From Halovivax cerinus (lineage in GTDB: Archaea; Halobacteriota; Halobacteria; Halobacteriales; Natrialbaceae): a DNA stretch of 64,000 nt. Shown here piece after piece: positions 1 through 64,000 of this stretch (position 1 is the first letter of the stretch; each line of letters opens with the position of its first letter). The notes below the pieces were generated by a model. The model had not been told where the DNA came from. It was given only the letters and a program-made list of their open reading frames with translations, and did not search any database. The position numbers were made by a program, and so were the translations under genes. The stretch is taken from positions 2,790,001-2,854,000 of the forward strand of contig NZ_CP101824.1 of NCBI RefSeq assembly GCF_024498195.1, read 5' to 3'.

Positions 1-1
1 G

Positions 2-340
2 ACGGACGCGGGCTGGGCGCCGGGCTGCGTGGTGGCGTCAATCTACGTGTTCGCCGGGATTCCTGAGGAGATGCGCGCGGCGTTCGACCGCGTGGCCGAC
101 GACTTCGGCGGCGACGCCGTCAGCCGAACGGTCTACACGCCCGTCCCCGAGGGCGCGCTTACGGGCCTGCTCGCGGACGCCGACGATCGATTCGACGTGA
201 CCGTCGCGAGTCACCCGCGGCCGGGAGCCGATCCGGGCCGGGTCAAGGTCGCCGGAACCGACCCCGAGACGGTCGACGAGGCGATGGCCTGGCTCGAAGA
301 CCGGCTGGAGACTGTCGATCCGCCGGACGAAGCACGATAG
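2..340 (+). CDS. C-terminal part of a CinA/MoaB-like molybdopterin-binding protein (5' truncated by window edge)
   Basis: The reading frame is open from the first bases of the window, so the gene starts outside it; about 112 residues are visible. The segment 'PGCVVASIYVFAGIPEEM' is the turn that in archaeal CinA-N/MoCF-biosynthesis proteins follows the substrate-binding core (usual form: PGC.ve.vyvl.GiP.EMk). The tail 'RVKVAGTDPETVDEAMAWL' fits the end of the same family, whose full length is usually about 230-250 residues. The family binds molybdopterin-like or nucleotide ligands; the exact role of the archaeal members is not settled. A GTG at position 29 could be read as a start, but that would cut the fold in two, so I treat it as internal. 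Confidence 0.7.
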   Translation, partial: TDAGWAPGCVVASIYVFAGIPEEMRAAFDRVADDFGGDAVSRTVYTPVPEGALTGLLADADDRFDVTVASHPRPGADPGRVKVAGTDPETVDEAMAWLEDRLETVDPPDEAR

Positions 341-394
341 TCGCCCGTTTCGGCGATGATAACCGAATCCCAGTCGTCCACATCGTTCCCGCCC

Positions 395-889
395 TCAGAG
401 ATCCCGGGCGACCATCTCGCCCCAGCCGTCGAAGCCGTGGCGCTCGTAGAACCCGTATGCGCGCTCGTTGTCGGCGTCGACGTCGAGAACCAGCCGATCG
501 AGCGGGAGGTCCTGTTCGCTAGCCACATCGACGGCGGCATCCATCAGCGCGTCGGCGACGTCCGTACCGCGGTACTCGGGATCGACGTAGAGCTCGTTGA
601 GGACGGCCGCGTCCCAGATCAGCGAGAGTGTCTCGGGGAGGACGAAGACGTAGCCGACGGGAGTGCCGTCGGCGAACGCCATGGTCACCGCGCGTGGCTC
701 GTCGGCGAGACAGCGATCGACCCACTCGAGGTAGCGCGTTCGGTACTCGTCGGTCACCTTTCCCTCGTAGGCGGCCTGCTTGTCTGCACTCCCGGTCTCG
801 CTCCCGAGTTCCAGTTCGAACGCTCGCTTGAACTCCCACAGCGCCTCGCGGTCGGTCTCCGGATCGTACGGTCGAACGTCGACGGTCAT
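395..889 (-). CDS. GNAT family N-acetyltransferase
   Basis: This is a 164-residue single-domain protein. The GNAT core is visible: a central strand 'LNELYVDPEYRGTDVADAL' (motif A, with R/G residues that in GNATs hold the acetyl-CoA pyrophosphate), then 'LVLDVDADNERAYGFYERHGF', the typical motif B ending with N and Y/F residues close to the acetyl transfer site. GNATs move an acetyl group from acetyl-CoA to an amine; the acceptor cannot be told from sequence. It is convergent with the upstream CinA-like gene and stands alone on the minus strand. The first ATG at 889 gives a complete N-terminal strand, so no other start is needed. Confidence 0.85.
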   Translation of the reverse strand: MTVDVRPYDPETDREALWEFKRAFELELGSETGSADKQAAYEGKVTDEYRTRYLEWVDRCLADEPRAVTMAFADGTPVGYVFVLPETLSLIWDAAVLNELYVDPEYRGTDVADALMDAAVDVASEQDLPLDRLVLDVDADNERAYGFYERHGFDGWGEMVARDL

Positions 890-949
890 CGACGGACGTT
901 ACCCGGCGAGTCCCTTCGTCGTATCGGTATCCGTGAGACTGGCTGCCGA

Positions 950-1618
950 TCAGCGCTCGGTGTCACCAGTCCGGACGTCCTCGAAGATGCGAACGCCGAC
1001 GGCGAGGTAGCCGGCCAGTGCGACGACGAACCGCTCTCCGTTGTACGCGATCGGGAAGATTCGTTCAGGCTCGGGTTCGGGCTGGGGACCCGGATCGAAA
1101 CCGGTCCGATAGTGTGTGTCCTCGGTCGTGCCGACCGTCGTCGACTCCGAGACGGTTCGCGTGCCTTCCTCGCTCGTCGAGAACTCGACGAACGTCTGGA
1201 CGAACCCGTCGTGGTTCGAGAGGTAGAGTTTCCCCGAGAGGTCGTAGAACTGGTCGTGGAGCGGCCAGAGGAGGTTGACGCCGTTGAAGAACGCGTCCAG
1301 CAGGACGTGAGCGAAGAGCAGACACCCGAGCGTGGCCCAGAGGGTACGCGGTCCGCCCGGCCCCAGTCGAGTCCGGACGATCGACTCCGATCGAAGTCGG
1401 GTGTCCCAGTAGAGCGCCGCGCCGGGGACGAGGACCACGAAGATGTTGTGCAGTGCTGCCCGGTGGGTTCCGTCCCACACCATGCCGATCAACGTGTCCA
1501 GATCGAGTGCGGCCGTCGCCGCCAGCACGACCAGGATCGCCTTCGTGTCGAACCGGTCGCCGAGCAGGGCGATGCCCAGAAGGCCAGCCAGTCCGACGTG
1601 GACGACGGTCGATGGCAT
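950..1618 (-). CDS. DUF457/YdjM-like membrane metal-dependent hydrolase family protein
   Basis: A 222-residue membrane protein. It opens with 'MPSTVVHVGLAGLLGIALL', where an early His (H7) lies in the first membrane segment, followed by 'ALDLDTLIGMVW' with Asp residues and 'THRAALHNIFVVLV' with two His. This H...D.D...HR..H pattern is the hallmark of the DUF457 family (annotated as membrane-bound metal-dependent hydrolases; E. coli YdjM is a relative). A further 'LLFAHVLLDAFFNG' segment carries H and D. About four to five membrane segments are likely and the C-terminal part from roughly residue 130 is more polar. Family membership is well supported; a biochemical activity has not been shown for archaeal members to my knowledge. 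Confidence 0.75.
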   Translation of the reverse strand: MPSTVVHVGLAGLLGIALLGDRFDTKAILVVLAATAALDLDTLIGMVWDGTHRAALHNIFVVLVPGAALYWDTRLRSESIVRTRLGPGGPRTLWATLGCLLFAHVLLDAFFNGVNLLWPLHDQFYDLSGKLYLSNHDGFVQTFVEFSTSEEGTRTVSESTTVGTTEDTHYRTGFDPGPQPEPEPERIFPIAYNGERFVVALAGYLAVGVRIFEDVRTGDTER

Positions 1619-1755
1619 AGTGGGTCCTTCGCGTCGTCACCCTTGTACGTTTCTCCGTGACAGTCACGGGACACGAACGATCTCTGCCTCGTCACGCTTC
1701 GCGCGTCGACGTCCCGGTTCGATACGTACTTGCCAGTCCCGTCGAATGGGCGGGC

Positions 1756-2466
1756 ATGAGCGACGACGGGATCAAGGGTGCCCTCGCCGAGAAGATGGCC
1801 GGAGAGGTCGTCCTGTCGAGCGATCCCGGGGCGACGATTCGCAAGTGGCGGACGGACTTCGGCATCTCGCAGACGGCTCTCGCCGACGAACTCGACGTGT
1901 CGGCGTCCGTCGTCTCCGATTACGAGAGCGGCCGCCGAGAGAACCCCGGGATCGGCGTGGTCGGGCGCATCGTGTCCGGCTTGCTCGCCATCGACGAGCA
2001 CCGCGGTGGCGAGCGGATCAGACAGTACGGGAACGTTCTCTCGGCGGGGTTCGAGAGCGACGTCGTCTACGACCTGCGAGAGTACGCGACGACCCGCTCG
2101 CTCGGGGAATTGCACGACGCCGTCGACGCGACCGAGGTATCGTCCGGGAGTTCCGATCGGATCAGCGGGCACACCGTCATCGACAGCATCGAGGCCATCA
2201 CCCGCCTCTCTAGCGACGAGTTCGTCCGCCTGTACGGCCAATCGACCAACCGGGCGCTCGTCTTCACCGGCGTGACCCGCGGGGAGTCCCCGCTGGTCGC
2301 CCTCCGGGTCGTCACCCAGACGCCGAACGCTGTCGTCCTCCACGGGATCGACGAATCCGAACTCTGGGACCACGCGGCGGACCTCGCGCGAATCGACGGC
2401 TACTCGCTCGCCGTCTCTACCGCGCCGCTCGAATCGATGCTCGAGACGCTCGCCGCGATGGAGTGA
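1756..2466 (+). CDS. XRE-type helix-turn-helix transcriptional regulator
   Basis: A 236-residue soluble protein. Residues about 30-65 hold a clear XRE/Cro helix-turn-helix ('FGISQTALADELDVSASVV', then 'SDYESGRRENPGI'), which would contact DNA. The rest (about 90-236) is an alpha/beta domain with no named motif, found fused to this type of HTH in haloarchaea; it may bind a ligand or form dimers. An upstream in-frame ATG at 1657 would add 33 basic residues unlike a haloarchaeal protein, so I start at 1756. It is transcribed away from the DUF457 gene and ends before a repeat-rich gap. Targets are unknown. Confidence 0.85.
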   Translation: MSDDGIKGALAEKMAGEVVLSSDPGATIRKWRTDFGISQTALADELDVSASVVSDYESGRRENPGIGVVGRIVSGLLAIDEHRGGERIRQYGNVLSAGFESDVVYDLREYATTRSLGELHDAVDATEVSSGSSDRISGHTVIDSIEAITRLSSDEFVRLYGQSTNRALVFTGVTRGESPLVALRVVTQTPNAVVLHGIDESELWDHAADLARIDGYSLAVSTAPLESMLETLAAME

Positions 2467-2659
2467 TCGCACGAAACCGAGCGGCCGAATACCCTCCACA
2501 CGTCTCGACGACGTGTCCGACGGGGTCGATCCGTGTCTTCGGCCCTTCCGTCGGCGGGCGACGTACCCGGTCGGACCGACCGCGTGCCGTGACTCCTGTG
2601 GACGGGATGTGGACTGTGGAGGAGATGTGGATGCCGATCTGGCGATCAGTCTGATCGGG

Positions 2660-2800
2660 TGAGGAGGGTCGGTCGGGTGAGGTGGATGTCGATCAGGTGA
2701 GGTGGATATCGATCGGGTGACCGTTCGCGTCCGATCATGTGATGTGGATGTCGATCGGGTGACCGTTCGCGTCCGATCGGGTGAGACGAGTTTCGATCAG
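2660..2800. repeat. Imperfect tandem repeat, 42-bp unit with partial flanking units
   Basis: Two near-identical 42-bp units lie at 2702-2743 and 2744-2785; both contain 'GATCGGGTGACCGTTCGCGT' and differ at only a few bases. Shorter derivatives of the first half ('GTGGATGTCGATCAGGTGAG' and similar) extend the array to the left, and 'TTTCGATCAGGCGA' on the right runs into the gcvH stop codon. The array fills most of the gap between the XRE gene and gcvH, so both genes read into it. I see no open frame conserved across the units. Confidence 0.8.
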
Positions 2801-3180
2801 GCGACCTGCGCTTCGTACGTCTCGGCGTCGAGAAGGTCGTCGAGTTCCGCGTCGTCGTCGAGCGCCAGTTCGAGCATCCACCCCTCGCCGTAGGGATCGT
2901 CGTTGACGAGTTCGGGAGCGTCGAACAGGTCCTCGTTGATGGCAGTGACCTCGCCGCCGACGGGGGCGTAGAGGTCGGAGACAGCCTTGATGGATTCGAT
3001 CACGCCGAAGTTCTCGTCCTGTTCGATCGCGTCACCGACCTCGGGTAGTTCGACGAAGACGACGTCGCCGAGTTCGTCCTGGGCGAAGTCGGAGATGCCG
3101 ATCGTGACCTGTCCGTCGGATTCGCTCGCCCACTCGTGCGATTCTCGGTAGCGCCGGTCCGCTGGGATCTCGAAGCTCAT
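2797..3180 (-). CDS. gcvH: Glycine cleavage system H protein
   Basis: A 127-residue protein of normal length for the family. It carries the methylamine intermediate of glycine breakdown on a lipoyl arm and shuttles it between the P, T and L proteins. The lipoylation motif '[16 protein letters not shown]' is present, with Lys65 as the modified residue, and the N-terminal 'RYRESHEW' is typical. Its ATG overlaps the gcvT stop by one base (TAATG), so the two are translated as an operon in the order gcvT-gcvH. The P-protein subunits are encoded at 11.27-14.12 kb. The last codons lie at the edge of the tandem repeat array. Confidence 0.97.
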
Positions 3181-4286
3181 TATACCGTATCGATGAATGG
3201 GATGGGTTCAACCTTTGCCTTTTTCGTTCGGCCACGGACCCGGACCGAAATCTCGGTCCCCGGGTCTGCGTACTCGACGGGGACGTACGCGAGACCGATG
3301 GCGCGATCGAGCGTCGGACTCATGGTCCCGCTGGTGACCGTACCGATCGTTTCGTCGTCCGCCACTACCTCGTGACCGTGCCGTGCGATGCCGCGCTCTT
3401 CGAGGGCGAAACCGACGATTTTCTCGGTGACACCGGTCTCGTGCTGCTCGGCGAGCGCGTCGCGGCCGACGAAGTCGGTGTCGAGCGAGACGGTGAACCC
3501 GATACCCGCTTCGTAGGGGGTTCGCGGGTTCTCTTCGGGATGGAAGTCCTGCCCGGACAGCAAGAGCCCCGCTTCGAGGCGTAACGTGTCCCTGGCACCC
3601 AGTCCGCAGGGCTGGCACGTGTCGGCGAACGACCCCCAGATCGTCTCCGACTCCTCGGCAGGGAAGATGAGTTCGAACCCGTCCTCGCCAGTGTACCCGG
3701 TGCGGGCGGTCCAGCACTCGACGCCATCGAACGGGACGGCGGTCGCCTCGAATCGGTTCAGGGTATCGATCGTTCTGGCGTCGTCGGCCGCCTCGGCGAC
3801 CGCATCGGGTGCCTCGGGGCCCTGTACGGCCACCATTCCGTACTCGTTCGTCTCGTTCGACACGGTCGCATCCAGGTCCCACTCGTCGCGGTGGGTGCGG
3901 AACCGGTCGGCCGTCGCCTCGTCGGACCCCGCGTTCGGAACGAACAGGTACACCCGGTCGCCGTCGCGGTCGGGGAGTCGATAGACGACCGTATCGTCGA
4001 TAATCGTGCCGTCCTCGGCCGTGATCGTGCTGTACTGTGAGTCGCCCGGGTCGAGGCGTGCGACGTCGTTCGACGTGAGTCCGTCGAGCAACTCGCAGCC
4101 GTCGGGACCGGAGATCTCGAGCTGGCCCATGTGCGAGACGTCGAAGATGCCGACGTCCTCGCGAACGGCCTCGTGTTCCGCTCGGATGGAGTCGAATTCG
4201 ACCGGCATCTCCCACCCGCCGAACTCGGTGAAATTGGCCCCGCGTTCCTCGTGGACGTCCCGCAACGGCGGCGCGTTGAGCGACAT
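3180..4286 (-). CDS. gcvT: Glycine cleavage system T protein (aminomethyltransferase)
   Basis: A 368-residue enzyme that takes the aminomethyl group from lipoyl-GcvH, releases ammonia and makes 5,10-methylene-tetrahydrofolate. Family features are clear: '[13 protein letters not shown]' near the N-terminus, '[14 protein letters not shown]', '[11 protein letters not shown]' in the folate-binding domain and '[13 protein letters not shown]' with the Asp and Arg used for folate binding and catalysis. The C-terminal barrel ends '[10 protein letters not shown]'. An upstream ATG at 4361 would add 25 residues rich in Arg that do not fit, so the start is 4286 ('[12 protein letters not shown]'). It is the first gene of gcvT-gcvH. 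Confidence 0.97.
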
Positions 4287-4443
4287 ACGCGGACGATTGC
4301 GACGTGCGTAGTAAGGTCTTTTCGTCGGCCGGCTCCCGGACGAACGTACCGGCATCCGCACCGTCGGTCACCACGGGGCCTCGATCGTGGTGACCGGCGT
4401 CGCGTGACGGCACCCTTTTCGTCCGGGCCGCCAAGTGCGGACC

Positions 4444-4893
4444 ATGTTCGAGCAGTTGCTAGAACGATTTCGGGCGCCGACGTCGGGCGTCGCACTCGTC
4501 GTCGACGGACCGAACGTCCTCCGCGACGAGTTCGACGTCGATCTGGACGACGTCATGGCCGTCGGCCGCTCGGAGGGGCCCGTGGTCGTCTCTCGCCTCT
4601 ACCTGAACGAACACGCCCCTCCGGGCCTCGTTCAGGCCGCGGAAGCTCGTGGGTTCGAAGTGGTCGTGACGAGCGGCGACGTCGACGTCAAACTCGCTGT
4701 CGACGCGACCGCGCTGGTCGCGACGGGGCGAGTCGATACCCTCGCCGTCGTCTCGCGGGATACGGATTTCAAGCCCGTTCTCGAACGCGCCCGGAAGACG
4801 GGCGTGGAGACGATCGCCGTCGCGCCGGGCGAGTACGGTCGGTCGGACGCCCTCCGTAACGCGGCCGACCGCGCGATCACGCTGGCAGGCTGA
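4444..4893 (+). CDS. NYN domain protein (TIGR00288-like)
   Basis: A 149-residue single-domain protein. 'VALVVDGPNVLRDEF' near residue 20 supplies the first Asp-x-x-Asn of a NYN/PIN-like nuclease fold; 'SGDVDVKLAVDATAL' and 'VVSRDTDFKPVLERAR' supply the other conserved acidic residues (D..D and the 'SRDTDF' motif). NYN proteins are metal-dependent RNases or RNA-binding relatives; the archaeal TIGR00288 group has no assigned substrate. The start at 4444 is preferred over a GTG at 4435, which adds only three residues. It is divergent from gcvT and separated from it by about 160 bases. Confidence 0.85.
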   Translation: MFEQLLERFRAPTSGVALVVDGPNVLRDEFDVDLDDVMAVGRSEGPVVVSRLYLNEHAPPGLVQAAEARGFEVVVTSGDVDVKLAVDATALVATGRVDTLAVVSRDTDFKPVLERARKTGVETIAVAPGEYGRSDALRNAADRAITLAG

Positions 4894-5005
4894 CGTCGCG
4901 TCACCACTCGAACTGGTCCCCCGGCGACGTGGGGATCACGCGTCGATTCCATATCGGTCCGTGTGGATCCGGACGCTTTTTGCGGCCGCTCGCGAACGCC
5001 ACACC

Positions 5006-5851
5006 ATGACCGTCGCGGAGTCGCCAGTGCTCGACAACCACATGCACCTCGATCCGGACGCGGGCAGAGGTATCGACGCCGTTACCGACTTCGCACGCTC
5101 GGGCGGAACGCACCTCCTCGTCGTGAACAAACCCTCCTGGCACCTCGGACCGCTCCCGGCCGGTGCCGACGATTTTGACGCGGTGTTCGAAGCGACGATC
5201 GAAATCGTCGACCGCGCGTCGGCCGAACTCCCCGGTCGCGCGTGGCCGGTGCTCGGCGTTCACCCGTCGCTCGTCTCGCGACTCGTCGAGAACGGTCACG
5301 AACCCGGCGACGCCGGGGAACTGATCCGGACGGGACTCGACCGCGCGGCGTCGTTCGTCGGCGATGGTCGGGCGCTGGCTCTCAAGTCTGGGCGGCCGCA
5401 CTACGACGTGTCGGAAGCGGTGTGGGCCGAGTCGAACGACTGTCTGCGCCACGCGCTCGAACTCGCCAGCAACCACGATTGTGCGCTCCAGCTCCACACC
5501 GAATCGACCGAGGACCTGACCGAGGTCGCCGAGTGGGCGCGAGCGGTCGGGCACGATCCGCATCGCGTCGTCAAGCACTACGCGGCCGGTCGCCTCGACG
5601 GGGTCACGCCGAGCGTCATGAGCGAGACGGATCGACTCGAGCGGGCGGCCGAACGGGGTGAGCCGTTCCTCATGGAGACTGACTTCGTCGACGATCCCGA
5701 TCGCCCTGGCGCGGTGCTCGGTCCGAAGACGGTGCCACGTCGCGTCCGCTGGCTCGCCGACCGTGGCTACGACGAAGCGATCCGACGCGCGCACGTAGAG
5801 ACGCCCCGTTCGGTCTACGGGATCGACACGGAAGGGACGCTCACCCGGTGA
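5006..5851 (+). CDS. TatD-like metal-dependent hydrolase
   Basis: A 281-residue TIM-barrel hydrolase of the TatD/amidohydrolase superfamily. Metal-ligand motifs appear in the expected order: 'LDNHMHLDPDAG' (His-x-His on strand 1), 'VLGVHPS' , 'CALQLHTES' , 'RVVKHYA' and 'FLMETDFVDD' with the final Asp. The archaeal TatD-like group is related to bacterial TatD 3'-5' DNases, but substrate specificity is not readable here. The start at 5006 gives 'MTVAESPVLDNHMHL', whereas the longer frame from 4961 adds an atypical leader. It follows the NYN gene by about 110 bases and may share transcription with it. Confidence 0.85.
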   Translation: MTVAESPVLDNHMHLDPDAGRGIDAVTDFARSGGTHLLVVNKPSWHLGPLPAGADDFDAVFEATIEIVDRASAELPGRAWPVLGVHPSLVSRLVENGHEPGDAGELIRTGLDRAASFVGDGRALALKSGRPHYDVSEAVWAESNDCLRHALELASNHDCALQLHTESTEDLTEVAEWARAVGHDPHRVVKHYAAGRLDGVTPSVMSETDRLERAAERGEPFLMETDFVDDPDRPGAVLGPKTVPRRVRWLADRGYDEAIRRAHVETPRSVYGIDTEGTLTR

Positions 5852-6108
5852 ATACGCCGCTCGTCGCCGTCGCTCGACGACCGTCCTGGACGCACGGAAC
5901 TGACGATTTTGGACGTCGACGAGGTGAGTGCGATGTGTCACAGTCGGCGGACGAGCGAGTGGCGCGGATCGACGAAAGCGACGGGACTTCGTCGGGAGGC
6001 GAGGAGTGTCCGTTAGAGGGCAGATACGCCCCCGTGCGGTCGTGAGAAGGCTTTCGGGGCGTTCCACCGTAGAGAAAGGCATTTTACGCGGCCGGTGTAG
6101 GTTCGAGT

Positions 6109-6687
6109 ATGAGCACGCCCCCGACGGAGTTCTATTCGGAGGAACGCTGGCAGAACTGGATCGACCGAATCGACGACGAGGAGATCGATCCGGAGGACGA
6201 ATCGTCGGCCAGGTTACTGTTGAACCTCCAGGACGACACGGCCATCGCGGTCGCCAAGATCGTCTCCGCCTACGACGACGGCGATCTCGACGAGGAGACG
6301 GCCCTGGAGAAGATCGCCGAGGTCAGAGAGATCGTCCTCTCCGAGGTGGACATCGACGACGAGGAGACGCTGATGCTGGTCGACGGCGTCCAGACGAGTC
6401 TCGTCTGCGTCTTCTTCGCGGCGGAGGAGTACGTCGCCGGTGGCCCCGCCGAAGAGGCCACCGTCGAGGAGTACATCCGCGCCGCAGCGGACGCCGAGGC
6501 CGAAGAGGATCTCGACGCGGCGCTTGGCTACGCCGCACAGGCGGGAACCCTCGTCTTCGACGACGGGGACGTCGATATCTCCGTCGCCGAGGACCTGGAG
6601 TACGGCCTCGTCACGGAGTGGGTGAACGGACTCGACAGCCTCCAGAGCGCGATGAGCGATCCGGAGGTCGTCGAGGAGGACGAGTAA
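6109..6687 (+). CDS. DUF2150 family protein
   Basis: A 192-residue, very acidic protein of the haloarchaeal/archaeal DUF2150 family. It starts 'MSTPPTEFYSEERWQNWID', the usual N-terminus of the family, and is largely helical with blocks of Asp and Glu. No catalytic motif is visible and no function has been assigned that I know of. A TATA-like 'CATTTTACGC' about 27 bases before the ATG suggests a leaderless transcript. It stands alone between the TatD gene and the secreted pilin-like protein. Confidence 0.85.
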   Translation: MSTPPTEFYSEERWQNWIDRIDDEEIDPEDESSARLLLNLQDDTAIAVAKIVSAYDDGDLDEETALEKIAEVREIVLSEVDIDDEETLMLVDGVQTSLVCVFFAAEEYVAGGPAEEATVEEYIRAAADAEAEEDLDAALGYAAQAGTLVFDDGDVDISVAEDLEYGLVTEWVNGLDSLQSAMSDPEVVEEDE

Positions 6688-6736
6688 GGGGGCGCCGGCC
6701 GCCACACGTATTACTGAGCGGGACTGTCTTCAGTGC

Positions 6737-8170
6737 ATGCCCAGCGAGGGTCGCGAGCGCGGCGTAACCGTCGTCATCGGAGCCGTGCTCATGTTCGGTC
6801 TGCTCGTCTCCGCCCTCGCGATGTACCAGGTCAACGTGGTCCCGACGGAGAACGAACAGACCGAGTGGGACCACCACCAGCGGGTGACCGGCGATCTGAT
6901 CGATCTCCGAAACGCGATCGTCAACGCCGGAAATCAGGACACGACGCGGGAAGCCTCGATCGAACTCGGCGCCCAGTACGACTCACGGACGTTTTCGATC
7001 AATCCGCCAGATCCGGGTGGAACGATCAGAACGAATTCGACGGGTACCCCGCAGGTCGAGATCACGTTCGACGACGGGTCGACGGAGTCGTTCGACACCT
7101 CGTTCGTCGAGTACGAACCCGACTACACCGAGTACGACGCGCCGACGACGATCATCGAACACGGACTCGTCTACGACGAACACGGTCACGTGAACGTTAC
7201 GCGCGACGCCGGTAGCGTCGTCTCCGACGAGCGGATCGTCGTTCCGCTGATCGAGGGCGACCTCTCCGAGTCCGGCCGGTCGAGTGCCTCCGTCACCGTC
7301 GAGACGATAGACGTCTACCACGTGTCGTCTGACGTCGACGAGATTCGACTCCCGACGAACGCGTACTCCAGGTGGGACGACTCCTACGAGGTATCCGAAA
7401 GTGGAGACCACGCCGTCGTAGACCCCAAGAGCGATCAGGAGGTCTACGTCGCCCAGATCGCGGTCGGAGACGACCGCACCGCCAACACTGACACCAGCGA
7501 CAAATTGAACGAGTTCGGTGACCCGGTAACGGATCGCGGAAGTCCGACGGAGACGAACGAGTTCGGCCTCGCGTGGACGGACGATTCCGTTACCGCCTCG
7601 CCCGGGAACTCTGTGACCCTCACCGCGACGATCGACGACGATGTCGAGAACGCGTATGCGGACTTTTCGCTCCGTGATCCGAACGACGTCGTCGACGACT
7701 ACGATCCGAAAAATCGGATCGCCTTCGACGAGAACGCCGAAGCGTCGTTCGACGTGGCCCTCGCGAACACTGCGAACGATGGAGACGAAGTGACGGTGTA
7801 CGTCTCCAGCGGCGGAACCACTAGAGAGGCCACGGTGACGGTTCAACGCGGTAGTGGTGCCCCGACGATCGACAATCTGGATGCACGGAGCCAGGACCAT
7901 TCGAACCACGCCCGTTTCGACGCGGAGTGGGAGGCGACCGCCGGCGACAGTCCTATCACGGCAGCGACGATCGAACTCGTCGATCGGTCGACGGGAACGG
8001 TCGAAGATACCGTGTCGTACGACGCAAGCGACATAGACGGCCAGAACCCGAGCGATTCCGGCGTGTCTCTCGAGGACAAACAGGGCGCTGGTCAGGAGTA
8101 CTCAATCCGTCTCACCGTCGAAGACGCGAACGGAAACGTCGCCATAGACGAAATCGTTCGAACTGGCTGA
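6737..8170 (+). CDS. Secreted or surface protein with pilin-like N-terminus and Ig-like repeats
   Basis: A 477-residue protein. The N-terminus 'RERGVTVVIGAVLMFGLL' has a positive stretch followed by one hydrophobic helix, as in haloarchaeal pilin-like and DUF7289-type proteins processed or anchored at the membrane. The rest faces the outside and is acidic. From about residue 290 two beta-sandwich-like stretches follow, one starting near 'SVTASPGNSVTLTATI' and one near 'RSQDHSNHARFDAEWEA', which resemble fibronectin/PKD-type modules by their alternating hydrophobic pattern. I infer a cell-surface role. There is no operon partner: DUF2150 is 50 bases upstream and HMG-CoA synthase has its own promoter downstream. 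Confidence 0.7.
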   Translation: MPSEGRERGVTVVIGAVLMFGLLVSALAMYQVNVVPTENEQTEWDHHQRVTGDLIDLRNAIVNAGNQDTTREASIELGAQYDSRTFSINPPDPGGTIRTNSTGTPQVEITFDDGSTESFDTSFVEYEPDYTEYDAPTTIIEHGLVYDEHGHVNVTRDAGSVVSDERIVVPLIEGDLSESGRSSASVTVETIDVYHVSSDVDEIRLPTNAYSRWDDSYEVSESGDHAVVDPKSDQEVYVAQIAVGDDRTANTDTSDKLNEFGDPVTDRGSPTETNEFGLAWTDDSVTASPGNSVTLTATIDDDVENAYADFSLRDPNDVVDDYDPKNRIAFDENAEASFDVALANTANDGDEVTVYVSSGGTTREATVTVQRGSGAPTIDNLDARSQDHSNHARFDAEWEATAGDSPITAATIELVDRSTGTVEDTVSYDASDIDGQNPSDSGVSLEDKQGAGQEYSIRLTVEDANGNVAIDEIVRTG

Positions 8171-8217
8171 CCGGTAGCCAACCCGAGAATACGACGACTG
8201 TCGAAATCGCGAACGAC

Positions 8218-8229
8218 AATATGATATAG
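8218..8229 (+). promoter_or_regulatory. TATA element of the HMG-CoA synthase gene
   Basis: The AT-rich stretch 'AATATGATATAG' is centred about 27 bases before the ATG at 8251, the distance expected between an archaeal TATA box and the transcription start. This implies a leaderless mRNA and supports the chosen start codon. Confidence 0.6.
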
Positions 8230-8250
8230 TTCCTCGGACACACTCTATCT

Positions 8251-9588
8251 ATGACCAGTGTCGGCATCGACGCGATCGAGATCTGGACGGGGAACCTCGA
8301 ACTGGATCTCCCCAACACGTTCGCCCCGGCGCAGGGGAAAGATCCGGAGTACTACACGAAGGGCATCGGCCTCAACGCGAGTTCGTTCCCGGACACCTAC
8401 GAGGACATCGTCACGATGGGGGCCAACGCGGCCTACCGGCTGATGGAGCGAAAGGGGCTGGAGCCGGACGATATCGGCCGGATCGATGTGGCTACCGAGA
8501 GTTCCTTCGATAAGTCAAAGCCGATATCGACGTACGTCGCAGGGTGTCTCGAACAGGTCTACGACGGTGACTTCCACCACGCGAACAAGGGCGAGCGAAA
8601 GTTCGCCTGTATCGCCGGAACGCAGTGTCTCGACGACGCGTACAACTGGATCCGCGCTGGACGCAACCGCGGGCGCGCGGCACTCGTCATCGCCACGGAC
8701 ACCGCACTGTACGAGCGCGACGACCCCGGTGAGGCGACCCAGGGCGCCGGCGCCGTGGCGATGCTGATCGACGAAGATCCCAGTATCGTCGAACTGACGA
8801 CCGACCAGGGCTACGGGAGCGCCGACGAGACGGACTTCCTCAAACCGCAACAGCAGTTCCCGAGCGTCGACGGCAAGCGCTCGATGCAGGTCTACCTCGC
8901 CCGCATGCGTGAGGCGTTAGAGGACTACGAGCACGTCGCTGGCGACAGCCACCCGGACGACTTCGCGTTCGTCCCGTTCCACACGCCGTTCCCAGGCATG
9001 GTGCGCAAGGCCGCCGTCCTGGCGTATCGGCACATGATCCGCGACACCCCGATCGAGGACGAGTTGGCCGAGGAGATCGGGAGCCAGCCCCGCCGCGAGG
9101 CGTACGACGACGAAGCGGCCTACGAGGAGGCCGTCCGCGACTACATGGATGCGCTGAAAGAGACCGAGCGCTACCAGGACTGGTACACCAGCACGATCGA
9201 ACCGACACTTTCGATCTCCCGAGAGGTCGGCAACTGGTACACCGGCTCGGTCCACGTGGCTCGCACCTCGGCGCTCATACACGCCCTGGAGACCGACCGT
9301 GACCTCGCCGGCGAGACGCTCGGCGTCGGATCCTACGGTAGTGGCGCCCAGGCCGAGGTACACGGAGAGGTCGTCGCCGACGGCTGGCGCGAAGAGGTCG
9401 CGGCGATCGACATCGCGGAGCAACTCGACGACCGCCGATCGATCTCGTTCGAGGAGTACGAGGCCATCCACGACGCCCACAACCACGACAAGGACGTCGA
9501 ACCGACCGAGATCACTACGCCGGAAGACGAGTTCGTCTTCGACGGCTGGGGACGCATGGGCGAGCGCACGTACCGGTTCGTCGAGTGA
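8251..9588 (+). CDS. mvaS: Hydroxymethylglutaryl-CoA synthase
   Basis: A 445-residue enzyme that condenses acetyl-CoA and acetoacetyl-CoA to HMG-CoA, the first committed step to mevalonate and archaeal isoprenoid lipids. It is a thiolase-fold protein of normal haloarchaeal length. Visible active-site features are the Glu in 'VATESSFDKSKP' (about E83), the nucleophile Cys120 in 'GERKFACIAGTQCL', and the His in 'FVPFHTPFPGM'. The C-terminal 'GSYGSGAQAEVHGEVV' is the conserved glycine-rich loop near the active site. It has its own TATA element and ends before a degenerate 33-bp repeat. Confidence 0.96.
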   Translation: MTSVGIDAIEIWTGNLELDLPNTFAPAQGKDPEYYTKGIGLNASSFPDTYEDIVTMGANAAYRLMERKGLEPDDIGRIDVATESSFDKSKPISTYVAGCLEQVYDGDFHHANKGERKFACIAGTQCLDDAYNWIRAGRNRGRAALVIATDTALYERDDPGEATQGAGAVAMLIDEDPSIVELTTDQGYGSADETDFLKPQQQFPSVDGKRSMQVYLARMREALEDYEHVAGDSHPDDFAFVPFHTPFPGMVRKAAVLAYRHMIRDTPIEDELAEEIGSQPRREAYDDEAAYEEAVRDYMDALKETERYQDWYTSTIEPTLSISREVGNWYTGSVHVARTSALIHALETDRDLAGETLGVGSYGSGAQAEVHGEVVADGWREEVAAIDIAEQLDDRRSISFEEYEAIHDAHNHDKDVEPTEITTPEDEFVFDGWGRMGERTYRFVE

Positions 9589-9625
9589 GAGGGCCGTCCG
9601 CTCGGTCACCAGTCCGGCCGCTCCA

Positions 9626-9736
9626 ACCGTCCCGTCTGTACGTCGTTCGACCGCTCGAACCGTCCAGTTGAGACGTCGTTCGCTCGTTCTAGCTGTTCAC
9701 GTGGTAGGTTGTTCGCCCGTTCGAGCCGTTCAGTTG
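9626..9736. repeat. Degenerate 33-bp tandem repeat downstream of mvaS
   Basis: Three units of exactly 33 bases (9626-9658, 9659-9691, 9692-9724) and part of a fourth share the frame 'CCGT.C..T....CGTCGTTCG' followed by 'CCGTTCGA'. Because 33 is a multiple of three, one plus-strand frame reads as an 11-residue repeat ('SNRPVCTSFDR', 'SNRPVETSFAR'), but there is no convincing start. The rest of the gap to the permease at 9947 holds nothing else I recognise. Confidence 0.65.
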
Positions 9737-9946
9737 TTTCTCCATTACCCCTCCAGACATCCACACTGGCTGTGTTATCGCAACCAGGAGTCTGTCGCGA
9801 ATTTCGATCGCGGTGTCGGCCGTGTCCTGCCGACCGCTCCGGCGACGCGTTCGCCGGGGACCGCGCTCTCGGGGGTGGCCGGACGTATTAGATATCGAAC
9901 AATCGGTATCAGTGGACTAATGTGAGTTGCGAGAACAGGTGGAGAC

Positions 9947-11113
9947 ATGGACGCGTCTCGGGATCCGCCCGACTGGCTCACCGAACAGCCGGGATTGACA
10001 GCGCTCGCGGTCGTCAGCATACTACTGGCGTTGCTGGTGATCGTCCCGTACCTCCAGTACGTGCTGTTCGGTGTGGTCCTCGCGTACATCGCCCATCCGG
10101 TCCAGCAGCGACTGGAGCGCTACGTCCGGCCGACGATCGCGTCGCTCGTCGTCGTCGCGGCGACCGTCGTCGTCGTGTTGCTCCCGCTCGTGTACCTGCT
10201 AACCGTCGCGTTTCGTCAGGGGCTTCTCGTCGTCGAGTGGATCCGGGACGAAGAACTCGACGTCGCGACGATCGAACAACTCCTGGAGAGCAACGGCTAC
10301 GCCGTCGATCTGGTAGAACTCTACGAGGCGAACCAGGATCGTATCGCCTCCGGGATCCAGCAACTGACCGACGCGGCGATCAACGTCGTCGGTGGTCTCC
10401 CGAACATGTTCATCGGGCTGACGATCACGACCTTCGTCCTGTTCGGGCTGCTTCGGGACGGCGTTCGCCTCGTCGAGTGGGTCCAGTGGGTCATTCCCGT
10501 CGACGACGAGATTCTGGCCGATCTCCAGGAGGGAATCGACGAACTCATGTGGGCCTCCGTGGTCGGCAACGTCGCAGTCGCGGTCATCCAGGCCATCATG
10601 CTCGGCGCCGGCCTGTGGGTCGCAGGCGTCCCGGCCGTGATCTTTCTCACGGTCGCGACGTTCGTCCTGACCCTCCTGCCACTCATCGGCGCGTTCGGTG
10701 TCTGGATCCCCGCATCAATCTACCTCCTCGCGACCGGTAGCACGACCGCTGGTGCGGCGATGGTGGTGTACGGTATGTTCGTCACGTTCTCCGATTCGTA
10801 CTACCGGCCGGCGATCATCGGCCAGACCGGCGGGTACAACGCCGTCATCGTCATCGTCGGTATCTTCGGGGGCCTGGTCGCCTTCGGCGCCATCGGTCTG
10901 TTCCTCGGCCCGGTCGTCCTCGGCGCGACGAAGCTCGTCCTCGACAGTTTCGCCCGTGTTCGAACGGGGGAGGAACCACCCGGTGCGGTTGCCGACGCCG
11001 ATGGGGGCCCGAAACCTGGCTCGGATGCGACGGATGCGGACGACTCGACGGGGTCCGAATCGGGAGGCGACGGAGCCTCTCACCCCGACGAACCGACGGA
11101 TCGAACCGGCTGA
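9947..11113 (+). CDS. AI-2E (YhhT/PerM-type) family transporter
   Basis: A 388-residue membrane protein. It has the AI-2E exporter layout: two or three N-terminal membrane helices ('GLTALAVVSILLALLVIV', then 'LVVVAATVVVVLLPLVYLL'), a soluble amphipathic middle (about 90-150), and a C-terminal block of five helices with 'LLPLIGAFGVWIPASIYL' and 'YYRPAIIGQTGGYNAVIV', the signature region of the family. The last 45 residues are a disordered acidic tail. The family is named for autoinducer-2 export, but several members are Na+/H+ antiporters; the substrate here is unknown. 'AGGTGGAG' just before the ATG could act as a ribosome binding site. Confidence 0.88.
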   Translation: MDASRDPPDWLTEQPGLTALAVVSILLALLVIVPYLQYVLFGVVLAYIAHPVQQRLERYVRPTIASLVVVAATVVVVLLPLVYLLTVAFRQGLLVVEWIRDEELDVATIEQLLESNGYAVDLVELYEANQDRIASGIQQLTDAAINVVGGLPNMFIGLTITTFVLFGLLRDGVRLVEWVQWVIPVDDEILADLQEGIDELMWASVVGNVAVAVIQAIMLGAGLWVAGVPAVIFLTVATFVLTLLPLIGAFGVWIPASIYLLATGSTTAGAAMVVYGMFVTFSDSYYRPAIIGQTGGYNAVIVIVGIFGGLVAFGAIGLFLGPVVLGATKLVLDSFARVRTGEEPPGAVADADGGPKPGSDATDADDSTGSESGGDGASHPDEPTDRTG

Positions 11114-11266
11114 GTACCCGGACGAGTGACCGAGACGGACATCGAAAGAGGTGCGTTCATTATCCCCCCGTGGCAAGTCACGTCTACTGTGTACCGTCAC
11201 GTCGCCGACGCAGTGTCTGGCGGAGGGTTCGAACCGACGGCGAACTGGCGGCACCGAACGTAAACA

Positions 11267-12604
11267 ATGGACGGATCACGCACGACGGGGAGTCCGTACG
11301 CTCCTCACACGGACACGGAGACGGCGGCCATGCTCGATGCGGTGGGGGTCGACTCGGAGGAGGCGCTCTTCGACATTCCGGAGCCGGTGCAGTTCGACGG
11401 TGACTTCGGAATCGACGCCCGCTCGGAACGAGAGGCTCGCCAGCTGGTCGAATCGATTCTCGAACGAAACGACGATCTGGTCGAACTGCTCGGACGGGGC
11501 CACTACGGCTACTACATTCCCTCGCTGGTCGACCACCTCTCGGACCGCTCCGAGTTTCTCACCTCGTACACGCAGTACCAGCCGGAAGTTTCGCAGGGCT
11601 TCCTGCAGGCACTCTTCGAGTACCAGTCGATGCTCGTGGAGTTGACGGGCCTCGAGGTCGCGAACTGCTCGATGTACGACGCCGCGACGGCGCTCGGCGA
11701 AGCGGCGACGCTCGCCGACCGGGTTCGCGGGGTCTCGGGCTCGGTCGTCCTCGTTCCCGAGATCCTCGATGAGAACAAGCGCTCGACGCTCGGCAACTAC
11801 GTCGCCGGGACCGACCTCGTCGTCGAGACGTACGCGATGGACGACGGCGCGGCCGACGTAGACTCGATCGCCGATCGGCTGGACGAGGACGTCGTCATGC
11901 TGTACGCGGAGAATCCCACCGTTCGCGGGACGATCGAACCCGGACTCTCGGCACTCGGCGACCTCGCGACCGAGTCGGACACGTTGTTCGTCCTCGGCTC
12001 CGACCCCGTCGCCCTCTCGCTGCTCGAACGGCCGGCCGACGTCGGCGCCGACGTCGTAATCGGAGACGCGAGCGTCCTCGGATTGCCGACCGCCTACGGC
12101 ATGGGCCTCGGCCTCTTCGCGACGCGCGAGGACTACCTGCGTCAGGTTCCCGGCAGACTGGTCGGTGCGAGCGAAGACGGCGACGATCGTCGAGCCTACA
12201 CGCTCACCCTCCAGACGCGCGAACAGCACATTCGCCGCGAACGAGCGACGAGCAACATCTGCACGAACCAGGCCTGGGTGGCGCTGCGGACGGCGATCCA
12301 CGCCGCGACACTCGGGCCGGACGGGTTGGTCGATCTGGCGACGCGCGACGTCACCCGGGCGCGCGAACTGGCCGATCGGGTCGACGCCCTCCCCGGCGTC
12401 ACGGCGCCGGTTCACGACCGACACCACGTCCGTGAGTTCGTGGCCAGTGTCGACGGCTCCGCGTCGGGGATCGCCACCGACCTCGAGGACCACGGATACG
12501 CGGTGCACGCCCTCGGCGCGGACGAACTCCAGATCTGCGTCGCGGGCGCGACCGACGACGAACTCGATGGATTCGTCGACGCCCTCTCGGAGGTGATTCG
12601 ATGA
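11267..12604 (+). CDS. gcvPA: Glycine dehydrogenase (decarboxylating) subunit 1
   Basis: A 445-residue N-terminal-half subunit of the P protein. With gcvPB it decarboxylates glycine and loads the aminomethyl group onto lipoyl-GcvH. Archaea and many bacteria use this two-subunit form in place of one protein of about 950 residues. The family block '[16 protein letters not shown]' is followed by '[32 protein letters not shown]'-type sequence, and '[13 protein letters not shown]'-like text appears here as '[18 protein letters not shown]'. Its last codon overlaps the start of gcvPB (ATGA), which fits translational coupling. Confidence 0.95.
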
Positions 12605-14118
12605 GTGACGACGGATCGGCCGAGATTCGCCACGACCAGGCTCGCTGGTCGACGAACGGGACGTACGAACCGCTGCTCTCGGAGAAGGACTCGACGAAAG
12701 TCACAGTCGACGCCGACGCGGCGGGTCTCCCCGACGACCTGACTCGGGACTCGCTCGAGCTCCCGGGTCTGTCCGAATCGGAGCTCTCGCGTCACTACAC
12801 GCGCCTCTCCCAGCAGACCTACGGGATCACCAGCGGGCCGTACCCGCTCGGGTCCTGTACCATGAAGTACAACCCGCCGTTCACAGAGGACGTCGCGGCG
12901 CTGCCGGGGGCGGCGGTCCACCCCGACCGCTCAGAGGCGTCGATCCAGGGAACGCTCGAACTCCTGTTCCGGCTACAAGGCTACCTCGCCCGTATCGGCG
13001 GGATGGACGCCGTGACGCTCCAGCCGCCCGCAGGTGCGGCCGGCGAGTTCGTCGGCATCCGCGTCGCCGCGGCCTACCACGAGCACAACGGCGAGGGCCA
13101 CCGCGACGAGGTCATCGTCCCAGAGAGCGCGCACGGAACGAACTTCGCGACGGCGGCGCTGGGCGGATACGACGTCGTCTCGCTGCCGAGCGACGAGCAC
13201 GGCCGCGTCGATCTCGACGCGCTGGAGGCGGCGTTGTCGGAGAGTACGGCTGCGTTGATGCTTACCAACCCGAACACGCTCGGGCTGTTCGAGCGTGACA
13301 TCGAGGAGATCGCCGCGATGGTCCACGACGTCGGCGGACTGTTGTACTACGACGGGGCGAACTTAAACGCCCTCCTCGGTCGGGCCCGACCCGGCGACAT
13401 GGGCTTCGACGTGATGCACTACAACGTCCACAAGACGTTCGCGACGCCCCACGGTGGCGGCGGGCCCGGCGCCGGTCCCGTCGGTGTCGTTTCGGAACTC
13501 GCACCGTTCCTCCCTGCGCCGCGCGTGCGCGATGCGGACGAGCCGACGGACGCCGGCGTCGAGACCACTGAAGCCGACGCCCCGGATCCGACCGCCGACA
13601 GCACCGGCGCGGCGTACGAACTCTTCGACCCCGAGCACACGATCGGGCACGTCCACGGGTTCCAGGGCAACTGGCTCGTCCTGGTGAAGACGTTCGCCTA
13701 CATCGCCCGCCTGGGCGACGAGGGACTCGCGGACGCGAGCGCGAAGGCGGTGCTCAACGCGAACTACCTGGGGAGCCAGATCGACTACGAAATCCCCTAC
13801 GAGCCGTTCCACCACGAGTTCGTCGCAAGCGCAGGCGAGCAAGACGCCGCCGACGTGGCAAAGCGCATGCTCGATTACGGCGTCCACCCGCCGACGACGA
13901 AGTGGCCCGAGATCGTCTCGCAGGCGCTCATGACCGAACCCACCGAAGTCGAGTCGAAGTCCACGCTCGACCAGCTCGCTGCCGCGTTCGACGCGGTGGC
14001 CGAGGAGGACGACGCGACGATCGAGGCCGCACCGTCTCGGACCACCGCAAAACGCATCGATCAGACGAGTGCGGCGCGAACCCCGCGACTGTCCTGGCAG
14101 GCGCTCGACGACGAGTAG
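12601..14118 (+). CDS. gcvPB: Glycine dehydrogenase (decarboxylating) subunit 2
   Basis: A 505-residue subunit that carries the pyridoxal phosphate of the P protein. The PLP lysine lies near residue 278 in '[20 protein letters not shown]', and 'GSCTMKYNP' and '[13 protein letters not shown]' are standard family blocks. A run of about 30 extra residues after '[14 protein letters not shown]' (near 305-335) is an acidic, low-complexity insert of the sort haloarchaea add to surface loops. It overlaps gcvPA by four bases. The gcvT-gcvH pair lies 8 kb upstream on the other strand, so the system is encoded at two loci. Confidence 0.96.
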
Positions 14119-14131
14119 CAGTATGCCGTGA

Positions 14132-14674
14132 TCAGGTGGACCGAACGCGCTCGGCGATTCGTTCGAGCGTGTCGTACTCGTCTGCGGAATACGCGATCAC
14201 CCGACAGTCGGTGACCGCGTCCGGCTCGTAGTCTCGGATCGCCTCGAAAACGGTCCGAGCGCCCGCCTCGAACGAGAAGCCGGCCGCACCCGTCCCCAGA
14301 ACGGGGACGACGATAGACTCACACCCGAGATCGTCAGCCATTTCGAGTGCGTTGACCGTCGCGTCCCGGATGCTGTCCGCCGTCGCCCGCCCGTCGCCGT
14401 AGTGGGGCATCGCGGCGGCGTGAATCACGTACTCCGCGTCGAGATCGTATGCGCCGGTGACCGCGACCGCGCCGAGGTCGATCGGTCCCTTCGACGTCGC
14501 CTCGTCGTTGATCGGGCCGTTGGCCCCGCGCCGAAGCGCACCGGCGACGCCGCTTCCCATCCGCACACTCGTCCCGGCGGCGTTCACCAGTGCATCCGCA
14601 CGCTGTCGGGCGATATCGCCCTGGACGGTGGCGAACTTCACAGGGGAAGTAGGGCTTCGAGGACAGTGAACCAT
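14132..14674 (-). CDS. Macro domain protein (O-acetyl-ADP-ribose deacetylase-like)
   Basis: A single 180-residue macro domain. It starts 'FATVQGDIARQRADALVNAAGTSVRMGSGV', where D and the 'VNAAG' loop bind ADP-ribose, followed by the glycine-rich 'MGSGVAGALRRGANG' and the phosphate loop 'VPVLGTGAAGFSF'. Macro domains of this MacroD-like type remove acetyl or ADP-ribose groups. The frame extends upstream to 15067, but the extra 131 residues overlap noncoding sequence and have no macro features; ATG 14674 ('MVHCPRSP') is the nearest sensible start. It converges on gcvPB with a 13-base gap. Confidence 0.88.
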   Translation of the reverse strand: MVHCPRSPTSPVKFATVQGDIARQRADALVNAAGTSVRMGSGVAGALRRGANGPINDEATSKGPIDLGAVAVTGAYDLDAEYVIHAAAMPHYGDGRATADSIRDATVNALEMADDLGCESIVVPVLGTGAAGFSFEAGARTVFEAIRDYEPDAVTDCRVIAYSADEYDTLERIAERVRST

Positions 14675-14982
14675 CCGCCGGGGGTACGTCGGTCGACGCA
14701 TCAGACTCGACTCGCTCGACCGTGCGATTCGACCGTGTACATCGACGGCTGGTACGACAAAGCGGTCGACGGTGCCGATCGTACGATCGTGTGTCGACCG
14801 ATTTAGTCCCCCCACAATCCTCACGGTGTGGTGAACCACCGACGTAGCGTCGGCGGACGACCGAGACCCGCTCACTGGCGTGGGTCCCGTTCGGGGACTC
14901 GCTTCCAGCAGTCGGACAGCCGCGATTCGACGGAGACTGGTATCAGTCTCAGGGAGCGTCTCGGGGGTCAACGAAGCGGTTC
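14675..14982. other. Intergenic stretch with no gene recognised
   Basis: About 300 bases separate the macro-domain gene from the HiPIP lipoprotein, both on the minus strand. Frames run through it on both strands but show shadow-like composition (Arg and Ser rich). It should contain the macro gene promoter; I see no clear TATA box. Confidence 0.4.
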
Positions 14983-15714
14983 TCAGGCCGCTTCGCTGAC
15001 GTGTTCCCAGATCGAACACCAGTCTTCGACTGCGACGTACCCCTCGACCTTCGCACAGGCGCCCCACGTGTCGCCGTTCTCGTCCGGGATGTACTCGGCA
15101 CAGTTTCCGCAGGACTGTCCCGGTCGAGCGACCCCGTCTGCGATCGCATCTACCGACTCCATCAGGCTACCGGCGTCTTGACTCTGGAGTTCGTCCGGCG
15201 TGCGCTCCTCGCCGGCTTGCGAACTCGCGGTCTGGTAGGCCGCCGGCACCTCGGCCGTCGCCAACTCGTCTTCGGATACCCCATCGGGGACCTCCGGTTC
15301 GGGCAACGTCTCGTAAATCGTACACCAGTCCTCGCCGTCGATGTACCCCTCGACCTCCGCACAGGCACCGAACTCGTCGCCGTTTTTGTCCGGAATGTAA
15401 TCGGCGCAGTTCGCACAGCACGTCCCCGGTTGATGCGCGTCGTTCTCCTGGGCCGCCTCGTAGTCGGAGAAACTGACCTCCGATTTCGGACGCACCTCGT
15501 CGGGGTCGCGTTCTTCGGCTCCCAGTGAGGTCGCAGACACGTACACGTCTGGAACGGGACCGCTTTCGAACTCCTCTCGTGAGACGCCCGCCGGGCGCTC
15601 CTCGCCGTTCTCGTCGTCGGGATCCGTCGTCTCATCGCCGTCGTCTCCGTCGGTGCACCCACTCAGTGCTGCGACACCGACAGTCGCCACGAGGTACCTC
15701 CGTCGACACCACAT
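14983..15714 (-). CDS. Lipoprotein with two high-potential iron-sulfur (HiPIP) domains
   Basis: A 243-residue exported electron carrier. The N-terminus 'MWCRRRYLVATVGVAALSGC' has three Arg, a hydrophobic stretch and a lipobox ending at Cys20, the usual Tat-lipoprotein form in haloarchaea. Two HiPIP domains follow. Domain 1 has cluster ligands C100, C103, C118 and C131 ('CANC', 'FGACAEVEGY', 'GEDWC'). Domain 2 has C202, C205, C220 and C233 ('CGNC', 'WGACAKVEGY', 'VEDWC'). Each domain should hold one 4Fe-4S cluster at high potential. A start at 15759 would add 15 residues before the signal, so I prefer 15714. It lies next to tryptophanase on the same strand, 190 bases away; a functional link is not shown. 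Confidence 0.85.
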   Translation of the reverse strand: MWCRRRYLVATVGVAALSGCTDGDDGDETTDPDDENGEERPAGVSREEFESGPVPDVYVSATSLGAEERDPDEVRPKSEVSFSDYEAAQENDAHQPGTCCANCADYIPDKNGDEFGACAEVEGYIDGEDWCTIYETLPEPEVPDGVSEDELATAEVPAAYQTASSQAGEERTPDELQSQDAGSLMESVDAIADGVARPGQSCGNCAEYIPDENGDTWGACAKVEGYVAVEDWCSIWEHVSEAA

Positions 15715-15904
15715 ATCGCCGTTCGATACTCGGTTCCACCGAGAACGCCGCTGTGACATACTCGTGGCGTACTCCGAGGTGACTTTGTTAGGTGTCTCGT
15801 ACGAGCGGTGTCCGCTACGGCGGGTACGACAGGAGTGTTGACGCTGGTTATTACTTCGCGTTCTCGGTCGATTACCGGGTATCTCTCGTCTGGGTCCGAC
15901 CGGC

Positions 15905-17290
15905 TCACTCGGTGCTGGTCGTCGAGGGAGTCGTCGTCGGGACCGGCTCGAGTTCCGCGGTGAAGTGTCTGAGCTCCGGAATCGGCGGGTCGGATGCGAG
16001 ACGGAGGCCGCGCACCGACTCGTGGTCCTCGAAAACCGACCGAACCGTCTCCGCGACGTGGTCGAAGTGGGCCGGGCCGTAGGTTCGGCGGGGGACCGCG
16101 AGGCGGACGAGTTCCGGCCGGTCGGCGTCGGGGAAGGCGAAGCTGCCGAGTTCGACGCCACGAACGCCGCCCTCCAGGTAGCATTCACAGACGAGTGCCT
16201 GGCCCGGGAATTCGTCTGCGGGGATCTGTGGGAGGGCCGCAGCCGCGTCGATGTAGACGGCGTGGCCGCCGATCGGTTCGTAGACGGGAACGCCGTCGTC
16301 GGCGAGTCGCTCGCCGAATTGCCGGACCTGCTCCACCCGATCCGCGACGTAGGCCGCTTCGACCGCTTCCCTGAGGCCGACTGCGAGCGCCTCCATGTCC
16401 CGGCCGGCCATCCCGCCGTAGGTTGGAAACCCCTCGTAGAGGATGGCCCGGTGCTTGCACGCCTGATAGAGGTCGTCGTCGTCCGTCGCGACGAATCCCC
16501 CGACGTTGACGAGCCCGTCTTTCTTCCCACTCATCACGAGCGCGTCCGCGTAGCCGAGTTGTTCGCGTGCGATCTCGGCGACGGTCGCGTCGTCGAACTC
16601 GTCCTCTCGTTCGGAGACGAAGTAAGCGTTCTCGGCGAATCGACAGGCGTCGATGACGAACGTCGCGTCGATCTCCGCGGCGAACCGGGCGACCTCCCGC
16701 GTGTTCGAAACGCTGACGGGCTGGCCGGCCGCCGAGTTGTTGGTGATGGTGAGCACGACCGCCGGGATGGCGTCGGTGCCGACGTCGTCGACGATCTCGC
16801 GGGCCCGATCGATAGAGAAGTTGCCGTCGAACTGGCCGCCGCGGGCGGTGGGATCACGGGCCCCGTCGACCGGGCAATCGACCGGCCGGGCGCCCTGGTT
16901 CGCCACGTGCGCTCGCGTGGTGTCGAAGTGGGTGTTGTTCAGGACGACGTCGCCCTCGTCGACGAGTGATCCGTAGAGGACGTTTTCGGCGCCGCGACCC
17001 TGGTGGGCGGGGACGACCTGTGGAAAGCCCATGACGTCCCTGACGGCCGATTCGAGGCGTTCGAAGCTCGACGACCCGGCGTAGGACTCGTCGCCGCGGT
17101 GGAGGGCCGCCCACTGCTCGTCGCTCATCGCGCCCGTACCGCTGTCGGTGAGCAGGTCGATATAGACGTCGTCTGCGTCGACGTTGAAGACGTTGTATCC
17201 GGCCGTTTCGAGTGCTTCCTCACGCTCGGTGCGTGACGGCAGTCGGATCCGCTCTGAGACCTTCGTTCGGTACGTTGGCATACTGGACAC
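15905..17290 (-). CDS. tnaA: Tryptophanase (tryptophan indole-lyase) / beta-eliminating lyase
   Basis: A 461-residue PLP enzyme of the beta-eliminating lyase family, which splits L-tryptophan to indole, pyruvate and ammonia (tyrosine phenol-lyase is the close relative). Visible blocks are 'LLTDSGTGAMSDEQWAAL', 'PAHQGRGAENVLYGSL', 'THFDTTRAHVANQGARPVD', 'VIDACRFAENAYFV' and the PLP-lysine motif 'VMSGKKDGLVNVGGF' (Lys about 256-257). 'FPTYGGMAGRDMEALAVGL' follows the family. I favour tryptophanase from overall resemblance; tyrosine phenol-lyase cannot be fully excluded. No leader peptide of the E. coli tnaC type is seen upstream. Confidence 0.88.
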   Translation of the reverse strand: MSSMPTYRTKVSERIRLPSRTEREEALETAGYNVFNVDADDVYIDLLTDSGTGAMSDEQWAALHRGDESYAGSSSFERLESAVRDVMGFPQVVPAHQGRGAENVLYGSLVDEGDVVLNNTHFDTTRAHVANQGARPVDCPVDGARDPTARGGQFDGNFSIDRAREIVDDVGTDAIPAVVLTITNNSAAGQPVSVSNTREVARFAAEIDATFVIDACRFAENAYFVSEREDEFDDATVAEIAREQLGYADALVMSGKKDGLVNVGGFVATDDDDLYQACKHRAILYEGFPTYGGMAGRDMEALAVGLREAVEAAYVADRVEQVRQFGERLADDGVPVYEPIGGHAVYIDAAAALPQIPADEFPGQALVCECYLEGGVRGVELGSFAFPDADRPELVRLAVPRRTYGPAHFDHVAETVRSVFEDHESVRGLRLASDPPIPELRHFTAELEPVPTTTPSTTSTE

Positions 17291-17652
17291 AGGGGCGTTG
17301 GCGTGAAGAAATCGAGTGATCGTGCCTGTTCATCACCGATCCGATACTCGCTCTCGTGGCGGTCCCCGTCCAGCAACCGATATCCGCCACCACCGGTGGA
17401 CGAGGCCGTCGGAGACGGCAGGGGTGCGGCGGGCATGGGACCGCCCGGTTACGGCAGTCGTGTTAGGGGGCGTGCGATCGTGACCGTCTCCGCTTCGAGC
17501 GAACCGGTCACGAGCGGTGCCCGTCGATCCGGCCAGTTCGCGATCCGTCGTCACTGGCTGAGAGTCGATGCTCGTCGTGACGGGACCGGTACCGTCCCGT
17601 CGGTCCGGGCGAAATCAGTACGATTTATTGGGCCGGTCGTGAAGGTTCGAGC
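17291..17652. promoter_or_regulatory. Divergent intergenic region; TATA element for the EthD gene at 17622-17630
   Basis: This 360-base gap separates the divergent tnaA and EthD genes and should hold both promoters. 'GATTTATTG' (17622-17630) is centred about 27 bases before the ATG at 17653, so the EthD transcript is probably leaderless. For tnaA I see no convincing TATA box. Nothing else is recognised. Confidence 0.5.
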
Positions 17653-18327
17653 ATGCACAAACACGTTTCTCTGTTGACGCGCACGGACGCCGTTTCGCAC
17701 GACGAGTTCGTCGACCGTTGGCAGGCCGCCGACCTAGACGAGGAGATCGACGGCGTCGTCCGCTATCACGAGGTCCTCCCGACCATGCCGGAACACGCTG
17801 AGTTCGACGGCCTCGCGGAGTTCTTCTTCGAAGACGAGGCGGCCTACGAGGACGCAGTCGACGACGATTCGCTCGTCTCGAACGTCGGCGGGGAGTTCGC
17901 CGAGGCCGTCGCGGACGAGCGCGGAATGGCCGGCGAGCCGATCGTCCAGCGCGACGACGTCGACGGCGACTCCGACGAACTGTTCAAGCACTCTGCCTTC
18001 CTCGTCCGGCAGGCGGACATGACCCACGAGGCGTTCGTCGATCACTGGCAGAACAACCACACGCCGATCGCTCGCGAGATCACCGGCGTCGTCAAGTACG
18101 ACACCGTCGTCCCCACGGATCCCGACGCCCAGCCGTTCGACGGCATCGCGGAACTGTACTTCGAGGACATCGACGCCCTCTACGACGCGCTCGGCAGCGA
18201 GGGCTCGCGTGACTACGAGGCAGTCGGCGAGATGGCCGAGAAGGCCCGCGAAGACGTGAACAACTTCCTGGCGATCGACGAGCGACCGCGCTTCATCGGC
18301 CAGGAACACCTCGTCAGCGGGCGGTGA
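17653..18327 (+). CDS. Protein with two EthD/dimeric alpha-beta barrel domains
   Basis: A 224-residue protein made of two similar halves. Each starts with a line like 'SLLTRTDAVSHDEFVDRW' or 'AFLVRQADMTHEAFVDHW', continues to 'GVVRYHEVLPT' or 'GVVKYDTVVPT', and then 'FDGLAEFFFEDEAAY' or 'FDGIAELYFEDIDAL'. This is the EthD fold (dimeric ferredoxin-like barrel), seen in enzymes and helper proteins of ether or polyketide metabolism; the tandem copy would form the barrel within one chain. No function is assigned. The stop overlaps the next gene's GTG start, so it forms an operon with the HD protein. Confidence 0.8.
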   Translation: MHKHVSLLTRTDAVSHDEFVDRWQAADLDEEIDGVVRYHEVLPTMPEHAEFDGLAEFFFEDEAAYEDAVDDDSLVSNVGGEFAEAVADERGMAGEPIVQRDDVDGDSDELFKHSAFLVRQADMTHEAFVDHWQNNHTPIAREITGVVKYDTVVPTDPDAQPFDGIAELYFEDIDALYDALGSEGSRDYEAVGEMAEKAREDVNNFLAIDERPRFIGQEHLVSGR

Positions 18328-18920
18328 TCCCCGTGTCCGATCTCGCCGCCCAGGTCCGCGAGTCGCTTCCGGAACTGGATGAGATCGAGGACGCAGGCCT
18401 TCGCGACCGGGTCGTCGAGGCCTGGATGCTCGGCCTCGAACGGGGCGGCTGGCAGGATATCGCCGATATCCCCTACGCCTGGAACATCCACGAGGTCACC
18501 AACGTCGAGCACGTCCGCGGCGTGACGAAGATCGCGCTCGAGGCCGCGCGCCTCCAGCGGGAGTTCCACGGCGCCGACCCCGATCTCGACGTCGTCGTCG
18601 CAGCCTGCCTCTTGCACGACGTCGGCAAGTGCTACGAGTACCCCGAGTTTGTCGACGACGCCCTCCTCGACGAACCGGACCCGACCTACGTCAGCGAGGA
18701 GATCCCCCACTCGATCTCCGGCTACGCGCTCGCCCACGAGGTCGGCTGTTCGCTCGCCGTGCAGCGGGCGATCCCGCACTTTCTGGGAGAGGTGCCGACG
18801 CGGACGCTCGAAGCCGAACTCGTAAAGAGCGCGAACTCCGCCTCGTCGAATGCGATTACAGAGGCGTCCATGGGTATCACGCTCCAGGAGTGGGTCGAGG
18901 AGTACTCACAGACGTCCTGA
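18324..18920 (+). CDS. HD domain phosphohydrolase
   Basis: A 198-residue protein of the HD superfamily. The first His is in 'NVEHVRGVTKIAL' (about residue 60), the HD pair is in 'AACLLHDVGKCYEYPEF' and later His and Asp-like positions appear in 'EIPHSISGYALAHEVG' and 'AIPHFLGEV'. HD proteins bind metal and cut phosphoester bonds, often of nucleotides. The start is GTG at 18324, overlapping the EthD stop (GTGA), so the two proteins are probably made together and may act on one pathway. Confidence 0.85.
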   Translation: MIPVSDLAAQVRESLPELDEIEDAGLRDRVVEAWMLGLERGGWQDIADIPYAWNIHEVTNVEHVRGVTKIALEAARLQREFHGADPDLDVVVAACLLHDVGKCYEYPEFVDDALLDEPDPTYVSEEIPHSISGYALAHEVGCSLAVQRAIPHFLGEVPTRTLEAELVKSANSASSNAITEASMGITLQEWVEEYSQTS

Positions 18921-18995
18921 CCGGCCTCACCTCCGGACGCCGTTCCGGTGGCGATCCCGGTCCTTCGATCCGGGTACGCGACGCCGAGTCACTGG

Positions 18996-19442
18996 TCAGT
19001 CGTCGAGGGGTTCGTCGAGCACCCGTTCTTCCGGCGTCGGTGCGCTCGGGTGGAGGCCGTATCTGGCGACGCCGTACAGTAGCGTCGTCGTGATCGCAGT
19101 CAGGACCAGGGCACCGGCGATCGCTTCGAGGGCGACGAGTCCGACCGATCCAGCGAGCCTGGCACCGAGCGCGGCAGCGGCCTCGGAGTCGGGTGCGGTC
19201 GCCAGTCCGTACGGGACGAATGCGACGAACGCAACGATCCAGCGACGTCGTACTGCGTTCGAGAGGTCCGCAACCGAGGTGTTCGCCGCCAGGTTCGAGA
19301 TCCCGGCGGCACCACCGGCGAGCAACGCGAGCGCAAAGAGCGTCCGGAGCGAGGGGGCGAGCCCGTCGGCCATCCCCACGCCGACGGCCGTGATCGAGAC
19401 GGACCCGAGGAACTGGACGCGAGACCGGGTGGTGTCGTGCAT
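18996..19442 (-). CDS. Small integral membrane protein of unknown function
   Basis: A 148-residue protein with about four membrane segments, among them 'VQFLGSVSITAVGVGMADGL', 'LFALALLAGGAAGISNLAA', 'WIVAFVAFVPYGLATA' and 'LEAIAGALVLTAITTTLLYG'. The ends are charged and the C-terminus is acidic. I do not recognise the family. It lies alone on the minus strand between the HD gene and a plus-strand hypothetical gene. Confidence 0.6.
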   Translation of the reverse strand: MHDTTRSRVQFLGSVSITAVGVGMADGLAPSLRTLFALALLAGGAAGISNLAANTSVADLSNAVRRRWIVAFVAFVPYGLATAPDSEAAAALGARLAGSVGLVALEAIAGALVLTAITTTLLYGVARYGLHPSAPTPEERVLDEPLDD

Positions 19443-19719
19443 GCCCGTCGGTAGTGATCCATTACACTAAACTCTCTCGAACCGGCGATAGGGAGTCTGT
19501 CCTGACTGTTCAGCGATCGTGAGCGACGACAAACAAAGGACGTATTACCGGGCCGTTCCGAAGTCCCGTCGTGCCCCGTCGAATCGATTGCGACCGACTC
19601 CCTCACGCGGTACCGTTCCGCGGTGACGATCCTGGCACCCCTTCAGGTCGGGTGCCGGTCGGTACCGGTCGCCGCCTCGGCTCGGAATCGACCGGTCTCG
19701 CTCACACGGATGGTGCTCC

Positions 19720-20160
19720 ATGAGCCTGCTCTGTCGCAGTCTTCGGGCCATTCGGACGGTCTGGAAACGAGACGTACTGTCCAGGCCGGATCGGTACCAG
19801 GTGTACGTCTCCTTTCCCACCGACGAGACGCACTCGCGATCGGAGCCGGTCGCCGATCACGTCGCCGAAATCGAGCGTCTCTTCGAAGGGTGGGTCGACG
19901 TCTACGCCAGAGCGTCGGGCCTGGCGGTGGTCTCGGACCCGGTTGCGGCCGACCGCGTCGATCTCTCGCAGTTTCGATCCCTCCTGGATCGGATCGAAGA
20001 GACCTACGCCGCGACGCACTCGCTCGTGCGACTCGAAAAGTGGCGGACGATCGACGACGCACTCGTGAAGTCGTTCGTCGTCGTCCCGGTCAGACCGCTC
20101 TTCCCGCCGACCGAACAGCGCACGGAGAACCGACCGCTGACTGCCCCCGCTTCCGAGTGA
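19720..20160 (+). CDS. Haloarchaeal hypothetical protein
   Basis: A 146-residue soluble protein I do not recognise. It begins with a basic segment ('RSLRAIRTVWKRDVLSRPDR'), then a mixed alpha/beta region with 'HVAEIERLFEGWVDVYA' and 'RSLLDRIEETYAATHSLVRL'. No Cys pairs, no membrane segment and no catalytic motif are visible. It converges with the MscS-like gene 37 bases downstream. A promoter should lie in the 280-base gap before it. Confidence 0.55.
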   Translation: MSLLCRSLRAIRTVWKRDVLSRPDRYQVYVSFPTDETHSRSEPVADHVAEIERLFEGWVDVYARASGLAVVSDPVAADRVDLSQFRSLLDRIEETYAATHSLVRLEKWRTIDDALVKSFVVVPVRPLFPPTEQRTENRPLTAPASE

Positions 20161-20197
20161 CGGCCAGTGCTGGCAGCCGTCGGTTTCTGACGGACGA

Positions 20198-20980
20198 TCA
20201 GTCGTCTTCGGCTCCGGGCCCGGCCTCGCGGTCGGTACCGCGTCGCTCGCGCGAGGTCGTACCGCCGGTCGTCTCGTCCGGCGCCATCGCGTTGGCACCG
20301 CCCATCCAGCGGTCGATGTTCTCCGAGACGTAGTCCTTGCCGCCCCAGCCGAAGGCGACACCGGCGCCGATCGCCACGGCGGCCGCCAGGCCCCAGGCGA
20401 GCGCCCGGGCGAACACGTAGAGGATACCGACGTCGATCCCCATCGTCTCCAGGCCGATGACCAGCGCCGTGGCGTAGAGGAAGATTCGCGCGCCGTTCGC
20501 GAACCACGACGTGTACGCCGTCTCCGTCGCCGCGCGCGTGCGTTCGATGATGTCGCCGATGAAGTCCGCCACGACGAACCCGATCGTGATGACGAGCAGG
20601 CCCGCGACGAAGGCGGGGAGGTACGATACCGCCGTCGAGACCCACTCTGACAGCGTCGGAATCGCCAGTACGTTGGCCGCTGCGAGGATCGCAAGCGCGT
20701 AGACGAACCACTTGCCGAGTTTACCGAACGCGCCGGAGACGGCCCGTTCCGATCCACCGAGGACGCGCCCGAGCGGCGTTTCGAGGACCATCCGATCGAG
20801 TTCGATCCCGTCGGCGATTCGGCGGACGACCCCGGCGACCGCCCGGCCGACGACCCACCCGATCAGGAGGATGACGATCGCCCCGAGCAATCGTGGAACG
20901 TAGACCGCGATGTCCGCGATCGGATCCTGCAGGTAGTCGGGGACCTGTACTTGCTGGACGACCAGTTGCATGTCTCCCAT
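20198..20980 (-). CDS. Small MscS-like mechanosensitive channel / TM-helix repeat protein
   Basis: A 260-residue membrane protein. 'YVPRLLGAIVILLIGWVVGRAVAGVVRRI' is the conserved TM-helix repeat of this group and appears again in weaker form as 'YLPAFVAGLLVITIGFVVADFIGDII'. The pore-like last helix 'LAWGLAAAVAIGAGVAFGWGGKDYV' resembles the MscS TM3 region with its Gly/Ala pattern. The large cytoplasmic cage of full MscS is absent. A role in osmotic response is likely from family knowledge only. The start at 20980 ('MGDMQLVV') is chosen over 21130, which adds a Cys-rich leader that is probably untranslated. Confidence 0.75.
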   Translation of the reverse strand: MGDMQLVVQQVQVPDYLQDPIADIAVYVPRLLGAIVILLIGWVVGRAVAGVVRRIADGIELDRMVLETPLGRVLGGSERAVSGAFGKLGKWFVYALAILAAANVLAIPTLSEWVSTAVSYLPAFVAGLLVITIGFVVADFIGDIIERTRAATETAYTSWFANGARIFLYATALVIGLETMGIDVGILYVFARALAWGLAAAVAIGAGVAFGWGGKDYVSENIDRWMGGANAMAPDETTGGTTSRERRGTDREAGPGAEDD

Positions 20981-21283
20981 AGCCGTAACGAGGGAGGAGA
21001 CAGCTTTCGTAATTGTGAGGCTACAAAAAAGTCGGCCGTGAAACAGTCTCGGCGCACCGAGTGCGAACGCGTTGAATGATGGATTACGACCACAGGATCC
21101 ACAGCATCCATATCCGTGTGTACGGGCCATCAGCGACCGATTCCACGCAGATCAGAACCTGTGTGCTGTGTCGCCTCGGAAGGAGCGAGTAACAATGCCG
21201 TTTTACTTTTACACCAACGCTGCCTGCGAGAAATGGCCGTGTCGTGTGCGTACTCCGGATCGACCGGCGACGCTGGCTTGCGA
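20981..21283. other. Intergenic stretch with a possible 30-codon ORF
   Basis: About 300 bases between the channel gene and the epimerase. On the plus strand 'GGAAGGAG' (about 21178) stands before an ATG at 21195 that opens a 30-codon frame starting 'MPFYFYTNAACEKWPC' and ending at a TAG. The Shine-Dalgarno-like match is good but the peptide has no known relatives that I can name. Nothing else is seen. Confidence 0.3.
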
Positions 21284-22246
21284 TTAGACTGCTTCGAGCC
21301 CGGCGTCGCGTCGGAGCGTGTTGATGTACGTGCGGAACCCGGTCTCGAGGTCGAACTCCGGGTCGTACCCGAGATCGGTCTGGATGGCGCTCATCTCGAG
21401 TTGCTGGGTCCAGGGCAGTTCACCGTCGTCGCTGACGGTGATGTCGGCGTCGGGCATGATCGTCTGGACGGTCTCTGCGGCCTCGCGGATGGTCGCGACC
21501 TCGCCGCGGACGTTGTACACCCGCTGAGAGAGGTCGGACTCGTCGGCGAAAGCGGCCAGGCGGAACGCCTGGGCGATGTCCTCGACGTACTGCCAGTCGA
21601 TTACTTGATCGCCGTACTCGACGCTGAACGATTCTCCGAGTGCTGGCTTCTCGACGATGTTCGCGAGGAAGGCCGAACCGCCGGTCTCGCGATAGGGGCC
21701 GTACGCGACCGTCGGTCGCAGGGCCACGTGGTCTAACCCGTAGTCTTCGTGGTAGATGCGAGCCTGGTGCTCGTTGTACTCCTTCGTCGCGCCGTAGAGC
21801 GTGTCGGGGTAGACGAGGTCGTCTTCGGTGACCCAGTCGTCCTCGTAGTTCGTCGGCGGCGCGAAGACGGCCGCGGAGGAGGCCCACGCGACGCGCTCTA
21901 CCTGATCGTCCAGCGTACGTGCAGCCTCGAAGACGTTGTTCGTCCCCATGACGTTCACGTCGATCGCCGCCCGCGGGTTCTCGCGGGCCGTGGTCGTCAG
22001 GAGCGCGGCCAGGTGAACGATGCGCGTCGTCCCCGTCTCGCGGACGGTCCGGATCACGTCCGTCGGATCGGTGACGTCACCACGCACGACGTCGACCTCG
22101 TCGGCGACGCCGAGTTTCGCCAGAATGCTGGTGTCGGTCGAGAGGTCGTAGGCGACGGCGTCGTGGCCGTGCTCGATCAGATCGGCACAGATGAACGAGC
22201 CGATAAAGCCGGTTCCGCCGGTTACGAGTACGGTTTCGTCGGACAT
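21284..22246 (-). CDS. NAD-dependent epimerase/dehydratase (extended SDR)
   Basis: A 320-residue extended SDR. The nucleotide-binding motif 'VLVTGGTGFIGSFICADL' is at the N-terminus, 'IVHLAALLT' and the catalytic 'YGATKEYNE' (Y-x-x-x-K) follow, and 'ALRPTVAYGPYR' is the usual substrate-domain turn. These enzymes epimerise or dehydrate nucleotide sugars or related hydroxy compounds; the substrate is not clear. The start at 22246 ('MSDETVLVTGG') is chosen because upstream sequence is a shadow of the ThDP gene. The gene lies 85 bases after the ThDP enzyme and probably belongs with it. Confidence 0.85.
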   Translation of the reverse strand: MSDETVLVTGGTGFIGSFICADLIEHGHDAVAYDLSTDTSILAKLGVADEVDVVRGDVTDPTDVIRTVRETGTTRIVHLAALLTTTARENPRAAIDVNVMGTNNVFEAARTLDDQVERVAWASSAAVFAPPTNYEDDWVTEDDLVYPDTLYGATKEYNEHQARIYHEDYGLDHVALRPTVAYGPYRETGGSAFLANIVEKPALGESFSVEYGDQVIDWQYVEDIAQAFRLAAFADESDLSQRVYNVRGEVATIREAAETVQTIMPDADITVSDDGELPWTQQLEMSAIQTDLGYDPEFDLETGFRTYINTLRRDAGLEAV

Positions 22247-22331
22247 TCGTTCGAACAGAGGCGTTCCACGGTAAAAAGTGTATGCAGATCGGATCGAATC
22301 GCGTCGGACGAGGCCCGACGGGCGACGACGG

Positions 22332-24044
22332 TTACTCGTGGAGTCCGCCGACCGCCTCGTAGAACGACGAGGTGAGGTGTGCTTCCATCTCCTCGTCGCG
22401 ATCGATGCGTACGTCGATAACGGTCGGTACGTCGCGGCGTTCTTTCGCGGCGACGAGCGCCGACGCGAGGTCGTCCGGCGCAGTGACACGGTCGCCGACA
22501 GCGCCGAAGGCCTCCGCGACTCGCACGAAGTCGGTGTCGTGGAACTCGACGCCGGCGATGTCGCCGTCCTCGTCCTGCATCTGCCGAACCATACCGAGGC
22601 TTGTATCGTTCAGGACGACGAACGTCGGGGCGACGCCGTACTCGACGGCGGTCTCGACGGAGTTCATGGTCATGGCGAAGCCGCCGTCGCCGGCGACGGA
22701 GATGACGTCACGGTCGGTGGTCAGCGCGGCGCTGACACCGGCGGGCACGGACCAGCCCATGCCGCCGACGCCGCCGCTGCCGAAGTAGGTGCGGACGCCG
22801 GGCGTCTGCAGGTAGTTGAGCAGCCAGAACCGGTTGTTCCCGGAGTCGGCGGTAACGATCGTTCCGGCGTCGACGACGGCCTCGATCTCTTTGATCGCCC
22901 GCTGGGGTTTGATCGGTGAAGCGTCGGACTCGCAGGCAGGGGCGTGGAAGTCTTCGCGTGCGCTGGCCGCCCGGTCTCGCGCCGCCTCGGAGTCTGCGCC
23001 GGCGTCCTTACCGGCGCGCGTTTCGAGCCCGGCGAGTGCGTGGGTTGCGTCGCCGATCAGACCGACGTCCGCTGGGTAGACCCAGCCGGCGTTGCGCGCG
23101 TCGATGTCGGCGTGGACGATCGTCTGTTCGTCCGGGCGGATGAAGCCGGGTGCCTGCCAGTTGGTGTCCATCGGGTTGAGCCGACAGCCGACGACGCAGA
23201 GGACGTCCGCGTCGCTGACGAGCTGGTTCGCCCCCTCGTGGCTGAACGAGCCGATGACGCCGCCGGCGAGTTCGTGCGTCTCGGGAATCGTCGACTTGCC
23301 GAGGTAGGAGGTGACGACGACGGCGTCGTAGGCCTCGGCGGTCGCCTGCAGCTCGTCGTAGGCCTGGGCCGCGTGGACGCCGTTGCCGGCAATGATGACC
23401 GGTCGGTCCGCGTCGGCGAGCGCGTCGGCCGCGTCGTCCAAATCGTCCACGGCGGGAGCCGCTTTCCACGTCCGAACCTGTTCGTCGGCGTCCCAGACGG
23501 GTGGCGTTGGATCCTCGGGCACCTCTTCGTGGACGGCGTCGCCGTCCAGGATGACGGCCGTCGGTCCCGGTCGACCGGCGACTGCGTGTTTGAACGCGAG
23601 CTGGAGGCTGCGGATGGTCTCCGTCGGCGTCCGGGGGAACCAGTGTTCCTTGGTGATCGAGTCGAGGATGTTTGGCAGGTCGAGCCCGCCGTAGTCGCCG
23701 CGCGATTGCTGGTAGGGCGCGAGCGTGGAGTACTCGCCACGTTCGGAGGCTTCCGTGATGGCCACCATCGGTGACGAGGCAAGTCGGCCCTCCATCTGTC
23801 CGATCGCCCCGAGGCTGCCGATCCACGGGCCCTGTCCGGCCAACACGCCCGGTGTCTGCGTGAGACGTCCGTGTACTTCGGCCATGACGCTGGCCTCGCG
23901 TTCGTCGCGCGGTCGAACGAGCGTGATCGAGGAGTCGGGAACTTCGTCGAGCAGTTCGATGACCCGGCCGCCGGGGTACCCGAAGATGTACTCGACGTCG
24001 AGGTCGTCGAGCGTCTCGACGAGCGCCTCGGTCGTTCGCGTCAT
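22332..24044 (-). CDS. ThDP-dependent enzyme, acetolactate synthase-like
   Basis: A 570-residue protein with the three domains of the acetohydroxyacid synthase/pyruvate oxidase family. The activating Glu is in 'RPRDEREASVMAEVHGR' (near residue 50), the middle domain has 'ADRPVIIAGNGVHAAQAY', and the ThDP/Mg site is 'SVAGDGGFAMTMNSVETA' followed by 'FVVLNDTSLGMV' (GDG...N motif). No FAD-binding or ilvN partner is seen nearby, so I do not call it IlvB. It is divergent from the M24 protein and followed by an epimerase, suggesting a catabolic cluster with an unknown substrate. The likely reaction is decarboxylation or carboligation of a 2-oxo acid. Confidence 0.85.
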   Translation of the reverse strand: MTRTTEALVETLDDLDVEYIFGYPGGRVIELLDEVPDSSITLVRPRDEREASVMAEVHGRLTQTPGVLAGQGPWIGSLGAIGQMEGRLASSPMVAITEASERGEYSTLAPYQQSRGDYGGLDLPNILDSITKEHWFPRTPTETIRSLQLAFKHAVAGRPGPTAVILDGDAVHEEVPEDPTPPVWDADEQVRTWKAAPAVDDLDDAADALADADRPVIIAGNGVHAAQAYDELQATAEAYDAVVVTSYLGKSTIPETHELAGGVIGSFSHEGANQLVSDADVLCVVGCRLNPMDTNWQAPGFIRPDEQTIVHADIDARNAGWVYPADVGLIGDATHALAGLETRAGKDAGADSEAARDRAASAREDFHAPACESDASPIKPQRAIKEIEAVVDAGTIVTADSGNNRFWLLNYLQTPGVRTYFGSGGVGGMGWSVPAGVSAALTTDRDVISVAGDGGFAMTMNSVETAVEYGVAPTFVVLNDTSLGMVRQMQDEDGDIAGVEFHDTDFVRVAEAFGAVGDRVTAPDDLASALVAAKERRDVPTVIDVRIDRDEEMEAHLTSSFYEAVGGLHE

Positions 24045-24319
24045 CGACGAGTCACCTGCCGATTCGCGTTCGGTCGTCGGTACGGGGCGGCGGACGGTCG
24101 GTGCGCGTTCGCGTCCGTCGACGCAGTCGGGTCTGGCGATCGACCCCCAGTAACCTGCATGACATAGTGTTTCGCGTGCGGTACCTTTGTTTTATTGATA
24201 CCGACCGAATCGACCGCGACCGTCGAGGCGGTCTCTGCCCGCCGGATCCGTATGCCTGCGTGGAAACCGCACAGACGGTCGAACGGTAGCCTTTTTGGTC
24301 GATCCCGCGAGGCTATCGA

Positions 24320-25600
24320 ATGGCAATGACGTTTCACGAACGCGGCTTCATGGAAGGGACGCTGGGAACGCAGGCGGTCGACTGGGAAGGCCGTATCGAC
24401 ACCCAGCGGCTGCGCGAGGAGCGAAAACAGCGCGCCCTGGAGCGCCTGCAGGAGACGGACCTCGGCGCGATGCTCTTGCTCTCTGATCCGAACATCCGCT
24501 ACGTCACCGGCCTCGCGATGACCGGCGGCAGTGGCGCCGATCACTACACCTTGCTGACCGAGGACGGTGACGTGGTCCACTGGGATACGGCCGACCACGC
24601 GAGCAACCAGCGCGCGAACTGCCCGTGGCTGCAGGACATCCGGTACGCCTGTCCCGGCCTGGGGAACGTCCCGCGCGCGTCGGGCAGCGACTCTGCGCGT
24701 CGCTTCCTGATCTCGACGATGGTCGAGACGGTGACGACGGCCATGGACGAGTACGGCGTCGCGAACGAGAAACTCGGCCTCGACGTCGGCAACTCGGGAC
24801 TGGTCTCCGGGTTCGAGGACACCGGTGTCGAGGTCGACGTCGCGACGTGTAACGCCGTGATGGAGGACGCTCGCAAGATCAAGACGGAGGACGAGATAGA
24901 GGCGTTGCGGATGGTCGCGGCGATCTGTGAGGCCGGCTTCCAGACGATTACGGAGACCGCGACGCCCGGCATGCGCGAGAACGAGGTCTGGGGCGAGGCC
25001 GTGGGCGAACTCTGGCGCCACGGCGCGTTCGTCGGCGGCGGGTACCTCACCTCAGGCCCGAACACCTGGCCGAAACACCAGGCGAACACGACTGATCGGA
25101 TGATCCGCCCCGGCGATCTGGTCTACGCCGACATGTACAACATCGGCTATCTCGGCTACCGTTCGTGTTACTACCGCACGTTCTCCATGGGCGAACCGAC
25201 CCAGGCCCAGCAAGACGCCTACGAGACCGCGCGCGACAACCTCTACGACGTCCTCGAACGGATCGAGCCCGGCGCGACGACGGACGAGATCGCGCAGGGC
25301 TTCCCGGACATGGAGGGCGAGCACGCCGACTTCTACGACGCCGACGAGCACTGGCAGATGACCACCAACCACTGGGCCCACGGCCTCGGGCTTCAGCTCT
25401 ACGAGGTTCCGCTCATCTGGCGCGGCCTCTCGCCAGACCACCCGATCGAGATCGAGGAGGGCATGACGATGGCCGTCGAGACGCAGGAACCCGCCGATCG
25501 GCAGGGCGTCCGCGTCGAGGAGATGGTCGTCGTTCGCGAGAACGGCGTCGAGATCCTGAGCCAGTGGCCCGTCGAGGAGATCACGACGATCGACTACTGA
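24320..25600 (+). CDS. M24-fold (Xaa-Pro peptidase/creatinase-like) protein with an altered metal site
   Basis: A 426-residue protein with an N-terminal creatinase-like domain ('LSDPNIRYVTGLAMTGGSG') and a C-terminal pita-bread domain. In M24 peptidases five ligands hold two metals: D, D, H, E, E. Here the first Asp is in 'LVYADMYNIGY', but the second, expected in an '[S]D..RTF' block, is Cys ('GYRSCYYRTF'). His ('WAHGLGLQLYEV') and two Glu ('AVETQEP' and 'RVEEMVVV') are kept. The change argues against an ordinary aminopeptidase and recalls creatinase and ectoine hydrolase, which are M24-fold without the standard metals. The substrate is unknown. It is divergent from the ThDP enzyme. Confidence 0.8.
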   Translation: MAMTFHERGFMEGTLGTQAVDWEGRIDTQRLREERKQRALERLQETDLGAMLLLSDPNIRYVTGLAMTGGSGADHYTLLTEDGDVVHWDTADHASNQRANCPWLQDIRYACPGLGNVPRASGSDSARRFLISTMVETVTTAMDEYGVANEKLGLDVGNSGLVSGFEDTGVEVDVATCNAVMEDARKIKTEDEIEALRMVAAICEAGFQTITETATPGMRENEVWGEAVGELWRHGAFVGGGYLTSGPNTWPKHQANTTDRMIRPGDLVYADMYNIGYLGYRSCYYRTFSMGEPTQAQQDAYETARDNLYDVLERIEPGATTDEIAQGFPDMEGEHADFYDADEHWQMTTNHWAHGLGLQLYEVPLIWRGLSPDHPIEIEEGMTMAVETQEPADRQGVRVEEMVVVRENGVEILSQWPVEEITTIDY

Positions 25601-25704
25601 ACCCGACGGTCCTGCCGTTTCTCGGCCGCCCGCGGACCCGTCGAGATGCGGACGAGCCGATCGGAGTCGAGAGATGTATAGTGGTCTCTGAGAAACCAGT
25701 TCGT

Positions 25705-26712
25705 ATGCAACTCGGGACCGGACTCTTCACCGGCCAGCGCCGACCCGACGACGAGCGAACGACGAGCGAGCGCTACGACGAGATTCTCGACCTCACCGCC
25801 CACATCGAGGACGTCGGGATCGACAGCGCGTGGGTCTCCGAACACCACTTCCTGGAGGACGAGTACCTCTCCGGGACGTTGCCGACGCTGGGCGCGATGG
25901 CGGCGGTAACTGACGAGATAGAGATCGGTTCCTGCGTGGCGCTCGGACCGCTGTACGATCCGATCCACCTCGCCGAGGACGCCGCGACGGTCGATCTCCT
26001 CTCGGGTGGCCGGAGTACGCTCGGACTCGCGATCGGATCGCATCCGACGGAGTTCGACGTCTTCGGCGTTCCCCTGGAGGAACGCGCCGACCGGCTGGCC
26101 GATCTCGTATTCTTCCTCGATGGCGCCTGGAGCGAGGGTGACCTCGGCTACGACTCCGACTTCCACGACGTGCCAACCGACGTCTCGATCACGCCAAAAC
26201 CTGACGACGGACACGTCCCCCTGATGCTCGGTGGGGCGGCAAAACCCGCGGTTCGCCGGGCGGCCAGAACTGCCGAGGGCTGGTGCGCTCCGTCCTCGCT
26301 GTCGATCGAGGACGTTCGCAAGCGCGTCGAGGACATCAGGAACGTCCGCGAGGCCGAGGACATCGACGGCGACTTTACGATCTACGTCCTCCAGCACGGG
26401 TGGGTCGGCGACTCCTGCGAGGAGGCGTGGGAGGCGATGCGAGACGGCTACCTGTTCATCCAGCGTCGCTACGCCGAGATCTTCTCCGGCGAACCCGTCG
26501 ACTCGCTGGACGAGGAGCGAATTCAGGAACTCAAAGAACAGGCCATCTTCGGGACGCCCGAGCAGGTGACCGAGGAACTGGACGCCTACCGGGAGGCCCT
26601 CGGCGACGATATCCACTTCATCTTCCGGACGTACCACCCCGGAACCGATACCGAGGCGATGCGGGAATGTATGACCCGTCTTGGTGAGGAGGTCGCGCCG
26701 CAACTGCGATAA
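25705..26712 (+). CDS. LLM-class flavin-dependent oxidoreductase
   Basis: A 335-residue luciferase-like TIM barrel. Typical blocks are 'AWVSEHHFLEDEYLSGTLP', 'IEIGSCVALGPLYDPIHLAEDAATVDLLSGGR' in pieces, 'GLAIGSHPTEFDVFGVPL' and 'VPLMLGGAAKPAVRRAAR'. These enzymes use FMN or F420 for monooxygenase or dehydrogenase reactions; haloarchaea have F420, so either cofactor is possible. The start at 25705 ('MQLGTGLFTG') puts the first strand at the N-terminus as in the family. It follows the M24 gene by about 100 bases on the same strand and may be cotranscribed. Confidence 0.85.
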   Translation: MQLGTGLFTGQRRPDDERTTSERYDEILDLTAHIEDVGIDSAWVSEHHFLEDEYLSGTLPTLGAMAAVTDEIEIGSCVALGPLYDPIHLAEDAATVDLLSGGRSTLGLAIGSHPTEFDVFGVPLEERADRLADLVFFLDGAWSEGDLGYDSDFHDVPTDVSITPKPDDGHVPLMLGGAAKPAVRRAARTAEGWCAPSSLSIEDVRKRVEDIRNVREAEDIDGDFTIYVLQHGWVGDSCEEAWEAMRDGYLFIQRRYAEIFSGEPVDSLDEERIQELKEQAIFGTPEQVTEELDAYREALGDDIHFIFRTYHPGTDTEAMRECMTRLGEEVAPQLR

Positions 26713-26747
26713 GACGGTTTTTGCCTCGGTCGCGGGTACCGTGGTCC

Positions 26748-27221
26748 ATGAACGTTCGCCCGCTCCGTGCCGACGAGATCGATCGACTGATCGACGACTG
26801 CTGGCTGCCGTTCGCCCGTGAGATGGCCGACCTCGACGCGTACAACGAACTCGCCGAAGACGTCAGGGCGGACGCGCGGTCGTACCGGCAGGCGAAGCTG
26901 TCGGATGAGTCGACCGCCACCTTCGTCGCGACGGTCGACGACGAGCTGGCCGGATACGTGCGGGTGACGGCCGATCAGTCTCCGCCCGTGTTCGCTCGCG
27001 GGCCCGAAGCGACCGTCGGGGAAGTGTCCGTCGCGCCGTCGCATCGTGGCGACAGTCTCGCGACGGCACTCCTCGATCGAGCCGAGTCGTGGGCCGAGGA
27101 CCGCGGCTGTGAGTACGCTACGTTGTCGGTCAACGAACGGAACGAGTCCGCACGGGCCGTGTACGATGCACGCGAGTACAGCGTCCGTCGGTACAAGGTG
27201 GACAAACGCCTCGGCCCCTGA
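26748..27221 (+). CDS. GNAT family N-acetyltransferase
   Basis: A 157-residue GNAT. Motif A is 'VGEVSVAPSHRGDSLATALL' (R/Q-x-x-G-x-G/A variant), and motif B is 'YATLSVNERNESARAVYDAREYSVRRYKVDK' in pieces, with the Asn and Tyr usual near the active site. The acceptor is unknown. The start is ATG 26748; a longer frame from 26721 only adds nine residues that overlap the promoter. It lies 35 bases after the LLM gene and reads in the same direction. Confidence 0.8.
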   Translation: MNVRPLRADEIDRLIDDCWLPFAREMADLDAYNELAEDVRADARSYRQAKLSDESTATFVATVDDELAGYVRVTADQSPPVFARGPEATVGEVSVAPSHRGDSLATALLDRAESWAEDRGCEYATLSVNERNESARAVYDAREYSVRRYKVDKRLGP

Positions 27222-27311
27222 ACCGACTGCGCGATCGAGCCACGCAGGTATCGGCCACCGGCCGTGGATTTCGATGCTGTGGTTCGTCCGATCCGAACGG
27301 GCGGTCGACAC

Positions 27312-30050
27312 TCACCGCGGGTTCCTGAGTGCCGCTTCGACGAGTTTCGACTCGGCCTTCCGGAGGTGCTGGTGGAACGTCGACGGGGCGATGTCGAGCG
27401 AGTCGGCGACGTCCTCGCCGGAGGCCAGTCGCGGCCACTCGAAGAACCCGCGGAAGTAGGCGGCCTCGATGCTCGATCGCTGTTGCTCGGTGAGCGAGTC
27501 GAGCGGGTGGTGCCCGTCCGCTGCGAGTGATCCGTCTCGCGTGAACTGCCTCCGGGAGAGCAAATCGATCTGCGGGTAGATGTCGGTCATCGCATCGACG
27601 AACGCCCTGATATCCGTGTGGGGCGAGAGCTGGACCGTCAGTCCGATCTCTCCGTCTTCGAGGATCGCCTCGTCGACGTACCCGCCCCGGGAGGCGATCA
27701 CCGAGAGAATCGTCGGCTCCGTGAGCCGTGCCGAAAACTGGATCGAATCGCCCGTCTCTCGAATCGTCAGGTCCGCCCAGGTCTCCGTCGTCTCGCTGAG
27801 TCGTTCGAGATCGTCGACGGCGTCCGGGGTCACCGTTCCGTAGAGATGGAAATCCGATTCCGACACCTGCGTGACGTGGTCGATCCGGGCGGTGCCGTCC
27901 ATCCCGATGGCTGCATCCAGCTGGCCGAAGGCGTCCGGGACGTGGAACTCGATCTCGACCACTTCGTCGCTCACGAGCGCTCGTTTGCGTTCAGTCGCAG
28001 CGATCGCGTGACCGATCACCTCGCCGAGCTGGGCGACGACCGCACGCTCCTGAGCGGTGAAGGCGGTCGGCCGATCGGTGTAGACGTTGAGAACGCCGTA
28101 GACGGTGTCCTCGTGAACGATGGGGATGGCTGCGGAAGCCTGGAAATCGTAGGCTTCGGCTGTGTCTTGCCAAGGATCGTACCGATCGTCCTCCTGTGCG
28201 TTCCGGGTAACCTGGAGCTCGCCGGTTCTGAACGCGCGACCGGTCGGTCCACGACTTCGTTCGTCGGCTGGGTCGGTCGAGATGGTAACGTCGTCGAGGT
28301 AGCCCTCGATACCGGCCTCAGCACGCATCGAGACGGTTTTCGAGTCGATCCCCGCCGTTCCCACCCAGGCAAATTCGTAGCTTTCGGCGGCCGCGAGGCG
28401 CTCGACGACCGTCTGTTCTATCTCCCGGCGCGTCGACTGGTCGATCACCGCGTCGGTGAGTTCTCGGACGACCTCGTTCAGCCCGTTGAGCGCTTCGAGC
28501 CGTTCGCGCTGGTCGACGAGTTCGCGTTCACGCTCGTCCCGGTCGATCGCCGACGCGAGGATGGACGCGACGGTTCGGACGAAGTTCGTGTCGGTCTCGT
28601 CGACCGACCGGCGCTCGGTGTCGTGGACGCCGAAGATACCCCACGGCTCCTCCGTCGGCCCGATGACGACGCTGATCCCGCCTGCGACGTCGTGATCGGT
28701 GAGGAGCGCCGGCCCGCTGAACCGGGTCTCCTCGCGGAGGTCCTCGACCACGACCGGTTCCTCGGTCCGGAGCGTGTAGGCTGCCTGCGAGTCGTCCTCG
28801 GTCGCCGAGACCGCCGTCTCGCCCACGAGCCCGTCGTCCCAGCCGACCCCCTCGCACAACTGGAGCTCCTCGCCGTCCTCGTCCAGATCGAGCACCTTGC
28901 AGTACTCGGTGTCGAGCGTCTCGGCGACGAGTGTCGTCACGTCGTCGAGCAGTTCGTCCACGTCGTGCATCTCGAGTGCTCGACGGGCGATCGTCGCTAC
29001 TACGTTTTGTTGCTCGACGCGTTTTCTGAGTCGGCGTTCTTTTCGCTTGCGAGCCGTGACGTCGCGCGTGTAGACGGAGACGCCCGAATCGGAGGGGTAG
29101 ATCGTGTACTCGTACCAGACCCCGGTCGTGTGGCTTCGCTCCTCGTCGACGACGGGTTCCTGTGTGGCTCGAGCCGTCTCGAGTGCCGATCCGAACTGCT
29201 TCGACGTCTCGGTGGCCGTGACGAGTCGGTCGCCGATGTCGTCCTCGTCGACGTCGAGTATCGCCTTCGCACGATCGTTTACGTACGTGAGTCTGTCTTC
29301 GTCGTCCAGGCCGTAGACGCCGTCCGAGACCCGATCGAAGACGGCGTCGAGCTCTCGCTCCAGCTCGTCGCGCTGTCGTTCGACGAGATCGGCGTGATCT
29401 TCGAGACGACGTTCGTACGCGCGTCGATCGGTCATGTCGCGCGTCACTTTCGTAAATCCCGTGAGGGTCCCGTCGTCGTCTCGGATCGCCGTGATCGTCA
29501 CGTTCGCCCAGAACCGGGTTCCGTCGGCCCGACAGCGCCACCCCTCGTCTTCGATCGACCCCAGTCGCCTCGCGGCCTGCAGGTTTCGTTCCGGCACCCC
29601 CTCGGCGACTGCTTCGTCGGTGTAGAACGTCTCGAAGTGCGTCCCCACGATATCGTCCGATTCGAACCCCTTGATTCGTTCGGCGCCGTCGTTCCAGCTT
29701 TCGACGAATCCGTTCGGATCGAGGGCGAAGATCGCGTACTCGGTAACGGCGTCGACGAATTCGTCGAACTGGATCGAGATACCTCGTCCGTTCGCCAGCG
29801 TTTCAGTGCCGGATATCGACGAGGGTTGGCCGTCGCCGCCGTCGACCTCGCGCCACCAGACCCGGGCGCTCGCGCCCACCTTCTTCGTCTGGACGACGTC
29901 TCGATCGGCGAGCCGCTCGAGGCGTTCGTACGTGGCCCGACGTCCCAGGTCGAGCCGAGAAGCGACCTCCGACGTCGAGAGCGGTTCGGCGCGACCGTCG
30001 AACGCGTCGACCGTCTCCCGGAGTGCGTCCGTCAATCCCTGTGTCGTCAT
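27312..30050 (-). CDS. Multi-domain PAS/GAF sensor and Bat-type HTH regulator
   Basis: A 912-residue, cytoplasmic one-component regulator. Order: N-terminal winged helix (about 8-65, 'LSTSEVASRLDLGRRATYER'), PAS 1 (about 95-205, 'AIFALDPNGFVESWNDGAE'), a coiled coil (205-230), PAS 2 (about 230-335, 'GVYGLDDEDRLTYVNDRAK'), GAF 1 (about 350-480), GAF 2 (about 515-650), then a bacterio-opsin activator domain ending in HTH_10 ('LDSLTEQQRSSIEAAYFRGF' to 'APSTFHQHLRKAESKL'). There is no histidine kinase domain, so the signal is passed straight to DNA binding. Signals may be light, redox or small molecules, as in Bat relatives; this is inferred. Having HTH domains at both ends is notable. The start at 30050 is preferred over 30080. 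Confidence 0.88.
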   Translation of the reverse strand: MTTQGLTDALRETVDAFDGRAEPLSTSEVASRLDLGRRATYERLERLADRDVVQTKKVGASARVWWREVDGGDGQPSSISGTETLANGRGISIQFDEFVDAVTEYAIFALDPNGFVESWNDGAERIKGFESDDIVGTHFETFYTDEAVAEGVPERNLQAARRLGSIEDEGWRCRADGTRFWANVTITAIRDDDGTLTGFTKVTRDMTDRRAYERRLEDHADLVERQRDELERELDAVFDRVSDGVYGLDDEDRLTYVNDRAKAILDVDEDDIGDRLVTATETSKQFGSALETARATQEPVVDEERSHTTGVWYEYTIYPSDSGVSVYTRDVTARKRKERRLRKRVEQQNVVATIARRALEMHDVDELLDDVTTLVAETLDTEYCKVLDLDEDGEELQLCEGVGWDDGLVGETAVSATEDDSQAAYTLRTEEPVVVEDLREETRFSGPALLTDHDVAGGISVVIGPTEEPWGIFGVHDTERRSVDETDTNFVRTVASILASAIDRDERERELVDQRERLEALNGLNEVVRELTDAVIDQSTRREIEQTVVERLAAAESYEFAWVGTAGIDSKTVSMRAEAGIEGYLDDVTISTDPADERSRGPTGRAFRTGELQVTRNAQEDDRYDPWQDTAEAYDFQASAAIPIVHEDTVYGVLNVYTDRPTAFTAQERAVVAQLGEVIGHAIAATERKRALVSDEVVEIEFHVPDAFGQLDAAIGMDGTARIDHVTQVSESDFHLYGTVTPDAVDDLERLSETTETWADLTIRETGDSIQFSARLTEPTILSVIASRGGYVDEAILEDGEIGLTVQLSPHTDIRAFVDAMTDIYPQIDLLSRRQFTRDGSLAADGHHPLDSLTEQQRSSIEAAYFRGFFEWPRLASGEDVADSLDIAPSTFHQHLRKAESKLVEAALRNPR

Positions 30051-30384
30051 TATCCGGCAAATGGACCGTACCGCTGTCAACCCTCCGCCGGCGGATGCCG
30101 GGTCTATCGGCTGGGCCGACTGTCGTTGCCTGCTGAACCGATCGGACGAATCGAACGGAGTTACCGAATCGGTATCGAAAGATTACCCTAATCGTTGGCG
30201 CTCGTCACTTAGGGTCGTCCGGTTCTTCGTACGAGATACGTCGGTGGTAGTCCGGGTGACGACGGGCGGCGTTCACACTCGCCCCCGTCTCGCCCGCACC
30301 GCCGACGCACTGGCTCGGTCGTCGTCGCGCTCCCGTTCTCGAGGGGGCGACTCGATGGTCGACGCCGAACGACGCGCGATACCC
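30051..30384. other. Divergent intergenic region, no gene recognised
   Basis: About 330 bases between the PAS/GAF regulator and the DUF7344 gene. AT-rich patches near 30175-30190 ('GAAAGATTACCCTAATCG') may be promoter elements for one of the genes. No ORF in it looks real. Confidence 0.4.
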
Positions 30385-30699
30385 ATGACACAGGCATACC
30401 CGCACCCCACGATCGAACTGACCGAACAGAACGACCTGACCGACAGCGAACGATACCGGCTGCTCTCGTCGGAGCGTCGGCGCCGCGTTCTGGCAATTCT
30501 CGCGAATCAAACCGGTCCGATCTCGTGTGACGAACTCGCCGGGATGCTCGTCGCCGAGGTGCGCGGGAGCGACGCGAGCGAGGACGTCCGTCGTGACGTC
30601 GCCATCTCGCTTCACCACTCGGATCTGCCGATGCTCGACGACCTCGGAGTCGCCACGTACGATCCCACGGCGAACGTCGTCGTCCGCGATGGACGCTGA
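30385..30699 (+). CDS. DUF7344-type winged-helix protein
   Basis: A 104-residue protein. 'YRLLSSERRRRVLAILAN' followed by 'ISCDELAGMLVAEVRG' and 'DVAISLHHSDLPMLDDLGV' is the winged-helix pattern of the haloarchaeal DUF7344 group, probably DNA-binding. 'ATYDPTANVVVRDGR' closes the wing. An alternative ATG at 30355 would add ten residues. The gene is divergent from the large PAS/GAF regulator; a regulatory link between the two is possible but not shown. Confidence 0.75.
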   Translation: MTQAYPHPTIELTEQNDLTDSERYRLLSSERRRRVLAILANQTGPISCDELAGMLVAEVRGSDASEDVRRDVAISLHHSDLPMLDDLGVATYDPTANVVVRDGR

Positions 30700-30964
30700 C
30701 CGTCCATCGACGGGTCGAACTGTCCCGGTGAGCACCGCCCGGCAGTAGCCGGCGCCATCGCGCGTTTTGCCGCCGGTGAGTACCCTGCACATCGAACCAC
30801 TGTCCAGGCTATCGGAGCCAGTCGATCGAATCGAGTTCTCCTGCCGTGTTCGAACCGAACAGCCGGTCGTCTCCCGAACGACGTGGGCTCGGATGTGTCG
30901 ACCAGCGGAGTCGGCACTCGATCGAATCGAGTACTCGCAATTCATTCGGAGGTGGGAACGGCCG

Positions 30965-31351
30965 TTACCCGGTCTTGTAGACGCCCCTGGCGTCGGCAAC
31001 GTGCGCATCGTCGTCGGCCGCGTAGACATCGACGTCGACGACGCCCACGTCGCCGCCCTGACGGACGACGTCGGCTTCCGCGTAGAGGTCACCTGTCCCT
31101 GCGCTCAGGTAGTCGATTCGCATGTCGATCGTCGGCACCGGCTGGTCGACGAGCGAGACGAGTGCCGCGCCGCCGACGGTGTCGGCGAGCGTGAACGTGA
31201 CCCCGCCGTGGGCCATGAGTCGATCCTCGTTCCAGGAGAGATCGTCGGTCATCTCCAGGTGCCCTTCGGCGTGACCGTCGGCACACTCGGTGACTTCGAT
31301 CCCGAGTAACGATGCGAAGGGCATTCCCTCGAAGAACGCTTGCGGATCCAT
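30965..31351 (-). CDS. PaaI-like hotdog thioesterase
   Basis: A 128-residue hotdog-fold protein of the PaaI/4HBT group. 'NEDRLMAHGGVTFTLADTVGG' contains the conserved HGG and the Asp used as catalytic base; 'IDMRIDYLSAGTGDLYAEA' forms the central strands. PaaI-type enzymes hydrolyse acyl-CoA thioesters, in E. coli those of ring-hydroxylated phenylacetyl-CoA. A paa epoxidase operon lies 2-5 kb away on the same strand, which makes a phenylacetate role attractive, but the borosin genes lie between. Start ATG 31351. Confidence 0.88.
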   Translation of the reverse strand: MDPQAFFEGMPFASLLGIEVTECADGHAEGHLEMTDDLSWNEDRLMAHGGVTFTLADTVGGAALVSLVDQPVPTIDMRIDYLSAGTGDLYAEADVVRQGGDVGVVDVDVYAADDDAHVADARGVYKTG

Positions 31352-31511
31352 ACTCGGATGGTATCGAACGGGGACACTAAAACCGGTCCGATCCGTCCGC
31401 GCGACGCGATCGGTACCGTCTCGGTGATTGAGTCGCCCGTATCGGCGAGCCTCGTGGAGACACTGTCGTCTCCGGGTCCACAACTCGGAGAGCGACGACC
31501 AACCTCGTCGG

Positions 31512-32405
31512 TCAGCGCGCCTCGGCCGGATCCTCGTCGCGGGTGATGAACTCCAGGTGCTCTGCGGACTCGATCGTCTCCTGTAACTCCCGGTTCTGTA
31601 CGGATTTTTCCGCCACCGGAGGGACGTACAGCGTCTGTATGGGGTTGATCTCGTCGGCCATGGATTCGAACGCCTGGAGCTCGAACCGCAACAGCTTCGA
31701 GTCGGTGATCGGGTACGTGGCAGTCTGGACGATCGTTACCTCGTGATCGGGCGGATAGAACCGCTCCAAGTACTCTCGAAGCCGCGTGAATCGGGCCGGT
31801 TCGTTTCCGGTGCGCTCAGAGTACTGAACGGCCTCGACCGAGCCGACTTGCCAGATCATCGCCGGGACGTTCGAGTTGAGCTCGAATTCACGGAGCAGGA
31901 GGTCGGTCGCCTCGAACATCTGGATTCCGTTTCGAGACGGATCCAGCCCGAGATCGCAGTAGAGGCAGTCCATCGAGGAGATACCCGGTTGCACTTCGAC
32001 TCTCAGCCCGGCTTCAGTGGCTCGCTCGGTCACCCACTGACTCGGCGTGACGAAGACGAGCGGGTGTCCGTACAGGGCGAACGCGACCGGCCCATCGATC
32101 TCTCCGGCACGGTCGATCACCCGCTGTGCCATCCGCTCGTAGGTCTCGATGCGATGCTCTCCCTCCGTGTACTCCTCGGTGAGGTCGACGAGTTCGTCCA
32201 CCCGGTCGCCGACGTACCGTTCGAGCATCTCGGTGTGGTAGTCGACCGTGAACAACACCTGCGACTTGTCGATAGCCGCCTCGGCCTCGTTCGTCAGTTG
32301 CCTGATCGCGACCATCCCCAGTCCGATGACGTAGATGTCGACCGGATCGTCGCTCACCGCTCTCGCCGCTGATTGGGTAGTTGGCGTCACGTCAGCACAT
32401 ACCAT
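31512..32405 (-). CDS. Borosin-type peptide alpha-N-methyltransferase (split, SonM/OphMA-like)
   Basis: A 297-residue SAM-dependent enzyme of the tetrapyrrole methylase fold. Several blocks match the fungal borosin enzyme OphMA as I recall it, more closely than cobalamin enzymes: 'VIGLGMVAIRQLT' (SAM loop), 'EYTEGEHRIETYERMAQ', 'FALYGHPLVFVTPS', 'VQPGISSMDCLYCDLGLDP', 'MFEATDLLL' and 'IWQVGSVEAV'. The Tyr-Arg-Tyr set of the OphMA site (Y66, R72, Y76) and Y98 have counterparts in 'EEY', 'HRIETY' and 'LYGHP'. Such enzymes methylate backbone amides of a peptide. In OphMA the substrate is fused to the enzyme; here no core is attached, and a short precursor gene lies 171 bases upstream on the same strand. 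Start ATG 32405. Confidence 0.82.
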   Translation of the reverse strand: MVCADVTPTTQSAARAVSDDPVDIYVIGLGMVAIRQLTNEAEAAIDKSQVLFTVDYHTEMLERYVGDRVDELVDLTEEYTEGEHRIETYERMAQRVIDRAGEIDGPVAFALYGHPLVFVTPSQWVTERATEAGLRVEVQPGISSMDCLYCDLGLDPSRNGIQMFEATDLLLREFELNSNVPAMIWQVGSVEAVQYSERTGNEPARFTRLREYLERFYPPDHEVTIVQTATYPITDSKLLRFELQAFESMADEINPIQTLYVPPVAEKSVQNRELQETIESAEHLEFITRDEDPAEAR

Positions 32406-32576
32406 TTCCAGACCTTATTACTTTCGTCTGTAATCAGTACTGTGACACCGCGTCTCGTAGTGAGGGAACGTGTACCGTCGAATCACGGCCGTCCTCCGCC
32501 GACGGTTCGAGGGACCGACGGCCGAGAACGAACGCGGTCGGTGCCGCAGAAGGGTACGCGTTCGACCCTGGCGAGG

Positions 32577-32810
32577 TTAGCGAATCCGAACGATGATCGT
32601 CACTGAGACGTCGGCTCGGTTGACGTCACCCTCGTCGCCTGCGACGGTCTTCACGGTGAGGTCGTCGCCGCTCGTAAGCGCCTCTGTTTCCTCCGCTGTG
32701 AGGTCGTACCCCTCGAGTGCAGCCTCGGGGTCGGTCTGGAACGCGTTCAAATACGATTCGTCGGTCAACGTTTGGTAGACGGCGTCTTGGGCCGTGGCAG
32801 TCGCGGACAT
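32577..32810 (-). CDS. Candidate split borosin precursor peptide
   Basis: A 77-residue peptide encoded just upstream of the N-methyltransferase, on the same strand. Residues about 8-48 form a small helical domain ('DAVYQTLTDESYLNAF', 'TDPEAALEGYDLTAEE', 'TEALTSGDD') with the pattern of the borosin-binding domain of split borosins and of the LigA-like/clasp segment (…DPEAAL…LT.EE..AL.SGD). After a linker 'VAGDEGDVNRAD' comes a C-terminal stretch 'VSVTIIVRIR' rich in Val, Ile and Thr, like known borosin cores, which I propose is the methylated part. An in-frame ATG at 32828 lies upstream of the expected transcription start, so I choose 32810. Confidence 0.75.
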   Translation of the reverse strand: MSATATAQDAVYQTLTDESYLNAFQTDPEAALEGYDLTAEETEALTSGDDLTVKTVAGDEGDVNRADVSVTIIVRIR

Positions 32811-32835
32811 TGCAACAGCGATTTCCATAAACGAT

Positions 32836-32846
32836 CACTTATAGAT
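32836..32846 (-). promoter_or_regulatory. TATA element of the borosin precursor gene
   Basis: On the minus strand 'ATCTATAAGTG', preceded by a purine-rich BRE-like 'CGAAA', is centred about 31 bases before ATG 32810. Transcription would then start near 32815, a few bases before that ATG and after the ATG at 32828. This sets the precursor start. Confidence 0.6.
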
Positions 32847-33044
32847 TTCGTCAGTGGACAAGCATTCGACGGACTCGATACGGTCTCGGCGCACGGGCAA
32901 TCCCGATATCCACGACCGGACGAACCGTCCTCCGTGGTCGAAAACCGGACCGCATCGAGACGGCCGCTACCTGAACCAAGGTGAGAGTTCCGCCCTGGTG
33001 GGCGAGCCTGACTCCGATATTCTACGATACAGCCCACTCTACGC

Positions 33045-33212
33045 TTACTCGAACTTCTCGAACGGCTGCTCGCACGCGGTACAGAAGTGCATCGAGCGAC
33101 AGAGCGACGGCCCTTTCGGGTGCTCGCGCTCGGTCTCCGTCGAACCGCAGTAGGGGCACTCGGCGCCCGACTCGTCCCCGCTCGTCGTCACACTCGGATC
33201 GAATCGTCTCAT
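33045..33212 (-). CDS. Stand-alone PaaD-type zinc ribbon protein
   Basis: A 55-residue protein. Two Cys pairs are visible: 'ECPYCGSTE' and 'MHFCTACEQPFEKF', with a further Cys in 'SLCRSMH'. This matches the zinc beta-ribbon that bacterial PaaD carries at its C-terminus ('CP.CGS..t' and 'FGST.CKa...C..C.epF..fK'). Here the ribbon is a separate gene 16 bases after paaD, which itself lacks it. It is probably the last gene of the paaABCD operon and would help PaaD mature the iron centre of the epoxidase. The start is the only ATG in frame. Confidence 0.8.
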   Translation of the reverse strand: MRRFDPSVTTSGDESGAECPYCGSTETEREHPKGPSLCRSMHFCTACEQPFEKFE

Positions 33213-33228
33213 AGGATTATCGGTGGTG

Positions 33229-33645
33229 TCAGATGCTCAGCCCGAACTCCCGAAGATCCGCCTTGCCGGCCTCGGTGACGAGTCCGACCGACCATTCGGG
33301 GCTCCAGACGAGGTTGATGTCGACGTCGTCGACGCCGTCGACGGCTGCGACTGCCTCGCGAACGTCGGTCTGGAGCATATCGCGGGCCGGACAGCCGCTG
33401 TACGTCAGGGTCATGTCGACGCGCGCGAGCCCGTCGTCGACGCCGACGTCGTAGATGAGACCCAGATCGACGATGCTGACGGGCATCTCCGGGTCTTCGA
33501 CCGCGTAGAGGGCGTCCCAGACTTCCGCCTCGGTCCCCGTGGCGCCCGCGCCGGTCGCGGGCAGGTCGTCGACGACCGGCCCCTCGCGGTACTCGGTGTA
33601 CGCACAGGGTGTGGCGTCGGTCTCTGGTTGTGTTTCGGATGGCAT
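33229..33645 (-). CDS. paaD: Phenylacetyl-CoA epoxidase assembly protein PaaD (MIP18/DUF59 domain)
   Basis: A 138-residue protein of the DUF59/MIP18 family. 'VWDALYAVEDPEMPVSIVDLGLIYDV' is the signature N-terminal part and 'MTLTYSGCPARDMLQTDV' holds the conserved Cys that takes part in Fe-S or metal handling; the domain ends 'INLVWSPEWSVGLVTEAG'. PaaD supports assembly of the di-iron phenylacetyl-CoA epoxidase. The zinc ribbon of the bacterial protein is missing and is supplied by the next gene. The start is 33645 ('MPSETQPETD'); a longer frame to 33723 overlaps a short repeat and the paaC end. Confidence 0.9.
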   Translation of the reverse strand: MPSETQPETDATPCAYTEYREGPVVDDLPATGAGATGTEAEVWDALYAVEDPEMPVSIVDLGLIYDVGVDDGLARVDMTLTYSGCPARDMLQTDVREAVAAVDGVDDVDINLVWSPEWSVGLVTEAGKADLREFGLSI

Positions 33646-33670
33646 CGTGTGGATAGGTGTGGTGATCAGC

Positions 33671-33705
33671 TCGCGTGTGTCTGTTTCGTCTCGCGTGTGT
33701 CTGTT
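33671..33705. repeat. Short 20-bp-period direct repeat between paaC and paaD
   Basis: The 15-mer 'TCGCGTGTGTCTGTT' occurs at 33671-33685 and again at 33691-33705. The repeat sits in the 75-base gap between the paaC stop and the paaD start and could mark slippage or a leader; no function is evident. Confidence 0.55.
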
Positions 33706-33719
33706 CGCGTGGGCCCAGG

Positions 33720-34640
33720 TCACTCGGGCCGGTCCATGATCAGCGTCGCCTCGTCACGGCCGAGTTCGCGATACGTGTGCGTGAAGTCGTCGTAGAGTGC
33801 GTCCCAGTCGTCGGTGTGACGTCCGTTTCGACCGCACGCGGCTGGGACGAGCTCGTCCGTGATGTCGCCGTCGGCCGGCACTGGCGTTCGCAGGCCGTAC
33901 GATTCGAGCGTCGGGACGACGCGATCGAGCCAGCGCTCCCCGAGCGTGGCGAGCGTCTCGGTCCGGTAGCCCTCCTCGACGATCGTTTCTTCGACGGTCG
34001 CGGCGTCGGGGAGCGCGTCTCCGTCGGTGTAGGGTTCGGCTCCCGAGCCGTCCGCGCTGACCGTCTCGGCTCCGAACGGGACGGGCTCGGCCGGGACGAA
34101 GATGGCCAGCGCGTGCGGGAAGAGTCGGTCGACGGCGTCCTGGAGGTGGTCGGAGCCGTCGTCCCCATCGGCCAGCCGTTCGAGCCAGTTCTCGGCGTGC
34201 TCGACGTGGTAGTCCTCCTCGCGCTGGATCTTGCCTACGCGGTCCGCGATAGCCGGATAGGCCGACTCCGCGAGGGCCTCGAGGCGGAGCTCCTCGGCCA
34301 CGTCGAACAGGTACGAGCGAACGATCGCGTCGGCCCACTCCCCCTCCGGGAACGGGAGTTCCGCCAGCGTCGCGTGCCGAAAGGTCTCGGGGGCGCGTTC
34401 CCAGAGGAGGTCGGTCTCGTCGTAGCCCAGTTCCTCTAGCAGATCGTACCAGAGGCGGGCGTGTCCCAGTTCGTCCTGGGCGATGTTCGCGAGTGCGAGG
34501 TCGGATTCGAGCGTCGGGGCGTGGACCTGCCACTCTACGTATCGTTCGGCGAGGACGAACTCGTCGTCGGCGAGTGCGCGCAGTTCGGTTTCGAGTGCGA
34601 GACGCTGGTCCGGCGTGAGTTCGATCTCGGTGGCTGCCAT
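33720..34640 (-). CDS. paaC: Phenylacetyl-CoA 1,2-epoxidase, structural subunit PaaC
   Basis: A 306-residue ferritin-like four-helix protein. 'NIAQDELGHARLWYDLLEEL' and 'REEDYHVEHAENWLERLA' are the conserved helices that in PaaA-type enzymes hold di-iron ligands; PaaC is the subunit that pairs with PaaA and usually lacks a working metal centre. It is longer than the E. coli protein (about 250) owing to an acidic insert around residues 160-230 ('GAEPYTDGDALPDAATVEE'). The start codon overlaps the paaB stop by one base. Confidence 0.93.
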   Translation of the reverse strand: MAATEIELTPDQRLALETELRALADDEFVLAERYVEWQVHAPTLESDLALANIAQDELGHARLWYDLLEELGYDETDLLWERAPETFRHATLAELPFPEGEWADAIVRSYLFDVAEELRLEALAESAYPAIADRVGKIQREEDYHVEHAENWLERLADGDDGSDHLQDAVDRLFPHALAIFVPAEPVPFGAETVSADGSGAEPYTDGDALPDAATVEETIVEEGYRTETLATLGERWLDRVVPTLESYGLRTPVPADGDITDELVPAACGRNGRHTDDWDALYDDFTHTYRELGRDEATLIMDRPE

Positions 34641-34963
34641 CAGTCGTCACCTCGCTGTCGGTCGGCTTCGGCCTGCTCCTGTTCTTCCTGGGAGGCGATG
34701 ACCTCCTTGGCGTGTTCCGTACTGGAGGTGTAGGCCATCGCCCAGCGGTAAGACTTGTCGGTCGTGCCGCCGAAGGCGACCTCCTCGGCGTCGACCTCGC
34801 CGACCTCGTCCTGCGGGACGACCCAGAGACTCTCGGTCGGCTTGCGACGCCCGTGCTGGATGACCGCGAACTGCTTGGCCATCTCGCGGTCGGGCGCGTG
34901 AACGTTGCCGCAGTGGGTGTGGTAGTCGCCGGGCTTCTCCTGGCGGAAGACTTCCCAGATCAT
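34640..34963 (-). CDS. paaB: Phenylacetyl-CoA 1,2-epoxidase subunit PaaB
   Basis: A 107-residue bridging subunit. 'WEVFRQEKPGDYHTHCGNVHAPDREMAKQ' in pieces, 'RRKPTESLWVVPQDEV' and 'KSYRWAMAYT' match the PaaB family, which holds PaaAC pairs together in the multisubunit epoxidase. The true start is 34963 ('MIWEVF'); longer frames upstream are shadows of paaA. Two bases separate the paaA stop from this start, so the operon is tightly coupled. Confidence 0.95.
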   Translation of the reverse strand: MIWEVFRQEKPGDYHTHCGNVHAPDREMAKQFAVIQHGRRKPTESLWVVPQDEVGEVDAEEVAFGGTTDKSYRWAMAYTSSTEHAKEVIASQEEQEQAEADRQRGDD

Positions 34964-34965
34964 GG

Positions 34966-35907
34966 TCAGTCGGCCGCCGGGGCAGCCTGGCTCCCGGGCA
35001 GGTTTGCGTCGCCCTCGATCGTGTCTCGGACCCAGTCGACGGCCTCCTGGGCGGCCTTGCGCGAGTCGATCTGGCCCTTGCCGGGCTCGAACTCGTTCTT
35101 CGAGACGGTGAAGAACTCGTCCCAGTCCAGATCGTCCTCCTCGACGTCGTACTTGCCGTCGCCGAGTTCGCGAATCCGCGGGTACTCCGGGATCTCCAGG
35201 CCGTAGGACTTCGCTTTCGGGACGTAGGCGTCGAGGAAGGCGTTGCGAAGCTCGTCGTTGGTCTTCTGCTTCAAGCCGACTTCCGCGGAGAAGTCGTGGT
35301 GGGTGGACTTGTCGTCGGTCGGGCCGAAGAACTGGATGATGCGTGGCCACCACTCGTCGAAGGCGTCCTGCAGCATCTGCTGTTCCTTCCGTGAGCCGGT
35401 GGCCATCCGGGCCATGATATCTTCACCGTGTTTGACGTGAAAGCCCTCCTCGAAGCACACCTTGTCCATCGCGTGTGCGTACGGTTCCCAGCTCGAGGAC
35501 TTGAGCGTCGCCTGCCGGCGCATGGCCGCCCCGTCGACGAAGAAGGCGATCATCGGCACCTCCGCCCACGACTCCATCGGGTAGTGGAAACAGTTGAGGA
35601 ACTTGCCCTCACCGTTCTCGAGTTCGTCTAACATCTCCTCGCGTGTCTTGATACCGAGCGACTCCGCAGCCCGGTAGAGCAACTGGCCGTGGCCGATCTC
35701 GTCCTGGACCTTCGCGGAGAAGGCCAGTTTGCGATCGATCGACGGTGCCTGGCGGATGAACGGCTTCTCCAGGTACGCCCCCATGATCTCGCTGTTGGCG
35801 TGGAACTGGATCATCCGCGTCGCCGCCTTCCGGTACTCCTCGGGCATGTCGTCGGCGGGCGAGAACGCCCGCGGCGCCGCCCGCTCTTTGACGGTTTCGA
35901 CGTCCAT
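34966..35907 (-). CDS. paaA: Phenylacetyl-CoA 1,2-epoxidase, catalytic subunit PaaA
   Basis: A 313-residue di-iron oxygenase subunit that turns phenylacetyl-CoA into the ring-1,2-epoxide, the key step in aerobic phenylacetate breakdown. Iron ligands of the ferritin-like fold are visible as 'AKVQDEIGHGQLLYRAAESL' (E..H) and 'CFEEGFHVKHGEDIMARMA' (E..H). 'QFFGPTDDKSTHHDFSAE' near the C-terminus is family-typical. It is the first gene of paaABCD plus zinc ribbon. A TATA box lies about 60 bases upstream, leaving a leader of some 35 bases. Later paa genes (ring opening, thiolase) are not in the window. Confidence 0.96.
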   Translation of the reverse strand: MDVETVKERAAPRAFSPADDMPEEYRKAATRMIQFHANSEIMGAYLEKPFIRQAPSIDRKLAFSAKVQDEIGHGQLLYRAAESLGIKTREEMLDELENGEGKFLNCFHYPMESWAEVPMIAFFVDGAAMRRQATLKSSSWEPYAHAMDKVCFEEGFHVKHGEDIMARMATGSRKEQQMLQDAFDEWWPRIIQFFGPTDDKSTHHDFSAEVGLKQKTNDELRNAFLDAYVPKAKSYGLEIPEYPRIRELGDGKYDVEEDDLDWDEFFTVSKNEFEPGKGQIDSRKAAQEAVDWVRDTIEGDANLPGSQAAPAAD

Positions 35908-35962
35908 TGCTAGGTGTGGATACCGGTGCCACCCTGTAAGTGATTACCCCGTTCATACACGG

Positions 35963-35974
35963 GTTTTAAATACC
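35963..35974 (-). promoter_or_regulatory. TATA element of the paaABCD operon
   Basis: The minus strand reads 'GGTATTTAAAAC' about 60 bases before the paaA ATG. It is the most AT-rich stretch in the gap. Transcription would start near 35940, giving a short leader. Confidence 0.55.
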
Positions 35975-36142
35975 GAGTGAACGGCGGTCGCGTTAGACGT
36001 CAGCAACGTCACCCCATCGACGTTCGATCGTTTCATCGTCGGCGTTCGAATCTCCCGACGTCAGCGTTCGACCACCAAACCGAACGCGTCGACCACTGTG
36101 TCCCGTTCCGCGATCGGTGGCCGACGCTCCTCGATCGACCCG

Positions 36143-36397
36143 TCAGGGGACGACGTCGAAGGCGTACAGTGCCAGCGCGACGCTTCCGGCGACGATTCCG
36201 ATCGAGAGAGCGTACCCCGGCGCGGTCGACGCGACGAGGAGGCCGCGGGATCCGGCCGCGAGAAAGACTAGCGAGAGCACGAGGAGCCAGACGGTACCGA
36301 CGGCGTCAAGCACCCCCGCGGTCGTCGCTCGTCTGACCGCATCGATGGACGGATTCGTGTCACCGTCCGTTCCGTCGCCAGACGCCGATTCATCCAT
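36143..36397 (-). CDS. Small membrane protein of unknown function
   Basis: An 84-residue protein with an acidic N-terminus ('DESASGDGTDGDTNPS') and two membrane helices, 'VLDAVGTVWLLVLSLVFLAAG' in pieces and 'ALSIGIVAGSVALALYAF'. I do not recognise the family; many such small two-helix proteins exist in haloarchaea. It sits alone between the paa operon promoter and the NAD kinase gene. Confidence 0.55.
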   Translation of the reverse strand: MDESASGDGTDGDTNPSIDAVRRATTAGVLDAVGTVWLLVLSLVFLAAGSRGLLVASTAPGYALSIGIVAGSVALALYAFDVVP

Positions 36398-36473
36398 ACA
36401 TGCCAGTGAGTTCTGACAGATAATAAATCGTCGGACCCGTCGGAGCGACGCGTTCGTTCGACGAACCTCACTG

Positions 36474-38282
36474 CTAGTCGCCGGGCGCGCCGTCCAGGTG
36501 GTCGAGCAAGCGGTCGTGGAGCAGGCCGTTCGACCCCAGGAGGGGTGCCCGGCCGTCGCGTTCTACCGCGAAGGGATACTCGCTGCCGTCCGCGTCGGTG
36601 ATAGTCGCACCCGCTTCGTGGGCGATGACGATGCCCGCGGCGACGTCCCAGGGGTAGGTGTCGTACTCCCAGATGGCGTCTGCGCTCCCGCTCGCCAAGT
36701 AACACAGGTGCAACGCGGCGCAGCCGAGGCGACGGACGCCGCGGGCTTCCTGGTAGAACCGCGTCAGGAACGACCCGTCGGGGTCGTAGCCCGACAGGAG
36801 CATACTCTCGTCGAGTTTGGACCGGTCGGTCGTTCCAAGCGGCGTGCCGTCAGCGTAGGCGCCTTCGCCCGCGATGGCGCTGAACGTCTCGTCCGTTTCG
36901 GGCACGTGGACGACGCCGAGGACGGGTTCCTCGTCGGACACGAGGGCGATCGAGACGGCGTAGTTCGGGTTGCCGTGAGCGAAGTTACCCGTCCCGTCGA
37001 ACGGGTCGACGACCCAGGTGTAGCTCGGTTCGCTCGGCGTCGCGTCATCAGGTACCGGCGCTTCGGTACCCTTCAGTCGGCGCTCCGTGTCTGGCGTTGC
37101 CCCGTCGGGGACGTTCGCGTCGCCGGCGGGTCGAACAGCGGCCCATTCGTCCGCTCCGGAACCCCCGCGACTCTCCTCGGAGACGATGGCGTGGTCGGGG
37201 AACTCGTTGGCGATGACGGTCGAGATGATCCGGTTGGCCTGGTGGTCGGCCTCGGTGACGATGTCGGACTTGTCGGATTTGTACGTGATGTCTTCGACAC
37301 GGCCGTGCAGTTCACGGAGCGGTTCGGCGGCGCTGTGTGCGGCCTCGATCGCGATGCGGCGCGCTCGCTCTAGGATGGACTCCGGGCGTGTCTCGCCGAG
37401 GCGGCTGAACCCAGCTGGGGGATCGGCCTCCGGTTCGCGGATCGACCAGCCGAGTTTCTTCGTGATCGCCGTGAAGAAGCCGTAGCCGTACGAGGTTCGG
37501 ACGATGTGTGCGCGCGTCTCGGCGCCCGTAATCAGGACGTCGTCGGTCGGTTCGAGGACCGTGTGTTCGCGACCGCCGTCGACGGTGAGGCTGGTCTCGC
37601 CGGCCGGCTGGACGTGAATCTCGGCCGTCGGGGCACAGACGATCGGTCGGACACCGAGTGCGTGGGTCTGGAGCGGAATCAGTTGCAACGCGTAGTTGTT
37701 CGCCGGATAGTGAAGCGGCCCGTTAGCCGAGAGCGAGACGCCGGTCGAACCCGTTGGCGTCGACACCGCCAGTCCCGTCCCCTCGAATTCGCCGACGTAC
37801 TCGTCGTCGACCGCGACGTCGAGTGTGGTGACTTTCCGTCCGATCGGACTCTCGGGCGGGACGTGCTCTAGCATCACGTCGTTGATCCCGGTGGTGTCGA
37901 TTCCCGGCGCCTCGATGGCGAGCTGCTGGCGGCTGTCGACCCGGGATCGTCCCTGGATCGCCTCGTCGAGCGCGGCCTCCATGTCGTCGGGGTCGACCCT
38001 GGCGAGAAACGAGAGCGTCCCCAGGTCGATCCCGAGCATCGGTACGTTCCGCGGGGCGAACGTCTTGATACCCTCCAGGAAGGTGCCGTCGCCGCCGAGC
38101 GTGACTCCGAGGGTGGCGCGATTCTCGTCGTAGACGGCCGCGATGTCGTCACCCACGTCGACCGTCGAGAGGCCGATTCCGCGATCGGTACACCACGTCT
38201 CCAGCCGCCCGAGCGCGCCCCCCGCGTCGGGGCTGACGATCGCGATCACCTCGTCCGTCGTCGCCAGCCGTCGTCCCTGCAT
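36474..38282 (-). CDS. NAD kinase-inositol monophosphatase fusion (putative NAD kinase/NADP phosphatase)
   Basis: A 602-residue two-domain protein. Residues about 10-270 are an NAD kinase: 'TLGGDGTFLEGIK' (GGDGT at 63-67) and 'GLAVSTPTGSTGVSLSANGPL' are its ATP/NAD motifs. Residues about 325-602 are an IMPase-fold phosphatase: 'SDIVTEADHQAN', 'AIVSEESRGG', 'TWVVDPFDGTGNFAHG' (metal-binding DPxDGT) and 'YPWDVAAGIVIAHEAG'. By analogy to M. jannaschii MJ0917 it may make and remove the 2' phosphate of NADP. A long acidic linker lies inside the phosphatase. The start at 38282 fits a TATA-like 'AATTTAC' 27 bases upstream; a frame to 38333 would read through it. Confidence 0.9.
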   Translation of the reverse strand: MQGRRLATTDEVIAIVSPDAGGALGRLETWCTDRGIGLSTVDVGDDIAAVYDENRATLGVTLGGDGTFLEGIKTFAPRNVPMLGIDLGTLSFLARVDPDDMEAALDEAIQGRSRVDSRQQLAIEAPGIDTTGINDVMLEHVPPESPIGRKVTTLDVAVDDEYVGEFEGTGLAVSTPTGSTGVSLSANGPLHYPANNYALQLIPLQTHALGVRPIVCAPTAEIHVQPAGETSLTVDGGREHTVLEPTDDVLITGAETRAHIVRTSYGYGFFTAITKKLGWSIREPEADPPAGFSRLGETRPESILERARRIAIEAAHSAAEPLRELHGRVEDITYKSDKSDIVTEADHQANRIISTVIANEFPDHAIVSEESRGGSGADEWAAVRPAGDANVPDGATPDTERRLKGTEAPVPDDATPSEPSYTWVVDPFDGTGNFAHGNPNYAVSIALVSDEEPVLGVVHVPETDETFSAIAGEGAYADGTPLGTTDRSKLDESMLLSGYDPDGSFLTRFYQEARGVRRLGCAALHLCYLASGSADAIWEYDTYPWDVAAGIVIAHEAGATITDADGSEYPFAVERDGRAPLLGSNGLLHDRLLDHLDGAPGD

Positions 38283-38525
38283 CGTGCGAGGTGTCGGGCG
38301 TGACGGGTAAATTACTGTCGCACGGTCGCTCACCGGGACCTGACTGCCGACGTCGATCCGACTGCCGACGTCGATTCGACTCGAGACCGTCGATTACTAC
38401 AGTGTCTCTCTACGGGCGATGGTCGCCGGGTTGGGGCCGATCAGCTATCGGTGCGACGGTCGATTTGGTCTCGGAACGAAGATGGGGTCGGTTTCGCCAC
38501 GGTGCTCTCACGTTTCGGTATACAG

Positions 38526-38849
38526 ATGTACCAGCCCGGTCGAGTTCGTTCCGTGACCGACCCTCGGCCATTTATCGACGGACGCGACGGTGAACTGGAC
38601 GTCGATCGAATACTCGTCGAGACGATCCCGATCGCGAAACTGATGGGTTCGTTCCTCCTCGTCGGACTCGTCTTCTTCGCTCTGGCGACCCTCACCACGT
38701 CCCTGGGACTGTTCGAGTTCCTCCTCGTCGTCGCGGGGCGGTTCGTTCTCGTCCTCGGCGGGTTCGTCGTCCTCCTGTACGTCATCGTGCGGGGGAGCCA
38801 ACTCGCAGACGAGATCGCGGACCACGAGTCGCAGGAGACCGGGAATTGA
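38526..38849 (+). CDS. Two-helix membrane protein of unknown function
   Basis: A 107-residue protein with a short soluble N-terminus ('TDPRPFIDGRDGELDVDRIL') and two long hydrophobic helices ('LMGSFLLVGLVFFALATL' and 'FLLVVAGRFVLVLGGFVVLL'), ending in an acidic tail. I see no named family. The start is uncertain; an upstream ATG at 38451 would add 25 residues of shadow-like sequence. It is divergent from the NAD kinase gene. Confidence 0.55.
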   Translation: MYQPGRVRSVTDPRPFIDGRDGELDVDRILVETIPIAKLMGSFLLVGLVFFALATLTTSLGLFEFLLVVAGRFVLVLGGFVVLLYVIVRGSQLADEIADHESQETGN

Positions 38850-38898
38850 TCGAACCAATCGGTGAGTGTGCGTGTCGGACGGTGGGTGGCGTGTCCTA

Positions 38899-39063
38899 TC
38901 AGGCCGCGCTGGAGTCGATGCCGTCGATCTTGACGAAGCCGTAGTCACAGTCGGGGCAGTGCCACTTGACCTTCTCGCCCAAGTGGACAAGCGTGCTCGC
39001 GGCGCGGTAGAAGACCTTCTCGTCGCCACAGTCGGGACACTCGTGTTCGAGTTCGAGGCTCAT
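38899..39063 (-). CDS. Small zinc ribbon protein (DUF7838-like)
   Basis: A 54-residue protein with two CxxC knuckles: 'HECPDCGDEKVFY' and 'KWHCPDCDYGFVKI', spaced as in a rubredoxin-like zinc ribbon. Such small zinc fingers (DUF7838 and relatives) are common in haloarchaea and may bind nucleic acid or protein. The start at 39063 ('MSLELEHECPDC') places the first knuckle at residue 9; the longer frame to 39162 has no coding look. It is divergent from the next small gene. Confidence 0.8.
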   Translation of the reverse strand: MSLELEHECPDCGDEKVFYRAASTLVHLGEKVKWHCPDCDYGFVKIDGIDSSAA

Positions 39064-39152
39064 GCGAGACGTTCGTTTCCGTATCAAATTGAGTGTACTG
39101 GTTTCTCCGGCAGGTCGGAACCTAGACGACCCGTCGGGACGTTCGGATGTAT

Positions 39153-39425
39153 ATGAGCACAACCGTCGACGAACTGCGAAACGAGATCCGTCTGGCCGTC
39201 GGGAGACACGATCGGATCGAATCGACGGCCTTCACCAAGGAGGCCCTCGCTGCGATCTGTGAGGCCGTCGACTACCGACTCGAGAGTGACGGCCGCCCCG
39301 CCACGTCGGAGATGCGCGCCGGAATCTTGTGGACGCTCGACGAACTGGATACCGACGATCCTGCTGAGGCCGACCGTCCGCTCCGCAAGACCGAACTCGA
39401 AGCGATCCTCGCGGCGCTTACCTGA
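39153..39425 (+). CDS. Conserved haloarchaeal hypothetical protein
   Basis: A 90-residue acidic helical protein: 'TTVDELRNEIRLAVGRHD', 'FTKEALAAICEAVDYRLE', 'TSEMRAGILWTLDELD' and 'LRKTELEAILAALT'. The regular amphipathic helices look like a real folded protein, but I cannot name a family or role. ATG 39153 is preferred to 39147 because the first two residues are otherwise MY, which is rare. It lies upstream of the adenosyltransferase with a 230-base gap that seems empty. Confidence 0.6.
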   Translation: MSTTVDELRNEIRLAVGRHDRIESTAFTKEALAAICEAVDYRLESDGRPATSEMRAGILWTLDELDTDDPAEADRPLRKTELEAILAALT

Positions 39426-39655
39426 GGTGTCTCGCACCGCTTCCGGCTCGGACGGCGATCTGGCTGTGTCGACGGCGGTCGGGGCGTCGGTTAGTCGCAC
39501 CGACGGCGAACGAGACTCCGTATCGGAGCGGGGCTGCCCACGACTGGAGGTCATCGAGGAGTGGTTCTTGGACGGACGTACGGGGGTTTCGCTCGGTCCC
39601 GGCCAGGTGGGTTCGGTGACCCGGACTTAATAGCGGGCGCGGCCATGGCTCGGGT

Positions 39656-40192
39656 ATGCCCATCTACACCGGTCGCGGCGACGAGGGGAAGACGGATCTA
39701 CGGGACATGTCCCGCGTCTCCAAGGCGAGTGAACGGATCGAAGCCTACGGCACCGTCGACGAACTGAACGCCCTGCTGGGGACGATTCGCCCGACCGGTC
39801 AGGACGATATCGACGACAAACTCGCCACCGTGCAGAATCACTTACACGTCGTCCAGGCGGACTTCGCGAATCCGGACCCCGACGAGGAGGATCCGCAGGT
39901 CGAAGAAGAACACGTCGAACTGATCGAGACGTGGATCGACGAGTACGACGAGGAACTCGAACCGCTGACGTCGTTCATCCTCCCGACCGGAAGCGACAGC
40001 GGCGCCGCGTTACACCACGCCCGAGCCGTCAGCCGCCGCGCGGAGCGGCGCGCCGTTGCACTCTGGACCGAAGACGAATCGGTCAACGCAGCCGCCGTCC
40101 AGTACCTGAACCGACTCTCGGACGGCCTGTTCACCCTCGCGCGTGTCGTGAACCACCGCGACGGGGAAATCGAGGACGCGCCCGAGTACTGA
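39656..40192 (+). CDS. PduO-type cob(I)alamin adenosyltransferase
   Basis: A 178-residue enzyme that attaches the 5'-deoxyadenosyl group from ATP to reduced cobalamin to make coenzyme B12. The N-terminal ATP loop 'MPIYTGRGDEGKTDLRDMS' and the helix 'HHARAVSRRAERRAVAL' (R..R.AER) are the hallmarks of the PduO family, and 'VQYLNRLSDGLFTLARVVN' is the conserved C-terminal helix. Length is normal. It stands alone, with a tRNA gene starting about 60 bases downstream on the same strand. Confidence 0.93.
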   Translation: MPIYTGRGDEGKTDLRDMSRVSKASERIEAYGTVDELNALLGTIRPTGQDDIDDKLATVQNHLHVVQADFANPDPDEEDPQVEEEHVELIETWIDEYDEELEPLTSFILPTGSDSGAALHHARAVSRRAERRAVALWTEDESVNAAAVQYLNRLSDGLFTLARVVNHRDGEIEDAPEY

Positions 40193-40250
40193 CTCCACCC
40201 TGGAATCTAACGACACGTATAAGGGCCGGCGTTCGGTACACTCAGGTACC

Positions 40251-40325
40251 GGGTTGGTGATCTAGTCCGGTTATGATACCTCCTTCACACGGAGGAAGTC
40301 GGCAGTTCGAATCTGCCCCAACCCA
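40251..40325 (+). tRNA. tRNA-Val (anticodon CAC)
   Basis: The 75-base sequence folds as a normal tRNA: acceptor arms 'GGGTTGG' and 'CCAACCC' with discriminator A, anticodon stem CCTCC/GGAGG around the loop TTCACAC (anticodon CAC, Val), variable loop AAGTC, and T-arm GGCAG-TTCGAAT-CTGCC. The terminal CCA is not encoded. Its last 11 bases are the left end of a 44-bp direct repeat that bounds a 2.8-kb insertion, so this gene served as an integration site. Confidence 0.95.
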
Positions 40326-40371
40326 CTTCTCCGACGCACCAACGAGGAACGGAGTGACGAGTCTGTGTCGG
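40315..40371. repeat. attL-like direct repeat (left copy)
   Basis: Left copy of the repeat; 44 bases from 'GCCCCAACCCACTTCTCCGA' are identical to the copy at 43094, followed by near identity to 40371. The first 11 bases are the tRNA-Val 3' end. This copy alone keeps an 11-bp inverted repeat ('ACTTCTCCGAC' at 40325-40335 with 'GTCGGAGAAGT' at 40367-40377), which could also work as a hairpin after the tRNA. Confidence 0.85.
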
Positions 40372-40729
40372 AGAAGTGATTGACTACGATTCGAACCTTG
40401 GATGTCGCAGCGCCGAACGAAGTGAGGCGACCGTCTTCGTCCGGTTTAACTCCGCCCAACCCATTACTGTCTGAGAGTCGATGATCGAGTCGCCCCGCCG
40501 AAGGTCTCGATATCGGGTTCTACACAGTCGTCGTACTGTTGCTCAATCGTGCGCAATGACGGATACGGCTCACCGACACCCGTGGTATTTACTGCGTCGT
40601 TGACGCATCGGTACTACCGTCCCGCTGGCCGGCGTATCGCCTTCAGCTCTTCACACTGACCGCGGTTTAGCGAGAATATGTACCACTTCAACGTACACGT
40701 TTATCCGTTCTCATTCGAGACAAGTGATT

Positions 40730-42310
40730 ATGTCAAAACGGATTCGTCGTCGGAGACTGATCCAATTGGGTTCTGTCGGTATAGCTGGACTGGCTGGCTG
40801 TTCCGAAAGGAATGGGGAAGGAGATACGTCACTATCAGATACACCTATGGACGGGGATCGGTCCGAACACGACACACCCGATACTCACTCTGAAGGTGAC
40901 GAGCAGCGTTCTGTTGATATTCTGGAACACGATGGGCTGGTCGGCGCTCAGTATTATGCCTGGTACAGGGGAGAGGACGGCTTCGCTGCCCAAGGGTTCG
41001 GAGGGACGCATTCCGACGGATGGCTTTCGCAGACGCCTGGTGAGCCAGCGTTGGGCGCATACGATTCACAGGACCCTGATGTAATCGACCAACATATGCG
41101 CTGGAGTCTCGAACACGGGATTAACTGGTGGATCATTACAGTCGGTGGTCGAAACACAGCAACGTACGAGGCGATCACCGAAGGGATTCTCGAAGCAGAT
41201 CTGGCGGAGCACATGTCTTTTACGATGTTGACCGGTTTCGTTCCCTCCCAGCAGAATGAGAGATCGAAATACGATGTCGGCGATCCGGATATCCGGACGA
41301 GTCTGCGTACTTTTATGAGCCACTGGAAGGACGATTTTGCAACTGACCCCAATTATCTCCACTTCGATGGGAGACCCACACTCTACTTTTGGGATTCCGA
41401 GGCCTACGTAGGTGATGTTTCGGGCGTCTTCGAGGAGGTATTTGACGAGGTAGGGGTTGACCCCTACGTCATCGGTGGGCCGAAATATTACGCACAACCC
41501 GCGGCAATGGATACTAAACACGAACTGTACGATGCGATTCTCGACTATCATGGAATCTACCCAGATCGAGAATACATGGAGAATTATCGAGAGTATATCA
41601 TTGACCGACACCGTCGATGGCGTGTCGCAGCGGACCATTTCGATGTCGAGTTTATACCCTCTGTGACACCTGGATACAACACGTCGGCACGAACAACCGA
41701 GATAGGTGGCGGTCACTTTTCTACCTTCCTCGATCGTGATCCGGACGCGTTTAGAAAAGAGTGTAAGACACTCAATGGATTTGGGACGCGGAATGCAGTC
41801 GTCGTTACCTCGTTCAACGAGTGGCCCGAACATTCTGTTATCGAACCGAGTGTTACAGAGGGGAACACGTTTCTCCAGATCGTCGGTGAAGAACTCACGA
41901 CCCAGGGCGACGTCCCATCGGGAGTAACCGACTATACAACGATAACTATAACGTTTGACAAAACAGTGATGCCGAATTCGCAGGACAGCCGCGAATTGGC
42001 CTTTTTGTGTAGGAATATAGAGCTGAGTGCCGATGACGGAACCGTTGATTTGAACGTTGGATCCAGTACTGAGTCCTACATCGCTCTCTCGGGTGTCTAT
42101 AGTAACGAATCAGATTCGGTTTCGACGTATCGATGGCTGGGAGGTACCACTGCAAAAACGGAACTTCTAGTTCCCGCCTCAGGAGTGACCACGCTCGGAC
42201 TCACGGGTCGCGCTATCCAGGACACTATTCAGGCGACTGTCGACGTCGATGGGAACACTCTCGGTTCGGTACCTCTCGGGGCGAGTGACCAAACATATAC
42301 GATTCCATAG
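40730..42310 (+). CDS. GH99/WbsX-like glycoside hydrolase, Tat lipoprotein
   Basis: A 526-residue exported protein. The signal 'KRIRRRRLIQLGSVGIAGLAGC' in its parts has twin Arg, a hydrophobic core and a lipobox Cys, so the protein is a membrane-anchored lipoprotein facing out. After an acidic linker, residues about 60-385 resemble the GH99-like/WbsX family: 'VGAQYYAWYRGEDGF', 'RWSLEHGINWWIITVGG', 'RPTLYFWDSEAYV' and 'VVTSFNEWPEHSVIEPS', where the ExxE of NEWPE is the likely catalytic region. The C-terminal 130 residues look like a beta-sandwich. Substrate is probably an alpha-mannose-containing glycan, by family only. The gene is less GC-rich than its neighbours. ATG 40730 is preferred to the GTG at 40724. 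Confidence 0.8.
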   Translation: MSKRIRRRRLIQLGSVGIAGLAGCSERNGEGDTSLSDTPMDGDRSEHDTPDTHSEGDEQRSVDILEHDGLVGAQYYAWYRGEDGFAAQGFGGTHSDGWLSQTPGEPALGAYDSQDPDVIDQHMRWSLEHGINWWIITVGGRNTATYEAITEGILEADLAEHMSFTMLTGFVPSQQNERSKYDVGDPDIRTSLRTFMSHWKDDFATDPNYLHFDGRPTLYFWDSEAYVGDVSGVFEEVFDEVGVDPYVIGGPKYYAQPAAMDTKHELYDAILDYHGIYPDREYMENYREYIIDRHRRWRVAADHFDVEFIPSVTPGYNTSARTTEIGGGHFSTFLDRDPDAFRKECKTLNGFGTRNAVVVTSFNEWPEHSVIEPSVTEGNTFLQIVGEELTTQGDVPSGVTDYTTITITFDKTVMPNSQDSRELAFLCRNIELSADDGTVDLNVGSSTESYIALSGVYSNESDSVSTYRWLGGTTAKTELLVPASGVTTLGLTGRAIQDTIQATVDVDGNTLGSVPLGASDQTYTIP

Positions 42311-42729
42311 TATTTGGGTGGTATAGGGCCGGGATAGCTATCGAGGATATCGAACCAGTCTGGGTCTGTCACTCTTGCGTCCGTCGCCTGGGTCCACTGC
42401 ATTCTTCCGATGGGTGCGCTCTATCTCCCCGGGTGACCGTCATACTGGCACTCAATAGCAGCAGGCGACGGATGTGTCTGGGCTGATGGCTGATCGCGAG
42501 CGACACCGTCAGCAACGCGTGCCGAGATCGACGTCCGGTGACTGTCGATAGCGAAAGACGACATCAGCACGCGACGCTGGCATTTCAGCGCCACGAACCC
42601 AGGTGTGTCCGCGCAGGCGCCGTTCAGAGTAGCGGTAAGAGGACCGAGCCCGTGGCGGATTCGGTGTCCGTGTCGAAAACTACCCACCCTACCGGCTCTA
42701 GGGTCTACGTTCAGTCAGCTCTGTGGAGT
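42311..42729. other. Noncoding stretch inside the element
   Basis: About 420 bases between the GH99-like gene and the transposase remnant. Frames on both strands show no sensible protein. It may be decayed element DNA; I recognise nothing in it. Confidence 0.4.
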
Positions 42730-43050
42730 GAGGAATCCCACCGCGCGAGCGGCTGCGCCGCAATATCCATCTGCATTTGCGTGAGTTGTCGCAGGGAGAT
42801 GCGGTTCGTATCCTTGAGAACTTCGGTGTTCAACGTGTTGGATCGATTAGTCACAACCTGGCTCAGACGGGCGATTTACACCTTACCAGCGACAACTCGT
42901 CGGATCTCGTCGCACACGATGGGAGACCGACACTGGAATCGCACCGCTGTCGAACGTATCTTTCCGGAGATCAAACATTGGACATCCACGTTCGGATATA
43001 GGTTCGGAACTGCCGACCCAGAAACTGCCGAGACACGTCTCTTGAGTCGG
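42730..43050 (+). pseudogene. Decayed IS6-family transposase fragment
   Basis: Two frames carry pieces of the haloarchaeal IS6-type transposase. The first (from about 42755) reads 'IHLHLRELSQGDAVRILENF' then 'GVQRVGSISHNLAQTGDL', matching the N-terminal '..LHLAGLSLS.TV.iLe.fGV.RsrsavhnWvqkadl' part. The second, in another frame from about 42930, reads 'RHWNRTAVERIFPEIKH' and 'WTSTFGYRFGTADPETAE', matching the C-terminal '..rnaVERIFrEiKrRTssFsn.F....peTae'. The DDE core between them is missing. Terminal repeats were not found, so this is a dead internal relic. Confidence 0.75.
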
Positions 43051-43093
43051 CGTTCTACGAGAATAGCGGTACCTGACCGATGCCGTTGATTTC

Positions 43094-43150
43094 GCCCCAA
43101 CCCACTTCTCCGACGCACCAACGAGGAACGGAGTGACTAGTCTGCGTCGG
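43094..43150. repeat. attR-like direct repeat (right copy)
   Basis: Right copy of the 44-bp repeat, starting with the last 11 bases of tRNA-Val ('GCCCCAACCCA') and continuing 'CTTCTCCGACGCACCAACGA'. After the 44 bases it differs from the left copy at two of the next twelve positions. The right arm of the inverted repeat seen at the left copy has decayed here. Confidence 0.85.
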
Positions 43151-43151
43151 G

Positions 43152-43520
43152 CTAGAGATATTTCCAGCGGAGCGACCGGAGTTTGTACCCCAGTGACCCC
43201 GCCTGATAGCCGTTCCAGCCGCTGATTCCGCCGAGCAGCGTCGCGGCGTCGTACCCCTCCTCGTCCAGGACCGTCGTCGCCCGCTTGGCCACCATTCCTA
43301 GCTTACAGACGACGACCACGTCCCGATCCCGGGGGATCTCGTCGAGTCGGTCGCGCAACGGCGACTCGTTTCCAGACTGGAGGTCGGAGTAGACGGGGAC
43401 GTTCTGACTGTTCTCGATCGCCGTCTTCTGGAAGTCCGGTCTCGGACGGATGTCGAGGACGAACGGCGGGGCCCCAGAATCCAACCGCTCGTCGAGTTCT
43501 GCGGGACGGATCCGTGTCAT
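43152..43520 (-). CDS. Rhodanese-like domain protein
   Basis: A 122-residue single rhodanese domain. 'MTRIRPAELDERLDSG' leads into 'FVLDIRPRPDFQKTAIENS', and the active-site loop is 'VVVVCKLGMVAKRATTVL' with the Cys that would carry the persulfide. 'YDAATLLGGISGW' is the typical end. Such proteins transfer sulfur or act in sulfur relay and signalling. The stop lies two bases from the right repeat of the integrated element. A longer frame to 43577 exists, but 43520 gives the normal family start. Confidence 0.88.
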   Translation of the reverse strand: MTRIRPAELDERLDSGAPPFVLDIRPRPDFQKTAIENSQNVPVYSDLQSGNESPLRDRLDEIPRDRDVVVVCKLGMVAKRATTVLDEEGYDAATLLGGISGWNGYQAGSLGYKLRSLRWKYL

Positions 43521-43832
43521 GGTAACACTATTGCATTGTGTGCCCAAAACCGTGATGGTTCGTCTTCGCCAGTCCATCGGAACGTGGTGTGCGACGGCCC
43601 GATGACTCCCGTCTGCTCGCCGGTATCTCCGTGATCTGATCGGTGACGTTCCGTAGGATCGCTGGGTTCGGTGTGAGCCACCGACCCTCGAATATCTCGG
43701 CCGTGTAACCCTGGACGAACAGGTCGTCGTCCGTGGCGAACGGCAACCGTTCGAGTGCTCTTGCCGGTCGCTGTCATGGAGCGTTTTCTGCGCCGATGAA
43801 CTCGGCGTCCACCCACTCCGAGTGTTCCGGTT
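43521..43832. other. Gap with an unassigned minus-strand ORF fragment
   Basis: On the minus strand about 43590-43770 reads 'RALERLPFATDDDLFVQGY', 'TAEIFEGRWLTPNPAIL' and 'RNVTDQITEIPAS', which looks like genuine protein composition, but the frame has a stop just upstream and no good start. It may be a small gene (ATG 43746) or a fragment of a lost gene. I cannot name it. Confidence 0.3.
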
Positions 43833-44675
43833 CTAGTCCGAACTATCATCAGGAGCCTGCCGGTCGTGGGTGACCGTCGTGCGTTCGGCTTCGAACGGCC
43901 GGGCGTCGGCCAGGTCGAACAGGTGGGCGACGTCCTCGCGACCGTACTCGTCGAGTATCTCTCGGAGGGCCCTGCAGGTGAGCGTGTCCGTCGCACCGAC
44001 GGCGGCCAGGTCAAGATAGCGTTCGCCCAGGACGGGTACGTCCCGATTAGTGAGGGTAGCCACCCCGTGGATGGCCGTCGGCCGATCGGCGTCGAGGTCG
44101 ACGCCGTGGTCGAACGACGCCCAGTCGGTCCCCTCGATCTCGATACCGATCTCCTCGCACGCGTCTTCGAGCGTCGTGTACTCGCCGAAGGCGTCCCAGA
44201 CCTCCGGCTGGAGATCGACGTGGGTGAGGCTGGTGTCGAAGAGTCGATCGAACCGGTCGGCTGTCGAGCCGTAATCGTCTGTCGGACCGGCGTCGCCGGC
44301 CGGGTACGAGCCATCGGGTCGGTCGGAGTCGCCTGTCAGGTCGTCGTCCGCTTCGATAGCGGCGTTGACGCGCCCGCGGAGGTGCGGCAGGTCGAACCCG
44401 TCGCCACCGTAGGTCAGACAGAGAACGGGCCCATTGCCGCGTTCGACCCGACTCTCGATCCAGTCGCAGGTTCGTTCGACGAGGGAGAGTTCGGACGACG
44501 GATCGGTCCCGTCGCGAAACAGTACCGTCACCTCCCGTTCTCCGTCTGGCACCTCGTACGCGAGGCAGACGGCGAGCAACTCGAAGTACGACGAGTCCTC
44601 GAAATCGGGCGGTCGCTCGTAGGGATCGAGCGTCGGACTTACGGTCTCGATGTCGAGGGCGAACCGGCCGGTCAT
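43833..44675 (-). CDS. RNase H-like 3'-5' exonuclease family protein
   Basis: A 280-residue protein starting 'MTGRFALDIETVSPTLDPYE', where the D-x-E of 'LDIET' is exonuclease motif I of the DEDD superfamily. 'GPVLCLTYGGDGFDLPHLRGR' corresponds to motif II (N/G-x-x-FD). 'VATLTNRDVPVLGERYLDLA' and 'EILDEYGREDVAHLFDLAD' lie where motif III would be, though a clear final Asp pattern is hard to assign. It probably acts on DNA or RNA ends. A long acidic loop near 115-140 is haloarchaeal. It stands alone. Confidence 0.75.
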   Translation of the reverse strand: MTGRFALDIETVSPTLDPYERPPDFEDSSYFELLAVCLAYEVPDGEREVTVLFRDGTDPSSELSLVERTCDWIESRVERGNGPVLCLTYGGDGFDLPHLRGRVNAAIEADDDLTGDSDRPDGSYPAGDAGPTDDYGSTADRFDRLFDTSLTHVDLQPEVWDAFGEYTTLEDACEEIGIEIEGTDWASFDHGVDLDADRPTAIHGVATLTNRDVPVLGERYLDLAAVGATDTLTCRALREILDEYGREDVAHLFDLADARPFEAERTTVTHDRQAPDDSSD

Positions 44676-44780
44676 ACGGAGTGTTCGCTCGCGCGGACGG
44701 TATGAACGTACCGGTGGACGCGTCTGCGTAGCGTGCGGGTCACTGGCCGCTCACGCCGTCGGAGTCGACGCCCGAGACCG

Positions 44781-45755
44781 TCAGGGCCAATTGGGGTCGA
44801 CGCCGGTGAGCGCCGCGCAGGTGTTCCAGAGGGCGAGCCGCCGGTCCGAATCGTGGACGCGCGGGTCCGAATCCGTCGGCTCTATGCCGTCGAAGTAGGT
44901 CCCGGACGCGTCGACCATGTCGTCGACGAGGTGGACGATGGGATCAGCGCCATCCGCGACGCTGGTACCCACGAACGGGAGCAGGTCCGTGAGCGTGATG
45001 ACCGCCCGGATCGGGAGGGCGACGTCCCGGTAGAGATCGCTTCCAGGGACGAAGCCCGGGTGGAACGCGTTGACGGCCACGTCGGCGACGCGGTCTGCGA
45101 GTTCGACCGCGAAGCAGAGGTTCGCGAGTTTCGACCTGGCGTACGCGTCGAACGCCTCGTAGTCGTCGGTACAGGCGAGTCGTGAGACGTCGAGCGCGGG
45201 ATCGGGCCCGGTAGCCCCGGGTCCGTCGGGTGACCGGTCCGCGGATCGCGAGTCGGTAGACGACGCGGTCGCGATCGGCAACCCGCCTCGGGTGTGTATG
45301 GCGGAGGAGGTGACGACGATCCGGCCGTCCGGCGCGGCCCTGACGAGGTCAATCAGGTCGTGTGCGAGGAGGTACGGGGCGAGCTGGTTGACGGCGAAGG
45401 TCAGCTCCACCCCGTCCCAGCCTTCGGCGCACTCGGATCGACTGAGAGCGGCGTTGAGGACGAGCGCGTCGAGCGTCTCGGTATGGTCGCGGACCGCGTC
45501 GGCCAGCGCGGTGACGCCGTCCGGGTCTGCGAAATCGGCGCGGACGAACGTAGCCTGGTTTCCGGCGTTCCGGACGTCGTCGACGAGTGCGTCGCCGCGC
45601 TCGCGGTTGCGCCCGTGGACGACGACGTCCCAGCCGCGATCGGCGAGGCGTCTCGCAGCATTGGCGCCGATACCGGTCGTCGCACCCGTGATCAGGACCG
45701 TCGGCGCGTCCCGGTCGGGCGTGTCGTCCGTCACACCAGGTGTGGCGTCGGTCAT
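44781..45755 (-). CDS. SDR family NAD(P)-dependent oxidoreductase
   Basis: A 324-residue short-chain dehydrogenase of the retinol dehydrogenase-like subgroup. 'TVLITGATTGIGANAARRLA' is the cofactor motif (TGxxxGIG), 'LVLNAALSRSE' the NNAG-like block, 'RIVVTSSAIHTRG' carries the catalytic Ser, and 'FDAYARSKLANLCFAVELA' holds Y-x-x-x-K. The insert around 170-195 is acidic and low complexity. The substrate is an unknown alcohol or ketone. The start at 45755 ('MTDATPGVTDD') is chosen over 45839, whose extra leader is Cys-rich and atypical. Confidence 0.87.
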   Translation of the reverse strand: MTDATPGVTDDTPDRDAPTVLITGATTGIGANAARRLADRGWDVVVHGRNRERGDALVDDVRNAGNQATFVRADFADPDGVTALADAVRDHTETLDALVLNAALSRSECAEGWDGVELTFAVNQLAPYLLAHDLIDLVRAAPDGRIVVTSSAIHTRGGLPIATASSTDSRSADRSPDGPGATGPDPALDVSRLACTDDYEAFDAYARSKLANLCFAVELADRVADVAVNAFHPGFVPGSDLYRDVALPIRAVITLTDLLPFVGTSVADGADPIVHLVDDMVDASGTYFDGIEPTDSDPRVHDSDRRLALWNTCAALTGVDPNWP

Positions 45756-45914
45756 ACAGGGTGTGTCGGTCAGCCGATCGGAAAGCTGTTCCGCGGAGCA
45801 CGGCCGACAGCACGTTCGAACTCGACTCACCGTGGCCACGTCGGCCCCAGTCGAGCCGGGCGGCCCTGAACTGTGTGCAGTCGCACAGCCCCGTTACCGG
45901 ATTGACCGGCGGTT

Positions 45915-47525
45915 TCAATCCACCGTGTAGCGCCGGTAGCGTCGGATCGCGTACCGGTACGAGCCGTAGGAGATCCCTGCCGTGAGCAGGAGGTACACAC
46001 TGAGGCCTGCGGCGACGAGGACCGTCGCGGTCAGGTGTCCGGTGACCGCGAACCACGTGACGAACAGTGCGATCATGGTTCCGGATCCGACGACGAACGA
46101 GTACGTCATCATCACGAGCGTCGACGGGACGACCGTCTCACTCCCCCAGAACTGCCGCTCTTCGTAGATGGGGTACGCGGCCCCGATCCCGAGCGCGAAC
46201 TGGCCCGCGGCGAGGCAGGTCCCGATTCCGACGGCCGCGAAGGCGAGCCCGTCCAGGGGGTCCGTCCCGATGGCAACCGTCGCGAGCGGAACCAGTACCG
46301 CCACCGGAGCGCCCATCGCCAGGCCCGCGAGCAGACGGCCCCGGACGAACGTTCGTGGATCCGTCCCGGAAAGCACCAGCAGGGGCACCTGCGGTCGATC
46401 GTCGCCGAGCGGATTCAACCCGAAGGCCGCACCGGCGACGTACGTCCCGAAACCGACGCCGGTCCCGGCGAGGAGCACCCCGAGCCGTTCACCGGAGGTC
46501 CCGACGACGGTCGGCGCGAGCGGTGCGGCGACGAACAGGATCATGACGAGGTGGCTGAGATCCTGTGGATGGCGGACGGCGCGGACGAGCTGGCCCCACG
46601 CGATTCGCCCCGATTTCGTCCACGCGAACGGCCGCGGCGGGCGAAAGCCGCCGGATACCGTCTTCGTCTGTCGCGTCCCACCCTCGCGCGTCCCGTCACT
46701 GAACCAGAGCCCGGCCGCCAGTCGCGTCGCGACGGCGAGGCCGACTGGTGTGAGCGCGAGCAGGGCGAACAGGACGCCGACGGCACCGATCGACATCGGT
46801 CGTGCGAGCGGCGTTCCGACGAACGCGAGGGCGAGGTAGTCGGCGAGCGGCGCGAGTGCCAGGGTCGAGGCGATCGATCGCACCTGTGCGCCGCCGTCGA
46901 CGAGGTATCGAGCGAGGAACTGCGAGCCCACGACGAGGCCGACCACCGCGAGGAGCCACCCGACGTGCAGGATGCGGCGTGCGCGCGGGACCCGTCGCAA
47001 CGCGCGCAGGATCGCTATACCGACGGCGTATCCCCAGACCGCCGTCACGCAGACGAGTGGGACCATGACCAGGCCGCCCGTCACGACCAGCCACGGCGCA
47101 CCGAGTCCGAGCGCGAACGCCGCGACGACCGCGATCGCGGGAAGCCCGAACCACGTCGCCAGTCGTGCGATCTCCGCGGTGATGAGCCCGATCACGATCG
47201 CTCGCGGGTGTACCGTCAGCAGGACGAGGTCCGCAGCGTCGATGGAGCCGATGCGTTCGACCGTCCGGAGGGTCGCGAGCAGCACCAGCCCGATCGGGAT
47301 CGCGGTCGCGGCGGGCCCGAAGAACGGGTTCTCGACGACGGCGGACGCGGTCCGGCCGAAGACGAAGCCTGCCGGGATCGAGAAGAGCAGGACCCAGCTA
47401 AAACACAGCGCGACGACCACGAGGCCGAGGATCCGCCGGGCGTCCCCGACGTATCGCCGAACGCTGCGGACGTACTCGGCGCGTCCGATGCGGAGCCCGG
47501 CACGGAGGTGTCGCCGTGCGCTCAT
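45915..47525 (-). CDS. ABC transporter permease (ABC-2 type, large)
   Basis: A 536-residue membrane protein with about twelve hydrophobic helices, for instance 'LGLVVVALCFSWVLLFSIP', 'LPAIAVVAAFALGLGAPWLV', 'LGVLLAGTGVGFGTYVAGAAFGLNPLGDDR' in parts, and 'VPSTLVMMTYSFVVGSGTM'. A soluble loop near 275-310 contains 'TKTVSGGFRPPRPFAWTKS'. The 'GDDRPQVPLLVLSGTDPR' loop after the middle helices is seen in exporter-type permeases that handle membrane or surface cargo. It overlaps the ATPase gene by four bases and surely works with it. Cargo unknown. Confidence 0.82.
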   Translation of the reverse strand: MSARRHLRAGLRIGRAEYVRSVRRYVGDARRILGLVVVALCFSWVLLFSIPAGFVFGRTASAVVENPFFGPAATAIPIGLVLLATLRTVERIGSIDAADLVLLTVHPRAIVIGLITAEIARLATWFGLPAIAVVAAFALGLGAPWLVVTGGLVMVPLVCVTAVWGYAVGIAILRALRRVPRARRILHVGWLLAVVGLVVGSQFLARYLVDGGAQVRSIASTLALAPLADYLALAFVGTPLARPMSIGAVGVLFALLALTPVGLAVATRLAAGLWFSDGTREGGTRQTKTVSGGFRPPRPFAWTKSGRIAWGQLVRAVRHPQDLSHLVMILFVAAPLAPTVVGTSGERLGVLLAGTGVGFGTYVAGAAFGLNPLGDDRPQVPLLVLSGTDPRTFVRGRLLAGLAMGAPVAVLVPLATVAIGTDPLDGLAFAAVGIGTCLAAGQFALGIGAAYPIYEERQFWGSETVVPSTLVMMTYSFVVGSGTMIALFVTWFAVTGHLTATVLVAAGLSVYLLLTAGISYGSYRYAIRRYRRYTVD

Positions 47526-48301
47526 TCTCCACCGGGGATCGCCTGCGGTTCGCGCTCACTCGTGACGGCGAGGAAGGCGTCTTCGAGGGAACTGCTGTCG
47601 CCCGTTTCCGCGCGAGCGGTCACTTCGGCTGGCGTCCCCTCGGCGACCAATCGCCCGTCGAACAGGACGCCGACCGCGTCCGCGACTGCTTCGACGACCG
47701 GGAGGATGTGCGTCGAGAGGAAGACGGTCGTCCCCGCGTCGGCGAGGTCGACGATGGATTCCCGGATGCGCCGTGCGGCGCGTGGATCGAGCCCGGCCGT
47801 CGGTTCGTCAAGGAAGAGGACGTCGGGATCGTGCAAGACGCTCTGGATGAACGCGGTCTTCTGTCGCATCCCCTTCGAGTAGGCGTCGATGCGCTTGTCG
47901 GCGTCCGCCGTCAGGTCGAACCGATCGAGGTGCTCGTCGATGCGCTCGGCCGCCGTCTCCGTCGGCACGTCGCGGAGGTCGGCGACGTACTCCAGTTGCT
48001 CGCGGGCGCTGAACTCCTCGTACAGCGGTGGCGTCTCCGGCAGGTAGCCCACGAGCGACGCCATCGCCCGCCGGTCGGAAACGGGCGTCCCGCAGACGCG
48101 AGCCCCACCGCCCGACGGCTGGGCGAGTCCGGTCAGCAGCCGCATCGTGGTCGTCTTCCCCGCGCCGTTCGGCCCGAGAAAGCCGTACACCGTCCCCGAC
48201 GGGATCGAGAGCGAGATGCCGTCGAGCGCGACCTCCGAACCGTAGCGCTTGCGGAGGTCTCTCGTTTCGATAGCGGGGTTCGCTGCGTCTTCGACGGGCA
48301 T
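47522..48301 (-). CDS. ABC transporter ATP-binding protein
   Basis: A 259-residue ATPase of the ABC-2/CcmA type. Walker A is 'GFLGPNGAGKTTTMRLLTG', the signature is 'YSKGMRQKTAFIQSV', Walker B is 'PDVLFLDEPTAGLDPRA', and the switch His is in 'VFLSTHILPVVE'. It powers the permease encoded right downstream, whose start overlaps its stop (ATGA). ABC-2 exporters move lipids, drugs or proteins across the membrane; the cargo here is not evident from neighbours. Confidence 0.95.
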   Translation of the reverse strand: MPVEDAANPAIETRDLRKRYGSEVALDGISLSIPSGTVYGFLGPNGAGKTTTMRLLTGLAQPSGGGARVCGTPVSDRRAMASLVGYLPETPPLYEEFSAREQLEYVADLRDVPTETAAERIDEHLDRFDLTADADKRIDAYSKGMRQKTAFIQSVLHDPDVLFLDEPTAGLDPRAARRIRESIVDLADAGTTVFLSTHILPVVEAVADAVGVLFDGRLVAEGTPAEVTARAETGDSSSLEDAFLAVTSEREPQAIPGGE

Positions 48302-48406
48302 GAACTAATCGAACTTTCTAGGGACCCTACATACCAGTTTCGGACGTGAGGCCGGATCGATTCGGTCGTGGTGTCGGGTTTCGTCGGTCGACACGCCCTA
48401 CCGGTC

Positions 48407-48517
48407 TCAGTCGCCCGCAGTCACGATTTTGGGATGCAGATAACGCAGGGGGACGCCACCGAATCCGATTCCAGAGACGGAGACGTTGGTATCGTACACT
48501 ACTCGGATCGAGCCCAT
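48407..48517 (-). pseudogene. Truncated PIN-domain toxin (VapC-like, COG1569 type)
   Basis: Only 36 residues remain. 'MGSIRVVYDTNVSVSGIGF' matches the start of COG1569 PIN toxins, with the first catalytic Asp in 'YDTN' and the usual 'GVPLR' turn. The frame then ends after 'YLHPKIVTAGD'; about 100 residues with the other acidic active-site positions are missing, and only about 100 bases separate the stop from the ABC ATPase gene. The ATG overlaps the end of the antitoxin frame by 19 bases, the normal arrangement of such pairs. The toxin is almost certainly inactive. Confidence 0.75.
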
Positions 48518-48765
48518 TCGATCGCCTCGTCCACGTCGGCTTCGGTCACGCCCTCGTCTTCGAATCGTCGTCGCACCGCCTGCGTTCGGGAGATACATTC
48601 CGCGACTGAACTCGCATCGTCTTCGTCTGTTGCTCTGCGGCCGGCGAGGGTAGCCAGCGCGTCGGCCTGCGTTGCCCCGTCAGCCGAATCGCCGGTTTCG
48701 GTGTCCGTCGCGGTGAACCGGCCAGCCTGGTCCTTCGAAACCCGGACCGTCGTCACGGCACTCAT
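48499..48765 (-). CDS. Antitoxin of a PIN-toxin pair
   Basis: An 88-residue protein. The N-terminal half ('TTVRVSKDQAGRFTATDTET', 'SADGATQADALATLAGR') resembles HicB-like partial folds; the C-terminal half ('RRFEDEGVTEADVDEAIEW') is the toxin-wrapping tail seen in haloarchaeal antitoxins paired with COG1569 PIN proteins. The frame is intact although the toxin next to it is truncated. Antitoxins of this type usually repress their own operon; no operator is identified. It is divergent from nothing nearby and precedes the beta-helix gene's 3' end. Confidence 0.7.
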   Translation of the reverse strand: MSAVTTVRVSKDQAGRFTATDTETGDSADGATQADALATLAGRRATDEDDASSVAECISRTQAVRRRFEDEGVTEADVDEAIEWARSE

Positions 48766-48838
48766 CGTACGGAGCCGATAGGTGACCGATCGGCTAAACT
48801 GATCCCCCTCGGCCGGCGGATAGATACTGCGTTTGCGG

Positions 48839-50179
48839 TCAGGACGCCGTCCAGGGGCGAACGTCGCCGGGGCCGTCCGCGACCTGGGTTCCCACGTTCT
48901 CGACGGTGACGCCGCCGTAGGTGACGGTGCTCCCCGGCCCGGAGAAGATGCCGACGTCGCAATCCGCGGCCGTGGCGGCGGTCAGGGTCGCGTCGACGTT
49001 CTCCCGGAAGCGGACGGCCTGATCGTCGGCGCCGCTGGCGGTGATCGACGTCATCGTGAGGGCGTCCGTATCGTCGACGATGATCGAATTCTGGAACGGG
49101 CCCTCGACCCGGAGGTTCGTGATCGTGGCGCCGTCGAAGCCGGCGACGTAGAGACCCGAACCGCCCGCGACGTCCTTCGCGTCGGTCCTGATGGTGACGG
49201 CGTCGATGGCGAGCCCGCGCCGGCCGTCTTCGACGTGGCCGAGCGTGATCCCGCGGGCGTTGTCGATACAGGAGACGTTCGCGATGCGCAGGTCGGAGAT
49301 GGGTTCGTCGGGGTCGGCGCGGATGGCGGTGTACTCGCAACCGGAGACGGACCCGTCCGAGATGGCGATGGACTCGAAGGGACCTCGATGGAGGTGGACG
49401 CCGTGGTCGGGCTCGTTGGCCGCGTCGATCTCGAAGTATCGCAGGCGACACCGCGTCGTCGGCGTATCGTTGTCGGCGACGAGGCTCGTCGCCTCGCCGT
49501 CCAGCACGCCGTTCCACGCGGTGCCCTCGGGCTGGGTGTCGAACTGGACGGGCGCGTCGGAGTCGCTCTCGCCGCCGCGGGTGGCCCGGAAGCCGTCGAT
49601 GGTGACGCCGGTCGAGGAGACCACGTCGACGTGGTGGTGATAGATCCGGTCGCCGTGGACGTTCTCGAGACGGACGCCGTCGGCGTGGGCCGGAACGATC
49701 CCGTTCGATCGCGGTGAGTCGAGCCGCACGTTCGCGACGCGCCAGTTCGACGCCCCGCCGTAGCCCGGCTCGTCGTAGCCTCGATTCGAGAGGAGCGCGT
49801 TGCCCACCTCGTCGTCCGTTCGGGGACCTTCGAAGACGGTGGCCCGACCTGCGCCCACGATCGCCGTATCGTCGCCGATCAACGGTGTCCGCTCGAACAG
49901 GTACCGACCCGGTGGGAAGCGGACGACCCCGCCGCCCACTTCGGCGACCCGGGCGAGCAAGTCGTGGACGTCCTGGCCCACTTCGGTCTCACCGTCGCCC
50001 TCGATGCCGAAGGCGGCGACGTTCCACGCTGTTCGCCCGTCGTCCTCGGTGATGTCGTCGATGGATCGGACGTCTGTGGACTCGTCGGCGAACGGGTTCA
50101 GTGAGGAACAGCCGGCGAGGAGGGTGGTGCCGGAGGCCGCGGCCGCGAGGAGGGCTCGGCGGTGGGACGAGGGGGGCAT
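48839..50179 (-). CDS. Right-handed beta-helix lipoprotein (pectate lyase-like fold)
   Basis: A 446-residue exported protein. The signal 'SHRRALLAAAASGTTLLAGC' has Arg pairs, a hydrophobic stretch and a lipobox Cys. The mature part starts with 'WNVAAFGIEGDGETEVGQD', the opening motif of pectate lyase 3-type beta-helices, then many parallel coils such as 'IAISDGSVSGCEYTAIRAD', 'LRIANVSCIDNARGITLGH' and 'MTSITASGADDQAVRF'. Such folds bind or cleave polysaccharides, but no clear catalytic triad is seen. A surface role with glycans is likely. It has no operon partner; the AT-rich 210-base gap to hsdM holds the promoters. Confidence 0.83.
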   Translation of the reverse strand: MPPSSHRRALLAAAASGTTLLAGCSSLNPFADESTDVRSIDDITEDDGRTAWNVAAFGIEGDGETEVGQDVHDLLARVAEVGGGVVRFPPGRYLFERTPLIGDDTAIVGAGRATVFEGPRTDDEVGNALLSNRGYDEPGYGGASNWRVANVRLDSPRSNGIVPAHADGVRLENVHGDRIYHHHVDVVSSTGVTIDGFRATRGGESDSDAPVQFDTQPEGTAWNGVLDGEATSLVADNDTPTTRCRLRYFEIDAANEPDHGVHLHRGPFESIAISDGSVSGCEYTAIRADPDEPISDLRIANVSCIDNARGITLGHVEDGRRGLAIDAVTIRTDAKDVAGGSGLYVAGFDGATITNLRVEGPFQNSIIVDDTDALTMTSITASGADDQAVRFRENVDATLTAATAADCDVGIFSGPGSTVTYGGVTVENVGTQVADGPGDVRPWTAS

Positions 50180-50390
50180 ATAGGTGGATTCGGGTGGTTG
50201 AATAAGAAGTTCCTGAAAGCAGAACGGTTTGTGAACTAGGCAATTTACATGACGGGATGCTACCTGAATTGCGGAAGAAACCCTATTGAGTCATGAGTCT
50301 TTACTTGAGCACCTTGATTCTCATAGAGAAGTGAACCACATCATCTTCGGAAGGAAAGCTACACATGAACTCGTTCTATAGCACACCATC

Positions 50391-51953
50391 ATGGACGCTG
50401 AACAGGAGACCCTCTCCGACGTGGAAAACAGTGGGACCCTGGAACTCGAAACCCTCCGCACGCACCTCTGGGAAGCTGCCGATATTCTCCGCGGCAGTAT
50501 CGATTCCGCAGACTACAAGAATTACATCTTCGGCCTCCTCTTTCTGAAACGCGTTAACGATCGCTTCGAAGAAGAGACCGAAGAACTCTCCGAGAAACAC
50601 GATATCCCCGAAGACGTCGTTCGCGACGACCCCGGACTTCACACCGAGTTCTGGGTTCCCGAACGCGCTCGTTGGTCGACCATCGCCGAAGCGACGGACG
50701 ACATTGGCGGCACGCTCAATAAGTCACTGCACGCGATCGAAGACGAGAACGACGAGATCGACGAACGGGTGCTGACGAGTATCGACTTCAACGACAAGGA
50801 ACGGCTCCCGAACGAGGTCCTCGACAAGCTCGTCACGCACTTTTCCACCTACCGCTATCGAAACGCCGATCTCGACGATCCCGACATCTTCGGACGGGCG
50901 TACGAGTATCTCATCCGCGAGTTCGCCGACGACGCTGGCAAGAAGGGTGGGGAGTTCTACACGCCGCGTGAGGTCGTCCAGCTCATCGTCGAGTGTGTCG
51001 ATCCCGACGAGGGCGAACGCGTGTACGACCCGTGTTGTGGCTCTGGCGGGATGCTGATCTACTCCGCCCACCACGTCGCTGACAACGGTGGGAGTATGGA
51101 TCACCTCGCGCTGTACGGCCAAGAGCGTAATCTGGACACGTGGGCGATCGGCCAGATGAACATGCTGCTCCACGAGGTCAAAGACGCCCAGATCGCGAAG
51201 GGAAATACCATCACCGACCCCAAACACGTCACCGAGCAAGACGAGCTGGAGGTGTTCGACAAGGTGATCGCGAATCCGATGTGGAACCAGAAGGAGTGGT
51301 CAAAGGACTGGGTCGAAGAGAACGAACCCTACAACCGCTTCGAGTACGGCCTTCCACCGTCGAATCGTGGCGACTGGGCGTGGATCCAGCTCATGCTCGC
51401 GTCGCTCAACGAGACGGGAAAGGCGGGCGTCGTGATGGACAACGGCGTGCTCTTCCGGTCGCGCTCGGAGAAGAAGATCCGCAAGCCGATCCTCGAAAAC
51501 GACCTCGTCGAGGCGGTGATCGCGCTCCCCGAGAACCTCTTCTACAACACGTCATCGCCGGGCTGCGTGCTGATACTGAATAAGGACAAGCCCGAAGAAC
51601 GCGAGGGGAAAGTACAGTTCATCTACGCGGAAGACCAAGAACTGCGCGAGTCGGGTGTCCAAATCTACGAGGAACTCTCGAATCAGAACGAAATCACCTC
51701 CGAGGGTGTCGAATATCTTGCCGAGACGTATCAGACGGGCCGCGAAGAGGCCCACCATAGTCGGTTGGTCGACTTGGAGGAGATCGAAGAGAACGACTGG
51801 AATCTGAACGTCCCGCGCTACGTCGACACGACCGAACCCGAGGAGCCGATCGACGTGACCGAGAAGTTGGAGGAGTTAGACGAACTGGAAGCCAAGCGGC
51901 GTGAGACGGACGAGAAGCTACAGCAGTACATGGAGGAACTGGAATACAAATGA
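50391..51953 (+). CDS. hsdM: Type I restriction-modification DNA methyltransferase subunit
   Basis: A 520-residue N6-adenine methyltransferase. The HsdM N-terminal helical domain ('LRTHLWEAADILRGSI', 'YIFGLLFLKRVNDRFEEE') is followed by the SAM motif 'VYDPCCGSGGMLIYSAHH' (near 213) and the catalytic motif IV, here 'KVIANPMWNQKEW' (near 294), with NPMW where most family members have NPPF or NPPY. 'VEAVIALPENLFYNTSSPGCVLILNK' in parts is the usual block after it. The C-terminal coiled coil contacts HsdS. The stop overlaps the hsdS start (ATGA). It is the first gene of a four-gene operon. Confidence 0.95.
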   Translation: MDAEQETLSDVENSGTLELETLRTHLWEAADILRGSIDSADYKNYIFGLLFLKRVNDRFEEETEELSEKHDIPEDVVRDDPGLHTEFWVPERARWSTIAEATDDIGGTLNKSLHAIEDENDEIDERVLTSIDFNDKERLPNEVLDKLVTHFSTYRYRNADLDDPDIFGRAYEYLIREFADDAGKKGGEFYTPREVVQLIVECVDPDEGERVYDPCCGSGGMLIYSAHHVADNGGSMDHLALYGQERNLDTWAIGQMNMLLHEVKDAQIAKGNTITDPKHVTEQDELEVFDKVIANPMWNQKEWSKDWVEENEPYNRFEYGLPPSNRGDWAWIQLMLASLNETGKAGVVMDNGVLFRSRSEKKIRKPILENDLVEAVIALPENLFYNTSSPGCVLILNKDKPEEREGKVQFIYAEDQELRESGVQIYEELSNQNEITSEGVEYLAETYQTGREEAHHSRLVDLEEIEENDWNLNVPRYVDTTEPEEPIDVTEKLEELDELEAKRRETDEKLQQYMEELEYK

Positions 51954-53230
51954 GTAGGACAACATCTGAAGCAAAACGGGTCTTGCTAAATTCCCGCGAG
52001 ATAGAGATCCCAGCAGATTGGGACGTGGTAACGGTTGGAGACGTCTCTCAAAAGACCAAGGGGAAAAAGCCGGACGCTCTTTATGACAATCCAGCACAAG
52101 ATAGACTTCCGTACCTAACAATCGCTGCGTCTCAAGGCGAAGTAAGCCAGTGGGCTAATTCCGAGGATGGGAAACGCGCCTCTGATGATCATATTCTTAT
52201 GGTATGGGACGGAGCCAGTTCTGGAACCGTATTCAAATCTTTTGAGGGGATCATAGGCTCTACTCTTGCTGCCTTTGAGTTTGATGAAGGTGACCTTGAT
52301 AGTGACTTCGCATACTATTCTCTCAGCCATCATGAAGATCGAATCTCAGAACTATCAGAAGGTACTGGGATAACTCACGTTCCGCGTGATTTCACCCAGA
52401 TATTCCAGATATTGAAACCTCCACTTCTTGAGCAGCGCCGTATTGCTGGGATCCTCTCAAAGGTTGACGACCAAATAAAACTAACAAATGATATTATCAA
52501 AAAGGTAGAAGAATTGGAGAAGGGATTACTTCAAAACCTATTCAAACTATTTTTTGAGCAGGATTGCAAAACGATCCAACTTGGCCCTTTCTCCGTAACG
52601 ATCCCCTCCCATTGGAGTGTTGAAATGTTGGATGATCTAAATAAAGACGAATATCCGATATGTTATGGAGTATTAAAGCCCGGCGATTATCATGCGGATG
52701 GAGTTCAATTGTTAAATATCGAGGATATCACTGACACTGGTGAAGTGTTATCAGATTCCGTTCATAGAATCAGTGAAGAACTTCATGAGCAATACTCCCG
52801 GAGCGAGATCCAAGGGGGCGAGGTCGTTGTATCGGTGAAGGGAACTGTAGGGAGAGTCGTCCATCTTAATGACGATATTGAGAAATCCAATATTTCTCGG
52901 GATTTGGCAAGAATCACGCCGACTGAGCGTTTGGATCCACGTTGGTTGAGGTATTGCCTTTCTACGAAAATATATAAGGACTTAATAGAAGTGTATTCGA
53001 CGGGATCTACTCGAGCTTCTCTGAATATTGGAGACCTGCGAGAAATCCCGGTCGTCTGCCCACCTATTTCGGAGCAACTGGAAATATCTGATGTGATTGA
53101 AACTCTCGAATCCACCCTTGAATGTGAGAGGTATCGGAAACAAAAATTACAGAGTCTGAAACACGGGCTCATGCAGGACCTCCTCACCGGGAAAGTAAGA
53201 GTGAATGATATAACAGTCGAAGATAGTTAG
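51950..53230 (+). CDS. hsdS: Type I restriction-modification specificity subunit
   Basis: A 426-residue subunit that recognises the DNA target for both methylation and restriction. Two target-recognition domains (about 15-160 and 205-370) are each followed by a conserved helix: 'PPLLEQRRIAGILSKVDDQI' and 'PPISEQLEISDVIETLESTL', ending 'HGLMQDLLTGKVRV'. The gene is visibly more AT-rich than hsdM and hsdR around it, which fits exchange of specificity domains by horizontal transfer. The target sequence cannot be read from the protein. It overlaps hsdM by four bases. Confidence 0.95.
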   Translation: MSRTTSEAKRVLLNSREIEIPADWDVVTVGDVSQKTKGKKPDALYDNPAQDRLPYLTIAASQGEVSQWANSEDGKRASDDHILMVWDGASSGTVFKSFEGIIGSTLAAFEFDEGDLDSDFAYYSLSHHEDRISELSEGTGITHVPRDFTQIFQILKPPLLEQRRIAGILSKVDDQIKLTNDIIKKVEELEKGLLQNLFKLFFEQDCKTIQLGPFSVTIPSHWSVEMLDDLNKDEYPICYGVLKPGDYHADGVQLLNIEDITDTGEVLSDSVHRISEELHEQYSRSEIQGGEVVVSVKGTVGRVVHLNDDIEKSNISRDLARITPTERLDPRWLRYCLSTKIYKDLIEVYSTGSTRASLNIGDLREIPVVCPPISEQLEISDVIETLESTLECERYRKQKLQSLKHGLMQDLLTGKVRVNDITVEDS

Positions 53231-53236
53231 GGGATA

Positions 53237-56197
53237 ATGGCAGACGAGTACGGTTCGGTCGAACGCCCGGCCCTCGACACTTTGGCAACCCTCGGCTGGG
53301 AGGTTATCGACCAACAGCGCGAGACGTGGGACGACCCGCGCGAGACACAGACCAGCGCCGTGCTCGAACCCCGAATTCGCGCTGCCGTCGACAAGCTAAA
53401 TCCGTGGCTCTCGGAGAATAATTTGAATCGAGTCGTCCGCGAGATCCAGCAGGTCGCCGGGACGAGTACGATGCACGAGAACGAGCTCATCCACGAGAAG
53501 CTCGTCAAGCATACCTCTGTCGAGCAGAATCGGGGCTACGGCAAGAAACACCAGACGGTCGAGTACATCAATCACGATCGGCCCGAGACCAACGACTTCC
53601 TCGCGATCAACCAGTTCCCCGTTGAGGGCAAACACGAGACAATCCTCCCGGATATCGTGCTGTTCGTTAACGGCCTTCCACTGGGAGTGATCGAGTGCAA
53701 GGACCCGACGATCCAAGACCCGCGCTCGAAAGCGCTTGAGCAACTCACCCGCTACCAGAACGAACGCGAACAGACCGCCACCGAAGGAGCCGAGGAACTC
53801 TTTCGGTACAACCAGTTCTCCGTCGCGACGTGGCTCGACGGCGCCGTGATGGGCACCTACGGCACGCCCAAACGAGAGTACAAACCGTGGCGGGATCCGT
53901 ACCCCGTCGACGACGAGTATCTCGCCGACCAGTTCGGGTTCGACGAGTACCTCCCCGCGCAGTACCGCATGCTGTACGCACTGTTCGAGCCTTCGCGGTT
54001 ACTTGATCAACTGCGGAATTACACCGTCCACGAGAACAAGAAACAGGGGCGGATCAAAATGGTCGCGCGCTACCAGCAGTACCGGGCGGTCGAGAAGGCG
54101 CTTGCCCGGATCGAGAAGCGCCACCAGCGCGAAGTTCCCGGCGGGGTGGTCTGGCACACCCAAGGCTCGGGCAAATCGCTCACGATGCTCTTTCTCGCGC
54201 TCAAGCTCCGCCGGGAGATGGACGACCCCACACTCGTCCTCGTCACCGATCGCCACGCACTCGACACCCAACTGCACAACACCTTCGAACGCTGTGGCTT
54301 CCCGAACCCACACCAAGCCGGCGATATCGACGATCTACGCGAGAAGCTGGCGAACCACGCCGGCGAGACGATCACCACGCTCATCCAGAAGTTCCAACTC
54401 CACGAAGAGGAGTCGGGCGACTTCCCCGTCCTCTCCGAGGACAACGACATCTACGTGATGGTCGACGAGGCCCACCGCACGCAGTACAAACACCTCGCGA
54501 ACAACATGCGGACCGCCCTGCCCAACGCCTTCTACGTGGGCTTCACTGGGACGCCCATCGAGAAGGAGATGCGCGACACGCGCAAAACGTTCGGCAACTA
54601 CATCGACTCCTACACGATCGACAAGTCGCTTGAAGATAACACCACGGTCGAGATCCTGTATCAAGGCCGCCTCGCAGACATTCATCTGGACGGAACGGAT
54701 CTCGATCGCGTCTTTGACGGTCACACGGACGAGGAGAAAGCCGAGATCAAGAAACGCTACGCCCAACAGCGAGATCTGGCCGAGGCCCAGTCACGCATCG
54801 ACCGGATCGCGCTGGATATCATCGACCACTACGAGAACGAGGTCGCCCACCCGTTCAAAGGCATGGTCGTCACGACGAGCAAGCGCGCGGCGATCACGTA
54901 CAAAGAGACACTCGACGAACTCAACGGTCCCGAGTCGCGCGTCGTCATCTCACAGGGCCACAACGACCCCGAGGACGTCAAGCGCTGGGCACCGTCGGGG
55001 TCGGAACTCACCGACTACAAAGAAGAGTTCGTCAACCCCGAGGGCGACGTCGAACTGCTCATCGTCTGCGACATGCTCCTCACTGGGTTCGACGCCCCCG
55101 TCGCCCAAGTCATGTATCTGGACAAACCGCTGCGCGAACACAGTCTGCTGCAAGCCATCGCCCGCGTGAACCGTCCGTTCGCCGAGAAAAACTACGGGCT
55201 GGTGATCGACTACTACGGCGTTTCCGAAGATCTGCAAGAGGCCCTCGCGATGTTCAGCGAAGACGAGGTGGCCAACGCGATGGTCCCGCTGGAGGACAAA
55301 GAACCCGAACTCGAAGCCGCCCACAGCAAGGCGGTCTCCTTTTTCGACGACATCCACGACGAAGAGGCGTGTTTGCAGACGCTCGAACCCGAGGACACGC
55401 GTATCGAGTTCACCAACCAGTTCAAACGGTTCTCGACGCTGATGGACACCGTCCTCCCCGACCCGATGGCGAACCCGTACAAGGAGGACCTCGAACAGCT
55501 GAGTACGATCTACGGGCGGGCGAAAGAGCGCTTCCGCGACGACGAGATGAATCTGGAGGGCTGTGGCCAGCAGGTCCGTGAACTCATCCACAAGCACATC
55601 CGTACGTCGGGCATCGACGTGCTGAACGACGAGCCCGTCTCGGTGATGGACGAAGCCGAGTTCGACACGAAGCTTGATACGTTAGAGAGCGACGAAGCCA
55701 GAGCGAGCGAAATGCAACACGCAGTCACCCACGAGATCAACGTGCGTTTCGACGAAGACCCGGTCCACTACGGCTCACTGCGCGAACGAGTCGAGGAGTT
55801 GATCGAGGAGTATAAGCAAGGCCGACTCGACGAGATCGAGATTATCGAGGAACTCAACGGCGTGATGGACGAGATCCGCTCGCGCAAGCAACGGGCCCAC
55901 GAACACGGGTTCGAGGGGACCACGGAACTCTCGTTCTATCACTCGATCGCGGACGTCCTCGACACTGACGATCGGGAGGTCGATGACGAGCACCTCCTGG
56001 AGCTGACGGGCTCGATCGTCGGGAGTGTCGAAGACCTCGCGGAGATCGTCGAGTGGAAAGAGCGTGTTGGGGTCCAAAAAGAGATGCGCCAGCAGGTCCG
56101 TATTGAACTCTACAAGACGGATCTCGACTTGACTGACGACCAGCGCGACGAATTGACCAGCCGGATTATTCAGCTCGCCCGTGCCCACTACCAATGA
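53237..56197 (+). CDS. hsdR: Type I restriction endonuclease subunit R
   Basis: A 986-residue motor and nuclease subunit. The nuclease domain is near residues 60-200, with 'PDIVLFVNGLPLGVIECKDP' as the PD..ExK motif. The helicase follows: Walker A 'HTQGSGKSLTMLFLALK' (near 308), the Asp-Glu box 'YVMVDEAHRTQYKHLA' (near 410), 'YVGFTGTPIEKEMRD' (motif III), and 'LLIVCDMLLTGFDAPVAQVM' with 'LLQAIARVNRPF' (motifs V-VI). The C-terminal 250 residues are helical and bind HsdM/S. It cuts DNA lacking the host methyl mark after translocation. It starts six bases after hsdS and overlaps the protease gene. Confidence 0.96.
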   Translation: MADEYGSVERPALDTLATLGWEVIDQQRETWDDPRETQTSAVLEPRIRAAVDKLNPWLSENNLNRVVREIQQVAGTSTMHENELIHEKLVKHTSVEQNRGYGKKHQTVEYINHDRPETNDFLAINQFPVEGKHETILPDIVLFVNGLPLGVIECKDPTIQDPRSKALEQLTRYQNEREQTATEGAEELFRYNQFSVATWLDGAVMGTYGTPKREYKPWRDPYPVDDEYLADQFGFDEYLPAQYRMLYALFEPSRLLDQLRNYTVHENKKQGRIKMVARYQQYRAVEKALARIEKRHQREVPGGVVWHTQGSGKSLTMLFLALKLRREMDDPTLVLVTDRHALDTQLHNTFERCGFPNPHQAGDIDDLREKLANHAGETITTLIQKFQLHEEESGDFPVLSEDNDIYVMVDEAHRTQYKHLANNMRTALPNAFYVGFTGTPIEKEMRDTRKTFGNYIDSYTIDKSLEDNTTVEILYQGRLADIHLDGTDLDRVFDGHTDEEKAEIKKRYAQQRDLAEAQSRIDRIALDIIDHYENEVAHPFKGMVVTTSKRAAITYKETLDELNGPESRVVISQGHNDPEDVKRWAPSGSELTDYKEEFVNPEGDVELLIVCDMLLTGFDAPVAQVMYLDKPLREHSLLQAIARVNRPFAEKNYGLVIDYYGVSEDLQEALAMFSEDEVANAMVPLEDKEPELEAAHSKAVSFFDDIHDEEACLQTLEPEDTRIEFTNQFKRFSTLMDTVLPDPMANPYKEDLEQLSTIYGRAKERFRDDEMNLEGCGQQVRELIHKHIRTSGIDVLNDEPVSVMDEAEFDTKLDTLESDEARASEMQHAVTHEINVRFDEDPVHYGSLRERVEELIEEYKQGRLDEIEIIEELNGVMDEIRSRKQRAHEHGFEGTTELSFYHSIADVLDTDDREVDDEHLLELTGSIVGSVEDLAEIVEWKERVGVQKEMRQQVRIELYKTDLDLTDDQRDELTSRIIQLARAHYQ

Positions 56198-56931
56198 GGC
56201 AAATGCGTCAGTTCCACATCGGCCAGACGATGGTCCCTTACGAGATCGATTGGTCAGCCGATCGCGAAACGATCAATCTCGCAATCGACGATACGCTCAC
56301 CGTCACGGTCACGGCACCGATGGAAGCTTCGTACGACGATATCGAGGAGACGCTGGAGGCAAAACAGGAATGGCTACTGGAGAAACTCTATGGCCTATCG
56401 GAGCAATCCGGCCCTCCGTATCCGAAGGAGTTCCTAAGTGGGGAGAAACTCACCTACCGCGGCCGAGAGTACCCGCTGCATGTCGAGGAATCGGATGTTC
56501 GTCAGCCCGAACTGTTTTTTGATGGGGATACGTTTACGCTCTCCGTCCATAGCTATGATGCACCGTCGGATCACGTGAGCGTCCGTCGTAAACGCCAAGC
56601 TGTAGTCGACTGGTACGTTGATCGGGCCAAAGCGGACCTCCAACAGCGTTGTAACCGGTACCAATCGAACGTTGGTGCCACAAAGATCACCGTAGATGTG
56701 TGTGAACTGTCCGGGAGGTGGGGTGAGTACGAAAACGGGGTAGTTCGATTGAACTGGCGATTAATTCTGGCACCAGTTCGGATCCAGGACTATGTAGTCA
56801 TTCACGAATTAGTACATTCGACACATTCCGACCATACGGATGGATTCTGGAACGCCGTGGGATCGCTACTTCCAGATTACGAGGAACGGAGAGAGTGGCT
56901 CCGTGTGAACGGTCGAACCCTCTCAATTTAA
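56194..56931 (+). CDS. YgjP/DUF45-type zinc metalloprotease-like protein of the RM operon
   Basis: A 245-residue protein of the YgjP/WLM (DUF45) family. The zinc motif 'YVVIHELVHSTHSDHTDGFWNAV' in parts shows HELVH with a third His in 'HTDGFW', the normal arrangement. The N-terminal part ('AIDDTLTVTVTAPMEASYDD') is the beta-rich domain of the family. DUF45 genes often end type I RM operons in bacteria and archaea; a role in controlling restriction by proteolysis is suspected but not shown. Its ATG overlaps the hsdR stop (ATGA). An internal ATG at 56203 is also possible. Confidence 0.85.
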   Translation: MRQMRQFHIGQTMVPYEIDWSADRETINLAIDDTLTVTVTAPMEASYDDIEETLEAKQEWLLEKLYGLSEQSGPPYPKEFLSGEKLTYRGREYPLHVEESDVRQPELFFDGDTFTLSVHSYDAPSDHVSVRRKRQAVVDWYVDRAKADLQQRCNRYQSNVGATKITVDVCELSGRWGEYENGVVRLNWRLILAPVRIQDYVVIHELVHSTHSDHTDGFWNAVGSLLPDYEERREWLRVNGRTLSI

Positions 56932-57007
56932 ACTACGTTCACTTTCACTCTGGGTAGATAGCTCTTATATTCTAAGATGTCGAAGAACCTATCTGTGATT
57001 CAAATTT

Positions 57008-57910
57008 ATGAATCGAAGGGCCTTTTTACGAACCTCACCGGGCCTTGTGGGCATGGGTATCGCTAACAGTCCCGTTGGTGCTAATGGTTCCGCGAGATCC
57101 GATGTTGCGGAATTTTTCGAACCGCTTCGCAGCATGGACAGAGAAGAAATTGACCAGACTATATTGAATTGTGCAAATGGACTGTGTATAGACAGTTTAC
57201 AATCAGATGTCCCTCTCAGTGCCATTGAAGAAAATTCTGAAAAGGTGAACTCCCACCTCCGTAGAATCAGATTTGGGATCAGAATACTCAATGAACAGAA
57301 TCTCACCACCGTTATCGAGGAGTCGATGGTTCAGGAACACGAGAATATTGCTAGACGAACTACTCGGTTTATTCCCCTCATCGGGAGTTTCAATCGCTTG
57401 CAGTCAGTAGCGTGTGAAGTTTCCACCCAACCCAATGAAAACTCTGTTCGGAAATTCCTTTACGCAAGTATCGCCTTCGGGTTGGAGGTCTCGCTTTGGC
57501 AATCCACAGTTCCGTATCAAATGGCCTGGAGAGGGGTCCGGTTTACATCTACTCGAACTTTCCTAAGGTATGCAGATAAAGGGTGTAATGGCTGCATTGC
57601 CTTTGTAATGAGTGAACTCCACTGGGCAATTAGAGCAGTACCATACGAGATCTCTTCGGATAATAACGTCGAATTTGTTTTTACTGAATTACAACAACTC
57701 CATGCAGAAGCAAAAAACCACGAATCAATCGATTGGAGTTTCAACAAGTCTAAATCCGATATTCACAATCTTATTGGTAACACCAGTATCGATGGCATCG
57801 GTGGCGGTGGCGTCGCTCCAATAACTGCGCATCCCTCAGAGGGTGGGCCCTCAAATGGGTTTATAGCAATCATCGTATGTATATTGTTATATATATGGGT
57901 AAAAAATTAG
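57008..57910 (+). CDS. AT-rich Tat-signal hypothetical protein with C-terminal membrane tail
   Basis: A 300-residue protein I do not recognise. 'MNRRAFLRTSPGLVGMGIA' is a twin-arginine signal. The mature part is helical ('VNSHLRRIRFGIRILNEQNL', 'LYASIAFGLEVSLWQSTVPY', 'FVMSELHWAIRAVPYEI'), with a Cys pair in 'KGCNGCIAFV'. A Gly-rich linker then leads to one hydrophobic helix 'GFIAIIVCILLYIWVKN' at the very C-terminus, so it may be held at the outside by its tail. Base composition is strongly AT-rich against the chromosome, as in transferred genes. It follows the RM operon by 76 bases and could be a passenger of that island. Confidence 0.6.
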   Translation: MNRRAFLRTSPGLVGMGIANSPVGANGSARSDVAEFFEPLRSMDREEIDQTILNCANGLCIDSLQSDVPLSAIEENSEKVNSHLRRIRFGIRILNEQNLTTVIEESMVQEHENIARRTTRFIPLIGSFNRLQSVACEVSTQPNENSVRKFLYASIAFGLEVSLWQSTVPYQMAWRGVRFTSTRTFLRYADKGCNGCIAFVMSELHWAIRAVPYEISSDNNVEFVFTELQQLHAEAKNHESIDWSFNKSKSDIHNLIGNTSIDGIGGGGVAPITAHPSEGGPSNGFIAIIVCILLYIWVKN

Positions 57911-57985
57911 ATTGACATACTAATAGACGCAAAATGTCCGATTTTTGGTTGTGGGTCCAAAACTGAAATAGAATCGCGAATAGAA

Positions 57986-58231
57986 TTACCCCTGTTCAGC
58001 GTGCTCCTTCACTCCCTCAGAAAACTCGGACAAATTCATCGCTGCGGCGCAGTGTTCACAGCAGTACCGAACGGACGTTCCGTAGGTCTTCGACAGCATC
58101 CTCGGCGGTTCAACGGAAACCCGGAAGAGGACGTCTGGATCCACGTCGCGATCACACCGGTAGCACTCGCGCGTGCGAGGCCCCTCGCCGCTGGCCCTGC
58201 TCGTGGCGGTCGCTTGATCGACGGATCTCAT
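57986..58231 (-). CDS. Small zinc-finger protein (DUF7576-like)
   Basis: An 81-residue protein with two CxxC pairs, 'RECYRCDRDVDPD' and 'VRYCCEHCAAAMN', which should bind one zinc. The text around them ('FRVSVEPPRMLSKTYGTSV') resembles the haloarchaeal DUF7576 zinc-finger group. Its role is unknown; such proteins may bind DNA or other proteins. The gene has normal high-GC composition and is convergent with the AT-rich Tat gene. Confidence 0.75.
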   Translation of the reverse strand: MRSVDQATATSRASGEGPRTRECYRCDRDVDPDVLFRVSVEPPRMLSKTYGTSVRYCCEHCAAAMNLSEFSEGVKEHAEQG

Positions 58232-58797
58232 CCGAGATCACCACGGTACGGTCCTACTGACCACCCGGTGGATCTCGGCCCCCAATCCCGGGAATCGAAA
58301 GCGAACGACGGACAGCGTTTCGACTCTCTGAACCGAGAGCGGGCGAGACCTTTTTGATGCGGTGGTGTGTACGCAATCATGGTTGACAAATCCGGTTCCG
58401 GATTTGGAAACCACGTCTCGGGTGTCACAACCACCCGGGGCATTTCTCGCAGCCCCCATAGCGGAGTCCGTGGCTTCCGTGCGGATGATTGACGTGACGG
58501 GTAATATAGTTACCGATGGTGTGTGGAATTTTAGTCCTGGATCTATAGTTCATCCTGATCCTGCCCACGAATGGGGCCGCGGTCTCCTTCCACCACGCTG
58601 CACCGCTGCAGACCTGCGTCTGACGAACGCGAATCCGTTCGAATCGGTCGGTCGGATGGTTCGGGCCTCCCTTCGAACAGCCCAGTACGGAGTACGACGG
58701 TAAAAAGAATTAATAGTGGTTGAAATAAAATTAGAACCAATGTCAGAGTGGCGTCTGAGTCGGGTCGAACGCACCCAGAATCCGGAGGACGTCGTCG
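58232..58797. other. Long intergenic region with inverted repeats
   Basis: No convincing gene in 565 bases. Two inverted repeats stand out: 'CAAATCCGG' and 'CCGGATTTG' separated by two bases (58387-58406), and 'CGGGTG' with 'CACCCG' separated by seven (58419-58437). They could be a double hairpin or operators. An AT-rich patch at 58690-58740 ('AAAAAGAATTAATAGTGG') just before the toxin gene is a likely promoter for it. Confidence 0.5.
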
Positions 58798-60009
58798 ATG
58801 GGTAACCGCAAGCGTCGCCGACGTCGATCTCGGCGGTCGTCGAAGACGGACGAGCGCGAGTCGAACGAAGCGTCCCGGTCGCGCCGGCATGCTCGATCCG
58901 AGTCGGCCGACGCGATGGCACCCGGCCCGATTGGGGTGCCAGTGATAGGAGCCGGACAGCAGACGCGCGACGAACCGGTCTCGCTCGGCCCGGCGGCGAG
59001 CAAACGTGCGTCCGAACTCATCGCCGAGTTCCAGAATCGCCCCGATGAGATTCCGATCGACAACAACCGTCAGAATCTGGCGTCGCTCCAGCGCAACATG
59101 GACGCCCACGAGGCGACGGGACCGGCCGGCGACGCCGGGGTGCCCGACTCCGTTCGTGACGTGATTTCCTCGTCGGGGCACTCACTCGACGCGTCGATCC
59201 AGCGCGCGATGGAGGATCGCATGGGCGACTCGTTCAGTGACGTCCGGATTCACACCGGACCGACGGCTGCGAACGCCTGCGAGGCCATCAACGCGCGGGC
59301 GTTTACGGTCGGGAATCACATCGCGTTCAACGCGGGCGAGTACGACTCCGAGAGCCCGGAGGGACAGCACCTATTGGCGCACGAACTGGCGCATGTCCGC
59401 CAGCAGACCGGCGGCGCACTCTCGATGATGCCGCAGGCGAACGTCGAGTTGGAGATCGACCCCGATCCACAACTCGAACGCGAAGCCGAGGAGACCGCCC
59501 AGCGGGTGATGGACGGCTGCGAACTGGGGATTCAGCGGCTCTCCGGAGCCGAGGTCCACGTCCAGCGATTTCCTTGGGACCAGAGTAATCTGGATGCGTT
59601 TGATGAGGGTGGCTACGACAACGAGGAAGATGAGGGACTTGGCCATCCAATTAAAAATTGCGCGGCGAGATTTGGCACGGCAAAACGTAAAGATTACAGA
59701 AAAACGTTTTTCGAATATTATCCGCACCTGAAGGGTGAGGTCGAAGTTCATCATGCAGTTGAGCAACAAACCCTGCGGCGGTATCCAGACGTGGTGTCTG
59801 AAGCAGAAATCCATTCGTTAGAAAATTTGCGCGGGATCCCCAACCAGAAGCGAGGCCAGTTACACAGGGGAAAAATACGCCAGGAATGGGATCTCTTCTA
59901 TAAAAAGATGGATTCCCGTGATGAAGAGGTCACGAAGAAGAAACTTCTCGACAAGGCTACGGAAATCGATAACGAGTATAGGGAAGAATTCGTTCCGGCG
60001 GTGAGATAA
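58798..60009 (+). CDS. Polymorphic toxin: eCIS-core (DUF4157) protein with HNH-like C-terminal domain
   Basis: A 403-residue protein. Residues 1-35 are Arg/Ser-rich. The eCIS-core domain (about 118-205) reads 'DASIQRAMEDRMGDSFSDVR', 'IHTGPTAANACEAINARAFT', 'HIAFNAGEY' and ends in a zinc-protease-like motif 'LLAHELAHVRQQTGG' (HELAH, 195-199). After a conserved linker (210-257, 'LEREAEETAQRVMDG', 'AEVHVQR') the tip changes: 'EVHHAVEQQTLRRYP' and 'HSLENLRGIPNQKRGQLHRG' resemble the HNH/Endo VII-like nucleases of toxins. The eCIS-core marks cargo of contractile injection systems and other delivery routes. A likely immunity gene starts one base after the stop. The tip is AT-richer than the body. 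Confidence 0.8.
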   Translation: MGNRKRRRRRSRRSSKTDERESNEASRSRRHARSESADAMAPGPIGVPVIGAGQQTRDEPVSLGPAASKRASELIAEFQNRPDEIPIDNNRQNLASLQRNMDAHEATGPAGDAGVPDSVRDVISSSGHSLDASIQRAMEDRMGDSFSDVRIHTGPTAANACEAINARAFTVGNHIAFNAGEYDSESPEGQHLLAHELAHVRQQTGGALSMMPQANVELEIDPDPQLEREAEETAQRVMDGCELGIQRLSGAEVHVQRFPWDQSNLDAFDEGGYDNEEDEGLGHPIKNCAARFGTAKRKDYRKTFFEYYPHLKGEVEVHHAVEQQTLRRYPDVVSEAEIHSLENLRGIPNQKRGQLHRGKIRQEWDLFYKKMDSRDEEVTKKKLLDKATEIDNEYREEFVPAVR

Positions 60010-60010
60010 C

Positions 60011-60451
60011 ATGTGTGCCTTTTATTCAATTCATCCAGAGGTCGCAGGTGGATTAGGAGAGAGAACCGAGATGGATACGACTCGAAGCCCACCGGAAGTT
60101 CATACACTTCACTATGAATTCGATGGGTGGCTGGGCGACGATCTACTAAGCTCTCATCCCTGCTACATCGTGAGCGAGCAACTGAAAAGAGTACTCGAGT
60201 CGAGCAAGTTGACAGGGTTTAGACTTGACGACGTGTGTACCTCAAAATCTGACCAGTTCAAGGAGTTGCAATCTACCAAAGAATTGCCCACGTTCTATTG
60301 GTTAAAGGTCGAGGGGGAGCCAGGGAGTGATGATTTTGGAATTTCTGATAAGTACGAACTGATCGTTTCTGACGCTGCGCTCGACCTGATGAACGACAAC
60401 ACTCTCGAACAAGCAATGATAGAAGAATACGAACCGGAAGAGGAGACGTAG
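60011..60451 (+). CDS. Putative immunity protein for the HNH-like toxin
   Basis: A 146-residue acidic cytoplasmic protein directly downstream of the toxin (one base gap). 'YEFDGWLGDDLLSSHPCYIV', 'SKLTGFRLDDVCTSKSDQF', 'LPTFYWLKVEGEPGSDDFGI' and 'ELIVSDAALDLM' look like a compact alpha/beta immunity protein; I cannot name the family with certainty. The function is inferred from position and size, as toxin-immunity pairs are usually adjacent. The start may be 60011 or 60071 ('MDTTRSPPEVH', with a GGAG upstream). Base composition is AT-rich like the toxin tip, so the two moved together. Confidence 0.65.
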   Translation: MCAFYSIHPEVAGGLGERTEMDTTRSPPEVHTLHYEFDGWLGDDLLSSHPCYIVSEQLKRVLESSKLTGFRLDDVCTSKSDQFKELQSTKELPTFYWLKVEGEPGSDDFGISDKYELIVSDAALDLMNDNTLEQAMIEEYEPEEET

Positions 60452-60640
60452 TTCCTACGCCTGAGTACTCTCCCGTTTCAACGCACCGTGGTGATCCCGA
60501 GCAGACGCTAGTCGCGGGGACCGCCGTGTCGGGTCGTGAGGTAACATTACCCGGCCTTCACGGTCGGGACCCACATCGCGTTCAACGCGGGCGAGTACGA
60601 TCCGGAGAGTGCTGAGGGCCAGCATCTTCTGGCGCACGAG

Positions 60641-61792
60641 TTGGCACACGTCAGGCAACAGACAGGTGGGGCGATCTCGATGATGCCGCAACAGAACGTC
60701 GAGCTCGAGATCGACCCCGATCCGCAACTCGAACGCGAAGCCGAGTCAACCGCCCAGCGGGTGATGGACGGGGGCGAGCTCGGGATTCAACGGCTCGGAG
60801 ACAGTGATGTTCACGTTCAGCGGCTTAGCCAGGAGGGAAAAGAACGGCTGGAACGGCTTCGCGATCGACTCGACCTGACCAACCCCACAGAGGACGAGGT
60901 ACGAGAGGCTGTCGAGGCGATTCCAGTGGATCTCGCCGAGCTGTCCGATCCGGAGGAGATCAAGCAGCTCTTTCGTACGGGAAGCAACCAGCAGGTGTCA
61001 AACGCTGAATCTCTCGTCGTTGCCGAAGCTGTATTCGAACACATCAAACGTGTTGAAGCCGAGACTGATCCACGGTTTGCGGGATCGCTCCTCCCCGTGG
61101 CGGGAAGTAACCGTGAAGACGCGCGGCTCAGCCTTGCTGACGGCATCGACGTCGATACAGTTCACCACGAACTCGGTCACGCTGTAGCCGATGCACACGG
61201 TTACAATGTTGGTGACCGTGCAACATATACCAACAAGAATCGTTATGATCCTAGCCGTAATAACTTCCCAGAGGTTCCAGAGTCGGAATATCCGGAGCAT
61301 CACCTGACTCAGGTTGATCCCGGGGATGTACCCCAAGAGCTGGAACGACTCATCGCCGAAGTGAACAACGCGTGGGAACGGATGCAAAGCGCTCACACGG
61401 ACAATTCGGACAACGAGCATATGTACACGTTTGAGGCGTTTAGCGACATCGACAACTATTCTGCTGTGCACGCACACGAGACGCTAGCGCACTTGCACGA
61501 AGCAATGCAGTTCGATGAACTCAGACATCCTGCGAACTGGTTCTACCGTCACGGCGATCTCCTTCGAGCGTACGTACAGGTCTTCGACCCCTGCCCGACG
61601 AAGCGTAGTCTCATCTCGCACCTCCACCGAGAGGACCCAGAAGTGAGCCCGTTTTCGAGCGATCCCTACCCGGGTTCCGATCCGGATCAACGAGCGATCG
61701 AGGCGTGGAAGAAGGACGTGAAGACCACTCTCGAGAAGGACGATAAGTTCGCGAACGCTGGCCAGTACTACGAGGTAGAGCACTATGAGTGA
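60641..61792 (+). CDS. Orphan toxin cassette: partial eCIS-core domain plus zincin toxin tip
   Basis: The frame continues the conserved eCIS-core from about 60554 ('AFTVGTHIAFNAGEYDPES', 'HLLAHELAHVRQQTGG') but a TAA at 60542 and lost upstream sequence leave no normal start; the first usable codon is TTG 60641, so the expressed form is uncertain. After the linker 'VHVQRLSQEGKERLERL' comes a different tip with a zinc-protease motif 'DTVHHELGHAVADAHGY' and a likely third ligand in 'SAVHAHETLAHLHEAM'. The conserved part is nearly identical to the full gene 1.8 kb upstream. This is the layout of a silent cassette that can recombine into the full gene. Confidence 0.7.
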   Translation: MAHVRQQTGGAISMMPQQNVELEIDPDPQLEREAESTAQRVMDGGELGIQRLGDSDVHVQRLSQEGKERLERLRDRLDLTNPTEDEVREAVEAIPVDLAELSDPEEIKQLFRTGSNQQVSNAESLVVAEAVFEHIKRVEAETDPRFAGSLLPVAGSNREDARLSLADGIDVDTVHHELGHAVADAHGYNVGDRATYTNKNRYDPSRNNFPEVPESEYPEHHLTQVDPGDVPQELERLIAEVNNAWERMQSAHTDNSDNEHMYTFEAFSDIDNYSAVHAHETLAHLHEAMQFDELRHPANWFYRHGDLLRAYVQVFDPCPTKRSLISHLHREDPEVSPFSSDPYPGSDPDQRAIEAWKKDVKTTLEKDDKFANAGQYYEVEHYE

Positions 61793-62066
61793 GTACATCG
61801 TACTGATCGAGGACGGAGTGGAGATAGGTGAGATCGATCTCGATGAGAGCACAGCGACGTACAGCGGCTCCAATTGGTACCTTGAGGAGAAGGTAGAAGA
61901 CATCAACGACGGGATTCGAGAGACAGAACTGAGCCCGATGCCCGACGAGCCGGGGAAGTTTCGATCGAAACACTCCGTCACGAAGACCGGAGACAGCTTG
62001 AAGGAATACCTGCTCCCGCTGATCGAAGACGAGGTTGAGTACGAGATCGTGGAGCGCGAAGAGTAG
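61785..62066 (+). CDS. Putative immunity protein for the zincin cassette
   Basis: A 93-residue acidic protein overlapping the end of the cassette by eight bases. 'SEYIVLIEDGVEIGEIDLDE' and 'GSNWYLEEKVEDINDGI' suggest a small beta-rich fold, ending 'LLPLIEDEVEYEIVEREE'. No family is recognised. Tight coupling to the toxin tip and its size suggest an immunity role that would protect against the metalloprotease domain. Confidence 0.6.
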   Translation: MSEYIVLIEDGVEIGEIDLDESTATYSGSNWYLEEKVEDINDGIRETELSPMPDEPGKFRSKHSVTKTGDSLKEYLLPLIEDEVEYEIVEREE

Positions 62067-62082
62067 TCACCTGCTGGGGGAT

Positions 62083-62796
62083 GCTAGCTGTTCGTCTCGC
62101 GGTGCGTGATCCGCCCGGAGGACGACGTGCGGCTGGCCCAGCGCACCCCTCCTCGTCGAAGCCACGGTCGCCGGCCCGGGACAGCGAGGACACGAGTCCG
62201 ATTCCGGACGACATCGACGTGCAGAACGAGGTCTCTCCACCGCAGCACTATCGACACCTACGACGAGAGCCGGCCCAGTGACACCTAGGTGCCCGAGCCG
62301 GTCCGGGACCGTGATCTCCTCGTCGGGCCACTCGCTCGACGCGTCGATCCAGCGCGCGATGGAGGATCGCATGGGCGACTCGTTCAGTGACGTCCGGATT
62401 CACACCGGGCCGACGGCTGCGAAGGTGTGTGAGGACATCAACGCTCGGGCGTTCACGGTCGGGAATCACATCGCGTTCAATTCTGGGGAGTTCGATCCGG
62501 AAAGTGCGGAGGGCCAGCATCTTCTGGCGCACGAGTTGGCACACGTCAGGCAACAGCCGGGCGGCGCGAACGGAGTGAGGGCCGCCGGAGGACCGAGCGG
62601 GAGGAACGCAGTGACGACACGCGAGACAGGCGGCGTGTTGTCGATGATGCCGCAGGAAGGTATCGAGTTGGAGATCGACCCCGATCCGCAACTCGAACGC
62701 GAGGCCGAGGAGACCGCCCAGCGGGTGATGGAGGGCGGTACGGAAACCGAATTCCGGGTGGGAACGTGTCTGAAAATGACTTCCGAGTCGATGTAG
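62083..62796 (+). pseudogene. Degenerate third copy of the eCIS-core toxin gene
   Basis: From about 62205 the sequence resembles the full toxin gene. A one-base insertion near 62312 breaks the frame just before 'VISSSGHSLDASIQRAMEDR', after which the core runs in frame to 'LLAHELAHVRQQ'. A 69-bp insert (62557-62625, reading 'GGANGVRAAGGPSGRNAVTT') then splits the conserved 'QQTGG' junction. The copy resumes 'LSMMPQEGIELEIDPDPQL' and ends just after 'AQRVMEGG', with no toxin tip. A short open frame from GTG 62766 to 62867 ('SENDFRVDVAYDAVVTNDG') follows and may be what is left of a tip or immunity gene. Confidence 0.75.
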
Positions 62797-62998
62797 CGTA
62801 CGACGCGGTCGTGACGAACGACGGTGAGTTAGAACGGGTGGACGGTCACGCCGTCGAGTCGGACTGATACGCGGGTTCACGATAGAGATACGTCGGTCGG
62901 ACCAGCTCGTGCGATGACGGTACGCTCGATTTCACACGCCCGCCGACACCGTCCGGTCTCATGGCAATCGTTATGTTCCAGTGACGTGAATCCCCTGT

Positions 62999-63184
62999 AT
63001 GGACGACTGGAGCCTCCGCGACGACGTCGGAATTCTCGTCGTGCTGGGGATGACGCTCGGGGCGGCCCAATCGGTCGACGGCACCGCCCCGTCGCTCGCG
63101 ATACTCGTCGTCGGCGCCGGTATCGCCGGCCTCTGGATCGGGAAGTTCTTCCTCGAAGGCTATACGGACGCGATCACCGACTGA
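62999..63184 (+). CDS. Small two-helix membrane protein
   Basis: A 61-residue protein with an acidic start ('MDDWSLRDDVG') and two hydrophobic helices ('ILVVLGMTLGAAQSV' and 'SLAILVVGAGIAGLWIGKFF'). It has normal haloarchaeal composition, so the core genome seems to resume here after the toxin array. Function unknown. Confidence 0.5.
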   Translation: MDDWSLRDDVGILVVLGMTLGAAQSVDGTAPSLAILVVGAGIAGLWIGKFFLEGYTDAITD

Positions 63185-63227
63185 GGCGACACTCCTGACC
63201 GGTTAGCGGCCGTCCAGTTCCCGAAAC

Positions 63228-63321
63228 CGCGTCGCGACCACCGACTCCCTCGTCACGATCACCGAACCCGCGTCGCGACCACCGAATCCGCGTCACGATC
63301 ACCGAATTCCTCGTCACGACC
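63228..63321. repeat. Tandem repeat of about 20 bp
   Basis: Four and a half units of about 20-21 bases alternate between two forms, 'CGCGTCGCGACCACCGA' and 'CTCGTCACGATCACCGA', each followed by a variable 'ATCC', 'CTCC', 'ACCC' or 'ATTC'. The array lies between two genes and shows no open frame that would explain the period. Confidence 0.75.
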
Positions 63322-63422
63322 GTTTTCGATATCCTGTCATGGATAGCGGTCCGTGTTCGGCCCTGGAGACGTCGGGACGGCGTCGGTCTGTACAACAGAG
63401 GATGCGGCGCGACAGTGGCTCG

Positions 63423-64000
63423 TCACGCGATCCCGCGAGCCGTGGACACAGCATCGCGAAACACACGTCGGCGGCCGTACTCCCAGACGCCGACGTACAG
63501 CAGGGTGCCGAGCAGGAACAGCGCGCCGCCGAGCACGAACGCGGTCGTGCCCGGCAGCAGATTCCCGGCGGCGACGGTACCGACGACCGCCCCGGCGAGC
63601 ACAACACCCGCCACCGAGCTGATCGACGGGACCCGGCCGTCACCGTCGTCTACCACCCATCGTCCGAGCAGGTACGCGAGCGCCAGCCCGGTGATCGCCG
63701 CGAGGCCGAGCGCGACCGTCGAGACGGACGATCCGACGATCCCGCCGAGGAGGACGACGTACCCGCCGATGGCGAGCCCGGCGGCCACGCGTCCGAGCGC
63801 GACGACGCGACCGACGCCCGGGACGGACGGTGTACTCGCGCCGTCGTCCGTTCGGTGCGCTGCACCATCCTGTCGGTCCGCTACTTCCACTCCCTCCTCC
63901 GGTTCGTCGGCGTCAGCGGTCGGCGCGTGCGTCACGCGCTGGCCGACGTGGACGTACTGGCTTCGCCCGGTTTCCGGCGTGTCTCCGTCGCCCGCACTAA
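63423..64000 (-). CDS. Four-helix membrane protein (5' end may lie beyond the window)
   Basis: The C-terminal 120 residues hold four membrane segments: 'VVALGRVAAGLAIGGYVVLL', 'STVALGLAAITGLALAYLLG', 'ISSVAGVVLAGAVVGTVAAG' and 'FVLGGALFLLGTLLYVGVW'. A GTG at 63935 gives a 170-residue protein with an acidic N-terminus, but the frame stays open to the window end ('ETGRSQYVHVGQRVTHAPT'), so the real start may be outside. The family is not recognised. Confidence 0.6.
   Translation of the reverse strand, partial: SAGDGDTPETGRSQYVHVGQRVTHAPTADADEPEEGVEVADRQDGAAHRTDDGASTPSVPGVGRVVALGRVAAGLAIGGYVVLLGGIVGSSVSTVALGLAAITGLALAYLLGRWVVDDGDGRVPSISSVAGVVLAGAVVGTVAAGNLLPGTTAFVLGGALFLLGTLLYVGVWEYGRRRVFRDAVSTARGIA

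What the first reader, a model, noticed from the sequence alone, without database searches (positions are those of the whole stretch)
31512..32810. Candidate archaeal split borosin: N-methyltransferase with its own precursor peptide
Seen: a tetrapyrrole-methylase-fold protein with blocks that match borosin enzymes ('YGHPLVFVTPS', 'PGISSMDCLYCDLGLDP', 'MFEATDLLL', 'IWQVG'), and 171 bases upstream on the same strand a 77-residue peptide with a binding-domain-like half and a C-terminal 'VSVTIIVRIR' core. Known: borosins (OphMA in fungi, SonM/SonA in Shewanella) are RiPPs with backbone alpha-N-methylation, and split forms keep enzyme and precursor as separate genes. Inferred: this pair makes an N-methylated peptide in a haloarchaeon, probably modified near the last ten residues.
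Basis: partly seen in the sequence, partly recalled or inferred. Interest (0 to 1): 0.92.

Follow-up and report, generated by a model that had tools for sequence, protein, structure and literature searches.

The report
Haloarchaeal split borosin enzyme–precursor pair
A salt-loving archaeon carries a two-gene insert, absent from its closest relatives, that very probably makes a small peptide and an enzyme that methylates that peptide's own backbone, chemistry so far described (in the papers I could read) only from fungi and bacteria.

Summary
The 297-aa enzyme (31512-32405, minus) matches solved borosin alpha-N-methyltransferases (dbOphMA 1.3e-33, SonM 7e-27) far above any cobalamin methylase. 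It carries the SonM catalytic triad (Y58/R67/Y71 = Y79/R85/Y89), which the tetrapyrrole methylases compared here lack. The 77-aa peptide 171 bp upstream belongs to a RiPP-precursor family (NCBIfam Os17, 2.4e-11, above cut-off). A profile of it and its relatives finds SonA's borosin binding domain as best PDB hit (1.2e-5). Eight other haloarchaeal genomes of 391 carry the enzyme, each beside a BBD-type peptide. In five, an exporter or a prolyl oligopeptidase lies alongside; one precursor has six tandem core repeats. The window cassette is a ~1.68-kb insert between paaE and a thioesterase gene, absent from four congeners. The tree puts the haloarchaeal enzymes with borosins (100/100 against CbiL) but outside the SonM+OphMA clade. 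Methylation, its sites and the product are not shown, and my complex model failed. The window has no linked protease or exporter. No paper I could read describes archaeal borosins, but the main genome surveys were not available.

The parts
31512..32405 (-). Borosin-type peptide backbone alpha-N-methyltransferase (297 aa); Y79, R85 and Y89 match SonM Y58, R67 and Y71
32577..32810 (-). Precursor peptide, 77 aa (83 aa if read from the ATG at 32828): borosin-binding-domain (Os17/LigA-like) leader plus short C-terminal core
32637..32774 (-). Leader: helical borosin-binding-domain region (about residues 13-58 of the 77-aa form)
   Evidence: SonA aligns here; helices at 7-16, 18-26, 28-31, 39-47 in a low-confidence model
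32580..32609 (-). Predicted core peptide VSVTIIVRIR (residues 68-77), the likely methylation target
   Evidence: position after the BBD as in SonA; most haloarchaeal relatives (not L038/L039/L040) and several bacterial precursors carry similar beta-branched tails; site not tested
32838..32843 (-). TATA-like box (TATAAG in sense) about 33 nt upstream of the ATG at 32810
   Evidence: sequence; consensus resemblance only
31368..33044 (.). Inserted segment (about 1.68 kb): no match in the same slot of four congeners, where paaE and the thioesterase gene are neighbours (or flank a different insert)

Best explanation
A split (type IV-like) borosin pair in a haloarchaeon. Inferred by homology to SonM/SonA: the precursor's helical N-terminal domain docks on the tetrapyrrole-methylase-fold enzyme, the C-terminal strand (around VSVTIIVRIR) threads into the active site, and SAM methyl groups are placed on backbone amide nitrogens with Y79/R85/Y89 stabilising the deprotonated amide. 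Shown by computation: homology of both partners, the catalytic triad, conserved gene pairing, and insertion of the cassette relative to congeners. Inferred: binding, methylation and its sites. Unknown: leader removal, export and role of the product; these steps would need unlinked enzymes, since none sits next to the pair here.
For: The enzyme's best solved relatives are all borosin N-methyltransferases, 1.3e-33 to 4.8e-25; the next hit is a precorrin-2 methyltransferase at 0.077. Cobalamin equivalog models score at most 26 bits against cut-offs of 93-391. The Y-R-Y triad is invariant in 22 borosin-like rows, including SonM and OphMA (a divergent Serratia row left out there has Asp for Arg), and absent from SumT, DphB and CbiL; YabN has Y-F-Y. 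The precursor passes the NCBIfam Os17 RiPP model; SonA is the top PDB hit for the single sequence and for the family profile (0.0026 and 1.2e-5). Eight further haloarchaeal enzyme loci each have a BBD-type peptide close to the enzyme. Linked MFS_3, ABC or S9 prolyl oligopeptidase genes occur in five of them and on the Haloarcula plasmid. One relative has a leader with six DDNIGYTGDS repeats, a multicore layout typical of RiPPs.
Against: The haloarchaeal enzymes fall outside the clade that holds SonM and OphMA (100/98), so no experimentally tested member brackets them. The precursor-enzyme fusion model is unusable (pLDDT 36.5). The window lacks a linked protease or exporter. No borosin-specific Pfam or NCBIfam model named the enzyme.
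Confidence: 0.88

Rival explanations
1. The enzyme is a tetrapyrrole or diphthine-type methylase (cobalamin, sirohaem, YabN-like) and the small peptide is a chance neighbour.
For: TP_methylase fold; the methylase part of YabN matches at 4e-21, though 75.6 bits lies far below the 525-bit cut-off for the whole two-domain protein.
Against: PDB ranking, the triad, the tree, and conserved pairing with a BBD-type peptide in all nine haloarchaeal loci. The genome has SumT- and DphB-like proteins elsewhere (named from their sequence).
Confidence: 0.04
2. A borosin-type pair that does not make a released natural product: the methylated peptide acts inside the cell, for example as a self-modified regulator.
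For: No linked protease or exporter in the window; L038/L039 relatives have short, non-hydrophobic tails and no such linked genes.
Against: Exporters and a prolyl oligopeptidase beside other members of the family.
Confidence: 0.2
3. A decaying or orphaned cassette: it was acquired with a transporter or protease that has since been lost, and the product is no longer made.
For: The nearest relatives by the tree (L033, L034, L035) have a linked exporter and the window has none; the only related MFS match elsewhere in the genome is 32% identical over half the query.
Against: Both ORFs are intact, with conserved catalytic residues and a plausible promoter.
Confidence: 0.12

Closest known systems
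SonM/SonA, type IV split borosin of Shewanella oneidensis (Miller et al. 2021, PMC8429565)
   Same: Separate enzyme and precursor; BBD leader; catalytic Y/R/Y triad; core at the precursor's C-terminus
   Different: 26% enzyme identity; haloarchaeal enzymes lie outside the SonM+OphMA clade; core sequence differs; archaeal host
OphMA/dbOphMA, fused fungal borosins (omphalotin)
   Same: Best PDB sequence match (27-30% identity); same triad; haloarchaeal L036/L037 relatives and a Haloarcula plasmid place a prolyl oligopeptidase next to the enzyme, as omphalotin uses OphP
   Different: Precursor is a separate protein here; no POP in the window
Os1348/Os17 and LigA/nitrile-hydratase-leader-like peptides
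   Same: Precursor leader belongs to this sequence group
   Different: Those names cover leaders and domains used with several other enzymes; the borosin-type enzyme beside it sets the expected chemistry

Membership tests
Borosin (split, type IV-like) | Enzyme homologous to characterised backbone alpha-N-methyltransferases | tested here: met
   (dbOphMA 1.3e-33, OphMA 2e-28, SonM 7e-27)
Borosin (split, type IV-like) | Catalytic residues SonM Y58, R67, Y71 | tested here: met
   Y79, R85, Y89; absent from SumT, DphB, CbiL outgroups
Borosin (split, type IV-like) | Enzyme groups with borosins, not with cobalamin methylases | tested here: met
   100/100 against CbiL, though outside the SonM+OphMA clade (100/98)
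Borosin (split, type IV-like) | Separate precursor with a borosin binding domain leader | tested here: met
   by sequence; fold support is weak (no significant E-value)
Borosin (split, type IV-like) | Enzyme and precursor form a complex | tested here: inconclusive
   fusion model with two sequences, pLDDT 36.5
Borosin (split, type IV-like) | Backbone alpha-N-methylation of the core | not testable with these tools
   needs co-expression and MS/MS
Cobalamin/tetrapyrrole methylase | Passes an equivalog model (CobJ, CobF, CobI, CbiE) | tested here: not met
   at most 26 bits against cut-offs of 93-391
NCBIfam Os1348-family NHLP clan RiPP peptide (precursor) | Scores above the curated cut-off of NF038399 | tested here: met
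   43.6 bits against 40; relatives score below it

The most novel reading that the evidence does not exclude
Haloarchaea hold their own lineage of split borosins that branches outside the fungal and bacterial enzymes studied so far. It is spread by lateral transfer (a chromosomal insert, a plasmid) and fitted with different maturation modules: exporters, multicore precursors, and a prolyl oligopeptidase that could cut or cyclise cores such as GIVLP|SSEA. Archaea would then make N-methylated, perhaps cyclic, peptides comparable to omphalotin.
Probability: 0.4. Interest if true: 0.75.

Novelty: new member of a known kind. Interest (0 to 1): 0.58.

Why it matters
If the pair works as predicted, backbone N-methylated ribosomal peptides exist in archaea as well as in fungi and bacteria. 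A halophilic enzyme that acts on a separate precursor could be a useful tool for making N-methylated peptides, and the haloarchaeal clusters with a prolyl oligopeptidase would allow a test of whether omphalotin-style maturation arose more than once.

Tried and rejected
1) Modelling the complex by reading the in-frame TAA stops through (precursor + 57-aa intergenic linker + enzyme; A5): mean pLDDT 36.5, discarded. 2) Precursor alone: pLDDT 55.9; Foldseek ranks Os1348, SonA and LigAB in places 1-7, but all E-values are above 1, so this is only consistent, not evidence on its own. 4) First tree with long-branch rows (Serratia, B. guangxiense, DphB, YabN) was poorly resolved and was rebuilt without them. 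5) Cobalamin methylase reading: rejected. 6) A second precursor in the window's own genome: only the known one scores (2.2e-26); another place at 0.014 lies inside a 692-aa open frame. 7) Literature: no held paper reports archaeal borosins as a finding; Imani 2022 was not held, and Cho 2022 and Lee 2024 did not turn up in the searches.

Full report
What is there. The enzyme ORF (31512-32405, minus, 297 aa) and the peptide ORF (32577-32828, minus; 77 aa from the ATG at 32810) are present as described, 171 bp apart. Homologous precursors begin at the position of the 32810 ATG, and a TATA-like box lies about 33 nt upstream of it, which fits a leaderless transcript; I take 77 aa as the working form.

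The enzyme. Pfam calls a TP_methylase domain (5e-21). Against all solved structures the matches are dbOphMA 1.3e-33, OphMA 2e-28, SonM 7e-27 and MroMA 5e-25; the first cobalamin enzyme follows at 0.077. NCBIfam cobalamin models stay far below their cut-offs. SonM Y58, R67 and Y71, named in PMC8429565 as stabilising the deprotonated amide, correspond to Y79, R85 and Y89. They are invariant in 22 borosin-like sequences and missing from SumT, DphB and CbiL; YabN has Y-F-Y, and a divergent Serratia sequence has Asp for Arg. A 24-row tree separates the borosin group from CbiL with 100/100 support. Within it SonM, OphMA and most bacterial sequences form a clade (100/98) that excludes the haloarchaeal enzymes; Rhodobium orientis joins that clade at its base (87/85). 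Whether the haloarchaeal rows form one clade is unresolved.

The precursor. It passes NCBIfam Os17 (Os1348 family NHLP clan; 43.6 bits, cut-off 40). SonA is its best PDB match (0.0026), and with a profile of nine haloarchaeal precursors SonA improves to 1.2e-5, followed by 6lk7 (Os1348) and a LigA-like stretch of gallate dioxygenase. PMC8429565 itself notes that the BBD resembles domains capping dioxygenases. The tail VSVTIIVRIR follows the leader, like the beta-branched tails of relatives and of bacterial precursors such as S. meliloti GVSVNVTITLGISIP and Bradyrhizobium VIRIRNIRIRFGV. Which residues are methylated is not known.

Relatives. Eight of 391 genomes of the class carry a full-length homologue (41-58% identity): one in the window's family, the rest in three other families. 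In the window's own family only 2 of 125 genomes, the window's included, have it. Every haloarchaeal locus has a BBD-type peptide close by. L033 and L034 add an MFS exporter downstream (Pfam MFS_3). L035 has an ABC ATPase and permease and two precursors. L036 and L037 have a prolyl oligopeptidase downstream and a divergent ABC ATPase, an arrangement also present on a plasmid of Haloarcula sp. CBA1115. In L040 the peptide is divergent and has six DDNIGYTGDS repeats after the leader. L038 and L039 have short tails and no linked module. Bradyrhizobium p155_2 also pairs a borosin-type enzyme with a prolyl oligopeptidase, and the fungal counterpart is OphP (PMC12235650, title and abstract only).

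A second archaeal type. G672, from the same phylum but outside the window's class sample, encodes a 426-aa protein with a BBD-like N-terminus (by eye), a proline-rich linker and a C-terminal methylase (Pfam 4e-10). Its methylase part groups with SonM and a Streptomyces sequence, so archaea appear to have acquired borosin-type enzymes at least twice. It is the only one found among 232 genomes of its class.

Origin of the window cassette. The flanks are paaABCDE (haloarchaeal NCBIfam models for B, D and E, general PaaA and PaaC models) and a hotdog thioesterase. In G100, G207 and G361 the matches to paaD and to the thioesterase gene lie only 253-321 bp apart. Alignment to four congeners stops at 33045-33047 and 31341-31367, leaving about 1.68 kb unique to the window; in G070 the same slot holds an unrelated ABC permease-like ORF. 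GC falls slightly within the insert. No convincing flanking repeat was found; the best is a 30-nt pair at 70% identity, which may be chance. The cassette is therefore an accessory insertion; how it moved is unknown.

Mechanism and certainty. Leader docking, threading of the tail and iterative amide methylation follow the published SonM/SonA mechanism and are inferred here. My attempt to model the complex failed, and a low-confidence precursor model is only consistent with the BBD fold. Leader removal and export have no linked gene in the window.

Novelty. A 2024 review assigns types I-III to fungi and IV-X to bacteria (PMC11285071), a survey of archaeal RiPPs does not mention borosins (PMC12144867), and Miller et al. 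say split borosins are predominantly bacterial (PMC8429565). The main borosin genome surveys were not available to me, so archaeal members may already be listed there. I file it as a new member of a known kind, with a host domain and an enzyme lineage for which I found no report.

Noticed in passing
L040:8540-8893 (+): BBD-like leader followed by six tandem DDNIGYTGDS repeats, divergent from a borosin-type methylase; looks like a multicore RiPP precursor. No match in 390 other class genomes.
   Followed up: partly
L036:7398-10565, L037:5439-8605, L045:6764-9915: Haloarchaeal precursor (core NGIQIAGIVLPSSEA), borosin-type enzyme and prolyl oligopeptidase in a row, one copy on a Haloarcula plasmid; the core has a Pro before SSEA where a POP could cut.
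   Followed up: partly
L043:7407-8687 (G672): Archaeal protein outside the window's class: BBD-like N-terminus, proline-rich linker, C-terminal borosin-type methylase grouping with SonM. No core was identified.
   Followed up: partly
L084:1936-5072 (G070): The same chromosomal slot (paaE to thioesterase) in a congener holds an unrelated ABC permease-like ORF, so the slot takes up different cargo.
   Followed up: no
L087:2205-2438 (Serratia liquefaciens plasmid p2-125): Short ORF with three copies of an HPRLQAAAPMNLAKVIGGF unit beside a divergent borosin-like methylase that lacks the catalytic Arg (Asp instead), a 2OG oxygenase and an MFS gene.
   Followed up: no
L032:7545-8054 (Rhodobium orientis): 169-aa ORF with a BBD-like start (by eye) and a long V/T-rich stretch (TVVTTTTTVNTVTVTTTTTTTPTPTE) directly before a borosin-type enzyme; also a small cysteine-containing ORF at 7211-7489.
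   Followed up: no
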